64,000 nt of DNA from Gyromitra esculenta (lineage: Eukaryota > Ascomycota > Pezizomycetes > Pezizales > Discinaceae): assembly GCA_038503075.1 (NCBI GenBank), contig JBCAML010000014.1, forward strand, positions 1,116,001-1,180,000. The letters are read 5' to 3'. The notes beneath the pieces are model-generated. The model saw only the letters and a program-made list of their open reading frames with translations, was not told where the DNA came from and did no database searches. The translations under genes were made by a program, and so were the position numbers. Positions 1 to 64,000 of this stretch are shown in pieces. Position 1 is the stretch's first letter. Each line of letters opens with the position of its first letter.

Positions 1-1448
1 AGCAATTGCAACACCCACTGCAAGCGCACCCACGATCCCCACCAGCGGCCACACCCACCCGCCCTCGCTCCTCTTAACAATCCCCTCAAACTCCCCCTCC
101 AGCCTCTCCGCCATGCGCTCCTTCGAAAACTCTGCAACAACTCTCTCCCTGCCCCTCCTGCCCATCTCCTCGACAACCTCCACCTCCATGGTAAACACCA
201 CATCCCTCATAACGTCCGCCCACGCCTGCTCCTCCGCGGGCCTCAACCACCCCGTCACCCCGTCCTCTACAGTCTCCAGCGGGCCCCCGCTGTTATGCGC
301 CAGCACCGGCACCCCCGCCAACATCGCCTCCAGGGGGACGATGCCAAAGTGCTCCCGCGCGGGAGTATAACACAGCAGGGCCGCCGTCGCCAGCAGATGC
401 GTCTTCAGCGCCGCGGGAATCGAGAGCAGGAACAGCACCTGTGTTTCCGCGGGGATCGACAAGCTGGATATAAAGTTCCTGCTGGTGGCGGTCGGGAGCT
501 GCAGGCGCCCACACAGCGCGACGAGGTCCGCATGGTACGCCACGTTCTCGCCGACGCGGGGGTCGTAGCCGCCGGCGACGACGAGCCGGACGCGGCAGCG
601 CTCGGAGGCGGACAGCAGCGCGAAGGCCCGGATGGCGAGGTCGATGTTCTTCTTGCGCTCGAAGCGGTTGATGGAGAGCAGGATCTTCTTGTCGTCGTCG
701 GGCAGGACCGTCACTGTGCGCGCGGGGGCCGGGGCGGTGTCGACGCAGGGGTAGACGACGTGCGGGACGGTGGGGATGCGCGGGAAGGCGTCGCGGAAGA
801 CGGACTTGGTGAAGGCGCTGTTGACCACGATGGCGTCGGCGAGGCCGGTGGTTGCGGCCTCGAGCCAGTCGAACGGGAGGCGGTACAGCGCCTTGAGGAG
901 CGAGTGCCGCGGCGCCAGCAGGTAGTCGGGGAAGTGGCAGTAGAAGAGCACCTTTGCGTGCGGGGCAAAGAGCCGCAGCAGCGGGACCGCGGCGGAGAGC
1001 TGGTCGATGAAGATGCAGTCGTAGTGCGCGAGCTGCCCGGCGGCCGCGAGCCCGAGCACGAGGTGCAGCTGCCGCAGGATTGCGCAGAGGATGGAGAAGC
1101 GGCCGAGCACGTTCGGCGGCACGATCGTGTGTCCGGCGACGCGCACTGTGAGCGTTCCTGCGCAGAGAGTCAGCAGCGGCCTTCTTCAGCGCAAACCCCC
1201 CGAACACGCATATTCTCGCCCGAACAGCCGCAGAGCACCGGACGTCCAGACATACCATTGCGGGCTTCGTCGAAGCAGTGCCGCGGATCGCAGTGCGAGG
1301 TGTAGATGGTGACGGCGTGGCCGCGGTCCTGCAGGCCCACGGCCGCGTCCACGACCAGCCGCTCCGCGCCGCCAATGCCCAGGTCCGGGTGGATAAACAG
1401 GATCCGCTGCGGCGCCTCCGTCTCTGTCGCTGTGCGTTGTTCGGCCAT
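1..1448 (-). CDS. ALG2: ALG2 alpha-1,3/1,6-mannosyltransferase (3' end cut by window edge)
   Basis: Family GT4 enzyme that adds the second and third mannose to the dolichol-linked glycan on the cytosolic face of the ER. Seen: exon 1 at 1448-1256 begins MAEQRTATE and soon reads [18 protein letters not shown], the typical ALG2 N-terminus. A 98-nt intron (1255-1158) splits the Gly of NGT, and exon 2 runs to the left edge. Exon 2 carries [10 protein letters not shown] and a GT4 C-terminal block with [11 protein letters not shown], then [10 protein letters not shown]. The last visible residues ([15 protein letters not shown]) are a hydrophobic segment, in line with a C-terminal membrane anchor; the stop codon is outside the window. 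The base composition is very GC-rich compared with the rest of the window. It is divergent from DSC3 with a 192 bp gap. Identification is firm. Confidence 0.93.
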
Positions 1449-1640
1449 GGCTGCGGGTCGTCGGTGGAGGTCGGCTGCGGTGCGAGCTGGAGCCCGGAAG
1501 AGCTGACGTTGACGCGCCAGGAGCACGTGACAGCGCTGACCCCTGCGGCTCTTGGTGGTGCCTACAGCTGGCTGTGCCTGTGTCCGACCGACCAACCCGC
1601 CGCGTTCTCCGCACTCCTACCTGTCTTCTGCAAGCCCGCC
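1449..1640. promoter_or_regulatory. Shared divergent promoter region ALG2/DSC3
   Basis: Only 192 bp separate the two start codons, so both promoters must fit here. GC-rich; no individual site is named. Confidence 0.5.
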
Positions 1641-2526
1641 ATGGGCGAACCCTCCTCCGCTCCCCCCCCGCTGCACTCGCGCGCTGCATCGGTGCTGGAC
1701 GACCCGCCCTCGCCGCTGTCGCTGAACATCCGCTTCGCCATCTCGCTCCCGGACATACCCATCTTCGTCGCGAGCGCCGACACCACCCCTGTTTCCACGC
1801 TCAAACGCCAGATCCGCGATGCACTCCCGCCGGAGCAGTCGCGGCGGCGACTGCGGCTGATCCACGCCGGCAGGGTGCTCTCGGACTCGGCGACGCTCGG
1901 GTCGCAGGTGCAGGCGCCGAAAGCACCGCCGCGGTCAGCGAGCGTCAAGGGGAAGGAGAAGGCGGAGAAGGACGACGACGAGGAACGGCTAAGGAGGGTG
2001 GTTTACATTCACTGTGGTGTTGGTGACGAGCTCACGGACGAGGAGCTGGCAAAGGAGGCAGAGAATAGAGAGGTAGCTCCCCCTCCCCCCCAGGGTATTG
2101 TGGGTAGGGTCCTTGCTGATGGATGTCTGTTAGGCTGCTCCTGTTGCTGTCCCGCCGCGGACAACGCTCCCGCAGCCGCTGGGGTTTGATAGGCTTCTCT
2201 CGGCGGGCTTCACGGAGTCTGATGTTGCCTCGCTGCGGTCACAGTTTAATCGGCTGCACGGGTACAACCGCGACGAGGAGGAGAACGCGCGGCTGCTGGA
2301 AGACAGGTGGATCGATGAGTCTGCGGGACAGGGCGCCGAGCTGGCAGACGGGAGTCCGGCGGGGAGCTACGAGGACATGTTTGTGGGCACTGCAATTGGG
2401 TTCTTCTGGCCGGTGGCCATCTTCCTGATGCGGGAAGAGGGCGTGTTTACGAAGCGGAGACAGATGGCGATTGTGGCGGGGCTGCTGGTCAATTTGGCGT
2501 TTTCAGTACTGAGGCTCTCGTCATGA
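1641..2526 (+). CDS. DSC3: Dsc E3 ubiquitin ligase complex subunit 3 (Dsc3)
   Basis: Member of the Golgi/endosomal Dsc E3 ligase complex, which in fission yeast and Aspergillus drives cleavage of the SREBP transcription factor. Two exons, 1641-2072 and 2134-2526 (intron 61 nt, phase 0), encode 274 aa. Residues ~25-95 resemble a ubiquitin-like fold (LNIRFAISLPD, then STLKRQIRDAL and RLRLIHAGRVL). The second exon gives the DUF2407-type C-terminal part: GFDRLLSAGFTESDVASLRS, a GYNRDEEENARLLEDRWID block, then two membrane segments around GTAIGFFWPVAIFLM and MAIVAGLLVNLAFSVL. The start is the first ATG. The splice choice is supported by frame continuity into GFDRLL. DSC2 lies 12 kb away. Confidence 0.85.
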
Positions 2527-2920
2527 CGGGGGGGAGAAGGAAGACTGGATAGGAAAGATGGAAGACTGGATACAGAACAGACAGGCAGACATGGACGAGG
2601 ACAGCATGGTGTTTGGTGTTTGGGCATTTGATTGTAGGATATTCTCTGGATTGGACTGTACACGTAGCTATATATTCTCAGCTTCTCGACCGCCCGCCTG
2701 TTTTGTGTGTTTATATTCCCTATTCCCAGTCCCGGCATCCCGATCATTGACCCCCGATTCTCACTCGACGCCGCCAAGACGTCGCCAAGCCCTTTCGGCG
2801 GCGGCTCAAAGTTTTGCACCACCAAAAGAGAAAAAAAGACGTCTCTGAATAACTTCACCGGCTCCACCACCTCTGCAGCACACACAGCGAGGGCTCTGAG
2901 CAACTCCACCCCGCCGGACA
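2527..2920. other. Intergenic DSC3-ENP2
   Basis: About 390 bp between two genes on the same strand. It should hold the DSC3 3' UTR and the ENP2 promoter. A pyrimidine-rich stretch with a TATATA-like sequence (about 2668-2674) lies in the middle. No gene is seen. Confidence 0.5.
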
Positions 2921-5334
2921 ATGTCGCTCAAGGTAACCCAGCAGAACGGGATCTCCGTCTACACCATCTCGGGCTCGAACACCGGACGCTCGCTGCCAGA
3001 CTGGCTGGCCAGGAAGCGGAAGCGCTCGCTGAAGAACGATGAAGCCTACCAGAACCGGATTGAGCTGATTCAAGACTTTGAGTTTGAAGAGGCCAGCCAG
3101 TGCATCAAGGTCAGCGAGGACGGAGAGTATGCCATGGCTACTGGTGAGTTGTGGATATCCTTCTGCTGGGTGGATCAGTGCTAACATCGCCAGGTACCTA
3201 CAAGCCCCAGCAGCACGTCTATCACCTGCCCTCTTCAGCCCTGAAGTACGCCCGCCACACTTCGTCTCTCAATATCAAATTCCTCCTGCTCTCGACCGAC
3301 TACACAAAGTCTCTCCACCTGCAAACTGACCGCTCCCTCGAATTCCACACCGCCATGGGCTGCCACCACACGACCCGCATCCCACGGTATGGCCGTGATC
3401 TGGCCTACCTCAAGCCCTTCGCCCATGCCATTATCCCCGCGGACGGCAACCTCGTCTTCCGTCTCGACCTCGAAGCTGGGCGCTTCCTAAAGCCCTTTGA
3501 ACTCGGCAACGACGACGTCAACAGCGTCGAGTGCGTTGGCGTCGCCGAGGGTTCCCACGGCCTCATGGCATTCGGCACCAACATCGGCACAACCGAATTC
3601 TGGGACCCCCGAACCCGAACCCGAATTGGCATCCTCGCCCCGCCCCCCAAAACCAGCATCTTCACAAGCACCCTGGGAACCGCCTCGATCCCCGGCGTCA
3701 CAGCCGCCCGCTTCGCCCCCAGCGGCCTAACCCTCGCCACCGGAAACGAAGCCGGTATCATCACCCTCTACGACCTCCGTAGTCCCACCCCACTGCTGAG
3801 CAAAGACCAAGGCTACGGCTTCCCAATCCAAACCCTCGAATTCCTGCACAGCACCACCACCTCCTCTTCCACCTCCGCATACGAATCCACCAGCAGCCCC
3901 AAGGTCCTCTCGTCGTGCAGGCGCATCATCAAGATCTGGGACGCCGCCTCCGGCCGTCCCTGGACCAGCATCGAGCCAAGCGTAGACCTAAACGACGTCT
4001 GCGTGGTCCCCAACAGCGGCATGCTCCTGACCGCCAACGAAGGTCGCGAAATGCACAGCTTCCTGATCCCCGCGCTCGGCCCGTCGCCGTGGTGGTGCGC
4101 CCACCTCGACACCCAGATCGAGCAGCTGGCCGACAAGAGCATTAACGATCCGGACGCATACGTGTCTTCCTCTGGCGCCGCCGCGGCTGCCGGCGAAACA
4201 GTCACATATGACAACTACAAGTTCCTTACCAAAGCCGAGTTGAAGAACCTCAACCTGGACCACCTCCTCGGCGGAGGAGTGAAGCAGAAGGGAGGAGGAG
4301 GAGGAGGAGGAGCGCTGGTAAGACCGTATATGCACGGCTACTTCGTGGACCAGCGGCTCTACGACGAAGCCAGACTGATCGCGGATCCGTTCGAGTGGGA
4401 GCGCGAGCGAACCCGCATCGTGGCCGCGAAGATCGAGAAGGAGCGCGAATCCCGAATCCGCACGTCCGGCAACACTACCGCAAAAGTCAAGATCAATAAA
4501 CGCCTCGCGGAGCGCCTCAGCTCCCTCGAAGACAAACTGGAGCGAACACGGAAACGCGCGGCCGAGGAAGCAGGCGAAGAACCGGAGGCTGGGGAGGAAG
4601 AGGAAGTTATGGTCGAGGGCGGAAAGAAGAAGAAGCCAGGCGCGGTCCTTAAGGACGATCGCTTCGACAGACTCTTCCAGAACGCAGACTTCGAGGTCGA
4701 TGAGAACACGCTTGAATTCCAGCAACTCAACCCCTCGACCAGACCGCGAGGCCGCACCGCAGCAGAGGAGGAAGAAAACGACGACGACGACGACGAAGCG
4801 CCTAAGCGCAAAGCTGTCAATCCCGACTCAGACTCAGACTCAGACCCAGACTCGACGTCAGACTCAGACGAAGAGGAGAGCGACGATGGGAAACAACCGA
4901 ACCAACGAGGCGCTCGAAAACAAAAGAAGCAGGAGCCGGAAATGCGTATTTCGAGCAGCACGTACAAGAAATCTGGCCACGACACGCGAGGGTTCCCAGC
5001 GAGCGCGGTGCAGAAGCGCATGAACAAGGAGAAGAGCTTCGGCTCGAGAGCTGCGTCGTCATCGTCTGGTGCGTCCGGGAGAGGTAGAGGAGGACGAGGA
5101 CGAGGCGGCGCAGCAGCCCCGGTGCTGGGCGAGCGAGAGGTTACGTTTTTTGCCAGCGGCACCAAGAGCGGTAGGGTGGAGAAGAGCGAACGGGGCGGAA
5201 GTGGCAGAGGCGGTCGAGGCGGCTTCGGCGGTAGAGGAGGAAGAGGAGGGAGAGACGGAGGCGCAGGGAGGAACCCGAAGGATAGACGAAGTGCAAGCGG
5301 GAATGCATTCAGGAGGGAAGGTGTGGCAAAGTAA
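2921..5334 (+). CDS. ENP2: ENP2/NOL10-like nucleolar WD-repeat protein
   Basis: Nucleolar protein needed for 18S rRNA maturation as part of the 90S/small-subunit processome. Exons 2921-3143 and 3194-5334 (50-nt intron, phase 1) encode 787 aa. The N-terminus (MSLKVTQQNGISVYTISG, RSLPDWLARKRKRSLK) and the WD-repeat core (TRIPRYGRDLAYL, NSVECVGVAEGSHGLMAFGT, SSCRRIIKIWDAASGRPW) fit the Enp2/NOL10 family. A NUC153-like block follows near residues ~570-600 (DDRFDRLFQNADFEVDENT). The tail is strongly acidic with S/D repeats and then RGG/GRGG-rich, typical of nucleolar RNA-binding proteins. A poly-Gly run encoded by GGA repeats lies near 4300. The long antisense reading frames here are compositional shadows. 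Confidence 0.93.
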
Positions 5335-6009
5335 AAACAAAAAGTTGATGAGTGGGATACCCTATGCTCGGGATATTACGAAAATTTGTATACACAGTAC
5401 GGTACTAGTAGATACTTACAGTTGTGGCGGGAACTTTGTCGTCTCTGTCACCTTGTATATAATTACAGGGTCAATGACCCGGATGGCGTTTTTGTGGCGT
5501 TCATTTTAAGTTAAACAAAAAGTCCGATTTTCTTGCCCCAGGGCCTTCCTGAGACTCTTGTTATCCCCAAGCTTTAAGTGATGCTAAAGCAGTCTGCTGA
5601 ATATACTTTCTCCCATCTCCAAGAACAAATTAGTAACAGTGAGATCAAGCTACAAGAGCACAAGTTTACATCAATCAAAACACTGCAATAACCAACGAGT
5701 GACAATATATGATTCTCTAAGGAAGACAATGTTTATTACCATCTCTATCTAATTTCTGGTGTCGAGATTTTGAATCAAGTTTATTTTGCCGCCCAAGGAC
5801 AAATCACCTCAGACAGCCACACGCTTTCAATCTAAAAAAAATCGCGCGCACAAGTAACAACTCATGAATAGAAAAAACGATTTACTGTTTACCGGTATAT
5901 ATCTTTTCAAGACCAACATCTCCTCGCCAGCCGCACCTATGCACCTCTTCTGCCCATTCGTGAACACACCCCACATATCCCAATCCTTCTTTCTATTCCT
6001 TTTATTCGC
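5335..6009. other. Intergenic, convergent ENP2/ARP3
   Basis: The 3' regions of two convergent genes, AT-rich with poly-A/T runs. No coding signal beyond short chance frames. Confidence 0.5.
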
Positions 6010-7778
6010 CTACTGGCCCGGTCCACCCAGCAATGCAAACCTTCTAACAATGCTTGGCCCAATCTCATCATACTCTGCCTTAGTATGGCAGTAGCTTCTA
6101 AACTCCGGCGTCTGTCCCAACAGAGATCCACCGAACCATGGCCCGTGACGCTGTCTCTTATGCGTGATAACCTGAACCTCAAGACCACCAGATTTCACTC
6201 CACCGGACCTTTCTTCCGATTTCTTGATACGAGCATCAACAAGATGGCGGATGTCGCGCTGAAGACGGCGACCAAAATCTTTGTAGAGGGTAGAACCACC
6301 AGAAAGGACGATGTTCTAGAAGATATATTAGTTGCATGTCGAGGCAAGGAAAATATTGAAGTGCTCATTACCTTGTATAGCCCCCTCCTCACGTCAATTG
6401 GGCTCGTCTGAATAACCGTGTCCACAATGTTGGGTAATGGCGTCAAAAAATCACTCGAAAAAATCTCTGGATTGAAGAAAATCTCCGGCGCCAGAAACCT
6501 CTCATACCCGACATCGACTGTGACAGTGCGGCCACCGGCCTGCTCAACGACATACTTCTGGAACCGCTCAGGCTCCTTGTCGAAGCGTGTAAACTCCTTC
6601 ACAATATCTGGAGACACGTAGCAGAACTCCTCCTTGATACGCTCGGCAGTCTTCAAGGACGAATCGGCTTCACCGCGGTCGCGCAGGAGAGATTGCACGA
6701 AAGTTGTGATATCACGACCAGCGATGGGGATCGATTTAATGGATGAGCCAATGACATAACCTTCGGCCTGGAAAATTTCTTAGCCTTAGAGCTTCTAGGA
6801 GAGCCAACAGGAACGTACCACAGGGATGACGTGGGTAACACCATCACCGGAATCGACGACAGTACCGGTCAAGCTTCGGTCTTGCACCTTGCTGCTAGTC
6901 CAACTCGCTGCCAACGCCAGTACGGCTTGCACAGCAATGTAGAGACCAGCACAATTGAATGTCTCGAACATGATCTCGGCGGTATTTTCACGCGATTCGG
7001 GAGGGTTCAAAGGCTGGGGACATAGATTAGTACATTCATTCCTTCATATATTGCCCGGCGGTCAGAGTATAAGCCTTACTGGTTCTGTGAGAAGGAAGTA
7101 GTGGTCTTCCGGCTCAACTCGGAGATACTTGAAAATCGAGTTCTGCCAGAAACGTTCCATGTGATCCTATCAAGAGACTTGTCAGCCATACTCAGTCTCA
7201 ATTGCACTGACCACGGAGCTGTACACACCCAGTTATCGACCTGTCCATGTCTGATCGGATAATGGATACCATATCCTAACCCACCACCTTGTTAGCACCA
7301 TAACTCCTAGCTCCCCTGAATTGACCCTTCGTTTCAATTCCATTCCGCCCCTCCCTAGGCAATTCGAAAGAGGAAGCGTACCCAGTCCGCTAGACTGTGC
7401 AAGCGCCTCATCTCCAATAAAGTAGTCCAGATCCTCTGTTCCCCTCTTCGAGCTCAGGTGCCCGCTCGGTCCGGCTCCTCCGGTGAGATATGACGGCTTC
7501 TGGGCGACCGCCGGGCGTCCCGAACCAGATCCACCCCCTCCAGTGGAGCCTTTTATGGCAATTGCAGTGGGGAACACAAAGGACGGGGAATCGTTTCCGG
7601 CGAAACCTACACAGGAAGGAATATCAGTATTAAGCTCGCCGAGAGCGTAATCGGAATGGTAGGCACACACCTAGCTTTGAGTAACCCGTACCGCTGCGTA
7701 TGGTTAGCTCGTAGAACGCAACGAGGACCGAGGGGGTACTTACTTGTCCATGACAACGGCGGGGGTTTGGTTAGCCAT
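6010..7778 (-). CDS. ARP3: Actin-related protein 3 (Arp2/3 complex)
   Basis: Nucleating subunit of the Arp2/3 complex that builds branched actin at endocytic patches. Eight exons give 437 aa: 7778-7744, 7693-7671, 7606-7382, 7275-7229, 7166-7080, 7013-6819, 6767-6372, 6315-6010. Seen: the N-terminal actin signature ([34 protein letters not shown]), [57 protein letters not shown], and the Arp3-type end [13 protein letters not shown] ... [14 protein letters not shown]. The frame sums exactly across all exons. A Gly/Ser-rich insert ([13 protein letters not shown]) near residue 45 falls where fungal Arp3 varies. The 23-nt exon 2 is easy to miss. Confidence 0.95.
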
Positions 7779-8244
7779 TTGGATGAAGCTGGAGACAAGT
7801 GAAACCCAGGTAGAAGGGTGGTATTGCGAGAATTCTGATGCTGTTGTGGTTGAGAGTTGGTGATGTTCCTAGCACCAAGCGGGGGAGGTTGCGTAGGTGT
7901 GGCTTGAGCATCGGTAGGGTGAGGGTTTAGCAGAGCCTCAGTCAGCTATTCACATGTAGTACCAAGCGATACCTACATATTAACAACGAAGCTCTATTGG
8001 ATTCTTAGTAAAAGTCCTGGGTTTTTCGTCTCAATATGATTAAATTAGTGACAATGAGGAGTAATTAAGCCAAAATTCGTGCCTTTTATATGGATTCTCG
8101 GAATCTCAGTGTTTACCAGAGTCCCGCTGGACCTGAAGCACCGTTCGTAATCCGATAGTACATTCACGTAGATAAAACACCAACCTGCCATGCGAAAATA
8201 CACATATACTAGATAAACATAAAAAAGATATCATAAAAACGTGA
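7779..8244. other. Intergenic ARP3 promoter / ALG12 3' region
   Basis: Upstream region of ARP3 (minus strand) and 3' region of ALG12. Nothing coding seen. Confidence 0.5.
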
Positions 8245-10153
8245 TCAACTCTCCTTCTTCAAAATCCATACCATTTCTTCCATCCTTGCCCCGATCCAGT
8301 AGCCCTTGAAAACCCTATCCCTAAGTCCATATCCGTCCTCTAACACCCTTTTCCACCATACAGATGAAGGCTCATGTTCCTTTGTCAGGCCCAATTCCTC
8401 AGCTTCTTCTTCTCCCGGCGCTGGAGCACCAATGTGAACAATCTCCCCTAGTTTGTATACTTTAATCCCTTTCCATCCTACAACACTATCCACGATTCTC
8501 CATTTACCAATAACCCTTCCCACCTCGCTGGTGACAACCCAATCAATATCCTCCCAGAATTCTGGGGTAAGCAAGGTATCTTCATCTTCTGTCTTATCGA
8601 AGACAACACTCCTGATCGCCATCCTCCATTTTACGGCCGCATTACCAGACAATGGCACCAACGGCTGTTCCTGTAAGAATCTCGTGGCACCCGTCATGCA
8701 AACGAGTGTATCCAGATGTACTTTCTCCGTATATCTCCCATTTACACCTTCCCTGGTCAAAGCCTGGTGCAACTTCCCCACAGCCTCCCCGCCAGGATAG
8801 TTCCATGAGCTTATGAGCATCATTCCCGTTCCTGCCAAAGCGGCAAGCACCATCGACCCGCAAATTCCCATCGCGAATGTTGCATAGACCACATTCTTAC
8901 TCCTTCTGTTCCAAATCCATGTATTCCCTAGTGCCCCGCAAAGCGTCAATGTCGGGACGACGTACACCACAAACCGCCATTCTTTATGTGGCAGGTAAGA
9001 ATACACCGCAACGTATCCCAACGCTGGAATCAGAAGCTCCCTTGCAGCTCTCGGGGAACCGTACCAGCATGCCGGCAAAGATACGAGCAAGACAGATGGG
9101 TTAAGCAATAGCTTTGGTAAAGCAGAGCTAAAGTAGTAATGCCATGGTGAAACACCCCATTCTGACGATTTGTTGTCAATGGCGTTATATAAAAATCCCG
9201 AAAGCTCAGGCCAGATCAATCCAGTCTTTTCCGTCAAGAACGGGGTCGTGAAGATCCTTGCCTCTTCATTTTGCGATTGCCAGAAGTATGAGTCGATGCT
9301 AAGCGTAACTGTGAGCCCAATTACGCCTCCTGCAATTCCTGCAGGAACGACGTCTCTGAACAGTGAAAGACGACGTGTTAGGAGCAGCTGCAATGTCACG
9401 AAGAAGAGTAGTATCGCGAGTTCTGAACGAAATACCACTGTGGTAAAAGTGAGGAGGTAGATTCCGAGCTTATAATTACCCTTTCGCCGTTTTGGGGTCG
9501 TTATAGGGCCTGGGAGAAAGAAGGACAGCGCTACCGTTGACAGGATTAGCGCAAAAGTGTTTGGCAGTGGCCTCGAGGCGTAATATGGTAGATGGAATTG
9601 CGATAACTGGAGGACGGTATAGAAGACTGCGGTTGTGCGACCATAAGCAATGCGGACGGAGCGGGTATATATGCCCAGCGAAAGCGCTGTTAGAGCACCC
9701 AGAACACCGCGGACTATTATGACGCACTATTTGTAAGTCTTTACTCTTCGCTAACACCCTGCACGCAAAGAAAAGGGAAAAGCGAACCAATAACTTGATG
9801 GTTCACGATATCCCCCAACACGTCGATAAAAGGCCTACTAAGTCCCGCCAGTACTACAGGTCCAACGAACGTCCTTGGTACTGCCCCAGGAAAAGCAAAA
9901 TGATCATAATCTTCTTTCAGCGCGGCTGCCACGTTGCTTGTCGATATTCCATAGCGTAAGATGTCGTGCGTCGCCTGTAGGTTGAACGATTCCTCGACTT
10001 TTGTATAGGGCGCTGTTACCAGGTGTACAACTATCACGGTCGCGTAAAGCACCCCAAAAAGAATATCTGGTTTATAGACATCATGGTATTAGAATGAAGC
10101 GTACATGAAGAGGGAAGTTGAATCCAAAGTATATACATACCTAGAACCACCAT
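8245..10153 (-). CDS. ALG12: ALG12 dolichyl-P-Man alpha-1,6-mannosyltransferase
   Basis: ER GT22 multipass enzyme that adds the alpha-1,6 mannose to the dolichol-linked Man7 glycan. Three exons, 10153-10141, 10066-9788 and 9713-8245, give 586 aa. Exon 1 is only 13 nt (ATG plus three codons and one base). Seen: [86 protein letters not shown], all typical of the Alg12/GT22 family, and about ten hydrophobic segments. Intron 2 (9787-9714) was placed by the need to read VIVRGVLG across the junction. Its donor GTTCGC is weak. ALG2 lies 7 kb to the left. Confidence 0.92.
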
Positions 10154-11105
10154 GCTATCTAACCAGAGGCGCTATATAAATCGATTTCTTCGAAATTAAT
10201 GATATTACTCTCCTCCTACCCAGCCACAGGAGATCTCCAATAGATAAGGCTACCTCTGTCCCGTAGCTACATATAGAGGGGTGTAGGCAATAGGTGTCTA
10301 CGGTTGACTCGGTGATAAAATGATAAAACTCGGTAACAATTAGCTGGGGGTGTGGTTGAACGTTTGCGATCAAATAAATCTTAGAGACATCGACAAAACT
10401 ATCCTGCTCTCCAATTTGAACGCAGGAGAGGTTGCTGAATGTTGAGATTCCTTGGCAGTACATGGAGCCGCATTCACAGCTGGTAGCTCGCGACAAAATC
10501 TAATCTTATCTAGACGATCTGATGTCTAGTTTGCATATGATATCACTCGCAGAAGGGATTGCGGGGACCCCCCGTTTTACAGTGATAAAGATTTAGTAGA
10601 GAGCATTCGGCAATATAAATTAATATAGTACATGTGATTTTCAACGTGCTTCTCTCCTTGGATCACTTCAATCTACCTGGATATACCCATACATAACGGG
10701 TACATGAAAGGTCTTGATCCTAAAAAACGCAAAATGATGAAGGAGGATCATCAATCTTATACCTACGCATATGAAAGTAAAGGTCCATATGTGAATATTA
10801 TGTTCTTGGGAATAATTTTGATTTGCAGAATGCCTCTCTTAGAATGCCTGCATTGCGCCTTTTTGTAGGGAATATCCCAACTTGACTTAAGGATCCATTA
10901 TATTTATATTGTGTAATTCCACCAGCTACCAATAAATACTATAGTAGATATATAAAGCTCCTCATTGTAGGGACATACCACACCCCATAAACAACGAATC
11001 CCAAAGCGCGGCCAGAAAACAAACAAAAATCTCAACCACAGCTCGTAAGCAACTTACTCGAAATTTTGAAAATTTTTCGTAATATTCACGCATCTACAAG
11101 GCACT
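10154..11105. other. Intergenic, AT-rich
   Basis: About 950 bp between the ALG12 start and the small gene at 11.1 kb. Short frames only. No tRNA-like fold and no recognisable element were found by eye. Confidence 0.45.
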
Positions 11106-11582
11106 ATGACTAAATACGTATACAACTTCTTTAAGCCGGGAAGCCAACGGGAAGCTAGATCAGCGGAGGTAGGAGTAACTAAAAATACTATGGTCGAACT
11201 CATGAAATCTGGCAACTTGCCACCCAATCCTGCCTGGACCAATACGGCACTCGATGAAGCCTTTGAGATCCACGACGTAGACATGTATGAATTGATGCTT
11301 GTTCAGAATGACGTAGCAGCTCTTCAAAAATATCTTTACGGTGAAATGCGTAGCGAAATTAGCTTCGTCAAGAGCGTCCCCGGGGTTGTTTTAACCCTTC
11401 AAGAAGTCACTGTTTTCAGGGAGGCTGTTGGGTATTTAGGCATTGCAATTCGAGAAGCAGAAAAATGCTACCGTAAGTTAGCTACTTTGCGGTATCCTCG
11501 AGTCGAGGAAATACGACAGCGGCAAATAAACGCTAGCCACGACTTATCGCAGATTCTCGCAGATATGTATGATATGATCTAG
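11106..11582 (+). CDS. Hypothetical protein, 158 aa, intronless
   Basis: I do not recognise this protein. An uninterrupted frame from ATG at 11106 to TAG at 11582 reads MTKYVYNFFKPGSQREARSA and continues with a mixed-charge, mainly helical composition. There is no signal peptide, membrane segment or cysteine motif. The frame is long for DNA this AT-rich, and codon use looks coding. It stands alone in about 2.7 kb of otherwise empty DNA between ALG12 and WRS1. It shows no obvious similarity to the paralogous pair at 34-39 kb. It may be a lineage-specific gene or a remnant of a larger one. Confidence 0.5.
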   Translation: MTKYVYNFFKPGSQREARSAEVGVTKNTMVELMKSGNLPPNPAWTNTALDEAFEIHDVDMYELMLVQNDVAALQKYLYGEMRSEISFVKSVPGVVLTLQEVTVFREAVGYLGIAIREAEKCYRKLATLRYPRVEEIRQRQINASHDLSQILADMYDMI

Positions 11583-12849
11583 AGGTACAAGATACGTGTA
11601 GTCCACCGGCACCAAGGCCATATAAAATAGCCTTAATTTTGTCTAGAGTTTATTTTAATTTTATTTGAAGTTCTCTACTTGTTTCTAGTCCTATTCAAGG
11701 CAATCATTTCATTACTTGCCTCCTACATATACGTGTACACGTAGTCGTATTTCTTCCTAAGATTCAGTAACGTACATAGTTTTTCATCATACTTTCCGCA
11801 GAGTCTTATGATACTATATAAGTTAGAGAACTAGTTTCTAACAAACATCCTCTCTTGAAACGACGAGTGATGATTCATGACCAATAATCTCCCATCAAAC
11901 ACAGCGTATGAGCTGCAAGAATAAAGTAGGCTACTTTCAAGGTACAACTACATATAGCTGTAGCGATAGTGGCTGTGGAAGGTATGTTAATAGCGATACC
12001 CAGAAGAGAAAACAGATACATGTAATTTATGGTTCTCGAAGAAGTGCCGCCTTGAAAGCGGTTAGGAAATATATATTAACGGTCCAAACGACACTTGATT
12101 ACGACGGTATATCCTGGTAATGAAAGATGAGAGATATATGTAAATTTCGGTGATGATGTTGTTGATGGTGGAAGATAGAATAAAGAGGTTTCCCTCAAAG
12201 GCCGCTGAGAAATATATAGTTTCAGTTCAAGTGACGTTGATGTACCGGTATAAAGTCACAGTTAGGCTATCTAGAGGGGCGAAGGTTTGAGTTCGCATCG
12301 CTCTAGCATCATACATATTGGTGTGTCCGGAGAAGGAACCCTTGCCCCTCCACTCGGGGTGGAACTCTCTGTCCGCTGGGCGGCCTTCGATCCCTTCTCC
12401 CTCTTTGTCCGCCTCCACCAAAGAAAATTAGGCTGGAAGAAATTGATCATACCTGGCGCTGTAGTTACTCCTAGGTGACACGATGTTGATCTATCCAAAA
12501 ACCTACTCGAGAGTTCAGCAAGCCTCTCTATACTTTTCCCAGTCGTGACGTAGAAACCGTCTTGATATATAACTGTCTCAGATACTCCTAAGTCTAGACT
12601 AAGCTGAGAGGAGTCTGATCAAGTATATTGTTTTAGTCGCACAGTACATATACAAGTTATTATATACTTAAATTTTAGCTAATAGGCTACATCGCATAGA
12701 AGAATAACCACATATCGTGTGTCACTTGAGGAAACAAATTAATATTCCGACATAGTACGCGCAAAGCGTAGTCTTACTTTTATTTAATGAAGGTAGGTAT
12801 CGGGTATCAACCCCACTCTAGCAATTCCAAGAACGTATAATTTTAATCA
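11583..12849. other. Intergenic, no gene recognised
   Basis: About 1.27 kb. Short frames at 11908-12120 and 12227-12498 have no recognisable content. A TACATGTA palindrome lies near 12015. Confidence 0.4.
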
Positions 12850-14472
12850 TCAGGATGTCCCACCTCGTTTGCGTAGTAGCCACATCACTAAACTACCCAA
12901 TAACAGAATCCCCTGAACCACCCCAGAGTTAGCCGATGTTTCCGCCTCCGGTACCTGAACCACTTTAGCAATAACTGATTTCTCCTTCTTTGGACCCTGG
13001 CCCTGACTCCACTCAAGTGGTTTGGGAGTCATGTATGTTTTTACAACCTCCTCCGTAACCGCCTTCTTCCTCTCTTGAAACGCCCCGATAAATGTTTGCA
13101 GTTCCTTGATGCACCTAGCCTTAAGCTCTCCCGTGAGTAGTTCTCCCTTCAGATAAGATTGGCGAATCGACTCCAGCTCTTCATCGTCTTCAAGGAAGAA
13201 TGTCAGGTATTGGAAGGAGACATCGACATCTGGGTTTCCGCCAAATTTGCGCTGCTCTTCGGTGGTAGTTTGGCCCCCAGAGAAAGCATACTTATTGATC
13301 TTCTTCTTACTATTGGCGATGAATCATGAGTTAGCACTCGGATACTTCAATAAGGCGAAATACGTGGGGACAAACATGGCATTCATGGTGTCGTTCATGA
13401 AGATGGCGCTGCTATCAACACTGGCGCTCATCTTACTTCCCGGGCCACCCAGGGCAGGGAAAAATTGGGCATGGATCAGGGAAGGTTTCTGGTATTTGAG
13501 TCTAGTTGCCACATCCCTGGTGAGCCTGAAGTAAGGGTCCTGGTCGATCGCGCACGGGATTAGCGATGGGATTTCTTTGACCTTCTTGGCATCAGTTCCG
13601 AAGATGTGAGGGAAAGTAGTGGCGAAAGCTGTGCTAGCTTGGATAGCCGTAAAGTGCATCTTCCCAATATTGTCACTATTTCAGAATCAGTTAGCTATAA
13701 TCCCTTGATCGAGCACATCAAAATGGTGCCTTACAGATCTGTGAAGCCGAAGGTAGCCTTGCTCTGGTTCCCAGTAATACATCGGGAGACTTTGACGACG
13801 TTTTCGTAAAAAGCGCCTCCCATAAATTCTAGATCTGAAAATATGAATGTCTTTTTCACGTCAAACCCAACTGCAATAATATCCTTGCAGTTGTTGCGGG
13901 TGAAGCCAAGGACGTCCTCAATGCTGAGGTTCGGGCGGAATAAGAATTTCTCGTCGTCCGTCATCATAATAACTAGGGGAACGTCGAAAACATCTTGCAA
14001 CCATCTGACCGAAGACGCAATCAGTTTTCTTATGCTCTAACAAAAGACAGTCGGTGTCTAATTACTTAGTGAACGTAAAAGGAATCATGTGACCCAAATG
14101 CATGCTTTCGCTGCTAGGCCCCCTTCCAGTATACAAGAAAAATGGCTTTCCCTGTTCGTATCTGTCCAAAATTTTCTCCAAATCTCTGTGCGAAAAGAAC
14201 ATGCCTCTCCTCAAGTATATGTGAGGCTTGTGGCCCGTAAGCCTCTCAAACCGTTCCAGCAGTTCGGGTGAGATACGGCGGGTGCCAAAATCTCTAATGA
14301 GTTTTTCATAGTCAATGGCAAGGACCTTGCCGTCAACCACGGCACCTTTTACGTCGAAAGGATCGATATGTTGCTCTTGACCAACAACCCCTGCAGGAGC
14401 TGGGACATCTTTGGTAGTTGCAGGTAGAGCTTCAGGTTCGAGGGCTGGAGGCTGCGGATCTCTGTCGGCCAT
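12850..14472 (-). CDS. WRS1: Tryptophanyl-tRNA synthetase, cytosolic type, with C-terminal hydrophobic tail
   Basis: Charges tRNA-Trp. Four exons, 14472-14066, 14004-13735, 13675-13364 and 13309-12850, give 482 aa. Seen: the HIGH-like [11 protein letters not shown], the KMSKS-like [10 protein letters not shown], and family blocks [39 protein letters not shown] and [13 protein letters not shown]. The last intron (54 nt) has a clear GCTAAC branch site and ends CAATAG; its donor GTATTT adds four residues (FVPT) relative to the family and could be slightly off. After the usual end of the family ([11 protein letters not shown]) the frame continues about 50 residues and ends with [17 protein letters not shown] then RKRGGTS, a tail-anchor-like segment (residues ~459-475). 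An in-frame upstream ATG at 14532 would add 20 residues. Divergent from DSC2. Confidence 0.92.
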
Positions 14473-14825
14473 TTTGAAAACCAATTCGTGATGTATTGGA
14501 CAGTCGTAAGAAAAAGGGGGATATTGAGTCAAACGTGGAGATGCCTGTAGTTTTTCTTAAGATAGATCAGGAACGGTTAAACGTTTGGTGGGATGCATGT
14601 GGCTGACTGCACGAGAGACATCGAAACTAGCCACATGCACCCCATTAAACGGTTGCCCAATGAGCTGTGGCAGTGCACATACCCCTAACCCCAACGTGGC
14701 CTCATCCATTACCAGGTTCCAAGCTCCAGAGCGACGAGCATCACCGGAATTACCCTCCCCAATAGATCAACTGGACCCCTCGCGGGCTTGTCTTGAAAGT
14801 GTTTTCTACCAATTCACTACCGAAA
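14473..14825. promoter_or_regulatory. Shared divergent promoter region WRS1/DSC2
   Basis: The two start codons are 353 bp apart and point away from each other, so both promoters must lie here. An imperfect inverted repeat (arms about AAACGTTTGGTGGGATGCATGTGGCT at 14580-14603, and AGCCACATGCACCCCATTAAACG at 14629-14651) stands in the middle. No transcription-factor site can be named with confidence. Confidence 0.45.
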
Positions 14826-15685
14826 ATGCAACAATCTGGATTCCGCTCGGCGCCCGTCTCAAAAGCATTTCTCTTCGCCCTGGTCGCTTCCTCTCTCCTT
14901 GCCTCTGTTGTTGATATCAAACACTACTTCCATATACAAATTATTCCACATTTATGGGTGTATAGACAGCTATGGCGAGTCTTGATATGGCAGGCTAGTT
15001 CCCTCACGTACATCCTTTGTTCCCTTGGAGTGTTCTGACACAAATCTAGACAACTTACGCAAACGCCGGTGAACTCCTTTTCGCTTCCCTAGTCATTTAC
15101 CATCTCCGTACTATCGAACGTCTCTTTGGCACGCGTAAATTCGCCTCGTTTCTTGTCTACAGCTTCATTGCAACATCGTTTATCGCACCTCTCCTACTAG
15201 CAATCATATTCCGACCGCTTACAGGATGGAAAATGAACTACCTTCCGCCTGGACCGACACCTGTTATTTTCACGGCATTGGCCCAATATCACGCAGGCAT
15301 ACCTGGAATCTACAAGTTTAAGCTCCTTACTTCGTCTTCGTCTACTGAAGGTGATGTTGATGCTCCTGGCGTAACGCTATCCGATAAATTCTATGTCTAT
15401 ATTCTCTCAGCACAATTGGCATTATGCCAGCTTCCTGGATCACTACTTGCTGCCGCTGTAGGATGGGTTGTTGGGTATGCATGGAGGATGGATCTATTGC
15501 CGAAGTCAAAATGGAGATTGCCAAGTTGGTTGTTCAAAGATAGCCAAGCCGCAGAGTTCGAGACGCTGAGGAGACGATTGAGGGATCAAGATGGTGTGAC
15601 AACAGAAAGGGCACAGGCAACTACGCCAGCGGCGCCAAGACCATTGGTGAGGCAGGTTTTAGACCAGTTTAGGGGTGCATTTTAG
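14826..15685 (+). CDS. DSC2: Dsc E3 ligase complex subunit 2-like (rhomboid-like membrane protein)
   Basis: Multipass rhomboid pseudoprotease-like component of the Dsc E3 ligase, related to animal UBAC2. Exons 14826-14993 and 15050-15685 give 267 aa. Seen: VYRQLWRVLIWQ, then TTYANAGELLFASLVIYHLR, ERLFGTRKFASFLVYSF and LPPGPTPVIFTALAQYHAGI, and about six hydrophobic segments. The intron (14994-15049, 56 nt) starts GCTAGT after CAG and ends CTAG with a CTGAC branch site, so it is a GC-AG intron. No other choice keeps the frame. I see no obvious UBA domain after the last membrane segment; the tail (about 60 aa) is charged. The product name rests on remembered family similarity. Confidence 0.78.
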
Positions 15686-16675
15686 AAAGCACAGGCTTCC
15701 TTTTTTTTTTTTTGGATTGTAACTGCTGACGCCTGAGAAACGTCACAAACATGCTTATCAGAAAGCCTAATGCAGGAAGATAGTTATAGAGCTATGTATA
15801 GTAGGTAGATATTTCATCATCAAAGCTGTATGATAAAGCAGGTTATATTGTTTTATTTTTCAAATATTGGTTTTCAGAGGCAGAAATACCCAATATTGAT
15901 TTTTCAAGGTTGATCCATCCCGGTCTGTCGTGTGAGAAAGCACCAGAAGCTTCGATGATTTACCCCCAGAAACCACTATATTGCTATCGGTGGAGCATCC
16001 ATCAGAGTGGTAGTGCAGAGACCCTTCGCACCACGCCCCTTCATCTCCATTCCCTCTCATCTCCGAACACATTTTCATAAACTAACATACAAACCTCCGA
16101 GATATCCAATACATTATCTTCATTCAGATTTCTCCGTAAACAGCAAAGGCATTGCAGTCCTTCAAGCTACATGCCAAAACACCAATTTAACACAAACGAG
16201 TCGAGAGTTCGATTTTCACCCTATTCCAACTAAACGACCCGTACCACTCTATTCCATGGAACCACAGTTCGCCATTGGGGAGCCAAAATGACAGCTCAGA
16301 AATATTCAAATTTGGGAGCATCGCAAACATTCCCGGGCTTCATGAGAGCCCACATCCTCATGAACCACAACTTTGGTAAAACCAAAATGTTGGCCCCTAT
16401 AACCACATGAATGTGCCGAATAAAATAAGAAATAATAAACCAATGATAACCACATAGTCTCGTGCTTAGCCTTACTCTAACTCGGCGATTTGCTGCTGTC
16501 GTAAGGCTTGCGGTTCTAGAATCTGTCCGAGAGTGTACTGGTGATTTCCTCCTATGTTTATTTAAGTCTGATAACCAGGAGATCCAGCAAGCTGTCGAGC
16601 TGGGACTGGGGAGAAGACAAGAGAACACTATTAGAATCCAGAGGATAAATTTGGCCAGCACTAATTCATCGCAGT

Positions 16676-16810
16676 ACAGTACCGGATAGTGGGGTGTTTT
16701 TGGTACCGTATTACCTTTGAGAACTCTGTAGCACTACCGATTTATTCCAGCATCCACGAGAATGATGTACGAATACTGTACCAATATCACCCCCCTTCCC
16801 GGTGCTATAC
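16676..16810. mobile_element. MITE-like element, family B copy 1
   Basis: Imperfect terminal inverted repeats: the left end has GTACCGGATAGTGGGGTG then TTTTTGGTACCGTATT, and the right end is roughly its reverse complement (CTGTACCAATATCACCCC then CCTTCCCGGTGC). The interior (ACCTTTGAGAACTCTGTAG and AGAATGATGTACGAATAC) recurs in the element at 49062-49216. It has no coding capacity, so mobility would depend on a transposase elsewhere. Confidence 0.7.
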
Positions 16811-17401
16811 TAATTACAACATAGGAAGCAATTCGACATTGATTGTGACTGCGAGTTGGGCTTCACCGCTGATTATTTCGAGATCTATGATAACTGATAT
16901 AGGGATATTTTATTTGTCTATTTGATCAAAAAATACTAGGGGCTCTATCCTAAGACCATTAAACGGGACTTCAACCCCTTAAGCAGTCATTAGCAATAGG
17001 AAATACTCGAGAGAAGACTTCAACGGCGGGCGAGATATCTAGCTATCGGTTTATATTACGCGGATTTCTGAATTTTTTTTTGGCAGTATTGTAAAATTCA
17101 AAAAGGAAACCCAGGGCAGTGGCTCAAATCCATGATATCTGTTTCAAGAGCCCAAGTTCTAGCAGTCTCCCTACAGAATCTCACACCTTCACTAGACTAT
17201 ATGCCGTGACCAGGAACCACGAAATCCAGCGCATATATCCCATTATACCTCCATTCTATCACTCACTAATAAACTAATTCATAATTTTAGATGAGTTAAG
17301 GCATAATATTACGCCAGTTCCTGACGACAGAGTCGACTCCCCGACAAGAATACGGAACGGAAGCCATCCCTTATCTTTATAAAGTTAACAGTCTTACGTA
17401 C

Positions 17402-17554
17402 CGCATTAGCTCGAGCAAGCGGACCTCACGCTAAGACGTTGGAATTGTTTCCATAGGCAAAGCGCCCCAAAGTTCCTCCTCAGCTCAGACCCCGCTTGAC
17501 CAGTAGAGGAAATTTCAACGTCTTAAGGTAAAGTCCGCTTGCTCGAGCTAATGC
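17402..17554. repeat. Foldback (inverted repeat) sequence
   Basis: A perfect 22-bp inverted repeat (17403-17424 and 17533-17554, arm GCATTAGCTCGAGCAAGCGG plus AC) with a second nested perfect arm TAAGACGTTG (17432-17441 and 17516-17525). The loop is about 75 nt. It looks like a small foldback element or the stem of a structured RNA. No coding content. Confidence 0.7.
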
Positions 17555-18893
17555 TGTGTACGGCAAAGAATAAATGTCAGCAAGACAATGTTCATCAGGA
17601 TCGAAGTGAAACATAGGGAGTCGAACTTTCTTAACATCAACTATAGTTCACCCTAACTCATACGCTACACAGAGCTATTCAAAAATTTGCGAAAAATATA
17701 TTAAAAGAATTAATGCTATTTACCTTAAATCCAGCACGGAGATACCCCCAGAAAAGTTTCACGCACTTCTACACTACTCGAACCCGTTTTTATATTACAG
17801 CGATCGAGGACGCTCGAGAGACCTAAGGATGAACAAACAAACCATTACCTAGACTTGTCGTTAAACTAAAGTTCAACATCTACCACCCAATCATAATTAA
17901 GTCCCATGGAGATTTTGTCTCGCTAGGCCTCAGGATAATCTTCCGAGACACTTCGACTTGTGTCCACCACAAAACATTCAAATATCATACCTCTCCCCAG
18001 TTCAAGTTTTTAATCACTGATATTACTAAAGCTCATTCAGGTGTAGCTCTCTATTGATTTCCCAATTGTATTTACTAGCCGTAAATTGTCATTCGATCCT
18101 ACATATAGGTCTGTAGTTACTCGGCTCTCCATCTCCACACCATATTGGACTATTTAATCTTTTGGGCAATAATCTAGGGTTGAATTTCATCGCGAAGATC
18201 GTAATGTAAAATCACAGGAAACACTGCTAACAGATTTAACGAGGTAAGGGGTCAGACGGGGTAATGGGTCGGTCAAAACAATACCAAAATCCCGCGACAT
18301 CGAAGTCGCAAGACCACCACGAAACTGCTCAAGGGTCTAATTAAAATACTTAGATAAAACTAGTTACGATTGAGATCCCTCCAAAAAAAAACATCCACAA
18401 ACAATATTCTCGATTTTCGGCGAAGCCAGTACCGTACTCAGTGGTTGAGATGTAGAAATCTATAGGGAATTGCGGACCCTGTTCGTAGTTTTATGAGTTT
18501 TGGAGCAAATTTCTCCACGAAAAGGCCAGAAGACTCTGCATGGTGAGCTTGATGTGATGCCCAATTGCATCCAAATAAATGAATTGTTAACACTCTGAAA
18601 AACAAACCTATCTCTCCGAAAATCCAACACATATCCCAACTTGAAAATAGGCCCTATCATCGAAGCTTCCAAGACTGCCTTCCACATAGTGAATTTCCGA
18701 CATCTATCACTCGTTACAACCTCGGAACTCATCCCTGTACAATTACCCTAACCCTGAGCCACACGCCCCAGATCCAGCTAACGACGACAACTCCCGACGT
18801 CGTTTCATCAACCCGAAAAACATCATCACCTTACCAAATCGTTAAACGTGCATCTCCCCTCCAAATCAATTCTCCATACCCGCCTCCATCACA

Positions 18894-19890
18894 ATGTCTA
18901 TGCGGCTGGCCAAGAGCCTCTCGGGTACCCTCCCCCTCCTCATCAATTCCAACTTTTCCACCTCGTCTCGAAAACAACTGACTAACCCCGCATCACATCA
19001 CATCACACAGGCGCCGCCCGCCTCCGACCCTCCACCGCGCTTCTCCACCGCCAGCTGGCCCCCACTCTCACCGCCGTCCGCTTCCAATCCAACACCCCAG
19101 CCACCAACCCGGATCCGAAATCCAAGGCGCAATCGATCCTCGACAGCCTTCCCGGTAATTCACTCATCTCCAAGACTGCAATCCTGTCTTCGGCCGCCGG
19201 TGTCTCGATCTGGGCGATCTCCAATGAGCTCTATGTCGTCAACGAGGAAACCATTGTGGCCTTCTGCCTGCTGAGCACGTTCGCCGCTATCGGAAAATAC
19301 GGAGGTCCGCTGTATAAGCAGTGGGCTGAAACCCATGTTAACAAAATCAGGGATGTCTTGAATAGCGCGAGAGCGGACCACACTCAAGCTGTTAGGGACA
19401 GGATCGAGAGTGTGAACCAGATGGGGTCCGTGGTAGAGGTTACAAAGGATCTGTTTGCGGTTTCAAAGGTGTGTATCTTGCCGGTGCAAGAGCTGTTTTA
19501 AAATGCCGTTGTTCTGCCCACCCCCCCCCTACGCGCATAAAAATAATAATAATCTGATATCGGGTTTCGAAACTCCCAGGAAACCGCCCAGCTTGAGGCC
19601 AAGGCCTTCGAGCTCGAGCAACGGACAACTTTTGTTGCCGAAGCCAAGTCAGTCCTCGACTCATGGGTCCGCTACGAAGCCCAGGTTAAGCAGCGCCAGC
19701 AGAAGGAGCTCGCTGAGACCCTGATTGCCAAGGTCAAGAAGGAACTTGAGAACCCCAGCACTCTCAAGCAGATTCTGCAGCAGAGCGTACAGGACGTCGA
19801 GAGTATGTCTCCTCCACTCCTCCACCTAAGATATGTGGGAATTAGTTACTAATGTGACGAAACTCTATAGGAATTGTAGGCAAGGCTTAA
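18894..19890 (+). CDS. ATP4: Mitochondrial ATP synthase subunit b (subunit 4)
   Basis: Peripheral-stalk subunit of the F1Fo ATP synthase. Exons 18894-18924, 19011-19468, 19580-19802 and 19871-19890 give 243 aa, close to the yeast protein. The N-terminus is a basic presequence (MSMRLAKSLSG / AARLRPSTALLHRQLAP). Then come KAQSILDSLPGNSLISKTA, two short hydrophobic segments (VSIWAISNELYVV, IVAFCLLSTFAAIG), YGGPLYKQWAE and a long charged helix ending QSVQDVERIVGKA. The last exon is only 20 nt, and the frame sums exactly. Confidence 0.93.
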
Positions 19891-20436
19891 ATTTATAGTG
19901 CGGAAAAAAAACTTCATCTTTAACATATAACTATTTTTTTTCTCTTCCGATCCCCAGAAATATAGAATTTTTGTTCGTTGGTGTATATGCCGTGTCGCGT
20001 GCTACCGTGAATGGTACACACACAAAAAGGAACTTCTCTTATCTTCATGACAGAAGAAGATACAAATTATATTGCTTTTTTTTATTCTTATGATTACAGT
20101 AAGAGAAAAAGAAGCAATCGAGTGCAAGATGGTGAAGGAAGCAAAAATGTTTCATCGATTGAATAAAAGGAAAGAGAAAAACCCATCGACTCTATTCAGT
20201 CTGGCGTCCTTAAAATAAATGAAAGAAAAAAATGTACTTCCATCCCCGTTATCCTTTTTTTTTCCATTTACAGGGGAACGGGGAACCCTGGTAGCCATTG
20301 ATGGTGGTTTGTCTATCCTTTCGGCTCACTATCTTTCCACAAACAGCAATGCATTGAAAAGGAAATACACCGCTTTCCCCTCCCTCTCCCATACGCCAAA
20401 TACCAAACCTCTCAACTCAACCCCTCATAACCAAGT
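19891..20436. other. Intergenic, convergent ATP4/SDH2
   Basis: The 3' regions of two convergent genes with many A/T runs. No coding signal. Confidence 0.5.
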
Positions 20437-21515
20437 TTATGATCCAAAAGCCATCTCCTTCTTGATCTATAAACGTAAAACTAGTTAGCCTCACAGAAAA
20501 TCGCTCAACGAGTAAAACGGAAGAACATACGTTAGCAATGGCCAAACCAGGATTCAATCCCTTCGGGCAAGTCTTCGCGCAATTCATGATGGTATGACAT
20601 CTATACAGACTCATCTCATTCTCCAGCGCCATCTTCCTTTCCGCCTTAAATTCGTCTCTCGAGTCTGCGAGCCATCTGTAGCTCTGGAGGAGGACAGCTG
20701 GGCCAAGATAGTCCGAGGAATTCCACCTTCACGAAACGTCAGTACATTTCATCCGGTTACCACACATCTCGGCTAAAGACGTCGATGGAATTTTTGGAGG
20801 GGGGATACCAACCAATATGAAGGGCAAGAGGTAGAACAACAGGCACACAGAATACACTCATAGAGGCCATCAAGTTTCCTGCGTTCGGCAATAGATTGAC
20901 GATTCTCTCTGCCGTCCGGAGCGGGTGTCTTGCGCTGGAGATACGGCTTGATGGATTTATATTGCTTGTAGAAATGGGTCAAGTCCGGCACAAGATCCCT
21001 AACGACATATGTGTGAGGAAGCGGGTAGATCTTGACAGGTGCAGAAGAGGAAGTATCAATGCGGCCTATCCATATATCAGCCAACTCCACCCCATCCACC
21101 ACCCATCACTCGCCACCAAAAAAAACCCCCCAAAAGTAGAAAACCTACATAAGCAAGCCAGCGTATTGGTTCCCTGAATATTCATAGCACAGCTCCCACA
21201 AATCCCCTCTCTACAGCTCCGTCTGAACGTCAGTGTTGGATCAACCTCATTCTTGAGTCGAATCAGCGCATCCAGTATCATAGGCCCCGTCTGGTTCAGG
21301 TCCAGCTCATATGTCTGCATAAACGGCTTCTTCTCAGGCGTGTCTGGATTCCAGCGGTAGATTTCAAATTTCTTAATCTTTGGCTCCTTCGCGTCTGATG
21401 CGAGCGGGGCAGACTGGGAGGTTGCCACGGAAGCAAGGGTGCGAATTGATGTGCGTAGAGGCGAGGCGATCGAGACGCTGCGCAGAGCTGTGCGCGAGAG
21501 GAGGGAGGCGGACAT
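20437..21515 (-). CDS. SDH2: Succinate dehydrogenase iron-sulfur subunit
   Basis: Complex II subunit carrying three Fe-S clusters in the mitochondrial matrix arm. Exons 21515-21149, 21065-20813, 20726-20531 and 20466-20437 give 281 aa. Seen: a basic presequence ([20 protein letters not shown]), [18 protein letters not shown], the 2Fe-2S site ([12 protein letters not shown], then [11 protein letters not shown]), the second cysteine motif [16 protein letters not shown] and the third [18 protein letters not shown]. The end reads IKKEMAFGS. Intron 2 splits the first Trp of SYWWN. The donor of intron 1 (GTAGGT) and that of intron 2 (GTTGGT) are slightly non-consensus. A (CT)-rich run at 21575-21603 lies in the 5' leader. 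Confidence 0.95.
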
Positions 21516-22842
21516 TGTGGCTTTGTTGATTGTTTGCTCAATACCCGGTGGTGGTGTTATAGGTATCTTATTATCTCTCTTTCTTTCTCTCTCTCTCTCT
21601 GTCTTTCGGTTTGGGGATAAGAATTGGATATAGACAGGGATAGCCTGGCGAGAAGCTGATTTATGCCTTTATAGAAAACAAAGAGGGTTGGGGGCGAAGG
21701 CGGCGAGCGGCGACGGAGATGATGTCTTGAGCGGAAGCGGGTATTGGAGGGGCTCGTGATTGCCCACGGAAAACGAGACCTCGTTTCCCTTTCAACCTCG
21801 GGAATCGGGTTGTCGCTTAGCTAATCGTGGACACTTCCGGGGAAGAATCGCCCATTGCTAACGCCTTGCTGCTTATTGGCCGGAGTTGGCGCGATCGGAG
21901 CCGTGCAGCTGTCGTCACAACGCGCATATCGGCACGCTAACCTAACCATGGATCAGGATCTGAACTCTCTTTTGACTCCGAGTCCATTATCATGGCCTAT
22001 CACTCGGGTACTAACAGCGTGGACTTATTGAAGTGCTTATCCAGTGGATAATATTCCTAGCCCTTGGTACTGCATTAATCCTGTATCCCTACTCCTACAC
22101 CATCCACATTCTCGGTAATTCAAATTCTTATCCTCCTGCCAAAACAGACTAACTCAAACCCAAGAAGTGGTATCAAATCCCAGTCTATAAAAAGGACGCC
22201 TCTCTCTCAATATTGAGACAAATTAGGTTCGTGAGAGAAAACCCCCCACTACCGCCCTGTGATTTCTTCCTTGCGTGTGCGTGTATTCAAGCGAACAAAT
22301 AACCAACCAAGGAGCCGGAAAAGCTGTATACGCCATATTTCTAATAAAAACCGAAAAAAAACCCCGTAGACTCGCACAGCGAAGAATGCAAGAAAGGGAA
22401 AGAGAAGAAAAATGTACTCCCTTACACATTATAAATCACACAATACTAAAATTAGGAGTAAAGTCTTCTGTCATAGAACCCTTCCCCATGAGGAAAAAAA
22501 GGGGGGCGGTAGCCGAAAAACAGCAAGAACCTACTCGGCAAACTTTTTTTAATCCTAGATCCTGAGTGTAATTCCTCGCAGTATCTTTTCCAAAACCTAT
22601 ACTCCAGGTGAGGCATTGCCAAGGAGAGAGACAAACACAACGTTTGCTCTCTTCCCTGACTGTTTCTCTCATGTCAAATTTATCGGCCAATCCTTGGCCT
22701 GCCAAAAAAAAAAAAAGAGAAAAGAAAAAACTCCCCTCGAGTACACACATTTTTTGTTTATGCCCCTTGATAACCAGACAAAAAGAAAAAAGAAAAAAAA
22801 GAAAACAACGTACCGCTGAAAACTCCATTTTTACACACTGCG
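21516..22842. other. Intergenic SDH2 - TFA1
   Basis: About 1.3 kb. It contains the SDH2 upstream region with a polypyrimidine tract (21575-21603), a possible very small gene (21948-22190, listed separately) and purine/A-rich DNA downstream of TFA1. Confidence 0.45.
21948..22190 (+). CDS. Possible small membrane protein (46 aa), three exons
   Basis: A speculative model. ATG at 21948 opens MDQDLNSLLTP; introns at 21982-22033 (52 nt) and 22115-22164 (50 nt) both contain a perfect ACTAAC branch site close to an AG acceptor. Joining the exons gives 46 residues with one membrane segment (MLIQWIIFLALGTALIL) and a short tail ending SNPSL. The second intron looks very convincing; the first has a weak donor (GTCCAT). 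I do not recognise the family; the start is loosely reminiscent of OST4, but the match is too short to claim. Confidence 0.3.
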
Positions 22843-24380
22843 TTATACATCCTCAAAGTCCGCTTCCTCATCAGAATCATCCTCCTCTTCTTCCGGTTCT
22901 GTGATCTTGACCTTTTTCGTAGCCGGCGCCGTCGACGAATCATCGTCTGAACCATCTGCACTTTTCGTGCCACCGTTCATGCCACCGTTTCCTACAGTAG
23001 CGGAACTGACTGCCACCGCAGGAGCAACAGCAGGAGTGACGGCGCCACTATTAACGACGTCTTCGAAATTATCATCGTCTTCCTCATCCTCGTCATCGTC
23101 ATCATCTTCAGCTTCTTCCTCTTCCTCTTTCGCTTTCTGTGCAGCGAGGGCAGCATAGTATTCCGCAATAGCTATTTATCAGTTTAGCAAGCTTGTTCAA
23201 GAAACACCAGAGTATCGTAGAGGTGAAAGTACCATCGGCCTGAACCCCATTGATACCCTCCGCAGCTGCAGCCTTCTTTTCCTCCTCTTCCTTTGTCCTG
23301 GCGGCAATCCCAATTCCGTCTAATGCTCTTGCTTTCTTCTCTGCAGCTTCCTTCGCACCAGCTGTCGTGATCGCCGTCGGGTCGACTGTAGACTGTGTAT
23401 GCCATACTGGCAAGGCGTTCTTTTCCGCCTGTGATTGCTTCTCGGCTTGTTCCGCGGCGAGCTCGGTGGCGGTCTTATCGGATGTGGATGTAATCGAGAT
23501 CTCGAGTGATGTGGCGTTGGAGCGGGATGGGTTTTTTGTGCTGGTGGTGGTAGTAATAGGCATCGAGGAGAGCTGGTTCTTGTCCCGCGGGATAGGAACA
23601 CTATTGGCATGGGCAGTCTCGAAGTCGTTTCTGTATCTCACTATCAGCTTCCTACTCACCCCACTGTAGCCAGAACACATACGTAGGAACCACCACATCA
23701 TCGATAAGCTTCAGCAATTCCACAATCCTCTTCATCTGCTCCATCAATCTCCCCAGTCTCTCTTGACTCGTCTTCACCTCAGCACTATCATCGTCGTCCA
23801 CCAGCTTCGTCGGACACCGATCACACAAGAATAGCCCATCCTCCGGATCCTGATCCAACGACACCGCATCCAGCACCGCGAAGCGTTTCTGGCAGTACGG
23901 ACATACGTAGCCTTTCGTATCCGCATCCTTATTCATCTTCTTCTCAACCTCCTTCACAACGCCATACATGCGATACTTGACCGCATCGATCGTGCCACGG
24001 AAGTCCACGAAATAATAAGTCTTATTAACCGGACGCTGCTGACCCTCCTTATATTCCTGCCGTGTATGTCTATCCTCCCCCTAATAAGCATCAAGTCTAC
24101 CATCGCAGAGGGATAAACCCACACATTGAGCATACGGTCCTCCTTTAGCTTTCCACAAAGCTTATGAAGATCCTTCGTCTGCAGTCCGAGCAGTCTACCG
24201 AGATCATCGTCACGGAGCCTATAGTGGACTCGTTAGCCCCCGCTAAGAACAAAGGAAGGTTGCCTGCGGGGAGGCGCTTTCATACGCGTTATGGATCATG
24301 AGCGCATCAACGACCAGGATGTGTTTTGTGTCGTAGAAGGCGCGTGCGACACACTTGACAAGTGATTTTGCGATCTCCAT
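22843..24380 (-). CDS. TFA1: Transcription factor TFIIE subunit alpha
   Basis: General RNA polymerase II initiation factor that recruits and regulates TFIIH. Exons 24380-24286, 24218-24123, 24069-23683, 23630-23233 and 23171-22843 give 434 aa. Seen: the N-terminal winged-helix region (IAKSLVKCVARAFYDTKHIL, LRDDDLGRLLGLQTKDLHKL), KTYYFVDFRGTIDAVKYRM, a C4 zinc ribbon (YVCPYCQKRF ... GLFLCDRCPT) at residues ~125-155, an Ala/Glu-rich helical region and an acidic tail (EEEEAEDDDDDEDEEDDDNF). Upstream of the start (24470-24515) is a repetitive CCCTTTT polypyrimidine tract. The first exon lies in the right frame, with the start ATG at 24380-24378. Confidence 0.9.
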
Positions 24381-25959
24381 GATTGCGTGGGTTGACTGAT
24401 CGGAGGTGGCGATTAAGCGGGTGTAGGAGAAAGAAAGGTGTCGTTAACGAGAGTAGGCCCTCCTGAAAGAAAAGGGGCTCCTTTTTCCCTTTTCCCTTTT
24501 CCCTTTCTCTTTCTTGTGGGATCTTCAGGAGATGGCGGGTGCACGCTGAGGGTTGTTGACTCAGATTACATGTAGGTATATAGGAGCTTCTTGGCTGAGA
24601 GAGAGAGGCTCTGTTGTCACGGGTGTCCGCGTTGCTGGGCCGGAAAAAGGAATGACGGTGCGATCCTGGTCAGCATGCGCGTGCGTGCGAGTGGAGGCTG
24701 AGCGTCAAGGGGCGACGTTCTGTGATCGTTCTATTGATCGTTCTACAACTGAGTAATCTAGGTACCGCAATCTGAATGCTTGTCCAAATACTCGGGTGCC
24801 TGGAGAATTCGTACACCACTGGCCCAACTCCACCGTGAAGTGGCAGACTGAGTGGCAGACACATAGCTGCTACATGGATTCACACGTAGATACATGTAGA
24901 TATCAGTCAACCTGTGCTGCCGATATCGTGCGCATGCATCTACATACATACTCGTATTCTCATGACGTTTTTAAAATGGGCCAGGTCCACATACCATACA
25001 AACTGCCCTGAACCTACTTATTTTATATGGGATGCAGAGGTAGCCCGTTTTAAAAACGTCATGAGAATACGAGTACATACATACATACGTGTATTCATGC
25101 ATAACCCAGATGTCTAATTATACATGTAGTGCCACGGCTCCCAGACCGGGACCGAATGACTTCTTGTGAAGCTCACCGATCACACAGACTTTAATTTGCG
25201 TACATCCCCCCCCGACCCGCTCACGGCCTGCGTATAACGAAGTACATGCAGTCAGATAAAGTACATACATACAACATACAACCGCTAGAACACGATATTC
25301 AAGCCTTTCCGTTTTATTCTTTAAACTTAGTCATCACCCAGCACTCAGAAACGTACACGCCTGATTATTTTCTAACAGAATGAAATGGCCACAAGAGTCC
25401 ATGTTGACGTGACAAAACACACCATCTTTGATCTCACGCACAAAAAAATAAAGAAATCAGAAATCGGAAACCGGAAAACTAACATGAAACATACGACAAT
25501 AAAAATAGTAATACTTGATGAATCCAGAACAGCAGCACGAAAACTCCAACAACGAATCAAGGTTCTTTTTTGGTGAAAAAGAGGGGGGGGAAGAGGGAGA
25601 AAAAAAGTAACCTGTAACTAAAAGGGCTTTTTGCAAATAAAACTACAAGGGTGACCTAAGAAAAATGGAGAGGTTGATAAAGAGGAGAGAAAAAAAAAAA
25701 GCAAAACGAAAAGCAAGACTAAAACGTAAACCTCCCGGCCCCAAGTAAACCCTCATATTTTTCAATTGAGATCATTCCATTGCGAGAACATACGGAAAAT
25801 TTGTCAAGGAAAAAGTAGGCGGAAACGTGTGCTCCCCTAATACAAACAATAAATTTCCCAAAGATGAGCATAAAAATCAGACCTTGGCTTTTAGAATTAA
25901 ACGCTTCTTGCCCTTTGCCCTAATGCGTTGCGGCCTACCATGCCAACTTCATTTGGCGC
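24381..25959. other. Intergenic TFA1 promoter / RRM gene 3' region
   Basis: About 1.6 kb. It contains the TFA1 polypyrimidine tract, an inverted-repeat element at 24950-25074 and two TACATGTA palindromes. Short frames only. Confidence 0.5.
24950..25074. repeat. 125-bp inverted-repeat element
   Basis: Arms of 32 bp (24950-24981 and 25043-25074) are reverse complements with a single mismatch; the arm begins ACTCGTATTCTCATGACG. The 61-nt spacer has no coding content. Both ends sit beside CATACATA tracts, which may be duplicated target DNA or chance. Confidence 0.75.
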
Positions 25960-27408
25960 TTACTCATTCGGACGAGGTCTCTTCGTGCGGTGTGGATTGT
26001 GAGAATCCCATTGTCCCTGGTTCCCTCCTTGTGGTCCACCTGGGAAGAAGGCTGGGTTGAAGTGAGGTGCCGGAAATCCTCCTGGCCCTGCTGCGTTTGG
26101 GTAGGGCGTAAGTGAACGCGCACCCGGTTGGAATCCTTGACTGTTATACATACCCATGCCCATGGGGTTGAAGCCGCCCATTCCCATCGGATTGAACCCG
26201 GCACCCATATCACCACCGCCCATCTGACCGCCCATCTGGCCACCCATACCTCCCATATTACCTCCCATTCCCATTCCACCTCCCATATTGCCAGCCATAC
26301 CTGGCATCCCTCCGGCCATCATACCGTTAGGCCCCATCCCCCCTCTTCCACCCCTCATCCCACCAGCACCTCTCATTTGATTCATATTACCACGTGGCGG
26401 AAAGTTGCCTCCTTGGAAGTTGCCTCCTCCAAATTGCTGCATTGGCATACCCTGTGCCCCAAAACCTGTCATTGGAGCCTGGAATCCCTGTTGCGGTGAA
26501 CCTTGTGGGGCGCCAACGGGACCACCAAAACCGCCACGATTACCCATGAACCCACCTCCCATGTTTCCCCGAACACCTCCGAACCCTCCACGATTACCTC
26601 TAAAGTTTTCACCTCCGCCTCCACCTGTGTTCATACCTCCCCCGGTCATGTTGATAGGGGGCATATTTGGGGGAACGGAATGCCCGGAGCGGTCCCCACC
26701 ACCACCGCCACCACCAGCACCTCTACCGCCTTGAAATCCATCACGGGGCCTGTCACGTTGAGGAGCATCTTTAGGAAGGGTACGGAAAGGATTAACGGCA
26801 GGGTTGGTGTATGACACAGTGTGGCGTTTGCCCATATATGCGGGTTGATTCCCACCGGCTTCAATCTTAGCTTTCACGGCGGCTGCTGCTTGGGGTGAAG
26901 TAAACTCAACAAAGGCAACCCTAGAAGAAGAAAAAGTTAACCTGCTGATCCTGTTGGTAACTTGACGGCGAGAGTGAAAAAATTACCCCTTAGACTTCCC
27001 ATTTACTTTGTGTTCGTTAAAAGTAATATCCTTAAGCTCATCTTCACAACCACACTGATTAACCCAACCGCGAACATCATCGTCAGTAGTCCACCAATGC
27101 AAATCGGCGATATACAGAGCACTTGTTGCAGACGGATCATAGGGTCTGTCGTCAGGGAGCTTCCTTTTTTGCTTCTGCTGGATGGTTTCTTCTTCTTTTA
27201 CAGTGTTTGAATGGCCAGAATTATCACCGTCACCAGCGGCGGAGCCCATGTTCGTATCCTCACCAGCAGGCTCTGTTTTGACCTCTGTAGAATCGCCTTG
27301 GTTACCAGCATCATCAAGTAGCAGCTCATCATCTTCTTTCTTGAAAGAAGGCTGGGGCTCGTCAGGATTAAGATCGCCGTAGATATCGATGTCGAAGTCG
27401 TCAGCCAT
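25960..27408 (-). CDS. RRM protein related to cleavage factor I 68 kDa subunit (CPSF6-like)
   Basis: Exons 27408-26987 and 26920-25960 (66-nt intron, phase 2) give 460 aa. An acidic N-terminus (MADDFDIDIYGDLNPDEPQ) precedes a single RRM at residues ~95-170 (SALYIADLHWWTTDDDVRGW, then GKSKGVAFVEFTSPQAAAA). The WWTTD motif in the first strand/helix is the signature of the CFIm68/CPSF6-7 family of 3'-end processing factors. The C-terminal ~280 residues are a Gly/Met/Asn/Pro-rich low-complexity region with MGG repeats, ending in basic HNPHRTKRPRPNE. The intron splits the RRM at RNP1. Function by family: pre-mRNA cleavage site choice; the specific role in fungi is inferred. Confidence 0.82.
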
Positions 27409-29228
27409 TTTGAGGTTGTGAGGAGTGATTCACTAAAATTGGGCGACTTTTGTGGACTGTTTCTATCTTTAGGTGATTTGCTTTCCTTCCCAAACTTTTT
27501 TTTCTTGCTCTGTTAGGGAACAAGTTACAGGAGGGTCTGTACAATCCATCTCGTAAATCAGCTTCCAAGAAAACAGAACGAGGACAAAACAAACGGGTTC
27601 CAACACAGGACAGGAAAGAGAGAAAACGCGTAATGATAATGACAGAAACTAGCAAGCGAGAAAATAACAGGGGAAGAAAAAAAAAGGAGTGCGAGAGAGC
27701 CAGAAAAAGTAAAATCTCGCCGTTAAAAACCACGTCCAGCAAGGATTCACGTAACCCAAGCCTATACAGAACAAAAAGGGTGGTGATACGTACACTGCCG
27801 GAAGTGTGAATACTAGCTCTCTTCTCTCTTGTAGCACAGGATATTCTTCTTGCTCTGCTCGCTCGCTCGTTACACCAAGAAATGAGGTAATAATTCCTCC
27901 TGACCTTTATATCCCCAGTAAAAATGATTGTTTTTCCCTCACAGGCGAGGATACAGAACGTCAGTGTGCCCCACCAGCGACAACAAGACAATAAAAAAAC
28001 AGAATGTCCTCTCAGTTCCAACAACAGAAGAGAAACAGTTTGTAGCACGCAACCAGATCACGATGTTGGATGGCTCAGGTCGTTAACGTCACGGAAACTA
28101 GTGAAAGCTGGATACTAGGCAGAAGTCGCGTGGTCGTCGTCGGATCTGTCGATCAGAGATGATCGAAGGAAGGAGTGGACGAAGGGAGGATGTGGATGGA
28201 GAGCGATGAGAAGAAGGAGCGGATGGAGCAGATAGAAAGGAGGTTGAGGTTGGAGTACGCGAGCAGAGAGGCGCACGCAGCTAGAGGGAAGAGACGGGAG
28301 AAGGGAGGGTGACGAAGATTCGGGTTTGGCTGGCTGGCAAGGCTGGGTAAAGCTACACACCCTAAACCCTTCTTAGTGCATTTTGCCCGCCACTCAGCTC
28401 CAGAGACTGTGTCACCACACAGACAGTTGCCTCAGTCTCACAAGAAGTGCCGAAATACCTTTCGGAAAAGTTTGAGCTACCTATGTATCTGCTATGATAT
28501 TTACCAAAGACTATCAAAGCTTAGTCAGATTTCGAGCAAATTCTCGGAAAGAGGCCGTTATTGAATGGATGCAGACAGCACTTCGGTATTGCTATAAAGA
28601 ACGAGGAAAATGGTAGATTGGCTGGCTGGGCGAAGATAAGCCATCTAGAATTACGGTAGGGCTTGGGTTACCAAAGTAGTATATTATTAGGGTGGTCTAG
28701 AAAAGCAGTTCGTACAAGGGTTTTGAGTAAGAAAAATGGGGGGGGGTTTGTGAGATCAGGTATCGAATTGACTTGATTTGTACGTTGCCTTTTCATATAT
28801 TTTTATCAAGCTAGATAACTAGCAAAAATGCATTTGCTGATTGGTCATAGATCAATATATCTTGGACACTAAGTTCTACCAATACATGTGGCTTCCAATG
28901 GGTGATTATGTAGGCAAGGAAAGTAAGATCAAAAAGTATGAAGGGTGAGTTCGGACTTGGATCTGATTGAATGGAATAGTAAGGAAATTTAGATGTACGA
29001 TTGATGAGCTTATTTACTCGATACCACTTCGATATCTCATAACCACCTTGATTCCAAAGGTATTGCTATTCTAATACTGGTAATCTCTTTAAATTACCAT
29101 TCTGTGAGCCGTTTATGAGTTGGAGACACAGGTTTACTCATCCTGCTTGTGGTAATTGACTTTAGGGTTCCAGCTAGATCGCGAAGGAGTTAGCAATAAA
29201 GGAGCTTATATGATTCGTGCTGAGAATC
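27409..29228. other. Intergenic RRM gene upstream region
   Basis: About 1.8 kb. The region next to the RRM gene (27420-28370) is pyrimidine/purine-biased and may include a 5' leader. A 216-codon frame at 27401-28048 (minus) has no family features, overlaps the RRM start and is treated as chance. 28380-29228 is AT-rich, and nothing is seen in it. Confidence 0.4.
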
Positions 29229-29813
29229 TTACAATAGCGTCTGTGATTGGGAGAGAAGAGAAAAGAAAGTTAGCATCTATGATTGGGAAAAAAGGTCTGG
29301 ATAAAGGAAGCAGACCTTGTCTCCATCTCCCCAGAAGTAATTTTTGGTGCGAATGTTCTGATACGGATATTCGGTGCGGTCCTCAAGGGGAGGTTCGTGC
29401 TCCCAGTGCTCCCAATGTTCACTCCAGAGGTTGTAGGCATTGATTGCTGTGACAATCAAGGCTGGGGGAACAACACTGTATTAGTTTTAATATAATTTCG
29501 TTAGAATTGTTTACTATATTTCTTAGGTTGTTGATGTATGGAGGTTCGGGTAAAACAGACTAGAGGGAAATCTTGCGCCAAAGCTCTGTGACGTTTATCA
29601 GCAATATATTCAACATATTGGGTCATTAAGGTGTAACGGACCGCTTGATTCAGCAGCGTGCTGCTTGACGGCTTCTCGCTCCTTAATAAAGGTGCTTTCG
29701 GTGGTCTTCGAGGTTTCGCTTGCGAATCTTCGGGATTGGAGGGCAAGGCGCGATTGTTGTGGTTTTGCAAAAAGACGAGCGGTCGCACGAGCGAGAGTGC
29801 GAGAGGAGAGCAT
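29229..29813 (-). CDS. COX13: Cytochrome c oxidase subunit VIa
   Basis: Small inner-membrane subunit of complex IV. Exons 29813-29642, 29585-29561, 29475-29316 and 29240-29229 give 122 aa. Seen: a basic presequence (MLSSRTLARATARLFAKPQQ), ELWRKISLYVV with one membrane segment, then NAYNLWSEHWEHWEHEPPLE and RTEYPYQNIRTKNYFWGDGDK, the COX6A/Cox13 signature. Exon 2 has only 25 nt. After GDGDK the chosen last exon gives TLL-stop, so the usual short end after KTLFW appears trimmed. All three donors are atypical (GTCCGT, GTCTGT, GTCTGC). Position next to APN2, divergent, is the standard MAT-flank arrangement in Pezizomycotina. Confidence 0.88.
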
Positions 29814-30224
29814 TTCGATTGTTTGTGAATTTATAAATGGAAACCGTTGAGGGGAATAAAGACCGAGAATGGCGTGGGGTACGATGGGGTGAGGTTTTCG
29901 AGATTAGGAATCGGACCGATTACATAATTGCTATTTTGTGGGTTAGCGATGACGGCATCAGCGATGAGCTGGAATTGAATTTTAACCCAAGGATATACTA
30001 TAGAGGGCAATTTAAAGACTACTAAATGAAAATCAAACTCTCAATCTCAAGTGCAAAAAGCGACTAAGTGTTATATATTTTCTATGTCATGAGAATTAAG
30101 ACGCGTGATATCACCATCAAACGTCGCGTCTTCCCACGATTATACCGACAAAACAACACAGATACCAGTTGACCTTTCCAAACCTAAAATTTGCGGAAGC
30201 AACACAGTGAACAAACCCGGACTT
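29814..30224. promoter_or_regulatory. Divergent promoter region COX13/APN2
   Basis: 411 bp between two diverging start codons. AT-rich. No specific site is recognised. Confidence 0.45.
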
Positions 30225-32801
30225 ATGTCTTTGAGAATAACAACATGGAATGGCGAGTTGTCAGATTTTTTATTTTTTATTTTTTATTTTTTATCTGGCT
30301 AACCCCCTTTAATTTTCTAGTGAATGGCATCAGGTAGGCAGCCCAAATAGAAATATCCGTACAGATAGAGCTGATCCATAGGACAAAGGAACCCGTTTGC
30401 ATATCACCCATGGTGCAACCAGAGAACATTTCAGGTATTCAGTTGAAGGTCCAGTCTTGAAACATCAAGTCATTAATGTTCACTACATGTACTGCTCCAG
30501 GCCATGTTCGATATTCTTGAGGCCGATATTGTCTGTATTCAGGAGCTTAAGATACAGAAAAAAGATCTTAAAGACGATATGGTTTTGGTCCCAGGATGGG
30601 ACTGCTTCTTCACATTTCCTAAGCACAAGAAAGGTAGAGACTCCGGATTCCGTTCCAAGGAGATAGAGCTAAGGTTAACCCTAAAACTACAGGATACAGT
30701 GGAATAGCAATATATACCCGCCAGTCCAAATGCAATCCTATCAAGGCTGAGGAAGGCCTCACCGGGATCCTTGAACCTCCAAACTCTACTGCGAAAAGCT
30801 ATATGGCTTTGCCAGCATCCGAGACAATCGGTGGTTATCCGGATCTCTTGCGGGAGGAAGCGATTCTCCTTGACAGTGAAGGTCGATGCCTCGTTTTAGA
30901 TTTCGGTGCATTTGTTCTCATTGGTTTATACTGTCCTGCACAAACGGACCCCGCTAGGGATGCGTTCCGAATCTCTTTCGCTGCGGCATTGAATCAACGA
31001 ATCCGAAAACTGATTGAAGTCAAGAAAAGGAGAGTAGTAGTAGTGGGTGATCTAAATATCGCGAGAGATGAGATCGATAGCGCGAAAGCAAAGGAGATAA
31101 TGGCAGATTGCAACCTAAGGGATTATAAAGATACACCTAATCGACAGATGCTCCATAGATTATTGGAGCCCCACGAATCAGGTATCATGGTTGATCTATG
31201 TCGAGAATTTTTTCCGAATAGACGTGGGATGTATACATGTAAGCAGAAATTTCGTGCACTTTAGTACCCCAAATTTCGAAAATTAATATTTATGTTGACT
31301 GGTACGCATAGGTTGGGAAGTATCAAAAAACGCAAGGTCTGTCCCATACCCAGAATTTATCGATAAGAATTTGTCTTGTTTTCCTAGTCGTGATCATGAG
31401 TCATCGTCAAAATACATCTTTTTGGCTGTTTAAATTCGTATCCTAATTCAAATGCTAACATGATGACTCCCTCATAGACCAGGAAACCATGGTAAATTTC
31501 TAGTTTATCAGCTTTATAAACACTTACTAAAGAATACCGTAGGGCAGCGGATTGATTATATACTATGCTCGTTAGACATGAAAAAGTGGTTTCGAGAAGC
31601 AAATATCCAGGAGGGCCTGATGGTATTGTTTTATCCACGCCTAAATGTTTCAATAAGCCTAATTTTTCCTTAGGGCTCCGACCACTGCCCGGTATATGGA
31701 GTTATAGGTGAAACAGTGATGGTAGAAGGTGATAAGAAGCATATTCTCGACGTTGTTAACCCACCCGGATTGTTTATCAACGGAAAACGCCAGTCATCTC
31801 AAATCTCGCCTCAGCTGAAACTTTCAGCTAAGATAAGTGGCGAGTATGCTGGGAGACAAAGCATACGAGATATGTTTCTAAAGGTCTCGGCCCAATCAGT
31901 ATCCACGCCTGGAGGACAGAAAAAATCGTTCTATATACGTCCCGCCTTGGAAAATGAAACTCAAAACCCTTGTCCGTCTGCCGAAATGCAGCCTATTACC
32001 ACTACATATAGTTTATCCGATGGTTTGACAAGTCCATTGACTACGGACACCGCACTTAGTGGTTCTGCTTCAGATGCAAAAGACTTATCAGCAACACCTC
32101 CAGCATCCCTTCAGTCGTGGGGGCCACCAGCGAAAAAACAAAAAACATCCAATTTTTTGGCAAAAACCCCATCGGATACCCAACGTAAGACATCGTCACG
32201 TGGTCAGAAAAATTTGATAGGATTCCTTCGAAAACCATCACCCCTGTCTGAGAAGTTGCCTTCACCGTCCTCCGGGCGTTCGCAGAGCCAGCAAGGCCGT
32301 AGTGTGCTGCCTGCGGATAGCAATGATCTATGTCAACAGGGCATCTACTCTTCATCTTCAGGTACGCTCGATGAAGCTTCACCTGCAAACGATGAAGTAT
32401 TACTAGAAACTTGTAGTGTTGTGGCGCACCAATCATATAGGGAAGGATCCTTTCCTTCTGGGGATCCTATAGTTACCAAAGAGAAATGGTCGCAATTATT
32501 CACAAAACCCGCAGCACCAAGATGCGAAGCACACGACGAGCCTTGTGTGCAACGCGTCACAAGAAAGCGGGGAGCAAATTTCGGCAGAGCGTTTTGGGCA
32601 TGCCCCAGGTTAGTACTTCTCCAAGTGTTGCCACTAGGTCCCTGCCCTCGCTTTCCGATACGTTAACCTGCCCTGGTGTTGTTTCATAGACCAATAGGCC
32701 CAGGAGGGTCCAGGGCTACGAATGGCCAAGCAGGAGAGTGGGCATGCAATTATTTTATATGGAGTAGCGATTGGAATGGGTTGCGTGGGGGTTCATCGTA
32801 A
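30225..32801 (+). CDS. APN2: AP endonuclease 2 (class II apurinic/apyrimidinic endonuclease)
   Basis: Base-excision repair nuclease of the exonuclease III family. Ten exons give 643 aa: 30225-30252, 30321-30333, 30389-30434, 30501-30633, 30693-31238, 31312-31336, 31478-31491, 31543-31622, 31674-32608, 32690-32801. Seen: RITTWNVNGIRNPF, MFDILEADIVCIQELKIQ, the YSGIAIYTR block, VVVVGDLNIARDEID, RIDYILCSLDM, and GSDHCPVYG with the catalytic Asp/His. A PCNA-binding-like QKNLIGFL lies in the disordered region (near residue 470). The C-terminal GRF zinc finger reads CEAHDEPCVQRVTRKRGANF, then GRAFWACPRPIGPGG and NYFIWSSDWNG. Intron 1 starts GCGAGT (GC-AG) and holds TTTTTTA heptamer repeats. APN2 marks one flank of the MAT locus. 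Confidence 0.93.
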
Positions 32802-33046
32802 GCGTGTTGGGCATACTTTTCGATTCGTATTGGTGTGAGAGACGCTGCATGTATCTAGGAATGTTTCTGAAGAGGTATAAAAAAAAGAACAAAATAAAAC
32901 ATACGTATAAAATGATATTTTATTAAGTGGAGAATAGTCTTAGGTGCTAGAAAATATTTAATGAATACACGTATACTAAGTGCTTAGCTCACCTCAAAAC
33001 TGAGAGTAGGCTTTCTCTAGGAAGGACCCTATAGAAAGACCCTATA

Positions 33047-33534
33047 TATACGGCGGCTCATAGCTACCAAAGTCCGATCTGGACATTCGGGATTTCGAGA
33101 GTATATGTAGTAGCGAACCAGTACTAGTAACCCACATTAGATTACCATTCAGCCACCACCATTCGCCACCAGCAGAGCCAGGCAAGAGTTCCTAAATTAT
33201 TCATTTATTAGAGTAATATGAGATTACGAAATAGCTAAAAGAAAGAAAGAAAGAAAGAAAGAAATCCACCCCTTTAGGATTTAATAATGCAGGGAGGCTT
33301 GCTATTTAAGCCCTGCCAGCACCCTGTCCCTGAAACTTTAAGTTTTTTTTTTTATAATTACATGTATCTAATTATTAAGATCTAAATAGTACCAAGTAAT
33401 ATAAAGCTATTTTATTTTATTTTTGGCGATGATAATAAGAATTAATTATGGTGGTTAACTGGCAATTTGGTGTGTTGTTGGTTCAAAAGTTCATTTCGGA
33501 CTTTGCATGGCAGAGCGCTATGAGCCGCCGTATA
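33047..33534. mobile_element. Non-coding element with terminal inverted repeats
   Basis: A perfect 18-bp inverted repeat TATACGGCGGCTCATAGC at both ends (33047-33064 and 33517-33534), plus a second inner inverted pair CAAAGTCCG (33068-33076 and 33497-33505). Ends starting with TA suggest insertion at a TA target, as in Tc1/mariner-type MITEs. The interior contains (GAAA)6 and poly-T runs and no reading frame. Confidence 0.65.
33241..33264. repeat. (GAAA)6 microsatellite
   Basis: Six perfect GAAA units, inside the 33047-33534 element. Confidence 0.9.
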
Positions 33535-34352
33535 CTACACATGTACTTAGTAGCACTCCTTAGCGTTAGCACAAGCTTTTAGTTACAGAGTGGCAACACT
33601 CAAACCTATTACTAGATCAAGCTTGGTGGAGAGCTCTGAGAATTAAATTGTATCATAGAGCACAGTGGCCTCGGATTTATGTACATACGGGTGCCGTCGC
33701 GCAAAAACCTTCCTAAGGCTGCTGCAACTAGTTTTGAGAAAATTCATCTCAAAGATACCATTCGATTATATAAAAACGTGACTACATGTATTTAGCTAGT
33801 TTAAGCAGTTTTAGCATTCTCAAATCTCTAAATAATTGTTTTTAGAGAATTGATAGTATTTTATGTGGTCGGAAATAAAATTTAGAGAATAGGATATGTG
33901 TGAAAATTGCTAAGATGGATGAGATTTCTCTAAGAAACATCGATTTTTTTTTCGAGTTTGAGCAGCCACAAGCATCCAAAGGAGTCAAGAAATATTTTTC
34001 TAAAGTGCCAAAGTGTCACCTACCATATTTGTTATGCATTGGGTGAATTGGCTTCATTTGGCATAATCTTACCCTTAGGGAGATTTTCGCTCGACGACAC
34101 TCATATATGGTATATGTACGATGCTGAGGTGGCTGAAAGGATGTAGCTATCTACATGTATTTTTGCTCCTCACTTAGGGTACAATTAACCATATGCTAAA
34201 AGGACGAACTTTGGTAAAACTATTAAGATTTTACTTAAGCTTCTTACTTGTGCATGCTACTATTCTCACGTATAAGACGTAACCCAAGCTTAAGCCCATG
34301 TAAAAACAAATTTTCTCAACCTAATAAACACCTGCATCGTTGACAGAATCTC

Positions 34353-36258
34353 CTATGGTCTAGGAGCAAGGTTGCATTTATATCGGAAGCGAATCTCATA
34401 TATAGGTAAGTTAGTTGCACTAGCTAAATATCTCTCCTCTGCGCTGTTGAGTTCGCCAAGTGCATTGAACACAGCTTCGCAAAGTCTTGCAGGAAACGTA
34501 TCGCTTTCAAGTTCTTTTTCGGGCTTAGGAAGTTTGGCGGCCTGCGAGGCTTTGTCGTTATTAGTGGTGTTAGCAGAGCGTTTCTTCGCAGATTTGTCGT
34601 CATCAGTGGTATCAGCAGAGCGTTTCTTCCCAGATTTGATGTCCTGGGGGGTAGCTGATTTGGCTTGCCCCTCCGAAGGTTTCGGTGCGTCTACTTGAGC
34701 TTTCTTGGTTTCGGTGACCTCTAGTGGTCTAGGTTGGACATAGCTACCGGCTTCCTTAAGTCTCAATGCGTCAAAAAACACACCAATCATTCTAAAAAAA
34801 TAAGTGGCATTAGTTTGGGACCCAAGAAAATAAGAGATAGGGGTTATTACTGCAAGTACTCAACTTCGAGTTCCGTTGAGGCATCTAGAGTATCATAGTA
34901 TTGAGTTTCTATGTCTGGCCAATGAGCGCTCAGCACAGTATTCGTGGAAATGCGTGTAGCCGTGGCATATGATAAGTATATGGCTTTAATAAGTCGCTGA
35001 ATTTCCTGTGTTGAGGCATCCATATGGTCAGAGACCCAGTAAGTGGTGTATAGAGGGGATATCATTTTTCTTGCCTCAAAGGGCGGGTGATCGAAGTATT
35101 GAAATGGGACAAGTGCTGCGATCTCTGCGACCTCGGAAATAAGGGCCCGCATTGTTTCGTTCACAGGCTGATTTCCCGCTCGCTCATCGTCCGTACTTCG
35201 CTCTTTTCTAATCCCTGAGAGTTGCTCCTTGTCCATACTCCGTTCTTTTCTCATCTTTGCGAGTTGCCCCTTGGATATAACCGCTTTGTCCACCATTATC
35301 TTGAAAGCGGGACGCATATTAAATGTATTGGAAAGGATACGGCGACGTGAATTGGCTAGTTCTGATCAGTACTCCGTGTCTGTTCTAGAATTTGAGATTA
35401 TACATACTGAACCAAGTAAGTAGCTTGTTGAAAGTTATCAACGGCCACAAACACAGCACGCGCCTTGCCTATCAGGAATGATTGTTAACGAGCTAGCATC
35501 AGATTCCATACTAACAAACTTAACGTACTTTTTTAATAGGATCCATATGGATTTCTTGACATCTGTACCATTCGCTTATAATGCGTAGTGTAGTTGCCGA
35601 GAGGCTAACCGGGCTGCTGACGGTGGGGTTTGCCTTATCTTTAGAGTTCTCGAGTTCTACTTGGATAGAATATGCGGCTCTGAGGTTCGCCACAGTATGT
35701 GTTCCTTCAAGGAATCCTGAAAATCCTGACCCGTTCCTGATCTTAGCATGCCAAATGGTTTCCTCGGTAAGCTCTTCCTCAATTTGCAGTTCATTGGCAA
35801 AAGTAGCAAAAATCATGAAATCATGTGAATCTGACATGACAGTTCTGACATCGTCACTATCTGCAGGAAGTGACGCCTGCAGAATATTGATCCTGTTGTT
35901 GAACGTACGAATATCTTGATTGAGTTTTGTTTGCAATTCCCAAAGCCACAGGACTTGCTTTCCAAAGTCATGTATCTTGACTAATGGGACAACCATTTCT
36001 GATCTCTCATGTTTCGGAACTTTGTTTACTTTAAGTCGCTTTAGGGTTTGAAGGGCAACGGCTGATACATATCTGACCTTGGCATCGCACATTGTTCCCG
36101 GAAGAATTGCAAGTTCATTTCTGATAGTAGCAAGATATTTCCCAACATGGAGTATAGCCTCGAGACGATATTCGATTTCGGCTGTTACAGATATTAGTAA
36201 AATTATGCTGAATTTTAGACAATATCCAAACCATACCTCTATCTGACGAAAGATCCAT
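34353..36258 (-). CDS. Homeodomain-like paralog, degenerate member of divergent pair
   Basis: Exons 36258-36237, 36181-35529, 35468-35408, 35361-34851 and 34791-34353 give 561 aa. No named family is recognised. It aligns over its length with the plus-strand gene at 36829-38695: EYRLEAILHVG with ERRAAILRIG, RNELAILPG with KNDLAYLPG, TEETIWHAK with TELSIAHAV, LLTWF with LFTWF, RRRIL with RRRVL, YLQMIGVFF with YLRAVGVLM. The first four introns have the same positions and phases (1,0,1,2), and exon 3 is 61 nt in both. Near residue 445 it has tandem basic repeats (KKRSADTTDDDKSAKKRSAN), probably nuclear localisation signals. The C-terminal ~45 residues (ARLCEAVFNALGELNS, AEERYLASATNLPIYEI) match helices 1-2 of the partner's homeodomain-like segment, but helix 3 lacks Trp48/Phe49. 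Expected role: nuclear partner protein (inference). Confidence 0.75.
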
Positions 36259-36828
36259 ATCAGCGGAAGATCGAATACCTAGTTCTCTGGTACAAGATTA
36301 GCACAAAAACTAAAAGTAAGTATTACTCTAAGGATCGGAAATAGTGGGAAACAACAGGCACATGAATACACGTATATATGCCTACGTTTCTTGTAGCGAA
36401 ATGATGAGTGATAGTTGAGTTAAAGAATGCGCAAAGCCCTAGATGTTTCGGGGTGTTTGAGAAAAGGTGGCAACTGCATGGGACAAAAGAGAGCGGGAGA
36501 TTGGACATATCCTATGAAATGTGCATCTCATAGTATAAAACATGCACCTAGCCTCCCAAAAAGCGTTAGCCCCGTTTTCCATTCTATGGACCATGCATCG
36601 GAAAGTGGCGATTACATGTACTACATGTACGATCTTTATTTTATGTCTGCTACGTTTCCATCACCAGTGTATAATCCCTCCTGCTCCTCACTCCAAAATT
36701 TCTCCAACACAATTTGGTATAATAGTTACCTTATCCCGCACCGCACCAAATCAAAACACCCTATCTTCTATAAAAAAAAGTTACCCTATAATCACAGAAT
36801 AGTACTCCTGCAACGGAATTGGCTCACT
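36259..36828. promoter_or_regulatory. Divergent promoter region of the paralog pair
   Basis: 570 bp between two start codons pointing away from each other. It contains two TACATGTA palindromes in tandem (36613-36620 and 36622-36629). A frame at 36427-36891 crosses it but has no conserved content and overlaps the start of the plus gene. Confidence 0.55.
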
Positions 36829-38695
36829 ATGTTCGAACCGCCTCGTAGTAAGTCCATCCGTCTACTGGCTTTATTTTTTATAATTTCTTAACTGATTCCA
36901 CGTAGTAAACGAAGAAGAACGTCGTGCAGCCATCCTTCGGATAGGACACACCCTCATCGAGCTCAAAAACGACTTGGCTTATCTTCCAGGTGGGGTTCCA
37001 GACTCTAGAATCAGAAAAGTTATGCAATACTGCATCCCAATTTTGAAAGAATTTCAAGTAAAAACACTCAAACTCGAGTATGCAAACGAATGCCTTGATC
37101 TTTATCCTTTGGCGTGTCTCTATAATTTCGGAGTACAGATTATAGCCCTGAGGGAAACTCAGACCAGGCTTAAGGTTGATATTCATCACTTCAACCACGA
37201 GTTAAGGCTTATTCAAGCTGGGGCTCCGGAATATGTTGAGAATCTCGGGGTTATTCTGGCAGAGGCACATGAGTTCATTATCTTTGCTACAATCGCAAAC
37301 TGTATTCACCCGGCTTGGGATCTCACCGAACTTTCAATTGCTCATGCAGTAAAAAAGGCTCAAGGATCGCAATTCTTGAAAGAAGCCTCGCATGTGGTTT
37401 CGATTCTTAAGGCTGCATTTTCTATCCAGGAGGAAGAACTCGCGGGATCCAGGACTTCGGGGCCCAGAAGTACCCACACCATAAGCGACGCAATTATTCC
37501 TCCACAAACTGCTTTTATTGTTGCTAGAGACTGGTATAGAAGTTATGCGCTCTCGATGTCTAGCCCCGAGAAGGTGAGTTGGACTTGTTAACTATATTTA
37601 ATAAAAAGAAGTTAATCATTAGCAGGAGATTCGTCTGCGGGCTCAACTACCGATCTTACCTTTTCGCCGTCTCTTCACCTGGTTTAGTATGTAATCCCAG
37701 AAAATATAATTACCAGGTCGATTCTAATAAGAAAACAGTTAACGCTCGGCGACGCGTTCTAGTAGGCACCCCAAAAATTGGTCCTGAATTAAAGGAACTT
37801 ACGGGTGGTGTAATTGCCAGAATAAGGTTTGACCCCATCAAAAACAGCAATGGCACGTCTACAGAAAGAGCGTGGGGAAATCCATCTCCGAATGATGGTT
37901 TAACTTCGGATCCCACGGCCAACGGAGATGGGGAACCCAACTGGGAAGAACCTATAACCTTATTAATTAATAGTTTCCTCATTGAGCTTGGAGAATGGCC
38001 GGCATTAATCCAGGTCAGAGAATTTCCTATTCGTCCAACCATCCAAATTAAGTCACCCATCCATTTCGAGTTCCAGATAACCGGTGAAGAGGGCACTGCC
38101 ATTAATAGGGTTCAGCGAATCTTAAAAGTGCTCTATGGCTCATATAAAACAACTGCTTACTGTTGTCTGGAAATTGTACAACGTGCCCATTGGCTGGACG
38201 TGGGCAAGAAACGTGCGTATGCAATACGAGCAAAACGAGAAATCGAAAAGAATTATCTGCGGTATTATACCTTTCCAGAAGTTGTTTATGAAAAGGTTGT
38301 TAAGTTGACTGAGTTTCCAGTGCTGTTGGTGTTCTTATGGCAACCCAAAGGCTTAATAAAGAGTTCTTCACGGACCAGAGAGTATCCAGGAGAAATCCAA
38401 CTATAAAGCCTATACACAACCCTTTTCGTTGCGACCTTCTGGATATCATTTTCGAGTTTTGCAAAGATCCCAACGTGGCAGAAGAAGAATGTCTGACTGA
38501 AATCACTGGCATGAATATCAATCAGGTTCATTCCTGGTGTAAGCTCTTTTTATTATTATTTTGAAGTCCTTGGAGCTAATTGATTAAGTTTTATATCGCC
38601 GCAATGTCTATTATCGACCAGAACGTGTGGAATTCAAAACACCCCCTCCCAGCCCCCCGACGAAGCCTAGATCCAAATTTTTTTCACGGGTCTGA
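36829..38695 (+). CDS. Homeodomain-like protein, plus-strand member of divergent pair
   Basis: Exons 36829-36847, 36906-37573, 37626-37686, 37739-38261, 38321-38538 and 38589-38695 give 531 aa. The N-terminal ~420 residues are shared with the minus paralog and with no family I know. Residues ~449-507 fit a homeodomain without gaps: LLDIIFEFCKDPNVAEEECL, then TEITGMNINQVHSWFLYRRN. With W496 as position 48, L464=16, F468=20, L482=34, M488=40, V493=45, F497=49 and R501=53 all match. Position 51, normally Asn, is Tyr499. The last intron (50 nt, phase 1) splits the Phe49 codon; without it the frame would end in LFLLLF. A short basic, proline-rich tail follows (TPPPSPPTKPRSKFF). The acceptor of exon 4 (GAAAACAG) was picked to restore the ARRRVL match. 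Likely a nuclear regulator; DNA binding is unproven. Confidence 0.75.
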
Positions 38696-39595
38696 AACTC
38701 TTTGGTTTATATAACGTGGCAACCTGGAAGCGAACTCATGTAGTACTATCTGGAGTTTGTGGGCGAATATGTCTAATTTAAATCCTAGTTTGGCCTATAC
38801 GTGTACTTACTGTCGATGAGGTCAGTTTACAAATCTTTAACCCTTATGGAAATGATCAGCTTCTTTATAGCCCATAACTTAGAACCGTTTCGTGAGAATC
38901 TACCTTAACATGAATAATATGTTGCGAAGTTTATTTATACTCTATGCTGGATGCCTTCCCGTGAAAGCTTATAGCTTCATCTTAGTATACATGTAGGTTA
39001 TGGATTTGAGAGCTCACCAGATAATTATAATAGATTTGAGTGATCCGTCATGAATGATTATGTGGGGGTACCTTCACCGACGTATAAATTAATCTAAAGT
39101 ATTTATGGTATATCGATTCCCATCACTTTAGATATAAAGAGAAACCGAAATTTCACCGCAGTAAATATCTCTAATTTGTTCTAGGGTTAAACAGAAACGT
39201 CTGAGTCTGTAGAAATTTTCATACCATTGTGGGAACTGGGTCTGTTCCTAGGTCATGTAGGATGCATAATGGAGCAGGTTCTATCGCTTACGGAAGTCCT
39301 CAAACACATGTATCTCCAAAGTTCTCCTTTGGCTAGAGTATGGCGTGAGTAGGGATGCGCTTAGTAGGATTACATATTTTATCATACCGTCAAAAATGGT
39401 AAAATAAAATAATAATTTAGTGCTCAGTTATAATTTTCTTGAAATTTTTTGTACTGCATAGCTACGGTGCATTGATCTCAGTCTTTTGAGGATTATCACG
39501 GGTTATTATCCCTTCAACTGAACACGCCAAAGTCTTCCCCATTAGATGTATCTATCAGCTACAGACCCAATTTCTAACGCTCTTTGGGTTACCAT
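38696..39595. other. Intergenic, convergent
   Basis: About 900 bp between the homeodomain-like gene and the UBX gene 3' end. AT-rich. No coding signal. Confidence 0.5.
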
Positions 39596-41277
39596 CTACT
39601 CCTTCCTTCCCTTCCCTTTTTCATCTCTTGGTTTCGACTCAAAATCCAACTAAACTATGAGCACAGTCCTCAAATCCACTTCACGTAAAACAGAAAGATA
39701 GCCACATACCTGATTCCCATTATAATATTTCCTCTCTGGCTCTCTTCTCTCACCCTCATCCCGTTGGTCATACAACGTCCTTATCCTCCCATTTGCAGAG
39801 TTTGTTCTACTCATCGGCAACCCACCTGCTGTGCTAGGTCTACTCTGCACAGACGTCCTTGGGGGAGCAGGAGTTGGAGCCGCTGGAGCCGCTGCCGGCG
39901 TTATTGGCGGTGCGGGCGGTTCCGTAGGATATCCAACACCTAATACGGTGGTGACGGCACCGTAAACCATGCTATAAGCTTTTGATAATAGCCCCATCTC
40001 ATTGGACGCACCGCCGCCGCGGTAGGCTGTAGTATAGGACGGTGTAGGTATGAGGACCAAGGTAGCCGTAGGGGACAAGCCAAGTTCTACTAATGATGCA
40101 TTCTCGTCGGAGATAGAGAGTGGCTTATTTGGCAACGGAGCAAGAATCTGTAAGAATATGTACAGGTGATCGCTGTCGCCCCGGTTGTCGTCGAGCCAAG
40201 CACGCACGTCGGTTCCGAGGATAGACTCGGAGGGAAATTTCGCCTTGAGGCTTGAGCCATCGAGAAGACGGAACGAGATTGCAGTTTCTTTTGTGGCTGG
40301 GCGGATCGGAGTGTTTTCTTTTGAGCTTGAAGGGACGCTGGTAGTTTCTTCAAGCGCCTGTTTGCGTTTTGCTTCGCGTTGGCGTCGCTCGATTCTGTCG
40401 TTTTCGAGGAGACGAAGGACGCGCTGGCGCTCTTCTTGAGCGGCGAGTTGTCGCTTGCGTTGTTGTTCAAGGTAGGTCATGTTACTGGAGCGCCCAGCGG
40501 GGTCTGGAGTTGTAGAGGGGCGGCGGGCAAGGCGGCGTTCGCGTTCTTCTTTTTCCTCGGCGGCACGCTTTTGTTCGAAGCGAGCCTTACGTTCTTCGTA
40601 GACAACATTGCGGTCGCTAGGGTCGGCGGCGGCGGTGGAGGAGGATGGTACGGATGAAGATGATGCTGAGGAGGAAGAGACACGTGTTGGCACGGGTCCT
40701 TCTGGTGCTGAAGGGTTTTGGTGTTCGGGTGCCTCAGTGACGGGCTGTTCAATGGGAATTGGGGTTTTCTTTATCGCTTTAACGAATTCTTCCTCAGATG
40801 CACCAGCTGTAATGTTCACTGCCAGTGCTCCGTTTCTTCAATGGCAGGGTTTAGCTTGTATTGCTGCAGCTGTAAGTGTAGAAAAGGAACCTACTTGATG
40901 ATTACTAGATAGGGCACAGCTTGTATTGGGCAGAAGGCAGCCAGGAAACCAGCTTCAACAGAGCCTGCCTGAAGCCGAAGAAGTACCAGCGAACTTTTCA
41001 CAATAGAGACGACCTAGATTTCGTTCCGATTAGGTTTTTATTCCCAGGATAGGCAAGGACAAGCTCACATCAGGGACTTGCAGGTACACATCCTCCCATC
41101 TCAAGCTCTCTTCACTATCATCTGTCACAGGCACATGTAGCTGTCAGCTTCCAACCACAGCAGCTCAACATGCGCTAACACACCAGTAATGAAGCAAGCC
41201 AGCGATCGGTGCAAGTTGATTGAATCACCGATGGCTTTTTCGATGGGGCCTGGATGAAAGATGCTTGGGTCGGACAT
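39596..41277 (-). CDS. UBX-domain protein (UBXN4/UBXD2-like) with N-terminal thioredoxin-like domain
   Basis: Cdc48/p97 cofactor family, implicated in ER-associated protein quality control. Exons 41277-41184, 41121-41069, 41013-40895, 40835-39710 and 39649-39596 give 481 aa. N-terminal thioredoxin-like region: GPIEKAIGDSINLHRSLACF, TDDSEESLRWEDVYL, LLRLQAGSVEAGFLAAF, YLVIIKNGALAVNITAGAS. A Ser/Pro linker and a charged coiled-coil region (EERKARFEQKRAAEEKEERE, QQRKRQLAAQEERQRVLRLL) follow, then the UBX domain at residues ~270-345 (ETAISFRLLDGSSLKAKFP, GLSPTATLVLIP). The end YYNGNQ/LDFESKPRDEKG fits fungal family members. It is divergent from SHY1 by 257 bp. Exact orthology among yeast UBX proteins is uncertain. 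Confidence 0.85.
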
Positions 41278-41534
41278 GGGATGATGTTGCTGGTTGTCTA
41301 TGGTTCTGGAGGGATTTACCTTGCAGAACACCGATAAGCAAGGCCATGGGTGGGTTTACACACTTGAGCATTTGGCGATCCTTTCCCCGCCACAGTTGCG
41401 GCTCTCGACTGTTGGCACATCTGCCCCGCCACCTGCAGCTGGCGAAGCTTGGCTCTGACTTCATTTTCCCAGCTGCAGTAATCTCAGTCCAGATATTCCA
41501 AAAACTCTGGAAATACCTCTCAAGAAATCCTACG
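41278..41534. promoter_or_regulatory. Shared divergent promoter region UBX gene/SHY1
   Basis: 257 bp between diverging start codons. No specific element is recognised. Confidence 0.5.
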
Positions 41535-42578
41535 ATGGGCTGGCCACTGCTCCGCTCCCTAAAACCAATATTTTCACCTAAAAGGCTTCAATTCCGCCCC
41601 CCCGCCATCCCACTCCAGCGTCGTCTCTATGCCAATTCCCCTGCTGATGATCCGAATTTCACCTCCATCCTCGATCTACCCCCAAAGCTCATCCGCTCTG
41701 GCCGCAAAAAACATGGTCCAGGCCTCATCATCCTCGCTGCAATCCCAATCACAGCTTTCGCTCTCGGTACCTGGCAAGTGAAACGGCTGGAATGGAAAAC
41801 CGCCCTCATGGACAAATACGAAGACCGACTCGTCCGTGAACCACTCCCATTGCCCCCCGTCATCAACACCAACCACATCGATGAATTCGACTACCGCCGT
41901 GTCCTCGCTACAGGTCGCTTCCGACACGACCAAGAAATGCTCATTGGCCCGCGTGTCCGTGAGGGCGACAACGGATACCAGGTTGTAACCCCACTAGAAC
42001 GGCCGGACGCGAGCACAGTGCTGGTATCGAGGGGGTGGATCGCGAAGGATAAGAAGGAGCACAAATCTCGGGCTCCCGAAGCGTTACCGAGAGGCGACGT
42101 CACGGTGCAGGGATTGCTGCGTAGTCCGTGGAAGAAGAATATGTTTACGCCAGATAACCGCCCCGAGAAGGGTGAATTTTACTTCCCAGATGTGGAAGGG
42201 ATGGCGAGATTAGTGGGGGCCCAGCCAGTATGGATCGAAGAGACGACGGGTGCGTTGTGATACTTTCCATTTCCCCCCTCTTTCTCACTGGTAAGGGGTA
42301 CCAACGATCGTATGGACAGATCCGGATTATATGGTTGCTATGGGTAACCAAGCGAAAGGCATCCCTATCGCGAGAGCTGCAGAGGTCAATATTAGGAATA
42401 ATCATATGCAGTATATAGTTACATGGTATGAACTCTTTTCCCCTAGGTCTTATGTCTCAATTTAACCCACGATACTAGGTATGGCCTCTCCGCTGCCACA
42501 GCGGTAATGTTCTACATCCTTGTTAAGCGGCCTCCCCCGAACATTACCAAGAGAGTGCGGCAATCCAGCGAATGGTAG
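41535..42578 (+). CDS. SHY1: SURF1-family cytochrome c oxidase assembly protein
   Basis: Inner-membrane assembly factor for complex IV (Cox1 maturation). Exons 41535-42249, 42320-42425 and 42479-42578 give 306 aa. Seen: a mitochondrial presequence (MGWPLLRSLKPIFSPKRLQF), a first membrane segment at GLIILAAIPITAFALGTWQV with the family motif GTWQVKRLEWK, DYRRVLATGRFRHDQEMLIG, GYQVVTPLER, VLVSRGWIAKD, MARLVGAQPVW and HMQYIVTWYGLSAATAVMFY as the second membrane segment. The gene could start earlier in frame (the frame is open to 41220), but only the ATG at 41535 gives a typical presequence. Confidence 0.92.
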
Positions 42579-42764
42579 CAGTTTCTACTTTGCCGCGGAA
42601 CAGAAGAGGGGCCATAGCCGATTGATTTTTATGATCTGGTTGAAAGCCATAGTTCGTCCTCCTAGTTTGCACGGTATGTATATTACATGTACCTTGATTC
42701 TACTACCAACTCACAAATTAGGTGTGGGTGATGTATAAAGCACAGTCTCTTTCTTTTGTAATAG

Positions 42765-43002
42765 TACTACGGGTGTCGGGGAAATTCTGATGACAGGTGG
42801 TGGTGCAGCTCTTTTCTTGGGACTCAAACTCGCTTGAACTTCATAGCTCTACTAACTGACTTTAACCAATGTCTAATACATTGAATTTATCGCCTCTTAC
42901 CAGTTTTATTAGGCCTTTCGAAGAGTTGTGGAGTGGGGAGAAGACTAGCAGTTCTTACTTGCACCGCCACCTGTCATCAGACTTTCCCCTACGCCTGTAG
43001 TA
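42765..43002 (+). mobile_element. MITE-like element, family A copy 1
   Basis: Terminal inverted repeats of about 41 bp (42767-42807 and 42960-43000) differ at five positions; the core is CTGATGACAGGTGG. The element is flanked by TA on each side (TA-CTAC ... GTAG-TA), as expected for a Tc1/mariner-type insertion. The interior (CTCAAACTCGCTTGAACTTC, TTATTAGGCCTTTCGAAGAG) recurs in inverted orientation at 47351-47575. Non-coding. Confidence 0.8.
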
Positions 43003-43009
43003 CTTGGGA

Positions 43010-43044
43010 TGTAGGGGTACATCTGTCGACAGGTGGCGGTGCTT
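43010..43044 (+). repeat. Partial terminal repeat of family A
   Basis: The sequence GTAGGGGTACATCTGTCGAC then AGGTGGCGGTGCT matches the family A terminal repeat and starts just outside the right end of copy 1. No matching second end was found, so this looks like a solo or truncated end. Confidence 0.55.
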
Positions 43045-45181
43045 CTCTTCACGCTAAATATTCTAGTGCTCCTTTTTTTCGTTAAATAACGTTTCATTTA
43101 CTCTATCCCTAAGTAGATCAATCAAATCTCTGTGAAGCGCCTTTGTCTTACCAATCATGCTAAGTCACCTACAAAAATTCGCTAAGAACCCTTCAGTCTA
43201 TACTCTATATCCTTGTTGCTGCTGCTCCTAATGCAAAATCTTTTTGGATGTAGATATGCACTCTCTCTATATTAGTTCTTAAATTTACTACCAAAGCAGA
43301 GAAAATACAATGATGGGTGGTGCGTATATTCGTTGGCGTGTCTATGTATGGTGCATGTCTGCTCAAATGTAGACCAACAACACATGGGGAGAGGCGCCCT
43401 CCTGCCTTAATCCTAAAGTAATATGGTGTACTAGTAGTTGTGGAGAGTCTATATTTAAAAGGGCATGGCTCTACTCTAGAAGCATTTGTGGTGGAGTTTG
43501 GGGATCTTGTCTAGAGTATAAAGGTAATGTCAAGCCCTAAAGCGTATATTTGATAATCGACAGGGTATATCCAGGAACGTTCCACTCCCTATTTTCACAG
43601 ATACAGGTTTTATTTCACCACAGCCACCAGCTCCTCTACCATGAAAAAACTACAAGTTTCTCGTTTATATGTTTCTAGAATTCTGAAGGTTTTCTGAGTG
43701 GCTTAACTGGCTCTGAGTGTTTGAATGACGGTCCAGAAATCGTGGTACACACTTAAGCGTGCACGTACCATATCAAATAAATTTCTTGAGCGGACTTATA
43801 CTGCGGCTGAGCGCAGCAGAGAGTTTATCGGGTAGATTAGGTCTCTACTCTACTTGCTGCGAGAATAAGTTCCCACGCCCGCTTTGTCACAACACCAAAG
43901 CGAGAACAAAGATTGAAAAACACAGCAACCACAACACAAGCAACAAGAAATAAAAGCAAAGGGTAGACAAATACAATCGATAAATACTCCTCATCTTCAA
44001 AACAGGGTTTAAATTCCCCTAGGGAGGGTCTTATAGGCGTATTTTAGCCCTTGCCAAGATTGCCTCCTACCTCAATCCACAGCTGTTTTGTAGTTTTTTT
44101 CGTGTCTAAAGGTCCTTCCTTACTAAGTAGTATATCTTGCTTTTTAACAGCCTTAATTTGAGTTATTTTTGGTGGTGTTTGATAGTTTTATTATACTCTA
44201 TACATTATTTGGTGGTTGCCATCCGTGGGAATTTATTCTCGCCGCAAGTACATATAGGTAATTGCCCATTGTTGAAATGCTCTAGGGACAACGATGCATC
44301 TCATATAATTTCTTATGCATTCATGACACTCATCCCTGCCGTTGGTAGTACTCAGCACAATCCTATTACTTAAAGTCACAATCCTTTGTATTTTTACGAT
44401 GCGAGACTCATGGCGCCATCCAGCACGAATTCAAACAAGACTAGCATGATATCGAATACACTCAAAATTTGTCCTATTCTCCTTCCCTAGCAAAATTTAT
44501 TCTCTAAGAATTGAGTACAAAATACGTGTATTTAGTATCTATAGGCGACTCCTACCCAGAGATATACCCGCCAATACATCATCAAGGGGTTTCAATAGTC
44601 GATCCGTACTAACGAGCTTCTCTTATCTGTGTTTCGGTATACCTTTTTCTGGAGAGGTATACTCACCCAAAGCAAGGAAGTTCCAGATTGTTCACTCCCA
44701 TCCCTAGAAATTGTCTCGATCAACCTACATATATTCGTTTTGATTATAGAAAACTAGGAAACCTGTGGGTCTGCGCCCTTGGAGTTTTTTTTGGGTCTAA
44801 CAGAAATCACAACTTCGTTCAAGATGTGTTATATATTATTTTATATACACAAACAAGCAAACAGGATTGTAAAATTTAAGAATTGAATTTTAAACCGTAT
44901 ATTCGATAATCTCAATCCTAAAGTATCAAAAATCTTTCTCGTCAGCAGCTAAAGAAAAAGTTCTCCAAATAAAATAAAACCATCAAACCTGAACTGGAGG
45001 ATAGAAAACCTCGGGTTCTGAGAATAATTTAAACAGCACATGTAATTTAAAAAAGACAGAGGTATTGTGAAAAACAGATCGTTATTCCAAGTTCTTGTCC
45101 ATCCAGCATTCATCACTAATAATGAAACTTATATCCGATATATCTCCCAAAACTTAGGGAGATTCAATATTCCACGATGGG

Positions 45182-46251
45182 TTATAATGCAGTAAACTCT
45201 AGAGCGCAATCGAAGCCGTTCATCAAAGCTTCGAAGTGTGCGGGGGTCGGATCTTCAGCCCAGGTATTGGTAAGGCCATCGAGATCAGGGAACTCAGTTG
45301 CCGTAGGTTGCACCGGTGTCGGAGGTACTTCAATGGAATCAGTGCCATGGTGGATCCTGCGGTTACGAATCCGGATAGGTTTAGCTCCCAGGGCAACACC
45401 AGATCTCTTGCGGCGACGGACGACATCCTCAGGTTTGCGAGGTGTATATTTGTATCCGGGATGCTTGGCACTGTGTTCTTGAGCAGACCTAGACGCCAAA
45501 GTCTTTGATAAGTTAGTCTCCCTTGTCACCCGCCGTAATCATGGTTAGGCTCTTACTTTGTAGTGAGCCCGACTCATAGGATCAAGAGCCTGCCACTTTT
45601 TACCGATAATTCTGGCTGTGAAATATAGTTAGAATCTTTGTTTGAACCACAGCCCTTTACTACTATAAAATACATACAAACATCGTTATTCCCGATACCA
45701 GGATGTTGTTGGCGCACAGTCGCCATCTGGGCGTTGCGGTATATTATAAACCTACCCAAAGCAGTTAGCACCTAAACCAACCCGAGAATAACCGGAATTT
45801 ACGCGTTCATTGGACGAGGAATATGTTCTGCGCCCTTATCCATGTGTGGGCGTTTCCTATCGAGCCACCATTCTTGGGGATCTGTAAATTTACTATGGCT
45901 CTGGATGATCTTGTCTGCACATGATTCGGTGGGATCATGCACAAAGATGAGATCGCCTTGGCCGGTTGTAAGGCATGGATAGCCTGAAAGAATACCCGTT
46001 TTCGAAATAACGGTATAAAGTTGTTGGCTGCTGGTAGCCTTGAGCTCTGCAGCTGCTCCAGGGTTCGGGTTATGGAAAAACTTGACACCAAGTTTGTGCC
46101 CATCCGACGCTATAAAATCGAAGGAAGGGTCAAGGAATTCATGGTAACCTTTTCGTCTGTTAATGACCATCTGCTCATTAATGTATTTAAACCGATTGTT
46201 CAGGGGTTCTATAGCTTCTTGTAGCATTTGGTCCGTGGTGAGAGTGGACAT
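45182..46251 (-). CDS. MAT1-2-1: MAT1-2-1 HMG-box mating-type transcription factor
   Basis: Mating-type regulator of the MAT1-2 idiomorph. Exons 46251-45803, 45751-45678, 45615-45557 and 45502-45182 give 300 aa. The HMG (MATA_HMG) box spans residues ~144-218: IPRPMNAFIIYRNAQMATVR, QQHPGIGNNDVSRIIGKKW, QALDPMSRAHYKTLASR, EHSAKHPGYKYTPRKP, followed by basic RRRKR. The second intron interrupts the Ser codon of DVSRIIG, a conserved intron position in ascomycete MAT1-2-1 genes. The N-terminal 140 residues and the acidic/proline C-terminus are variable, as usual. An in-frame upstream ATG at 46317 lies in a repeated sequence; the ATG at 46251 (MSTLTTDQ) is preferred. Location between APN2/COX13 and SLA2 confirms the call. 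Confidence 0.93.
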
Positions 46252-46291
46252 GTTCACCGTAAGTGAGTTGAGGTTCTCAGGGAGGAGAGAT

Positions 46292-46414
46292 GTATTCGAT
46301 AGTTTGTTATTAACCACTCGAGAAGATCTCAGGAAGGATTAAAGTATTCGATAATTTGTTATTAGCTACTTGAGGGGATTGTAGTATTCGATGGTTTGTT
46401 ATTAACCACTCGAG
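46292..46414 (-). repeat. Three direct repeats upstream of MAT1-2-1
   Basis: Three imperfect 31-bp copies start at 46292, 46344 and 46384, each opening GTATTCGAT then AGTTTGTTATTAACCACTCG or a close variant. They lie 40-165 bp upstream of the preferred MAT1-2-1 start codon, so they are in its promoter or leader. The alternative upstream ATG (46317) is inside the first copy. Confidence 0.85.
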
Positions 46415-47350
46415 GAGATTGATAACGTGAGCTTTAAACCCAATGAGAGAGCTATAGGCACAGTTGTGTTGGTGAGAACAAAAAGATATACGACGAGGCT
46501 TTTGGAGGCAGTAAGACCACTGCAGACACTCCACCGGGGAAAATAATCGTCGATAAAAAGAATGTAGATGGGAAGGAAAAGAAAGAAAGAATGGACGGGC
46601 CGTTGATCGGAGTATTTATGGAATCTCTTAGGATCATTCTATCTTTCCTATTACATGGCGTCCCGGAACATACCCATGTAGTATTCTGTGACCCGAATCA
46701 CAACACCACACATGCAAACCCAGTGGCTGAAATGAGAATGAACAAAGGATTTCTTCGCAGACGTGGTTTCAAAAGCCCGTTCAGAGGAGTAGTCTCTAGC
46801 CGAACCACCCGTGTGTCTTCAACCTCTCCGAGTCATAATACCATATAACCCATGTGCAGTTAAATTAGATCGCCCGATTCTGGCCGTCCTATCAATAAGG
46901 TCAGTTCATGAGCTTACTGTAGAAAAGTTACGAGGAAGTCGGATTAGCCCCAGTGCTAATCAAGTATTGGGTTGAGGTAACGGCAACGAAGCTACCTAAA
47001 GCCTGTTCCCTATACAAACCATTGGTATCGAAGTGTTATTAACCAGTTATTTTTTCAAATGTTACTCCGCACTGTAGTCATGTATATGTGTGTGTATTTA
47101 AGTTTCCTTTTATATCTAGGCTACATGTATCTTGGTTTCGTGGCAGTTTAATTGATCCGTTATCCATGCACACAAAGAATTTGGGTTTCAATCGACGCCT
47201 ACCACCAGATTTATGTGTACGAACCTCACCTACTTAACACAAAACGAAAAATTATTTGTACTGGTTGTAAGTATTAGATGTTTGCAACTTTGATACTGTG
47301 CTACGGGTGTAGGCTCTACCACCCAAGCAAATGAATCATTTAACACATTG

Positions 47351-47575
47351 CTAGGGGCAAGTCTGATGACAGGAAGTGGTACAGGAGCTATCAATCTCTC
47401 TTACCACTCCATAACCCCTCGAGAGGCCTAATAAAAATGGTAAAAAATAGTGAATTCTATATATTAAACATCGAGTAAAATTAGTTAATAAAATTACGAA
47501 ATCCAAGCGAGTTTGAGGCCCCCAATAAAAGAGTTATACTACTACCTATTGTCAGACTTTCTCCAAAGCCCAAGT
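47351..47575 (-). mobile_element. MITE-like element, family A copy 2 (inverted)
   Basis: One end reads AGGGGCAAGTCTGATGACAG, and the opposite end (47543-47570) carries CTATTGTCAGACTTTCTCC. The reverse complement of the interior (CCTCAAACTCGCTTGGATTT, TTTTATTAGGCCTCTCGAGG, TTATGGAGTGG) aligns with copy 1 at 42765-43002. The two copies are in opposite orientation and flank MAT1-2-1. Confidence 0.75.
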
Positions 47576-48839
47576 ACATGTGTCCATCACGAAACATCAC
47601 TCTTGAAATCATTTCCGATAATATAACATCAGACCCTATGGTATGCAGAGAGTTATATGTGAGGAGTTGTGTATAATAAGGCTGCCATTAACCGATTACA
47701 TGTACTCTATGACACCAAGCCCTCCGGTATGCAGAGAACTGAGTATGCATGAGAGGAATTGTGAGTGAGACTAGAGAGGCCGTGATAGAATGTAGGAGGA
47801 CCGTGTTCGTAGAATACCCGAAAATTCGGACTCCTTTTCTCACCCCCTGAGCTAGACATTCAAGGATACATATTATCACATGAGACTTTCACAGAAAATT
47901 AAGTTCCGAAGGATCCCGAACGAAACCGAGACTCAGAGGCATAGATTGAGTCCGAAAAATATAATTTTCTCAACTCGGAGAGATTATGCCACTAGCTCCT
48001 ACGGCGTACAACAAGTGATGGGAGCGAGATTACATGTATGTACGTATAGTTCAGCATGGACGCCAGCGAGTTTCCCTCAACTTGAAAGCGAGCCTACATG
48101 TACATGTAATCGGTCGTTGTTCGGCGGCGTCTTGTGTAGTCGAGGGTTATAAGCTAGCTTCTAGTCTCCCTAAAACCATAGCTGCTCGAAGCCACCTGTA
48201 CTTAGAGTTGCGCCCCCCGAGGATTTTCTAAGCATTTCATATCAGACCATGGAAATGCGAGTGTATTAAAATTTTCTTTCGACGACCCAGGTGTAGGGCA
48301 CTGGCAGCGTGGAGATAAAGCTCAAATTATCCTAACACGATCAAACACAGCAAACGACGCGCTAGAGTCTTTGCTGATTATGCCAAAAAGTTTTGTTTAT
48401 TTACCCTTGGGCGATATAGCAATCCAGCCAATAATGAGAGCTCCACTATGGGCTTTGTTCGCGTCATAACTTCTATCGCATGCGATATTCTTGTTTTCAG
48501 AATCAATGAAACTACATGTATGATTTAAAAAAAGTGAGAGCTCCACTACGTATACATATACGTGTAGCACTTAACCAGCATCCTTAATAACTCCGGAGTC
48601 TGTTTGCAGTCTAAATACTAACCAAGTGAACTATAACACATGAAACGCCGAGCGCTAGAGAAGCCACAAGAGAAATTTATAGTAATATGAGTAGCTACAT
48701 GTATATTGGAATGTATTAGAAAGCTTAAACATAATACCCCAAATAGATCACTTGAGAGATATTGTCAAGTGATATGATATGATCGAGAACTGCGCTTAGC
48801 GTTGGGTACGCACGTAGTACGTGTAAATTGGAAACGTTT

Positions 48840-49065
48840 GGTACCGTACCTGTTATTTCGGGAATAGGAAATTGGCCTGGACTGGGCACTTTTAAACCGG
48901 CACTCCAAAAGGCTCGGGGAAGTGTCAAAAGCGGCTGCTAAGTGTCAGAAATCGCTGCCTAGTCGACAATCCACTTTCCTGATAGAGTAATTCCAGTTAA
49001 AATATTTCAATCTAGCCTAGTCCAGGCCAGTTTCCTATTCCCGAGATAACACAGTATTACAGTAC
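48840..49065. mobile_element. MITE-like element, family C
   Basis: Long imperfect terminal inverted repeats: the left end reads TTATTTCGGGAATAGGAAAT then TGGCCTGGACTGGGC, and the right end AGCCTAGTCCAGGCCAGTTT then CCTATTCCCGAGATAACA is its reverse complement with a few changes (48850-48887 and 49016-49052). The interior has a local repeat AAGTGTCA. The right end runs directly into family B copy 2. Confidence 0.7.
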
Positions 49066-49216
49066 CGGGAAGTGGGGTGTTTTTGGTACCGTATTGTTAG
49101 AAAACGTAGGAATAAGTCGGGATGACCATCGTATTACCTTTGAGAACTCGGTAGCACTACCGGTTTGAGAATGATGTACGAATACCGTACCAAATTCACC
49201 CCCTTCCCGGTGCTGT
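49062..49216. mobile_element. MITE-like element, family B copy 2
   Basis: The terminal repeat GTACCGGGAAGTGGGGTG then TTTTTGGTACCGTATT has its counterpart ATACCGTACCAAATTCACCC then CCTTCCCGGTGCTGTAC at the right end. It aligns with 16676-16810; this copy has about 40 extra bases after the left repeat and lacks a 14-base stretch in the middle. Confidence 0.75.
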
Positions 49217-49956
49217 ACATGTACACGTAGAGACACATTTTAGGTTACATGTAATCCTGAACATGTCGAGCATGTCCCAAAATTTAATTTACTAGGTGTA
49301 CCATCATAGGTGTTTGGCGTCTAGCCTGCCACAAAGTTAACGGGAGCATCTTGAGGCAAGAAATTCAAATACTTGGCAAACCCACGTGGGATAATGGCTG
49401 CATAAAGCTTAATTAGTATACGCATATGGCATTCCAATTGGGCTTCCCCGATAGCGAAGACAAGGCGGGGAACACTGGGCAAGAGATTCTGTGTGAAGCT
49501 CATCTTATCGGGTCGGGAGAATATTACCTAAACTGAGCACGCGTGTTCGCATAGGCTAATCCTCGATAGTTGAGGGCACACATGTACCCAGCAGGGATTC
49601 CAAAACCCCCCACACCTAGTTGGAGTTCTTGAACGACCCACCATGGATGGATTGAACATTAGGAGGGTCGAAAAAAATTCTCCCAAGGACCAGCTGCAGA
49701 TAGTTAAATAGTCACACATCCCGAGGCCTCGGGAACATTTCTCCCCTCTCTTGCGACCATCTGTAAACCTCCTGTTTGTGAGCGCCCTACCTCTATCTCA
49801 CGAATAGCTTTCTTTCGCGTATAAGCAACTCCTCAAGATGGGGATCCCTTCAAAGCCTGCATCACAGGCGCTGATCTACTGCACATATGTGCTCTTCCTG
49901 TAGGGATTCTCGCGTGTGCGCTGATATTGGGGGTCCTTTTTTTTTCACTGACGTTC

Positions 49957-52303
49957 ATGCTACAGTGGCATGGGTCTCGCCCTGGCGTGGAGGTTTCGCA
50001 AGCAGACAAAGATGGATTTTGTTTTTTCGGGTCGGACACAGACAGGTGTGTATTTTTCGTTAATATAGCTTAAAAAGCGCTAGTAATTATACTAATTTCC
50101 TGGTAAATCTAGCAATTCCTTTGGCGCTCAATTTTGTGGCCTCGGGTGAGTTTTGCTCTCGTGGGAGGAGAGCAGACAGCGGCAACGTCAAAGCGTTATA
50201 AAACCCCAAACGAAGAGTAGACGTGAGTCATTGAGGAAGGTTCGTATCGAGCTTTAGAGTTTAAAGCAAGTTCTCTCATCGCTTTAGACTCTGTCTAGAG
50301 GTGAATTACTAGAGATGTTCAGGCTGGCGAGGGATAGATCTTTTGGTGGTCTTTTTGACGGCACATTCTAAGTGGCATGGGCGAGGACCAAGGATCACAA
50401 AGACCATTGAAAGGACTAATCCCTCAACATATTTGAACATCTTTAGCAGGGGAACTGTTTGGCTTCACTACGGGCGCTTGATGGTTTGGTCCCACTACTC
50501 GCAGGATCCAACCCCCTTCTCTAAATGTTGAGAGAGATCCTGCGAGGAGGCCAAACGAAACAGGCTGAGATTGTACCGTTTGCACTCGAACAAGTTAACA
50601 CTTGCGTGGGAAACGTGTTGCCGCTTCTAGGGTCCATAAAGTGCCGAAAATGAGGATCCAAAATCTCCATTTTCGGCACTGTGGCCTCCCTCTCTGTTTT
50701 TTTATTCCTTACTGAACTCAAGGTACTGATTTTAACTAGCTATCGGATCCTCGATCCTTCTTTCTTACCCCGAGATTGCAACTATTGCTGGTATTCAAGG
50801 AGCCATCACTTATGCAGCATGTTCTGCCTTGCCTCTCTTGTGTTTCGCTTACTTAGCTCCGATTATCCGAAAAAAGTCACCAGAAGGATTTATCTTGACT
50901 ATGTGGGTTAATGATCGCTTTGGGATCATTGCGAGTCTGTATCTCAGCTTCTTGACGTGAGTGGATCGATCTTGACATCCTGGGGTGAAATATCTAATTC
51001 CCCTTTCAAAAGTGTTGCTACGATGTTTCTGTACCTGGTTGCAGAATTGTCAGCCCTTCAGCAGGTTCTAGGCTATTTGACTGGACTTGACCCATTGCCA
51101 GTCATGATTGTAGAGGTTGTCGTCACCACGATCTATACTTGTGAGTTCCCGTGGATCAGCCCCCAATTTATCAGAGGAGGGACGGCTAATTAGTCCATAG
51201 CGCTCGGTGGTTTTCGCATCTCTTTCATTACCGACAATATCCAAGGAGCATTGATTGGGGTACTTATCATCATTTGCTCAATCGCTATCGGTACCAACGT
51301 GAGCATCGATAAGAGCAAAATCGGGCCTTCTGGATTGACCCACGACAGTATGCTTGGATATCAGCTAATTTTCATCCTCCTCATTGCCATCATTACCAAC
51401 AACATGTTCCTCTCCGGGTTCTGGATGCGCGCGTTTGCTTCAAAGACCGACAAAGATCTATGGATCGGTGTCTCAATTGCTACCGTCGCAATTTTCGTCA
51501 TCCTCATGCTTGTGTCTTCAACCGGTTTGATTGCTGCTTGGGCTGGCCTTTGGGTTCCTGGTGATTACGGCGGTCTTGCATTCTTCCAGCTAGTTGCGAC
51601 ACTCCCAGCTTGGGTGGTGGGATTTGTCATCGTCATGGTCTGCTGCTTGAGTTGCGCGGTTTTCGACAGTCTTCAGTCCTCCATGGTGTCTACCTTATCG
51701 AACGATCTGTTCCGCAACAAGCTCCCACTCATCTGGGTACGTATTGCTACTGTACTTATAATCATCCCGACTATCGTCGTCGCTCTTAAGAGTCCAAGTA
51801 TCCTCCGGATCTTCCTTATTTCCGATATCTTCTCTGCTGCGGCAATCCCGACACTACTTCTTGGCCTCATCGACCCCCTGTACTTTATCAATGGCTTTGA
51901 TGTAGTTGTCGGTGGTCTGGGCGGTGTGCTGAGTGTCTGGATCTTTGGAACAATCTACTACGGAAACGCCAAAGACGGCGCACAATTGCTGATCTTGGTT
52001 AACGGGTTGTATGCGGATGACTGGAGTGTTTTTGGTAAGCTCAAACCCCTCGACTTCTATATGCATAGACTATTAACTAATTAATGATTAACAGGAACCT
52101 TTGCTGCTGCACCTATTGGTTCTTTTATCTTCCTAGCTCTCAGCGTGGCATTGAGGGTAGTTGGGACTTGGATCTTTTCCAAGTTCACTGGACGCCGGTT
52201 TGGTTGCTTCGATAGACCAGTCCCACCTCCCACGGTGTTTGATAGACAGATCTACGAGACCGATAGCGTTGATGTTGAGAGACCCAGCCTTAAGTCGCCT
52301 TAG
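49957..52303 (+). CDS. Sodium:solute symporter-family (SLC5/urea transporter-like) permease, 5' end uncertain
   Basis: Multipass plasma-membrane symporter. Exons 49957-50047, 50113-50145, 50740-50956, 51013-51140, 51201-52034 and 52095-52303 give 503 aa from the first in-frame ATG. Seen: IPLALNFVASAIGSSILLSY, KKSPEGFILTMWVNDRFGII, TVATMFLYLVAELSALQQVL, TIYTSLGGFRISFITDNIQG, SGFWMRAFASKTDKDLW and VFDSLQSSMVSTLSNDLF, matching fungal SSS transporters of unknown substrate. The frame is open upstream from about 49893 and encodes what looks like the first membrane segment (VGILACALILGVLFFSL), but it meets no ATG; the ATG at 49837 is in another frame and stops at 49897-49899. A missing upstream exon or a frameshift is possible. 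Intron 2 (50146-50739, 594 nt) is about ten times the usual size and contains palindromes. Confidence 0.7.
50640..50680. repeat. Perfect 13-bp palindrome (hairpin) inside transporter intron
   Basis: Arms AGTGCCGAAAATG (50640-50652) and CATTTTCGGCACT (50668-50680) around a 15-nt loop. A second inverted pair (GTTTGG ... CTCGCAGGATC at 50484-50508, and GATCCTGCGAG ... CCAAAC at 50536-50556) lies just before it. Both are in the oversized intron 2 and may be insertion remnants. Confidence 0.7.
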
Positions 52304-53369
52304 GTGACTGCCACCCGAATTGGATATGTGTGGTAGTGGATGTTTATAGCGAGTGGATGAGTAAGGACAATGTTTGTTTGTGTAGTAGGTTTATTGGAAG
52401 ACGAAGTGAGTTGGTTGGTTACTATTGCCCTTGTCTTCGGTTTCGAAGCGTGTATACCAGGGTTAATTAAGCTTTTGTTGCGGATAAATAAACTCGATTT
52501 GAATGAGGGAATTTTAATAATTACGTGATCCCAGCAGCCTTCTCTATAGCTACATGTAGTAACCTAAATATTAACGGTACCAAGTTCTTTAGAATGAGCC
52601 GTTTCCCAACTACCACATTTAGCCGATTTTTTTTTTCTTTTCGCTATGCACTAGTATCCATTGACTTCCCGTTCTATGTCTGTACAGTATCCCTAACTAT
52701 AATTACCGTTTTAGGTAACTACTCAAAGATCTAAAAGAATCTGCATCTCTACATGTAGTTAAGTCTATATGTCACTCGCATATACATATAATGCGTGCAC
52801 CTTGGCATTCAGGCTATCGTAGTAAATCCCAAGCGTAGAGATACATGTATGTAGAAATATCTAATTATCACGCAAGGATGCGTCTTCAGTAATAATAAAC
52901 CTCTAATTAAATGTGAGACATCGTATAGGTTTCTACAGATGTTATATACAGTGAAATTTCACTAGATTCACCAGCTGGATGCTTGTGTTTCGCGACAATG
53001 TGTCTGGTGTTGATGTGCTTACACTCTGTATATCTGATCACGCGCGGTGTATTCCCTAGAACGTTCAGTACCACACTTATTATTTAGAAATGTGGCTCCT
53101 ATTCCGCTGCGACTGCTTATAATGGCTTGCAAAAACCTGCAGAACTTCGATGCCGTTGTGAGAAATTTCACGAATTTCCCTGGTAGTTCTTTTAGCTGCG
53201 TGTACTAGAACAACAATCCAAACCTTGATACTCATTCAGACATCTGCACACTACTATATACCCGTCCATTCGTTATTATAAACAAATCCGTAAAATACAA
53301 TACAGCCGCGCCTCCAATACACCATTTATGCATCCTATAAAATTACAATACGCCTAACCCCCACAATAT
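52304..53369. other. Intergenic, transporter/CENP-T convergent region
   Basis: About 1.07 kb, AT-rich, with three TACATGTA palindromes (about 52549, 52751 and 52843). No gene is seen. Confidence 0.5.
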
Positions 53370-55233
53370 CTAACTCTCCAGACCCTCCTCCTCCACGGAC
53401 TCAAGCGCCTGCTTCAAACGCTTAGTACGCGGCCACTCCCTTTTTACCGCTGGCATCCTAACCTCCTGTAACAGCTCTCTCGGAAGATGTCGCTGTGCGA
53501 GTGAGAATGCAGTTGTCTGTGGGGTGATTTGCCGTTGTCTATATAAAAAGGAGCAATTAGTATACGACGTGATACACCTGCCAGGGTATATTATACCTTT
53601 TTAATAATTGAATGACATCTGCATCTTCGATTGTTTTTCTCCCCGCGTGCCCTGCATAGACTGCTAGGTCGTCGCTAACTTGTTCGAAGAAGGCCTCGCT
53701 AGCGGCGACTATCGCGTTGAGTGTCTCGTTGCTGATTTGGGCGCCGCCGGTGAAGTTCTGCGCCATCTTCTTGATGATGGCGCGCGGAAAGGCTGGAAGT
53801 GGGTGGCCATGGCGGGAGAGTGGGAGGGTCTTCTTAGCGCGTTTGGGGGTGATGAGGGGTTTGGGGTCTGTGTGATGGCGAGCGTGGGCGGAGTTTACTT
53901 CGTCGTCTGCTGTGGTGTGATCGGTTTGTAAATCATAATCTGGGAACATGGGATCTTGGTCTTGCTCGTCTTCTTCGTCTTCTTCGTCTCCTACCTCGTC
54001 TTCTGGTGTGATAGCTTCGTCACCTGTGGGTAGACTTAAAAAATAAGAATCTTCGTCTGGGTCGAGTTCTAGTTCTTCCCTCATTGTAACATCCCCTTCC
54101 TCCTCATCCCCTACAAACTCCATCCTCTCGCTCCCTTCATCCAGCTCGCCGACCCTTAAACTCTCGTCTCCTACCATGACTGATACATCTCCAACCGTTT
54201 CTTCCCCCACATCACTCTCCGCTTCGCCCCCAAGATCCACAAACCGATCACTCAGCCTAATACCGAAACTCGCCCTTCCACCCCACGGCTGCTCGCTGAC
54301 TGCACGTCGCCCAAACTCAATCGATTGATGTGTATGATCAAGATCCTCAAGCGGAACACTGAACCGCGGCTGTACTTCAATATCCTGAAGCGAATCTTCA
54401 TCAAGCTCATTAAGATTCATAGAAAGCCTCGGCGGCGGCGGAAGCTCCCCCGAGTCGGAGTCCGAATCAGTGCCATGGCCCGGATCCGAATAGAAGAGAA
54501 TATCAGATGCACGACGCTCGCGAGAAAGAGACGCCCCCCGGGCAGGGACAGGTGTTGGTTTAGGCGTAGGTTCGAAGGGTACAGTGGTGGGTGCAAGTTC
54601 TGGATATGGCGTCATCAGCTATCACTCACTCACACCCCCAAAATGCCAGAGGCACATACGTCTACTTAGTGCTCGTAATAGATCTCGCGGCGTTTCTCGC
54701 GCAGTTGGGTATCGCCCACTTTTCCTCCTTTCTCGCCCTGGGGTCGCTGCCCTCCGCGTCTCAAACGCACGTGATACATATGGGGACCTTGCTGTTAACT
54801 TTGCCGGCAGTGGGTTGAGTCTGCCAGCACCTGGGGTACGGCGTATAGAGCGGCGATTCGAGAATGCACCGCTGCCACTGATTGTGGGGCGCTGGGGTGT
54901 TGCGGGGGCACGGTTGACAGCCCTAGCAAGGTTCACGAGACTGGCGTGGGGGGTGATTTTGTCGGATTCTTCGGTGGGGAAGACGGAGTTGCGGGGGGTG
55001 ATACGGGGGAGCTCTGGACTGGGGAGCTTCGGACTGGGTGGTTTAGAGATTGCAGTTTTTGGACTGGGGACCTTAGGGCTAGGAAGCTTAGGAGGCTTGG
55101 GGCTTGCGACGGTGTTGGAGGGAGGAATCGGCGGTGAAGATGGGAGCTCGGGGGGGTATTCAGTCGGGAAGTCCATTGGTCTAGAGGATGTTGGTGCATC
55201 CATCCCTGGAGGGGGGGTTCTTCGAAGCCCCAT
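53370..55233 (-). CDS. CENP-T-like kinetochore protein (histone fold)
   Basis: Inner-kinetochore protein that binds centromeric DNA through a C-terminal histone fold and recruits Ndc80 through its N-terminus. Exons 55233-54660, 54599-53597 and 53538-53370 give 581 aa. Seen: a basic Pro/Ser/Thr-rich N-terminus (VASPKPPKLPSPKVPSPKT), RRAATPGRERRKSGR followed by ARETPRDLLRALSRQLAPTT, a long acidic middle (EVGDEEDEEDEQDQDPMFPD), and the histone fold from residue ~455: SRHGHPLPAFPRAIIKKMAQ, ISNETLNAIVAASEAFFEQV, HAGRKTIEDADVIQLLKRQR then QITPQTTAFSLAQRHLPREL. The acceptor CATATCCAG of intron 1 was chosen by frame. It is divergent from CMS1 by 257 bp. The yeast counterpart is Cnn1. Confidence 0.88.
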
Positions 55234-55490
55234 TTTTTGTATTCCAAATAGGTTGCGAGCCGATTGTTGTAGCTGTGGATGTAGCTGTGGTGGTGGTGGT
55301 GGTGGTGATAAGTGGTGATGCTGGATTGCTGAAGTCGCGAAACCGTCGCGCAAACAAAGCCAATGCGACTTTTAGCACGTGATTGCTGTGCATGTTCGCG
55401 TTACCCGGCCCTACGTACTTTCCATCCCACCCAAAGAAAAAAGCTCTCTGAGACACTGCAAGAAGCTGCAAGTTTTACGACAACTTAAAA
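55234..55490. promoter_or_regulatory. Shared divergent promoter region CENP-T/CMS1
   Basis: 257 bp between diverging start codons, including a (GGT)n tract at 55286-55307. Confidence 0.5.
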
Positions 55491-56469
55491 ATGGACGACG
55501 ATTTCGATGGTACGGAAATTCGGGTGGACGACGCTGCGGCTAAAGTAGCTGATGCACAATCAAAACGGAAACGCAAAAGAGAGAAGGAGAAGGCCAATAA
55601 GCAGCAGAACCCACCCAAAAAGGCGAAATCGAGCGAGGACGAGGAGGACGGTGGTGTGAAATTGAAGCCGAGCAAGACGGTTACGCAGAAAGATGACGGA
55701 AGCATTAATGAGGATATCGCAAAGATGGCTCCGAGCATGTTGGCAGATTACGTTGGGCAGAGGTTGAAGCATTGGGAGAGTAAGCTGAGTAGTGTTGAAT
55801 TGGAGGATAAATATATTCCTGGTTAGTCTTAACTTCTTCTGCTGAAGGAATTGCACAGCGTGTAATGAACGGATTGTTAACCATCACTCTGTAGAGAGAG
55901 TATTTCAAGATACAACGTCGTGGGATAAACAACGGATCCTCGCGAACCTTCCAAACTACTTGGAGAAATGCTGCAGGGTGGAAGGCAAGACGAAATTCCG
56001 ACTCGACCGAGCGTCTGAAACAAAAGGCGCACCGCATACCCTTATTATTTCTGCAGCTGCATTGCGTTCATCGCACGTGGCAACTGCTGTGCGAAAGTAC
56101 CAGAGCAAGAACGCAATGGTGGCGAAGCTCTTTGCAAAGCATATTAAATTGCAAGAGTCAATTGAGATGTGTGAGAATAATAGGCTAGGCATCGCAGTTG
56201 GAACTCCAGGAAGAATTTTAGATCTCCTAAAAGAAGGTTACTATTCCTACCACACCTACCATGTTTCGAGGCTATAATTGGACTAACTCGCAGTAGACCA
56301 TCTAAAAGTATCCGATCTACGCTGGATAATCATTGACGCCAGCCACATCGACAAAAAGAGCTTTGGTGTGTTTGATATCAGGGAGACACAGAAGGCGCTT
56401 ATGGATTTCCTGAATCATCCAAAACTTAAGGAGAGGTTTGAGGAGGGAACAAAAATACTGTTTTTCTAA
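55491..56469 (+). CDS. CMS1: CMS1-like small-subunit processome assembly protein
   Basis: Nucleolar protein of the Cms1/C3orf26 family, related to DEAD-box helicases but without their catalytic motifs. Exons 55491-55821, 55895-56236 and 56297-56469 give 281 aa. Seen: an acidic and lysine-rich N-terminus (MDDDFDGTEIRVDDA, KRKRKREKEKANKQQNPPKK), MLADYVGQRLKHWESKLSSV, GAPHTLIISAAALRSSHVAT, RLGIAVGTPGRILDLLKEDH and LKVSDLRWIIIDASHIDKK. The DEAD motif position reads IIDASH, in line with an inactive helicase-like core. The start is the first ATG. Confidence 0.9.
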
Positions 56470-56838
56470 AAGCGTGGTGTTTGGTTTGCTTGATTACTAT
56501 ACAGTATTTGGGAGTTTGAGCTCAATCACGAATACGTAATATCAAAAGTGTTTGAACTAAAAGCCGTTTCGTTCCTAAGCGCTGCACAGTTTACATCTTA
56601 ATTTGCCCTTCGGAGATTTGAGAATTGTGTCAGATTACCCCGGAAATTAGCGTTTCATTTCCCGCCTGTGCATCACAGATATCACTCGATTTTGTTTCAA
56701 ACAAAATCCAAACCCCAAACGGCGCTAAAAGAGATGATGTTACATTTTACTTTTATCCGATCAAGGGGCATAGGTATACTCGAACTGAGCCATAATATAC
56801 ATGTCAATGATAGTTACCCAGCCCTATCCGACCACATC
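56470..56838. other. Intergenic, convergent CMS1/mL45
   Basis: 369 bp. It contains a self-complementary stretch around 56690-56706 (GATTTTGTTTCAAACAAAATC). No gene is seen. Confidence 0.5.
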
Positions 56839-57969
56839 CTATGACGATGTGTACTGAATCCTCATCATCTCAGCTTGCCTCCTCTTGGACTCTGCCCAAC
56901 TCTCCACTATCCCTAAAAATTAGCACCCTACTACAAGCGAAGAGAAGAGAAGGATAACGTACGTGTAGTCTCCTCGGTAGTCCCCCAGATATACCACGGG
57001 CTCTCCTTTCCCATTTCATACTTCTTCTCGATCACCACATATTCCACAATTTCTTTTGGCCGATCAGACCCTTCAACGAGCTCTCCCTTTGGCGTGAATT
57101 TTGATAGACTCTTGCAACGTTTTTAGTATATACCTTTCTTTTGCTTTACCAAAGAGCGGGAGTACAAACCTGCATCGAATGTATCCGAATAATCGCTTGA
57201 ATCCTGTTGATGTTCATCCCCATATAATGATGTGCTTTCCTCGACACGATCTTGGGCCGACTCAGCATCTGATGGAGCTTCCATTCCAATTTAATACCTC
57301 CCCGTGCAATAATACGCTTCTGGAACGAGCCAAGAAGACCCACTCCACAGATCAAGCGGAGGGTGGTCATATCCCCTCTTTGTAGTCTTTGTTAATAGAA
57401 AAGTCGTTAAGGTTGGGGGTGTGCGTGGCTTACTCGGCGAATGCGGTGTACATGTCCTTGTAGAGCGAGGGAGCCACTTTCTTGGGTTCACGGAGGTGGA
57501 GTTTGTGTTTTGTGACGGCGCGGAAAACGACCATGCTGTGAAAAGAAAAATGTTAGATATTTTGGGGCAGAGTGACTTAGAGTTAGAGAGATGGACTTAC
57601 TCTCTTAGGTCGAGAATACGTTGTTTTACTTGGTGCTTTATCAGTTGGAATCTCGCTTTTGGCTCCGAGAACAACTTTGGTAGCTTCGCACCGGTAGGCA
57701 TAATAAAGGTGTCTGAACCCAATTAACATGCTCTGAAATAAAAACTACAAAATCGATAGGATAAAATTGTGTATTTTACCTGAGAGAAGCCCGATGTCTC
57801 CACGATCTACCACTCCTCTCCCCAAGACTTGCTCACTTGGGGTAGCTTTCTCCCTAGCAGGTTTGAGCATTAGTGGTGTGCCAGCACCTGACCTCCATCG
57901 TACGAATTGTAGCGTCGGAGAAGCCTTGGGGAAGATCATACATCGTGATCGGAGGAAGCACTGAGCCAT
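56839..57969 (-). CDS. Mitochondrial ribosomal protein mL45-like (Tim44-like domain)
   Basis: Large-subunit mitoribosome protein or Mba1-type ribosome receptor. Exons 57969-57780, 57712-57601, 57535-57434, 57377-57170, 57110-56963 and 56912-56839 give 277 aa. Seen: a basic presequence (MAQCFLRSRCMIFPKASPTL), TFIMPTGAKLPKLFSEPKAR, then the Tim44-like part LHLREPKKVAPSLYKDMYTA, FAEGDMTTLRLICGVGLLGS, FQKRIIARGGIKLEWKLHQM and KEIVEYVVIEKKYEMGKESP. The end reads RIVESWAESKRRQAEMMRIQ. Fungal mL45 and Mba1 are homologous; I lean to mL45 but cannot separate them here. Divergent from EOS1. Confidence 0.8.
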
Positions 57970-58260
57970 TGCGGTGGTTGCGATAACGGAGGAGAGGGTT
58001 TTTCTTCTTTCTTTTCCGGGCTTGGGGGAGTTGAGGAAAGCTGATTAATTCCCAAGTAGCGCGAAAAGGCAAGGGAAAGCCGCGTTTTGTATTTTTATGC
58101 ACCAAACCCCCCCGAGTAAGTCGTGCCTCGAGATTTGATATCTAAAATGGCTACGGTGATGTAAATTCCACGGATTTTGTCGGGTTCGCGTGTATTTTTT
58201 GGTGTCCCGCGGTGAACCCCGCTTGAGCCTCATCCCACCACCTGTCCCTTGTAGTTATTT
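57970..58260. promoter_or_regulatory. Shared divergent promoter region mL45/EOS1
   Basis: 291 bp between diverging start codons. No specific element is recognised. Confidence 0.45.
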
Positions 58261-59468
58261 ATGTACCTTGCACCACATCTAGCTCCCTTCCCTGCTTCGG
58301 TGGTGGTGTTGCTGAAACCCTCCTCGGCCTCAACTCCAACTCCAACTCCAACCTCCCCCCCAAACCCCACTCAGTACAGCTTCAGAACCCTCAAACTAAT
58401 TAAATATCCAACCTTTCCCCACACCCTCCCCGGTATCTCATCCTGATACGTGCACCGCGGCAGCATATTGCCGCGTAGACAGCTCTGCTGGCACCGGCGT
58501 CTGCGCGAGAAGATTCTCGCGAACCCTTGCAGCACCCCCGAGTCGCTTCGATTCTGGGTGTCGAACGATGCTACCACATACCGTTGATCCTGTGTCGTGG
58601 CTTGAGCGTGTGTCCTAGCCTCGTGGGGCTGTCAAGATGTGGACTGGCAATCTTGGGGAGCTCGGGGTTTAGGTGTTCGCTGGTGGAGCTGTGGTTGGCT
58701 TGTCTTTGGGTGCGTTTAGTGGACGGTTGGTAAAGATAGTATAGAAAGAGGTTGGAGTTCTGACTATTTAATGGGCGTAGTGCTGCGCTTCTGCATATCT
58801 GTCGTATATCTTAATCAACAACCTCATGGCGAGATGGTAGGGAGCTATATTATGGCTTTTGTTTTTTGTAAGGTCTAATGCTAATGGCGGGAGGGTTATA
58901 GGCTTATTTACTATACGCCTAAAGGTCTATTTTCTTCCCTTACCTTTCATCCTATGTATTTGGGTTATGGCTTCTGGACCGGAGGTTTAGCTATTGCGTG
59001 TTTCGGAACTTGGAGATGCCGCAAGAATCTAAAGGCTGACAGGTTTTTTTTACTACCGGGGATAATTAGCCACCATTGTGCGACTGTTTTCGATCGGCGC
59101 GATAAACGCATATCTGACATCCTGGACGTTACAGTTGGTTGGCGCCAATAAGCCGCGAATGCTGTTGCCAGCTTGGATATTCATAGCCTTTGTGAGTATT
59201 AGGTTTTTTAAAATTCTAATTTATCTCTATGCCTGCTTGAGTGTCTCATCGCTGCCATGGCTCTTGCTTTATCCCGCTTAACATATTTACTCTCAATTCT
59301 TTTTTTCCACAGGTGCTTACTATCAGCTACCACCTGACTCTGCGCAAAATCAACGTTTCGAGAGGCGAATTCTCACCGGCGATATCGGTGCTTTGCTTTG
59401 CGAGCTTTTGCAGTATGTGTATGCTGCTATACGAAATACATCTATGTCCCTCTGCTTGCAAAAGGTAG
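58261..59468 (+). CDS. EOS1: EOS1-like ER N-glycosylation protein
   Basis: ER multipass protein linked to N-glycosylation and oxidative-stress tolerance in yeast. Exons 58261-58432, 58483-58709, 58781-58836, 58902-58924, 59070-59191 and 59313-59468 give 251 aa. Seen: HPRVASILGVERCYHIPLIL, CCASAYLSYILINNLMARW, WLIYYTPKATIVRLFSIGAI, NAYLTSWTLQLVGANKPRML, LPAWIFIAF and TISYHLTLRKINVSRGEFSP, in the order I remember for the Eos1 family. Exon 4 is only 23 nt. The first exon (from 58261) is the least certain part: it is Pro/Thr-rich and joined by a 50-nt intron chosen by frame. The end (ACKR-stop) may be shorter than usual. Confidence 0.78.
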
Positions 59469-60331
59469 CTAGTTTAGGATCTTGTTTTACTTGTCTGGTT
59501 AGGACCTTGTTTTACTTGTCTGGGATATCAAACCTTTTTATTTTATTTTTTATTTTATTATTATTATGGGTATACATACGCGGCACATATCATGTCTTGA
59601 ATGGTTGGTGGTTGCGTGTGCTTGGTGGGGCAATGACTGGGGGGATGGCCTTGGCTCGTGTGGTTTGGAATGACCTGTTGAAATTGTGCGGGATCCGGGG
59701 TTAGGAAGCACTGATTGGTGCTATTTGATCTGAAGTTCTTTCGACCGGTATTCACCTGGGGGGAGGGGCTTCCGAGACTGTGGTTTTGAGCTGTAACTCG
59801 TAGAAGAGGCGATACATGTAGCTACCCAGGTACCTACCTACCACAGGCAAATGGCAAAAAGATACTTATTACAGCAGCACAAAATTAAATGAAGAAGACA
59901 GATGCAGGTTTATTAACGGGACTTCAAACGGCGTGCGACCCAAAACCAATTGATTACCTGCGTTACATATCACTCATACTCATGGCCATCCTCTCCTTCC
60001 CTAGTCGTCACCCAGTTGCGCGGCCCCAGCGCCTCATCTTCTCCAATTCCCGGCTTGGCGGAGGCTTCACGTCGCCGGTTCTTCTCCATCCCCAGCTTAC
60101 TCCCATTACTAGTCCAGGTACATAAACACCTACATACCCACCCCACGGAGCACTCCCCGCTCAACCAAACTACCCTATCCATATCGATTATCCCAAGGAC
60201 AGCCCTCCCTTCCAAGCCCAGCCTCGGCTCAGTACACCTCCTTCTCTGGCATCGCTGCTGCTAAATAATCTCGCAAAAACAAAGTCCACCCACTACATCC
60301 GCAGTACCGGACGATATCTTCTCCACTAGTT
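59469..60331. other. Intergenic EOS1-SLA2
   Basis: About 860 bp: EOS1 3' region and SLA2 promoter, with a pyrimidine-rich stretch at 60140-60300. No gene is seen. Confidence 0.5.
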
Positions 60332-63300
60332 ATGGCATACACCGGCGCGTCGCGAAATGTGGATATGAGCAGGTTCGTGGGATCTCTCTAGGCGTATCCT
60401 GTGTTTTGGAGATGTCTCGAAAGAAAGTTGGAGCTAATGGCGAATTAATTTGATTTCTCCCCAATAGATCTGAATCGGACCTCTCAATCAACATCAAGAA
60501 AGCTACTAATATCGGTATAATAACATTCTCTTCCTTGATACCTTTCACCGGGGGCACAACGTAAGCTAACCTAGATATTTGGCGTACAGAGGAAACCGCC
60601 CCTAAACGTAAGTCGCACTTCTAGCCACAACACTTAGGAATTCAGACGCTGAGAGATATTTGGGGATTTTTTTTTACAGGGAAGCATGTCCGGTCCTGCA
60701 TCGTCTACACCTGGGATCACAAATCGTCGACCTCGTTCTGGTCTGGCATGAAAGTGTAAACCACCACCACCTTCCCCCTAATCACCGAGGTCTGAACTCG
60801 CTGACACGGACAGGCAACCTATTATGGCGGATGAGGTCCAGACCTTTAAAGCCCTGATCTGCATCCACAAAGTGTTGCAGGAAGGCCATCCGGTCACAAT
60901 CCGAGAAGCACAGGCCCACACCGGCTGGCTGGAATCACTGACTAGAGGGATTGTAGGAGAAGGATTACGGGGTACGGCAGTATCATTCGGAAATGCCAAT
61001 CATCTAGAGGAGCAGCTGACTCCAACATCAGGTTATGGACCTTTGATTCGGGAATACGTCTATTTCCTTCTGGCCAAGCTTGCGTTCCATAGACATCATC
61101 CGGAATTTAACGGTTAGTGTGTGATCGAAGTGTAGTTTGTTCCGGGGAGGCTCACTTTGGTTTATAGCTAATATCGGTGGCAGGTGTTTTCGATTATGAG
61201 GAGTACATCAGTCTGAAAACGATCAATGATCCTAATGAAGGGTAGGGGTTTAAAATTATATGTAATCTTTTGTAATCTTTTTTTGGCTGACTGGTTACAG
61301 ATATGAGACTATTTCCGACTTGATGAACCTCCAAAACCAGATTGAAACATTCCAGAAACTCGTGTTTTCGCACTTCCGACATGGTGTTAATAATGAGTGT
61401 CGTATCTCTGCTCTCGTACCACTTGTTCAGGAAAGTTATGGTATTTACAAGTTTATCACGAGCATGCTGAGGGCTATGCATCAAAGCACTGGTGACGACG
61501 ACGCACTTGCGCCACTGCGGGTTCTGTACGATGGCCAGCATCACCGTCTAGTCCGCTTCTACTACGAATGCTCGAACCTCCGGTACCTGACCAGCTTGAT
61601 CACCGTACCTAAGCTCCCGCAGGATCCTCCGAATCTGCTCAGCGAAGACGAAGCACCTCCGGCTCTTCCCCGCCGCCCGGTCGAACCACCGATCCCGGAG
61701 CCGACTCCTACCCCTACCCCTGTGCAAACAGTCAGCCAGCCGGAGCCGGAGCCGATCTCGGATTTCTGGTCGAACGACCAATTGCAGCGACAGCAGCAGG
61801 CGTATGAAGCTGAGCAAAGACGACTCCAAGAGCAAATGGAGGCTGAGCAGAGGCAGCAACAGATGATGGCTATGCAGCAGCAACAACAGTTTGAAGAGAT
61901 GCAGAGGCAGCAAATGGAGCAGCAGCGATTGGCGCAAGAGCAGTTGATGAGGGACCAGATGCAACGACAAGCGCAAGGGCATGTTGCGGAATTGGAAAGG
62001 CAATTGTTGGAATATAAGGGACAACATGACAATCATTTGCTGTTGCTCGAGTCGTATGATCAGGTATTTTGTGATGGTAATTTAGCGCCCGGATTAAGCT
62101 GATAGTGTTTCAGAAAGTTAAAGCTTTAGAGAGTGAAATTGTCAATCTTCAGTCGAATGCTCATCAACAGCTCGCATCTAAGGACGATCTTATCAGATCG
62201 CTGCAAGGTATTACCTTCTCAGCTAGAGTACTTGGGTTTGTCCCTTTGTGCTAACTTGTAACAGAGCAAGTTAATATGTGGAAGAGCAAGTACGAGGCAT
62301 TGGCGAAGCTTTATTCTCAGCTTCGACACGAACACTTGGAGTTGCTTGGAAAGTTCAAACAGATCCAGCTCAAGGCTTCATCTGCACAAGAGGCAATTGA
62401 GAGACGAGATAAATTGGAGAGGGAGATGAAATCTAAGAACCTAGAGTTGGCTGATATGATCCGGGAGAGAGATCGTGCTTTGTACGATCTAGATCGTGTC
62501 AAGGGGGTAAATTTAATCTTGGATTTGTCATTTTGTGGACATGAGCGCTGATTCATGACGCAGACCCAAAAAGAAGAGGTCGACAAGGTCAGGCGAGAAC
62601 TTCGATTCGCGCAGGAAAAGGCCGAAAACAACGAGAAATCTAAGGGTACCGAGCTGTCGGCTTTGCTCTCTCGCCATAACCGAGAAATAGCGAATTTGGA
62701 AGAGTTGCTGCGTATCAAGCAGAGGGCTCTAGACGAAGCGCAGTCGAGATTCGGTGATAGGGATAGCGATATGGAGAGACGCCTACGGGAGAAGGAAGAG
62801 GAACTCGAGATCTTTAAAGCTGGCATGGACCAAACCCTTATGGACCTTAATCACATGAGACTGGTACGATCAAACATCGCATTTTTAACTAGTGACATAG
62901 ATCTAACTGTTACGTTTAGCATAGCAACGAGACCGATCATATTCTGGAGGCGCAACTTGACGAGATACTGTTGGATCAATTGAAGAAATTGACAGAGATC
63001 ATCGGTATGAGATCAGTATGCCTATCTTATCATGAAGCTCGCTGACAGTGTATCAAATAGATTCCGTGCTGCAGAGTGGTGTTCAGCGAGTGGACGATGC
63101 TTTGTATGAGCTTGAATCTCCTATGAACGCAGGAAACCAAAACGCATCACCTGGGTATCTTCTTTCTCAAGTCGAAAAGGCTCAGCTCAGCGCCACGGAA
63201 TTCGCCACCCAGTTCAACAACTTCGTCGTAGATGGCCCCAACAGCACCCAATCCCAGATCATCAAAACACTTCACGTCTTTGCAGGTGCCATCGCAGATG

Positions 63301-64000
63301 TACTAGCTAATGCCAAGGGTATCACCCGCTTCGCTACCGACGAGAAGAAAAGCGAGGCCATTACCTCCGCGGCACGACAATCTGCCAATACCAGTGTCAA
63401 GTTCTTCCAGAACCTCTTGTCCTTCCGTTTGGATGGTTTAAGCCAAGACCAGAAGATGGATATTGTGGTGTCTAGTAATCTAGAAGTCCAAAAGAATCTT
63501 CAGAAGTTGACGAAGCTTGCCGAGCAGTTCGTGCAGGGAGCCGACCTTTCAAAGGCTACTGGAGACATCGGAGATCTTGTCGATAATGAGCTTAACAAAG
63601 TTGCTGAGGCTATTGATGCTGCGGCTGCGAGATTGGCTCAGCTCATGAAGAAGCCAAAAGATCCAGGGTTCTCTACTTTCGAAATTAGGATCCATGAGTA
63701 TGCTACCTTTTCCAGTCTTATCCCCAATAAGCTGCGTTACTAACCCTGCCTTTTAGTTCAATTCTGGACGCTGCAATTGCGGTTACCAATGCTATCGCTC
63801 AGCTTCTTAAAGCTGCCACTATCTCACAGAAAGAGGTAATTTTATCATTTCCATCCCCTCCAAGTATTTCTTGGCTAATTTCATCAGATTGTTGCCCAAG
63901 GAAAGGGAAGTAGTACTAGAACTGCTTTCTATAAGCGAAACAACCGATGGACGGAGGGGTTGATCTCTGCTGCTAAGGCTGTGGCTACATCCACCAACAT
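60332..64000 (+). CDS. SLA2: SLA2/END4 endocytic adaptor, ANTH and I/LWEQ protein (3' end cut by window edge)
   Basis: Links clathrin coats and PI(4,5)P2 to actin during endocytosis; standard right flank of the Pezizomycotina MAT locus. At least 14 exons: 60332-60372, 60469-60515, 60590-60607, 60680-60755, 60814-61112, 61184-61241, 61301-62063, ~62114-62207, 62265-62506, 62564-62863, 62920-63004, 63061-63697, 63757-63835, 63888 to the edge. Seen: SESDLSINIKKATNIEETA, KHVRSCIVYTWDHKSSTSFW, IMADEVQTFKALICIHKVLQ, YGPLIREYVYFLLAKLAFHR (ANTH domain), LVRFYYECSNLRYLTSLIT, a Pro-rich linker, a Gln-rich coiled coil (residues ~345-640) and the beginning of the I/LWEQ region (SILDAAIAVTNAIAQLLKAA, YKRNNRWTEGLISAAKAVAT). 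Exon 3 has 18 nt. The ANTH part contains an unusual insert (TAVSFGNANHLEEQLTPTSG) before YGPLIREY. Confidence 0.93.

Follow-up and report, generated by a model that had tools for sequence, protein, structure and literature searches.

TALE homeodomain proteins act at the mating-type loci of yeasts (MATalpha2) and of basidiomycetes (HD1), and in the basidiomycete HD pair a TALE-type gene (HD1) is accompanied by a non-TALE gene (HD2), with N-termini that vary between alleles. To our knowledge, alpha-box and HMG are the only DNA-binding classes so far reported at the mating locus of Pezizomycotina. One morel mating-locus gene, also present in cultivated species, is MAT1-1-10, which the available sections of its description present as a gene of unknown function with five introns, oriented opposite to MAT1-2-1 and located with MAT1-1-1 in the MAT1-1 idiomorph of heterothallic morels (PMC9318749). 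According to the same sections, the gene is expressed, the third of its five introns is the only one never retained, and, in certain morels, this third intron is spliced at alternative sites (PMC9318749). In the accessible part of a further report, three introns are given for MAT1-1-10 of Verpa conica, and the MAT1-1-10 domains are so far defined only as MEME motifs (PMC10745113). The term MAT1-1-10 together with "homeodomain" or "homeobox" was not found in the literature searched, the original naming paper and supplements lying outside that search.

Here, we analyzed a window of 64,000 nt of Gyromitra esculenta (GCA_038503075.1, contig JBCAML010000014.1, positions 1,116,001-1,180,000; genome 47.1 Mb), in which two divergent genes, hereafter A and B, are found among the following features:

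30638-32666, plus strand: APN2, exonuclease/endonuclease with GRF zinc finger, model partial at the 5' end (Zn_ribbon_GRF 4.2e-6; Exo_endo_phos 0.0072, below cutoff)
36258-34353, minus strand: gene A, 559 aa, spliced single open frame
36258-36237, 36181-35529, 35468-35408, 35355-34851, 34791-34353, minus strand: exons of gene A, splice model
36259-36828, no strand: divergent region common to A and B, putative promoter, 570 bp, 40.7% GC
36613 and 36622: two TACATGTA palindromes in the intergenic region between A and B
36829-38695, plus strand: gene B, MAT1-1-10 homologue, 531 aa, spliced
36829-36847, 36906-37573, 37626-37686, 37739-38261, 38321-38538, 38589-38695, plus strand: exons of gene B, splice model
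39653-40837, minus strand: open reading frame of a UBX-domain gene, lying between B and MAT1-2-1 (UBX 2.7e-10)
41220-42257, plus strand: first open frame of a SHY1/SURF1 gene, likewise between B and MAT1-2-1 (SURF1 9.5e-46)
46251-45182, minus strand: MAT1-2-1, HMG box intron-split (spliced protein against Pfam HMG_box, 2.8e-16)
61266-62099, plus strand: SLA2, ANTH domain exon (ANTH 1.7e-31)

The sequence-only reading had placed a divergent gene pair between APN2 and MAT1-2-1, and both the arrangement, with 570 bp separating the two ATGs, and the location were borne out, the GRF zinc finger marking APN2 upstream and the HMG box identifying MAT1-2-1. B sits between APN2 and SLA2 in the orientation opposite to MAT1-2-1, and A is oriented as MAT1-2-1. 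A search of the genome for an alpha box was empty, but the same type of search overlooked the intron-split HMG box of MAT1-2-1. Paralogous MAT-flanking genes of Pyronema, as far as they are described in the available text (PMC3778014), were set aside as counterparts of this pair, since they share 59% over 1005 aa, which makes both their length and their mutual similarity too great.

Both genes are multi-exon and intact, with stop codons at 34353 (A) and 38695 (B). The four introns of A (GT..AG; 55, 60, 52 and 59 nt; phases 1, 0, 1 and 2) have counterparts at aligned positions and in the same phases among the five introns of B, and exon 3 measures 61 nt in each gene, as noted earlier. The two proteins align with 191 bits (E 2e-58, 28% over 432 aa), the best of 100 shuffles of B reaching 26.6 bits; judged by these alignments, the paralogy of A and B is far beyond chance. 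At four-fold sites, 44 of 65 differ (0.68; expected 0.74), which is near saturation and, as the protein sequence has been kept, argues for purifying selection.

In the intergenic region, TACATGTA is enriched (matched by 0/500 shuffles) yet common genome-wide. A promoter scan of the 570 bp detected no TGACA, the TALE core, and no enrichment of TAAT or HMG-type words.

B proved to be related to MAT1-1-10 of Morchella rufobrunnea (P0001), with 37% identity over 91% (E 1.2e-86), and A aligns to the same protein with 162 bits. By homology, B thus belongs to the MAT1-1-10 family; it further resembles MAT1-1-10 of Morchella and Verpa in its five introns, its orientation opposite to MAT1-2-1 and its MAT neighbourhood. 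The earlier description of both genes as unrecognised therefore fails for B, a member of a named family, and otherwise stands in part. The proposal that homeodomain genes occur at a Pezizomycotina MAT locus was supported, a relative of B being already a named morel MAT gene. In contrast to the published MAT1-1-10, which lies in the MAT1-1 idiomorph and is described, in the sections available, as one copy per locus (PMC9318749), B is found beside MAT1-2-1 and is accompanied by a divergent paralogue.

P0001 was the sole relative of B among 7997 candidates scored, and again the only one found with a profile of A, B and P0001; with A alone as query, the 7996 candidates yielded no match at E<=1. 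These searches require common 5-residue words and did not return MAT1-1-10 proteins named in papers, so that they do not show the absence or unrelatedness of further MAT1-1-10 or MAT1-1-11 proteins. MAT1-1-11 of Morchella and V. conica is likewise MAT-linked and of similar size, and in V. conica is located with MAT1-2-1, according to the accessible part of that report (PMC10745113). Peptides derived from 14 published primers (8 for MAT1-1-10, 6 for MAT1-1-11; stop-containing frames dropped) were compared with A, B and P0001 against 200 shuffles. None of the six MAT1-1-11 primers fell under 5% (lowest 35/200 shuffles), and only one of the eight MAT1-1-10 control primers (DELGD in P0001) outscored each of the 200 shuffles, the other seven being reached by 21-196 of 200. 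With seven of eight controls unplaced, this comparison is too weak to decide whether A is related to MAT1-1-11.

As to the domains of the two proteins, the earlier assignment of homeodomains held in that homeodomains are present; it was founded, however, on a weaker C-terminal segment and did not mention the strongest domain, which is internal and found in both:

35333-35603, minus strand: TALE homeodomain of gene A, residues 201-253, coded by 35603-35529, 35468-35408 and 35355-35333
37496-37761, plus strand: TALE homeodomain of gene B, residues 204-257, coded by 37496-37573, 37626-37686 and 37739-37761
34356-34505, minus strand: C-terminal segment of gene A aligning to the C-terminal domain of B, no detectable homeodomain
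38412-38650, plus strand: C-terminal non-TALE homeodomain-like segment of gene B, residues 455-517

Searched against PDB, the profile of A, B and P0001 matched TALE homeodomains in 11 of 12 cases (best E 2e-5), the best match being gap-free over 54 columns. The same 11 headed the 16 matches of a profile without B (best E 0.0031), and B alone gave 11 TALE homeodomains among 19 matches (best E 0.0034). By HHalign, the family profile reached a probability of 97.7 against TALE homeodomains, with a maximum of 8.5 among 200 column shuffles; A alone reached 88.9 against four TALE homeodomains and B alone 96.5. The Trp residues of helices 1 and 3 are spaced as in TGIF and PKNOX, with the same three additional residues in the loop that joins helices 1 and 2, in a gap-free alignment of 53-54 columns (53-residue segments). 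The DNA-contact motif WF.N.RRR is invariant in the three sequences (WFTNSRRR in A, WFINARRR in B, WFCNGRRR in P0001), and position 50, the TALE-typical Ile position in helix 3, is Ile in B, Thr in A and Cys in P0001. Points against are this variation and the Pfam results for the proteins taken singly: full-length A gave no match whatever, P0001 only Homeobox_KN at 0.04, under cutoff, and the excised segments 0.062 (A) and none (P0001). AlphaFold was run on two sets, P0001 together with window fragments, and exon 2 of B together with exon 2 of A and P0001; at a mean pLDDT of 48.6 and 46.7, respectively, the models were unusable and were dropped as structural evidence. On the profile evidence, the internal domain of A and B is almost certainly a TALE homeodomain, and the two proteins are likely to be DNA-binding regulators.

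In both genes intron 3 interrupts the recognition helix (WF|TNSRRR in A, WF|INARRR in B). The internal homeodomain comes to light on splicing. If the published intron numbering matches that of B, the never-retained morel intron would be the one within the recognition helix.

The claim that both proteins end in a homeodomain-like segment held for B and failed for A. In B, residues 464-501 match Pfam Homeodomain just below the cutoff (3.2e-4, 20.9 bits; cutoff 22.9), and Homeobox_KN lies above its 24-bit cutoff with two stretches (9.3e-6, 25.9 bits); in PDB, the segment matched DUX4 and ZHX3 with E 0.11-0.28. Tyr occupies the Asn51 position, and intron 5 lies between the Trp and Phe codons of the putative recognition helix (HSW|FLYRR). 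As predicted here, this homeodomain is weaker than the internal one and non-TALE. The C-terminus of A matched nothing in PDB at E<=10, and a three-sequence C-terminal profile recovered no homeodomain, five of five matches being unrelated; a C-terminal homeodomain in A was thereby rejected.

Similar to TGIF, PKNOX, Meis and the fungal PAH5 type, A and B contain a gap-free homeodomain of TALE length with WFxNxRRR, and HHalign values of 95.7-97.2 were obtained for the family against TGIF2LX, TGIF1, PKNOX1 and a TALE homeodomain gene elsewhere in the same genome (C4:1529217-1529388). They differ from all of these in their N-terminal region, and from the TALE gene of their own genome in the codon at which the helix-3 intron lies.

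True homeodomain regulators could serve vegetative or general development and be co-inherited as passengers with a recombination-suppressed MAT region, which we consider rather doubtful. The available sections of the morel study report transcription of MAT1-1-10 and MAT1-1-11 in ordinary mycelium on PDA, an asexual-phase role of MAT1-1-10 suggested by its authors and movement of MAT1-1-11 between idiomorphs (PMC9318749); in addition, the UBX and SURF1 genes intervene between the pair and MAT1-2-1. Against such a passenger status stands the MAT location in Morchella and Verpa, as far as the available texts describe it (PMC9318749, PMC10745113), as well as in the present genome. Occurrence at many unrelated loci, named beforehand as a point against a mating role, was not seen, the family being restricted to the MAT locus in the 47.1-Mb genome at E<1.

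In yeast MAT, alpha1 is paired with alpha2, the same pairing as that of MAT1-1-1 with MAT1-1-10. Direct descent from an ancestral MAT homeodomain (budding-yeast MATalpha2, fission-yeast Pi), lost elsewhere in Pezizomycotina, would accommodate this pairing, the TALE class of the domain, the location of the Morchella relative in the idiomorph of the alpha-box gene MAT1-1-1 (PMC9318749, available sections) and the early divergence of Pezizomycetes (PMC3778014, available text). Saccharomyces MATalpha2 is also a TALE homeodomain protein at MAT, yet its HHalign value against the family is only 4.4, far from the 95.7-97.2 obtained with generic TALE domains (Pi outside the comparison), and a single 53-residue domain is too little to settle ancestry; we therefore regard such descent as unlikely.

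Less likely still are relics, in which a conserved N-terminal domain is active and the homeodomains decay without DNA binding. In A, B and P0001, the N-terminal 180-190 residues or so rank with the best-conserved regions and form the longest conserved block (45 invariant columns in the first 180 residues of B), contrary to the variable N-termini proposed earlier, as judged from one strain of this species and P0001. Helices 1-2 of the homeodomain have diverged, with 2 columns of B 211-240 invariant, the C-terminal segment has no Asn51 in B, and no homeodomain is detectable there in A or the three-sequence profile. On the other hand, WFxNxRRR is intact in all three sequences despite near-saturated silent sites between A and B, and 10 columns are invariant across residues 241-270 of B, as many as in the best N-terminal block.

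A basidiomycete-like recognition pair, in which A and B of different nuclei are active as heterodimers only across alleles as a self/non-self test, would fit the head-to-head homeodomain genes with a common promoter at MAT and the TALE and non-TALE segments within B, but is highly improbable, both internal domains being TALE and the N-terminus conserved rather than hypervariable. The equivalence to HD1/HD2 suggested earlier thus reduces to the layout, two homeodomain genes placed head to head at the mating locus; where HD1/HD2 combine TALE with non-TALE, A and B are clear TALE paralogues whose N-terminal half is conserved between them and in the Morchella protein.

Taken together, A and B are probably transcription factors with a TALE homeodomain that belong to the MAT1-1-10 family of Pezizales and are linked to MAT, where they lie as head-to-head duplicates beside MAT1-2-1. 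An old local duplication may have produced the pair, and the common 570-bp promoter could permit co-expression. The proteins would bind DNA through the TALE domain, may pair via a helical N-terminal region, and could take part with MAT1-2-1 in mating-type-dependent transcription, like the TALE proteins MATalpha2 of yeast and HD1 of basidiomycetes. A role in mating or sexual development is slightly favoured, and an A-B heterodimer is a tentative suggestion. In pilei of M. sextelata, transcription of MAT1-1-10 varied little with mating type, as given in the accessible text (PMC9225556), which is unlike a strict mating switch.

As a speculation that we consider unlikely, Pezizomycetes may have retained or reacquired a mating-type control by homeodomain factors, in which MAT1-1-10 and its paralogue, once fertilisation has occurred, pair together or with partners that the other nucleus supplies, B carries both halves of the classic pair, TALE and non-TALE, in one protein, and splicing of intron 5 acts as a switch for the second domain. 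If true, ascomycetes would have an equivalent of alpha2/a1 and HD1/HD2 regulation within a subphylum whose mating control is taken to depend on alpha-box and HMG proteins only. In Podospora, systematic deletion revealed no homeodomain gene required for crozier formation, according to the available part of that study (PMC3360767); should a MAT-linked pair of homeodomain genes prove active in Pezizales, one could ask there whether croziers and clamps are under common control, a long-standing question. At the Pezizomycotina mating locus, A and B would represent a DNA-binding class besides alpha-box and HMG. With one member of the pair in the MAT1-1-10 family, the TALE assignment suggests a function for that family, and MAT1-1-10, as a probable TALE homeodomain protein, would become a gene whose function is testable.

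The window contains the classic ascomycete mating region, and the genes considered here are the following:

18986-21668, left (APN2) side: homologues of SDH2 and ATP4 (Fer2_3 and Mt_ATP-synt_B)
APN2, recognised by its GRF zinc finger
36258-34353, minus strand: gene A, five exons, 559 aa
36829-38695, plus strand: gene B, six exons, 531 aa
46251-45182, minus strand: MAT1-2-1 (HMG box 2.8e-16 on the spliced sequence)
SLA2, recognised by its ANTH domain

From APN2 to MAT1-2-1, the A/B pair is followed by a UBX gene and SURF1/SHY1. SDH2 and ATP4 likewise lie on the APN2 side in the morel locus (PMC6164635), a position common to Morchellaceae and the window, whereas the ATP4/SDH2 order apparently differs in the published Morchella/Verpa locus. 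Downstream of SURF1 we observed an inverted repeat (42763-43004; 45-nt arms, 89% complementary, spaced 152 nt) with an additional 32-nt arm beside it (43011-43042), and immediately upstream of the MAT1-2-1 start a 52-nt repeat in three overlapping copies (46270-46413; 71-79% to the first).

The gene models for A and B are predictions built from open reading frames and splice sites together with the A-B alignment. The two starts are separated by 570 bp, with transcription outward, and each of the nine introns has GT..AG borders and a length of 50-60 nt. Four of them occupy aligned positions in the two genes (phases 1, 0, 1, 2), a fifth is found in B, and exon 3 measures 61 nt in both genes. Alignment of protein A with protein B scores 191 bits, with 28% identity across 432 residues, compared to a maximum of 26.6 bits in 100 shuffles of B. 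The divergent pair with common introns proposed in the sequence-only reading was borne out. Four-fold sites differ at 44 of 65 comparable positions (0.68, against a saturation expectation of 0.74), which argues that the protein likeness was kept by selection. Exon 5 of A carries a 42-nt near-tandem duplication (34542-34625, 81%) encoding a repeated Lys-Lys-Arg-Ser-Ala-(Asp/Asn)-Thr-Thr segment. The palindrome TACATGTA, present at 36613, 36622 and 24 further sites (26 in the window), is over-represented across the whole genome (8253 occurrences versus 1432 for the reversed control word, ~5.8-fold).

Pfam signals from single proteins were weak: B matched Homeobox_KN (9.3e-6, spread over two stretches), full-length A gave no match and the MAT1-1-10 protein of Morchella rufobrunnea (P0001) a weak one (0.04). 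A profile of all three recovered TALE homeodomains in 11 of 12 PDB matches (TGIF2LX, PKNOX1, TGIF1, Meis1/2; best E 2e-5), all within profile positions 203-260, the twelfth being a coat protein (0.72). The same 11 led when B was omitted (best E 0.0031), followed by five tubulin acetyltransferases at E >1. HHalign of the three-sequence segment against four TALE domains yielded a probability of 97.7, with a maximum of 8.5 in 200 column shuffles; single segments reached 88.9 (A), 92.2 (P0001) and 96.5 (B). The distance from the helix 1 Trp to the helix 3 Trp equals that of TALE domains. In A and B, intron 3 cuts the recognition helix directly after WF, and the domain would therefore be missed in unspliced frames. 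At sequence level, A and B, placed head-to-head beside MAT1-2-1, both encode TALE homeodomain proteins, and their N-terminal region is conserved. A homeodomain in the pair, as previously suggested, is thus present, but it is internal and of TALE type instead of C-terminal.

The C-terminal homeodomain read in both proteins is supported, weakly, for B and not for A. Searching PDB with B alone, 18 of 19 matches were homeodomains (the nineteenth unrelated). Of these, 11 were of TALE type, located at residues 204-263 with a best E of 0.0034; the other seven were weak, non-TALE matches (six DUX4-type, one ZHX3; E 0.11-0.28) within 455-517. Pfam Homeodomain scored 3.2e-4 at this C-terminal segment, below cutoff (20.9 versus 22.9 bits), and the helix (WFLYRR) is without Asn51. 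The aligned region of A yielded no homeodomain in PDB, nor did the C-terminal profile of A, B and P0001; in P0001 the helix Trp is apparently replaced (HTS where B has HSW). Intron 5 splits this helix in B, and deposited P0001 ends at the same point in an apparent intron read-through, which may represent a retained-intron form. Since fifth-intron retention is also reported as the most frequent MAT1-1-10 splice variant (PMC9318749), a splice switch on the second domain of B is conceivable, no more.

B is homologous to MAT1-1-10: it matches P0001 with 37% identity over 91% (E 1.2e-86), the sole match when 7997 candidates drawn from 5.8 billion clustered proteins were scored; the profile search of these proteins found no further relative. 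A is distant from both others (B-P0001 295 bits, A-B 191, A-P0001 162), and therefore either the duplication predates the separation from Morchella or A evolves faster. MAT1-1-10 and MAT1-1-11 are described as mating genes of Morchella and Verpa with function unassigned and domains defined solely via MEME motifs (PMC9318749, PMC10745113). No link of MAT1-1-10 to a homeodomain or homeobox was found in the literature searched, which included papers on MAT1-1-10 in Morchella.

Searches with B, A and P0001 placed the family at the MAT locus only at E<1 in this genome, P0001 giving one additional match at 2.19. No alpha box was found by own-genome search, consistent with a MAT1-2 strain; the strain may also be homothallic, since the HMG box of MAT1-2-1, itself divided by introns, escaped the same method. 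In heterothallic morels MAT1-1-10 resides in the MAT1-1 idiomorph, whereas here B adjoins MAT1-2-1, a departure if this is a MAT1-2 strain.

The pair had been likened to the basidiomycete HD locus, with a hypothetical role in self-recognition. The likeness is limited to layout, and the recognition hypothesis is not favoured: both paralogues are TALE and their N-termini are conserved, which resembles duplication of one regulator more than an HD1/HD2 recognition pair. In the likeliest reading, A and B would be expressed jointly, pair through the helical N-terminal region, bind DNA through the TALE domain and act in mating-type-dependent development. New here are the head-to-head paralogue (A) of a MAT1-1-10 homologue and the assignment, from three sequences of which two are from the window, of the MAT1-1-10 family to the TALE homeodomain class.
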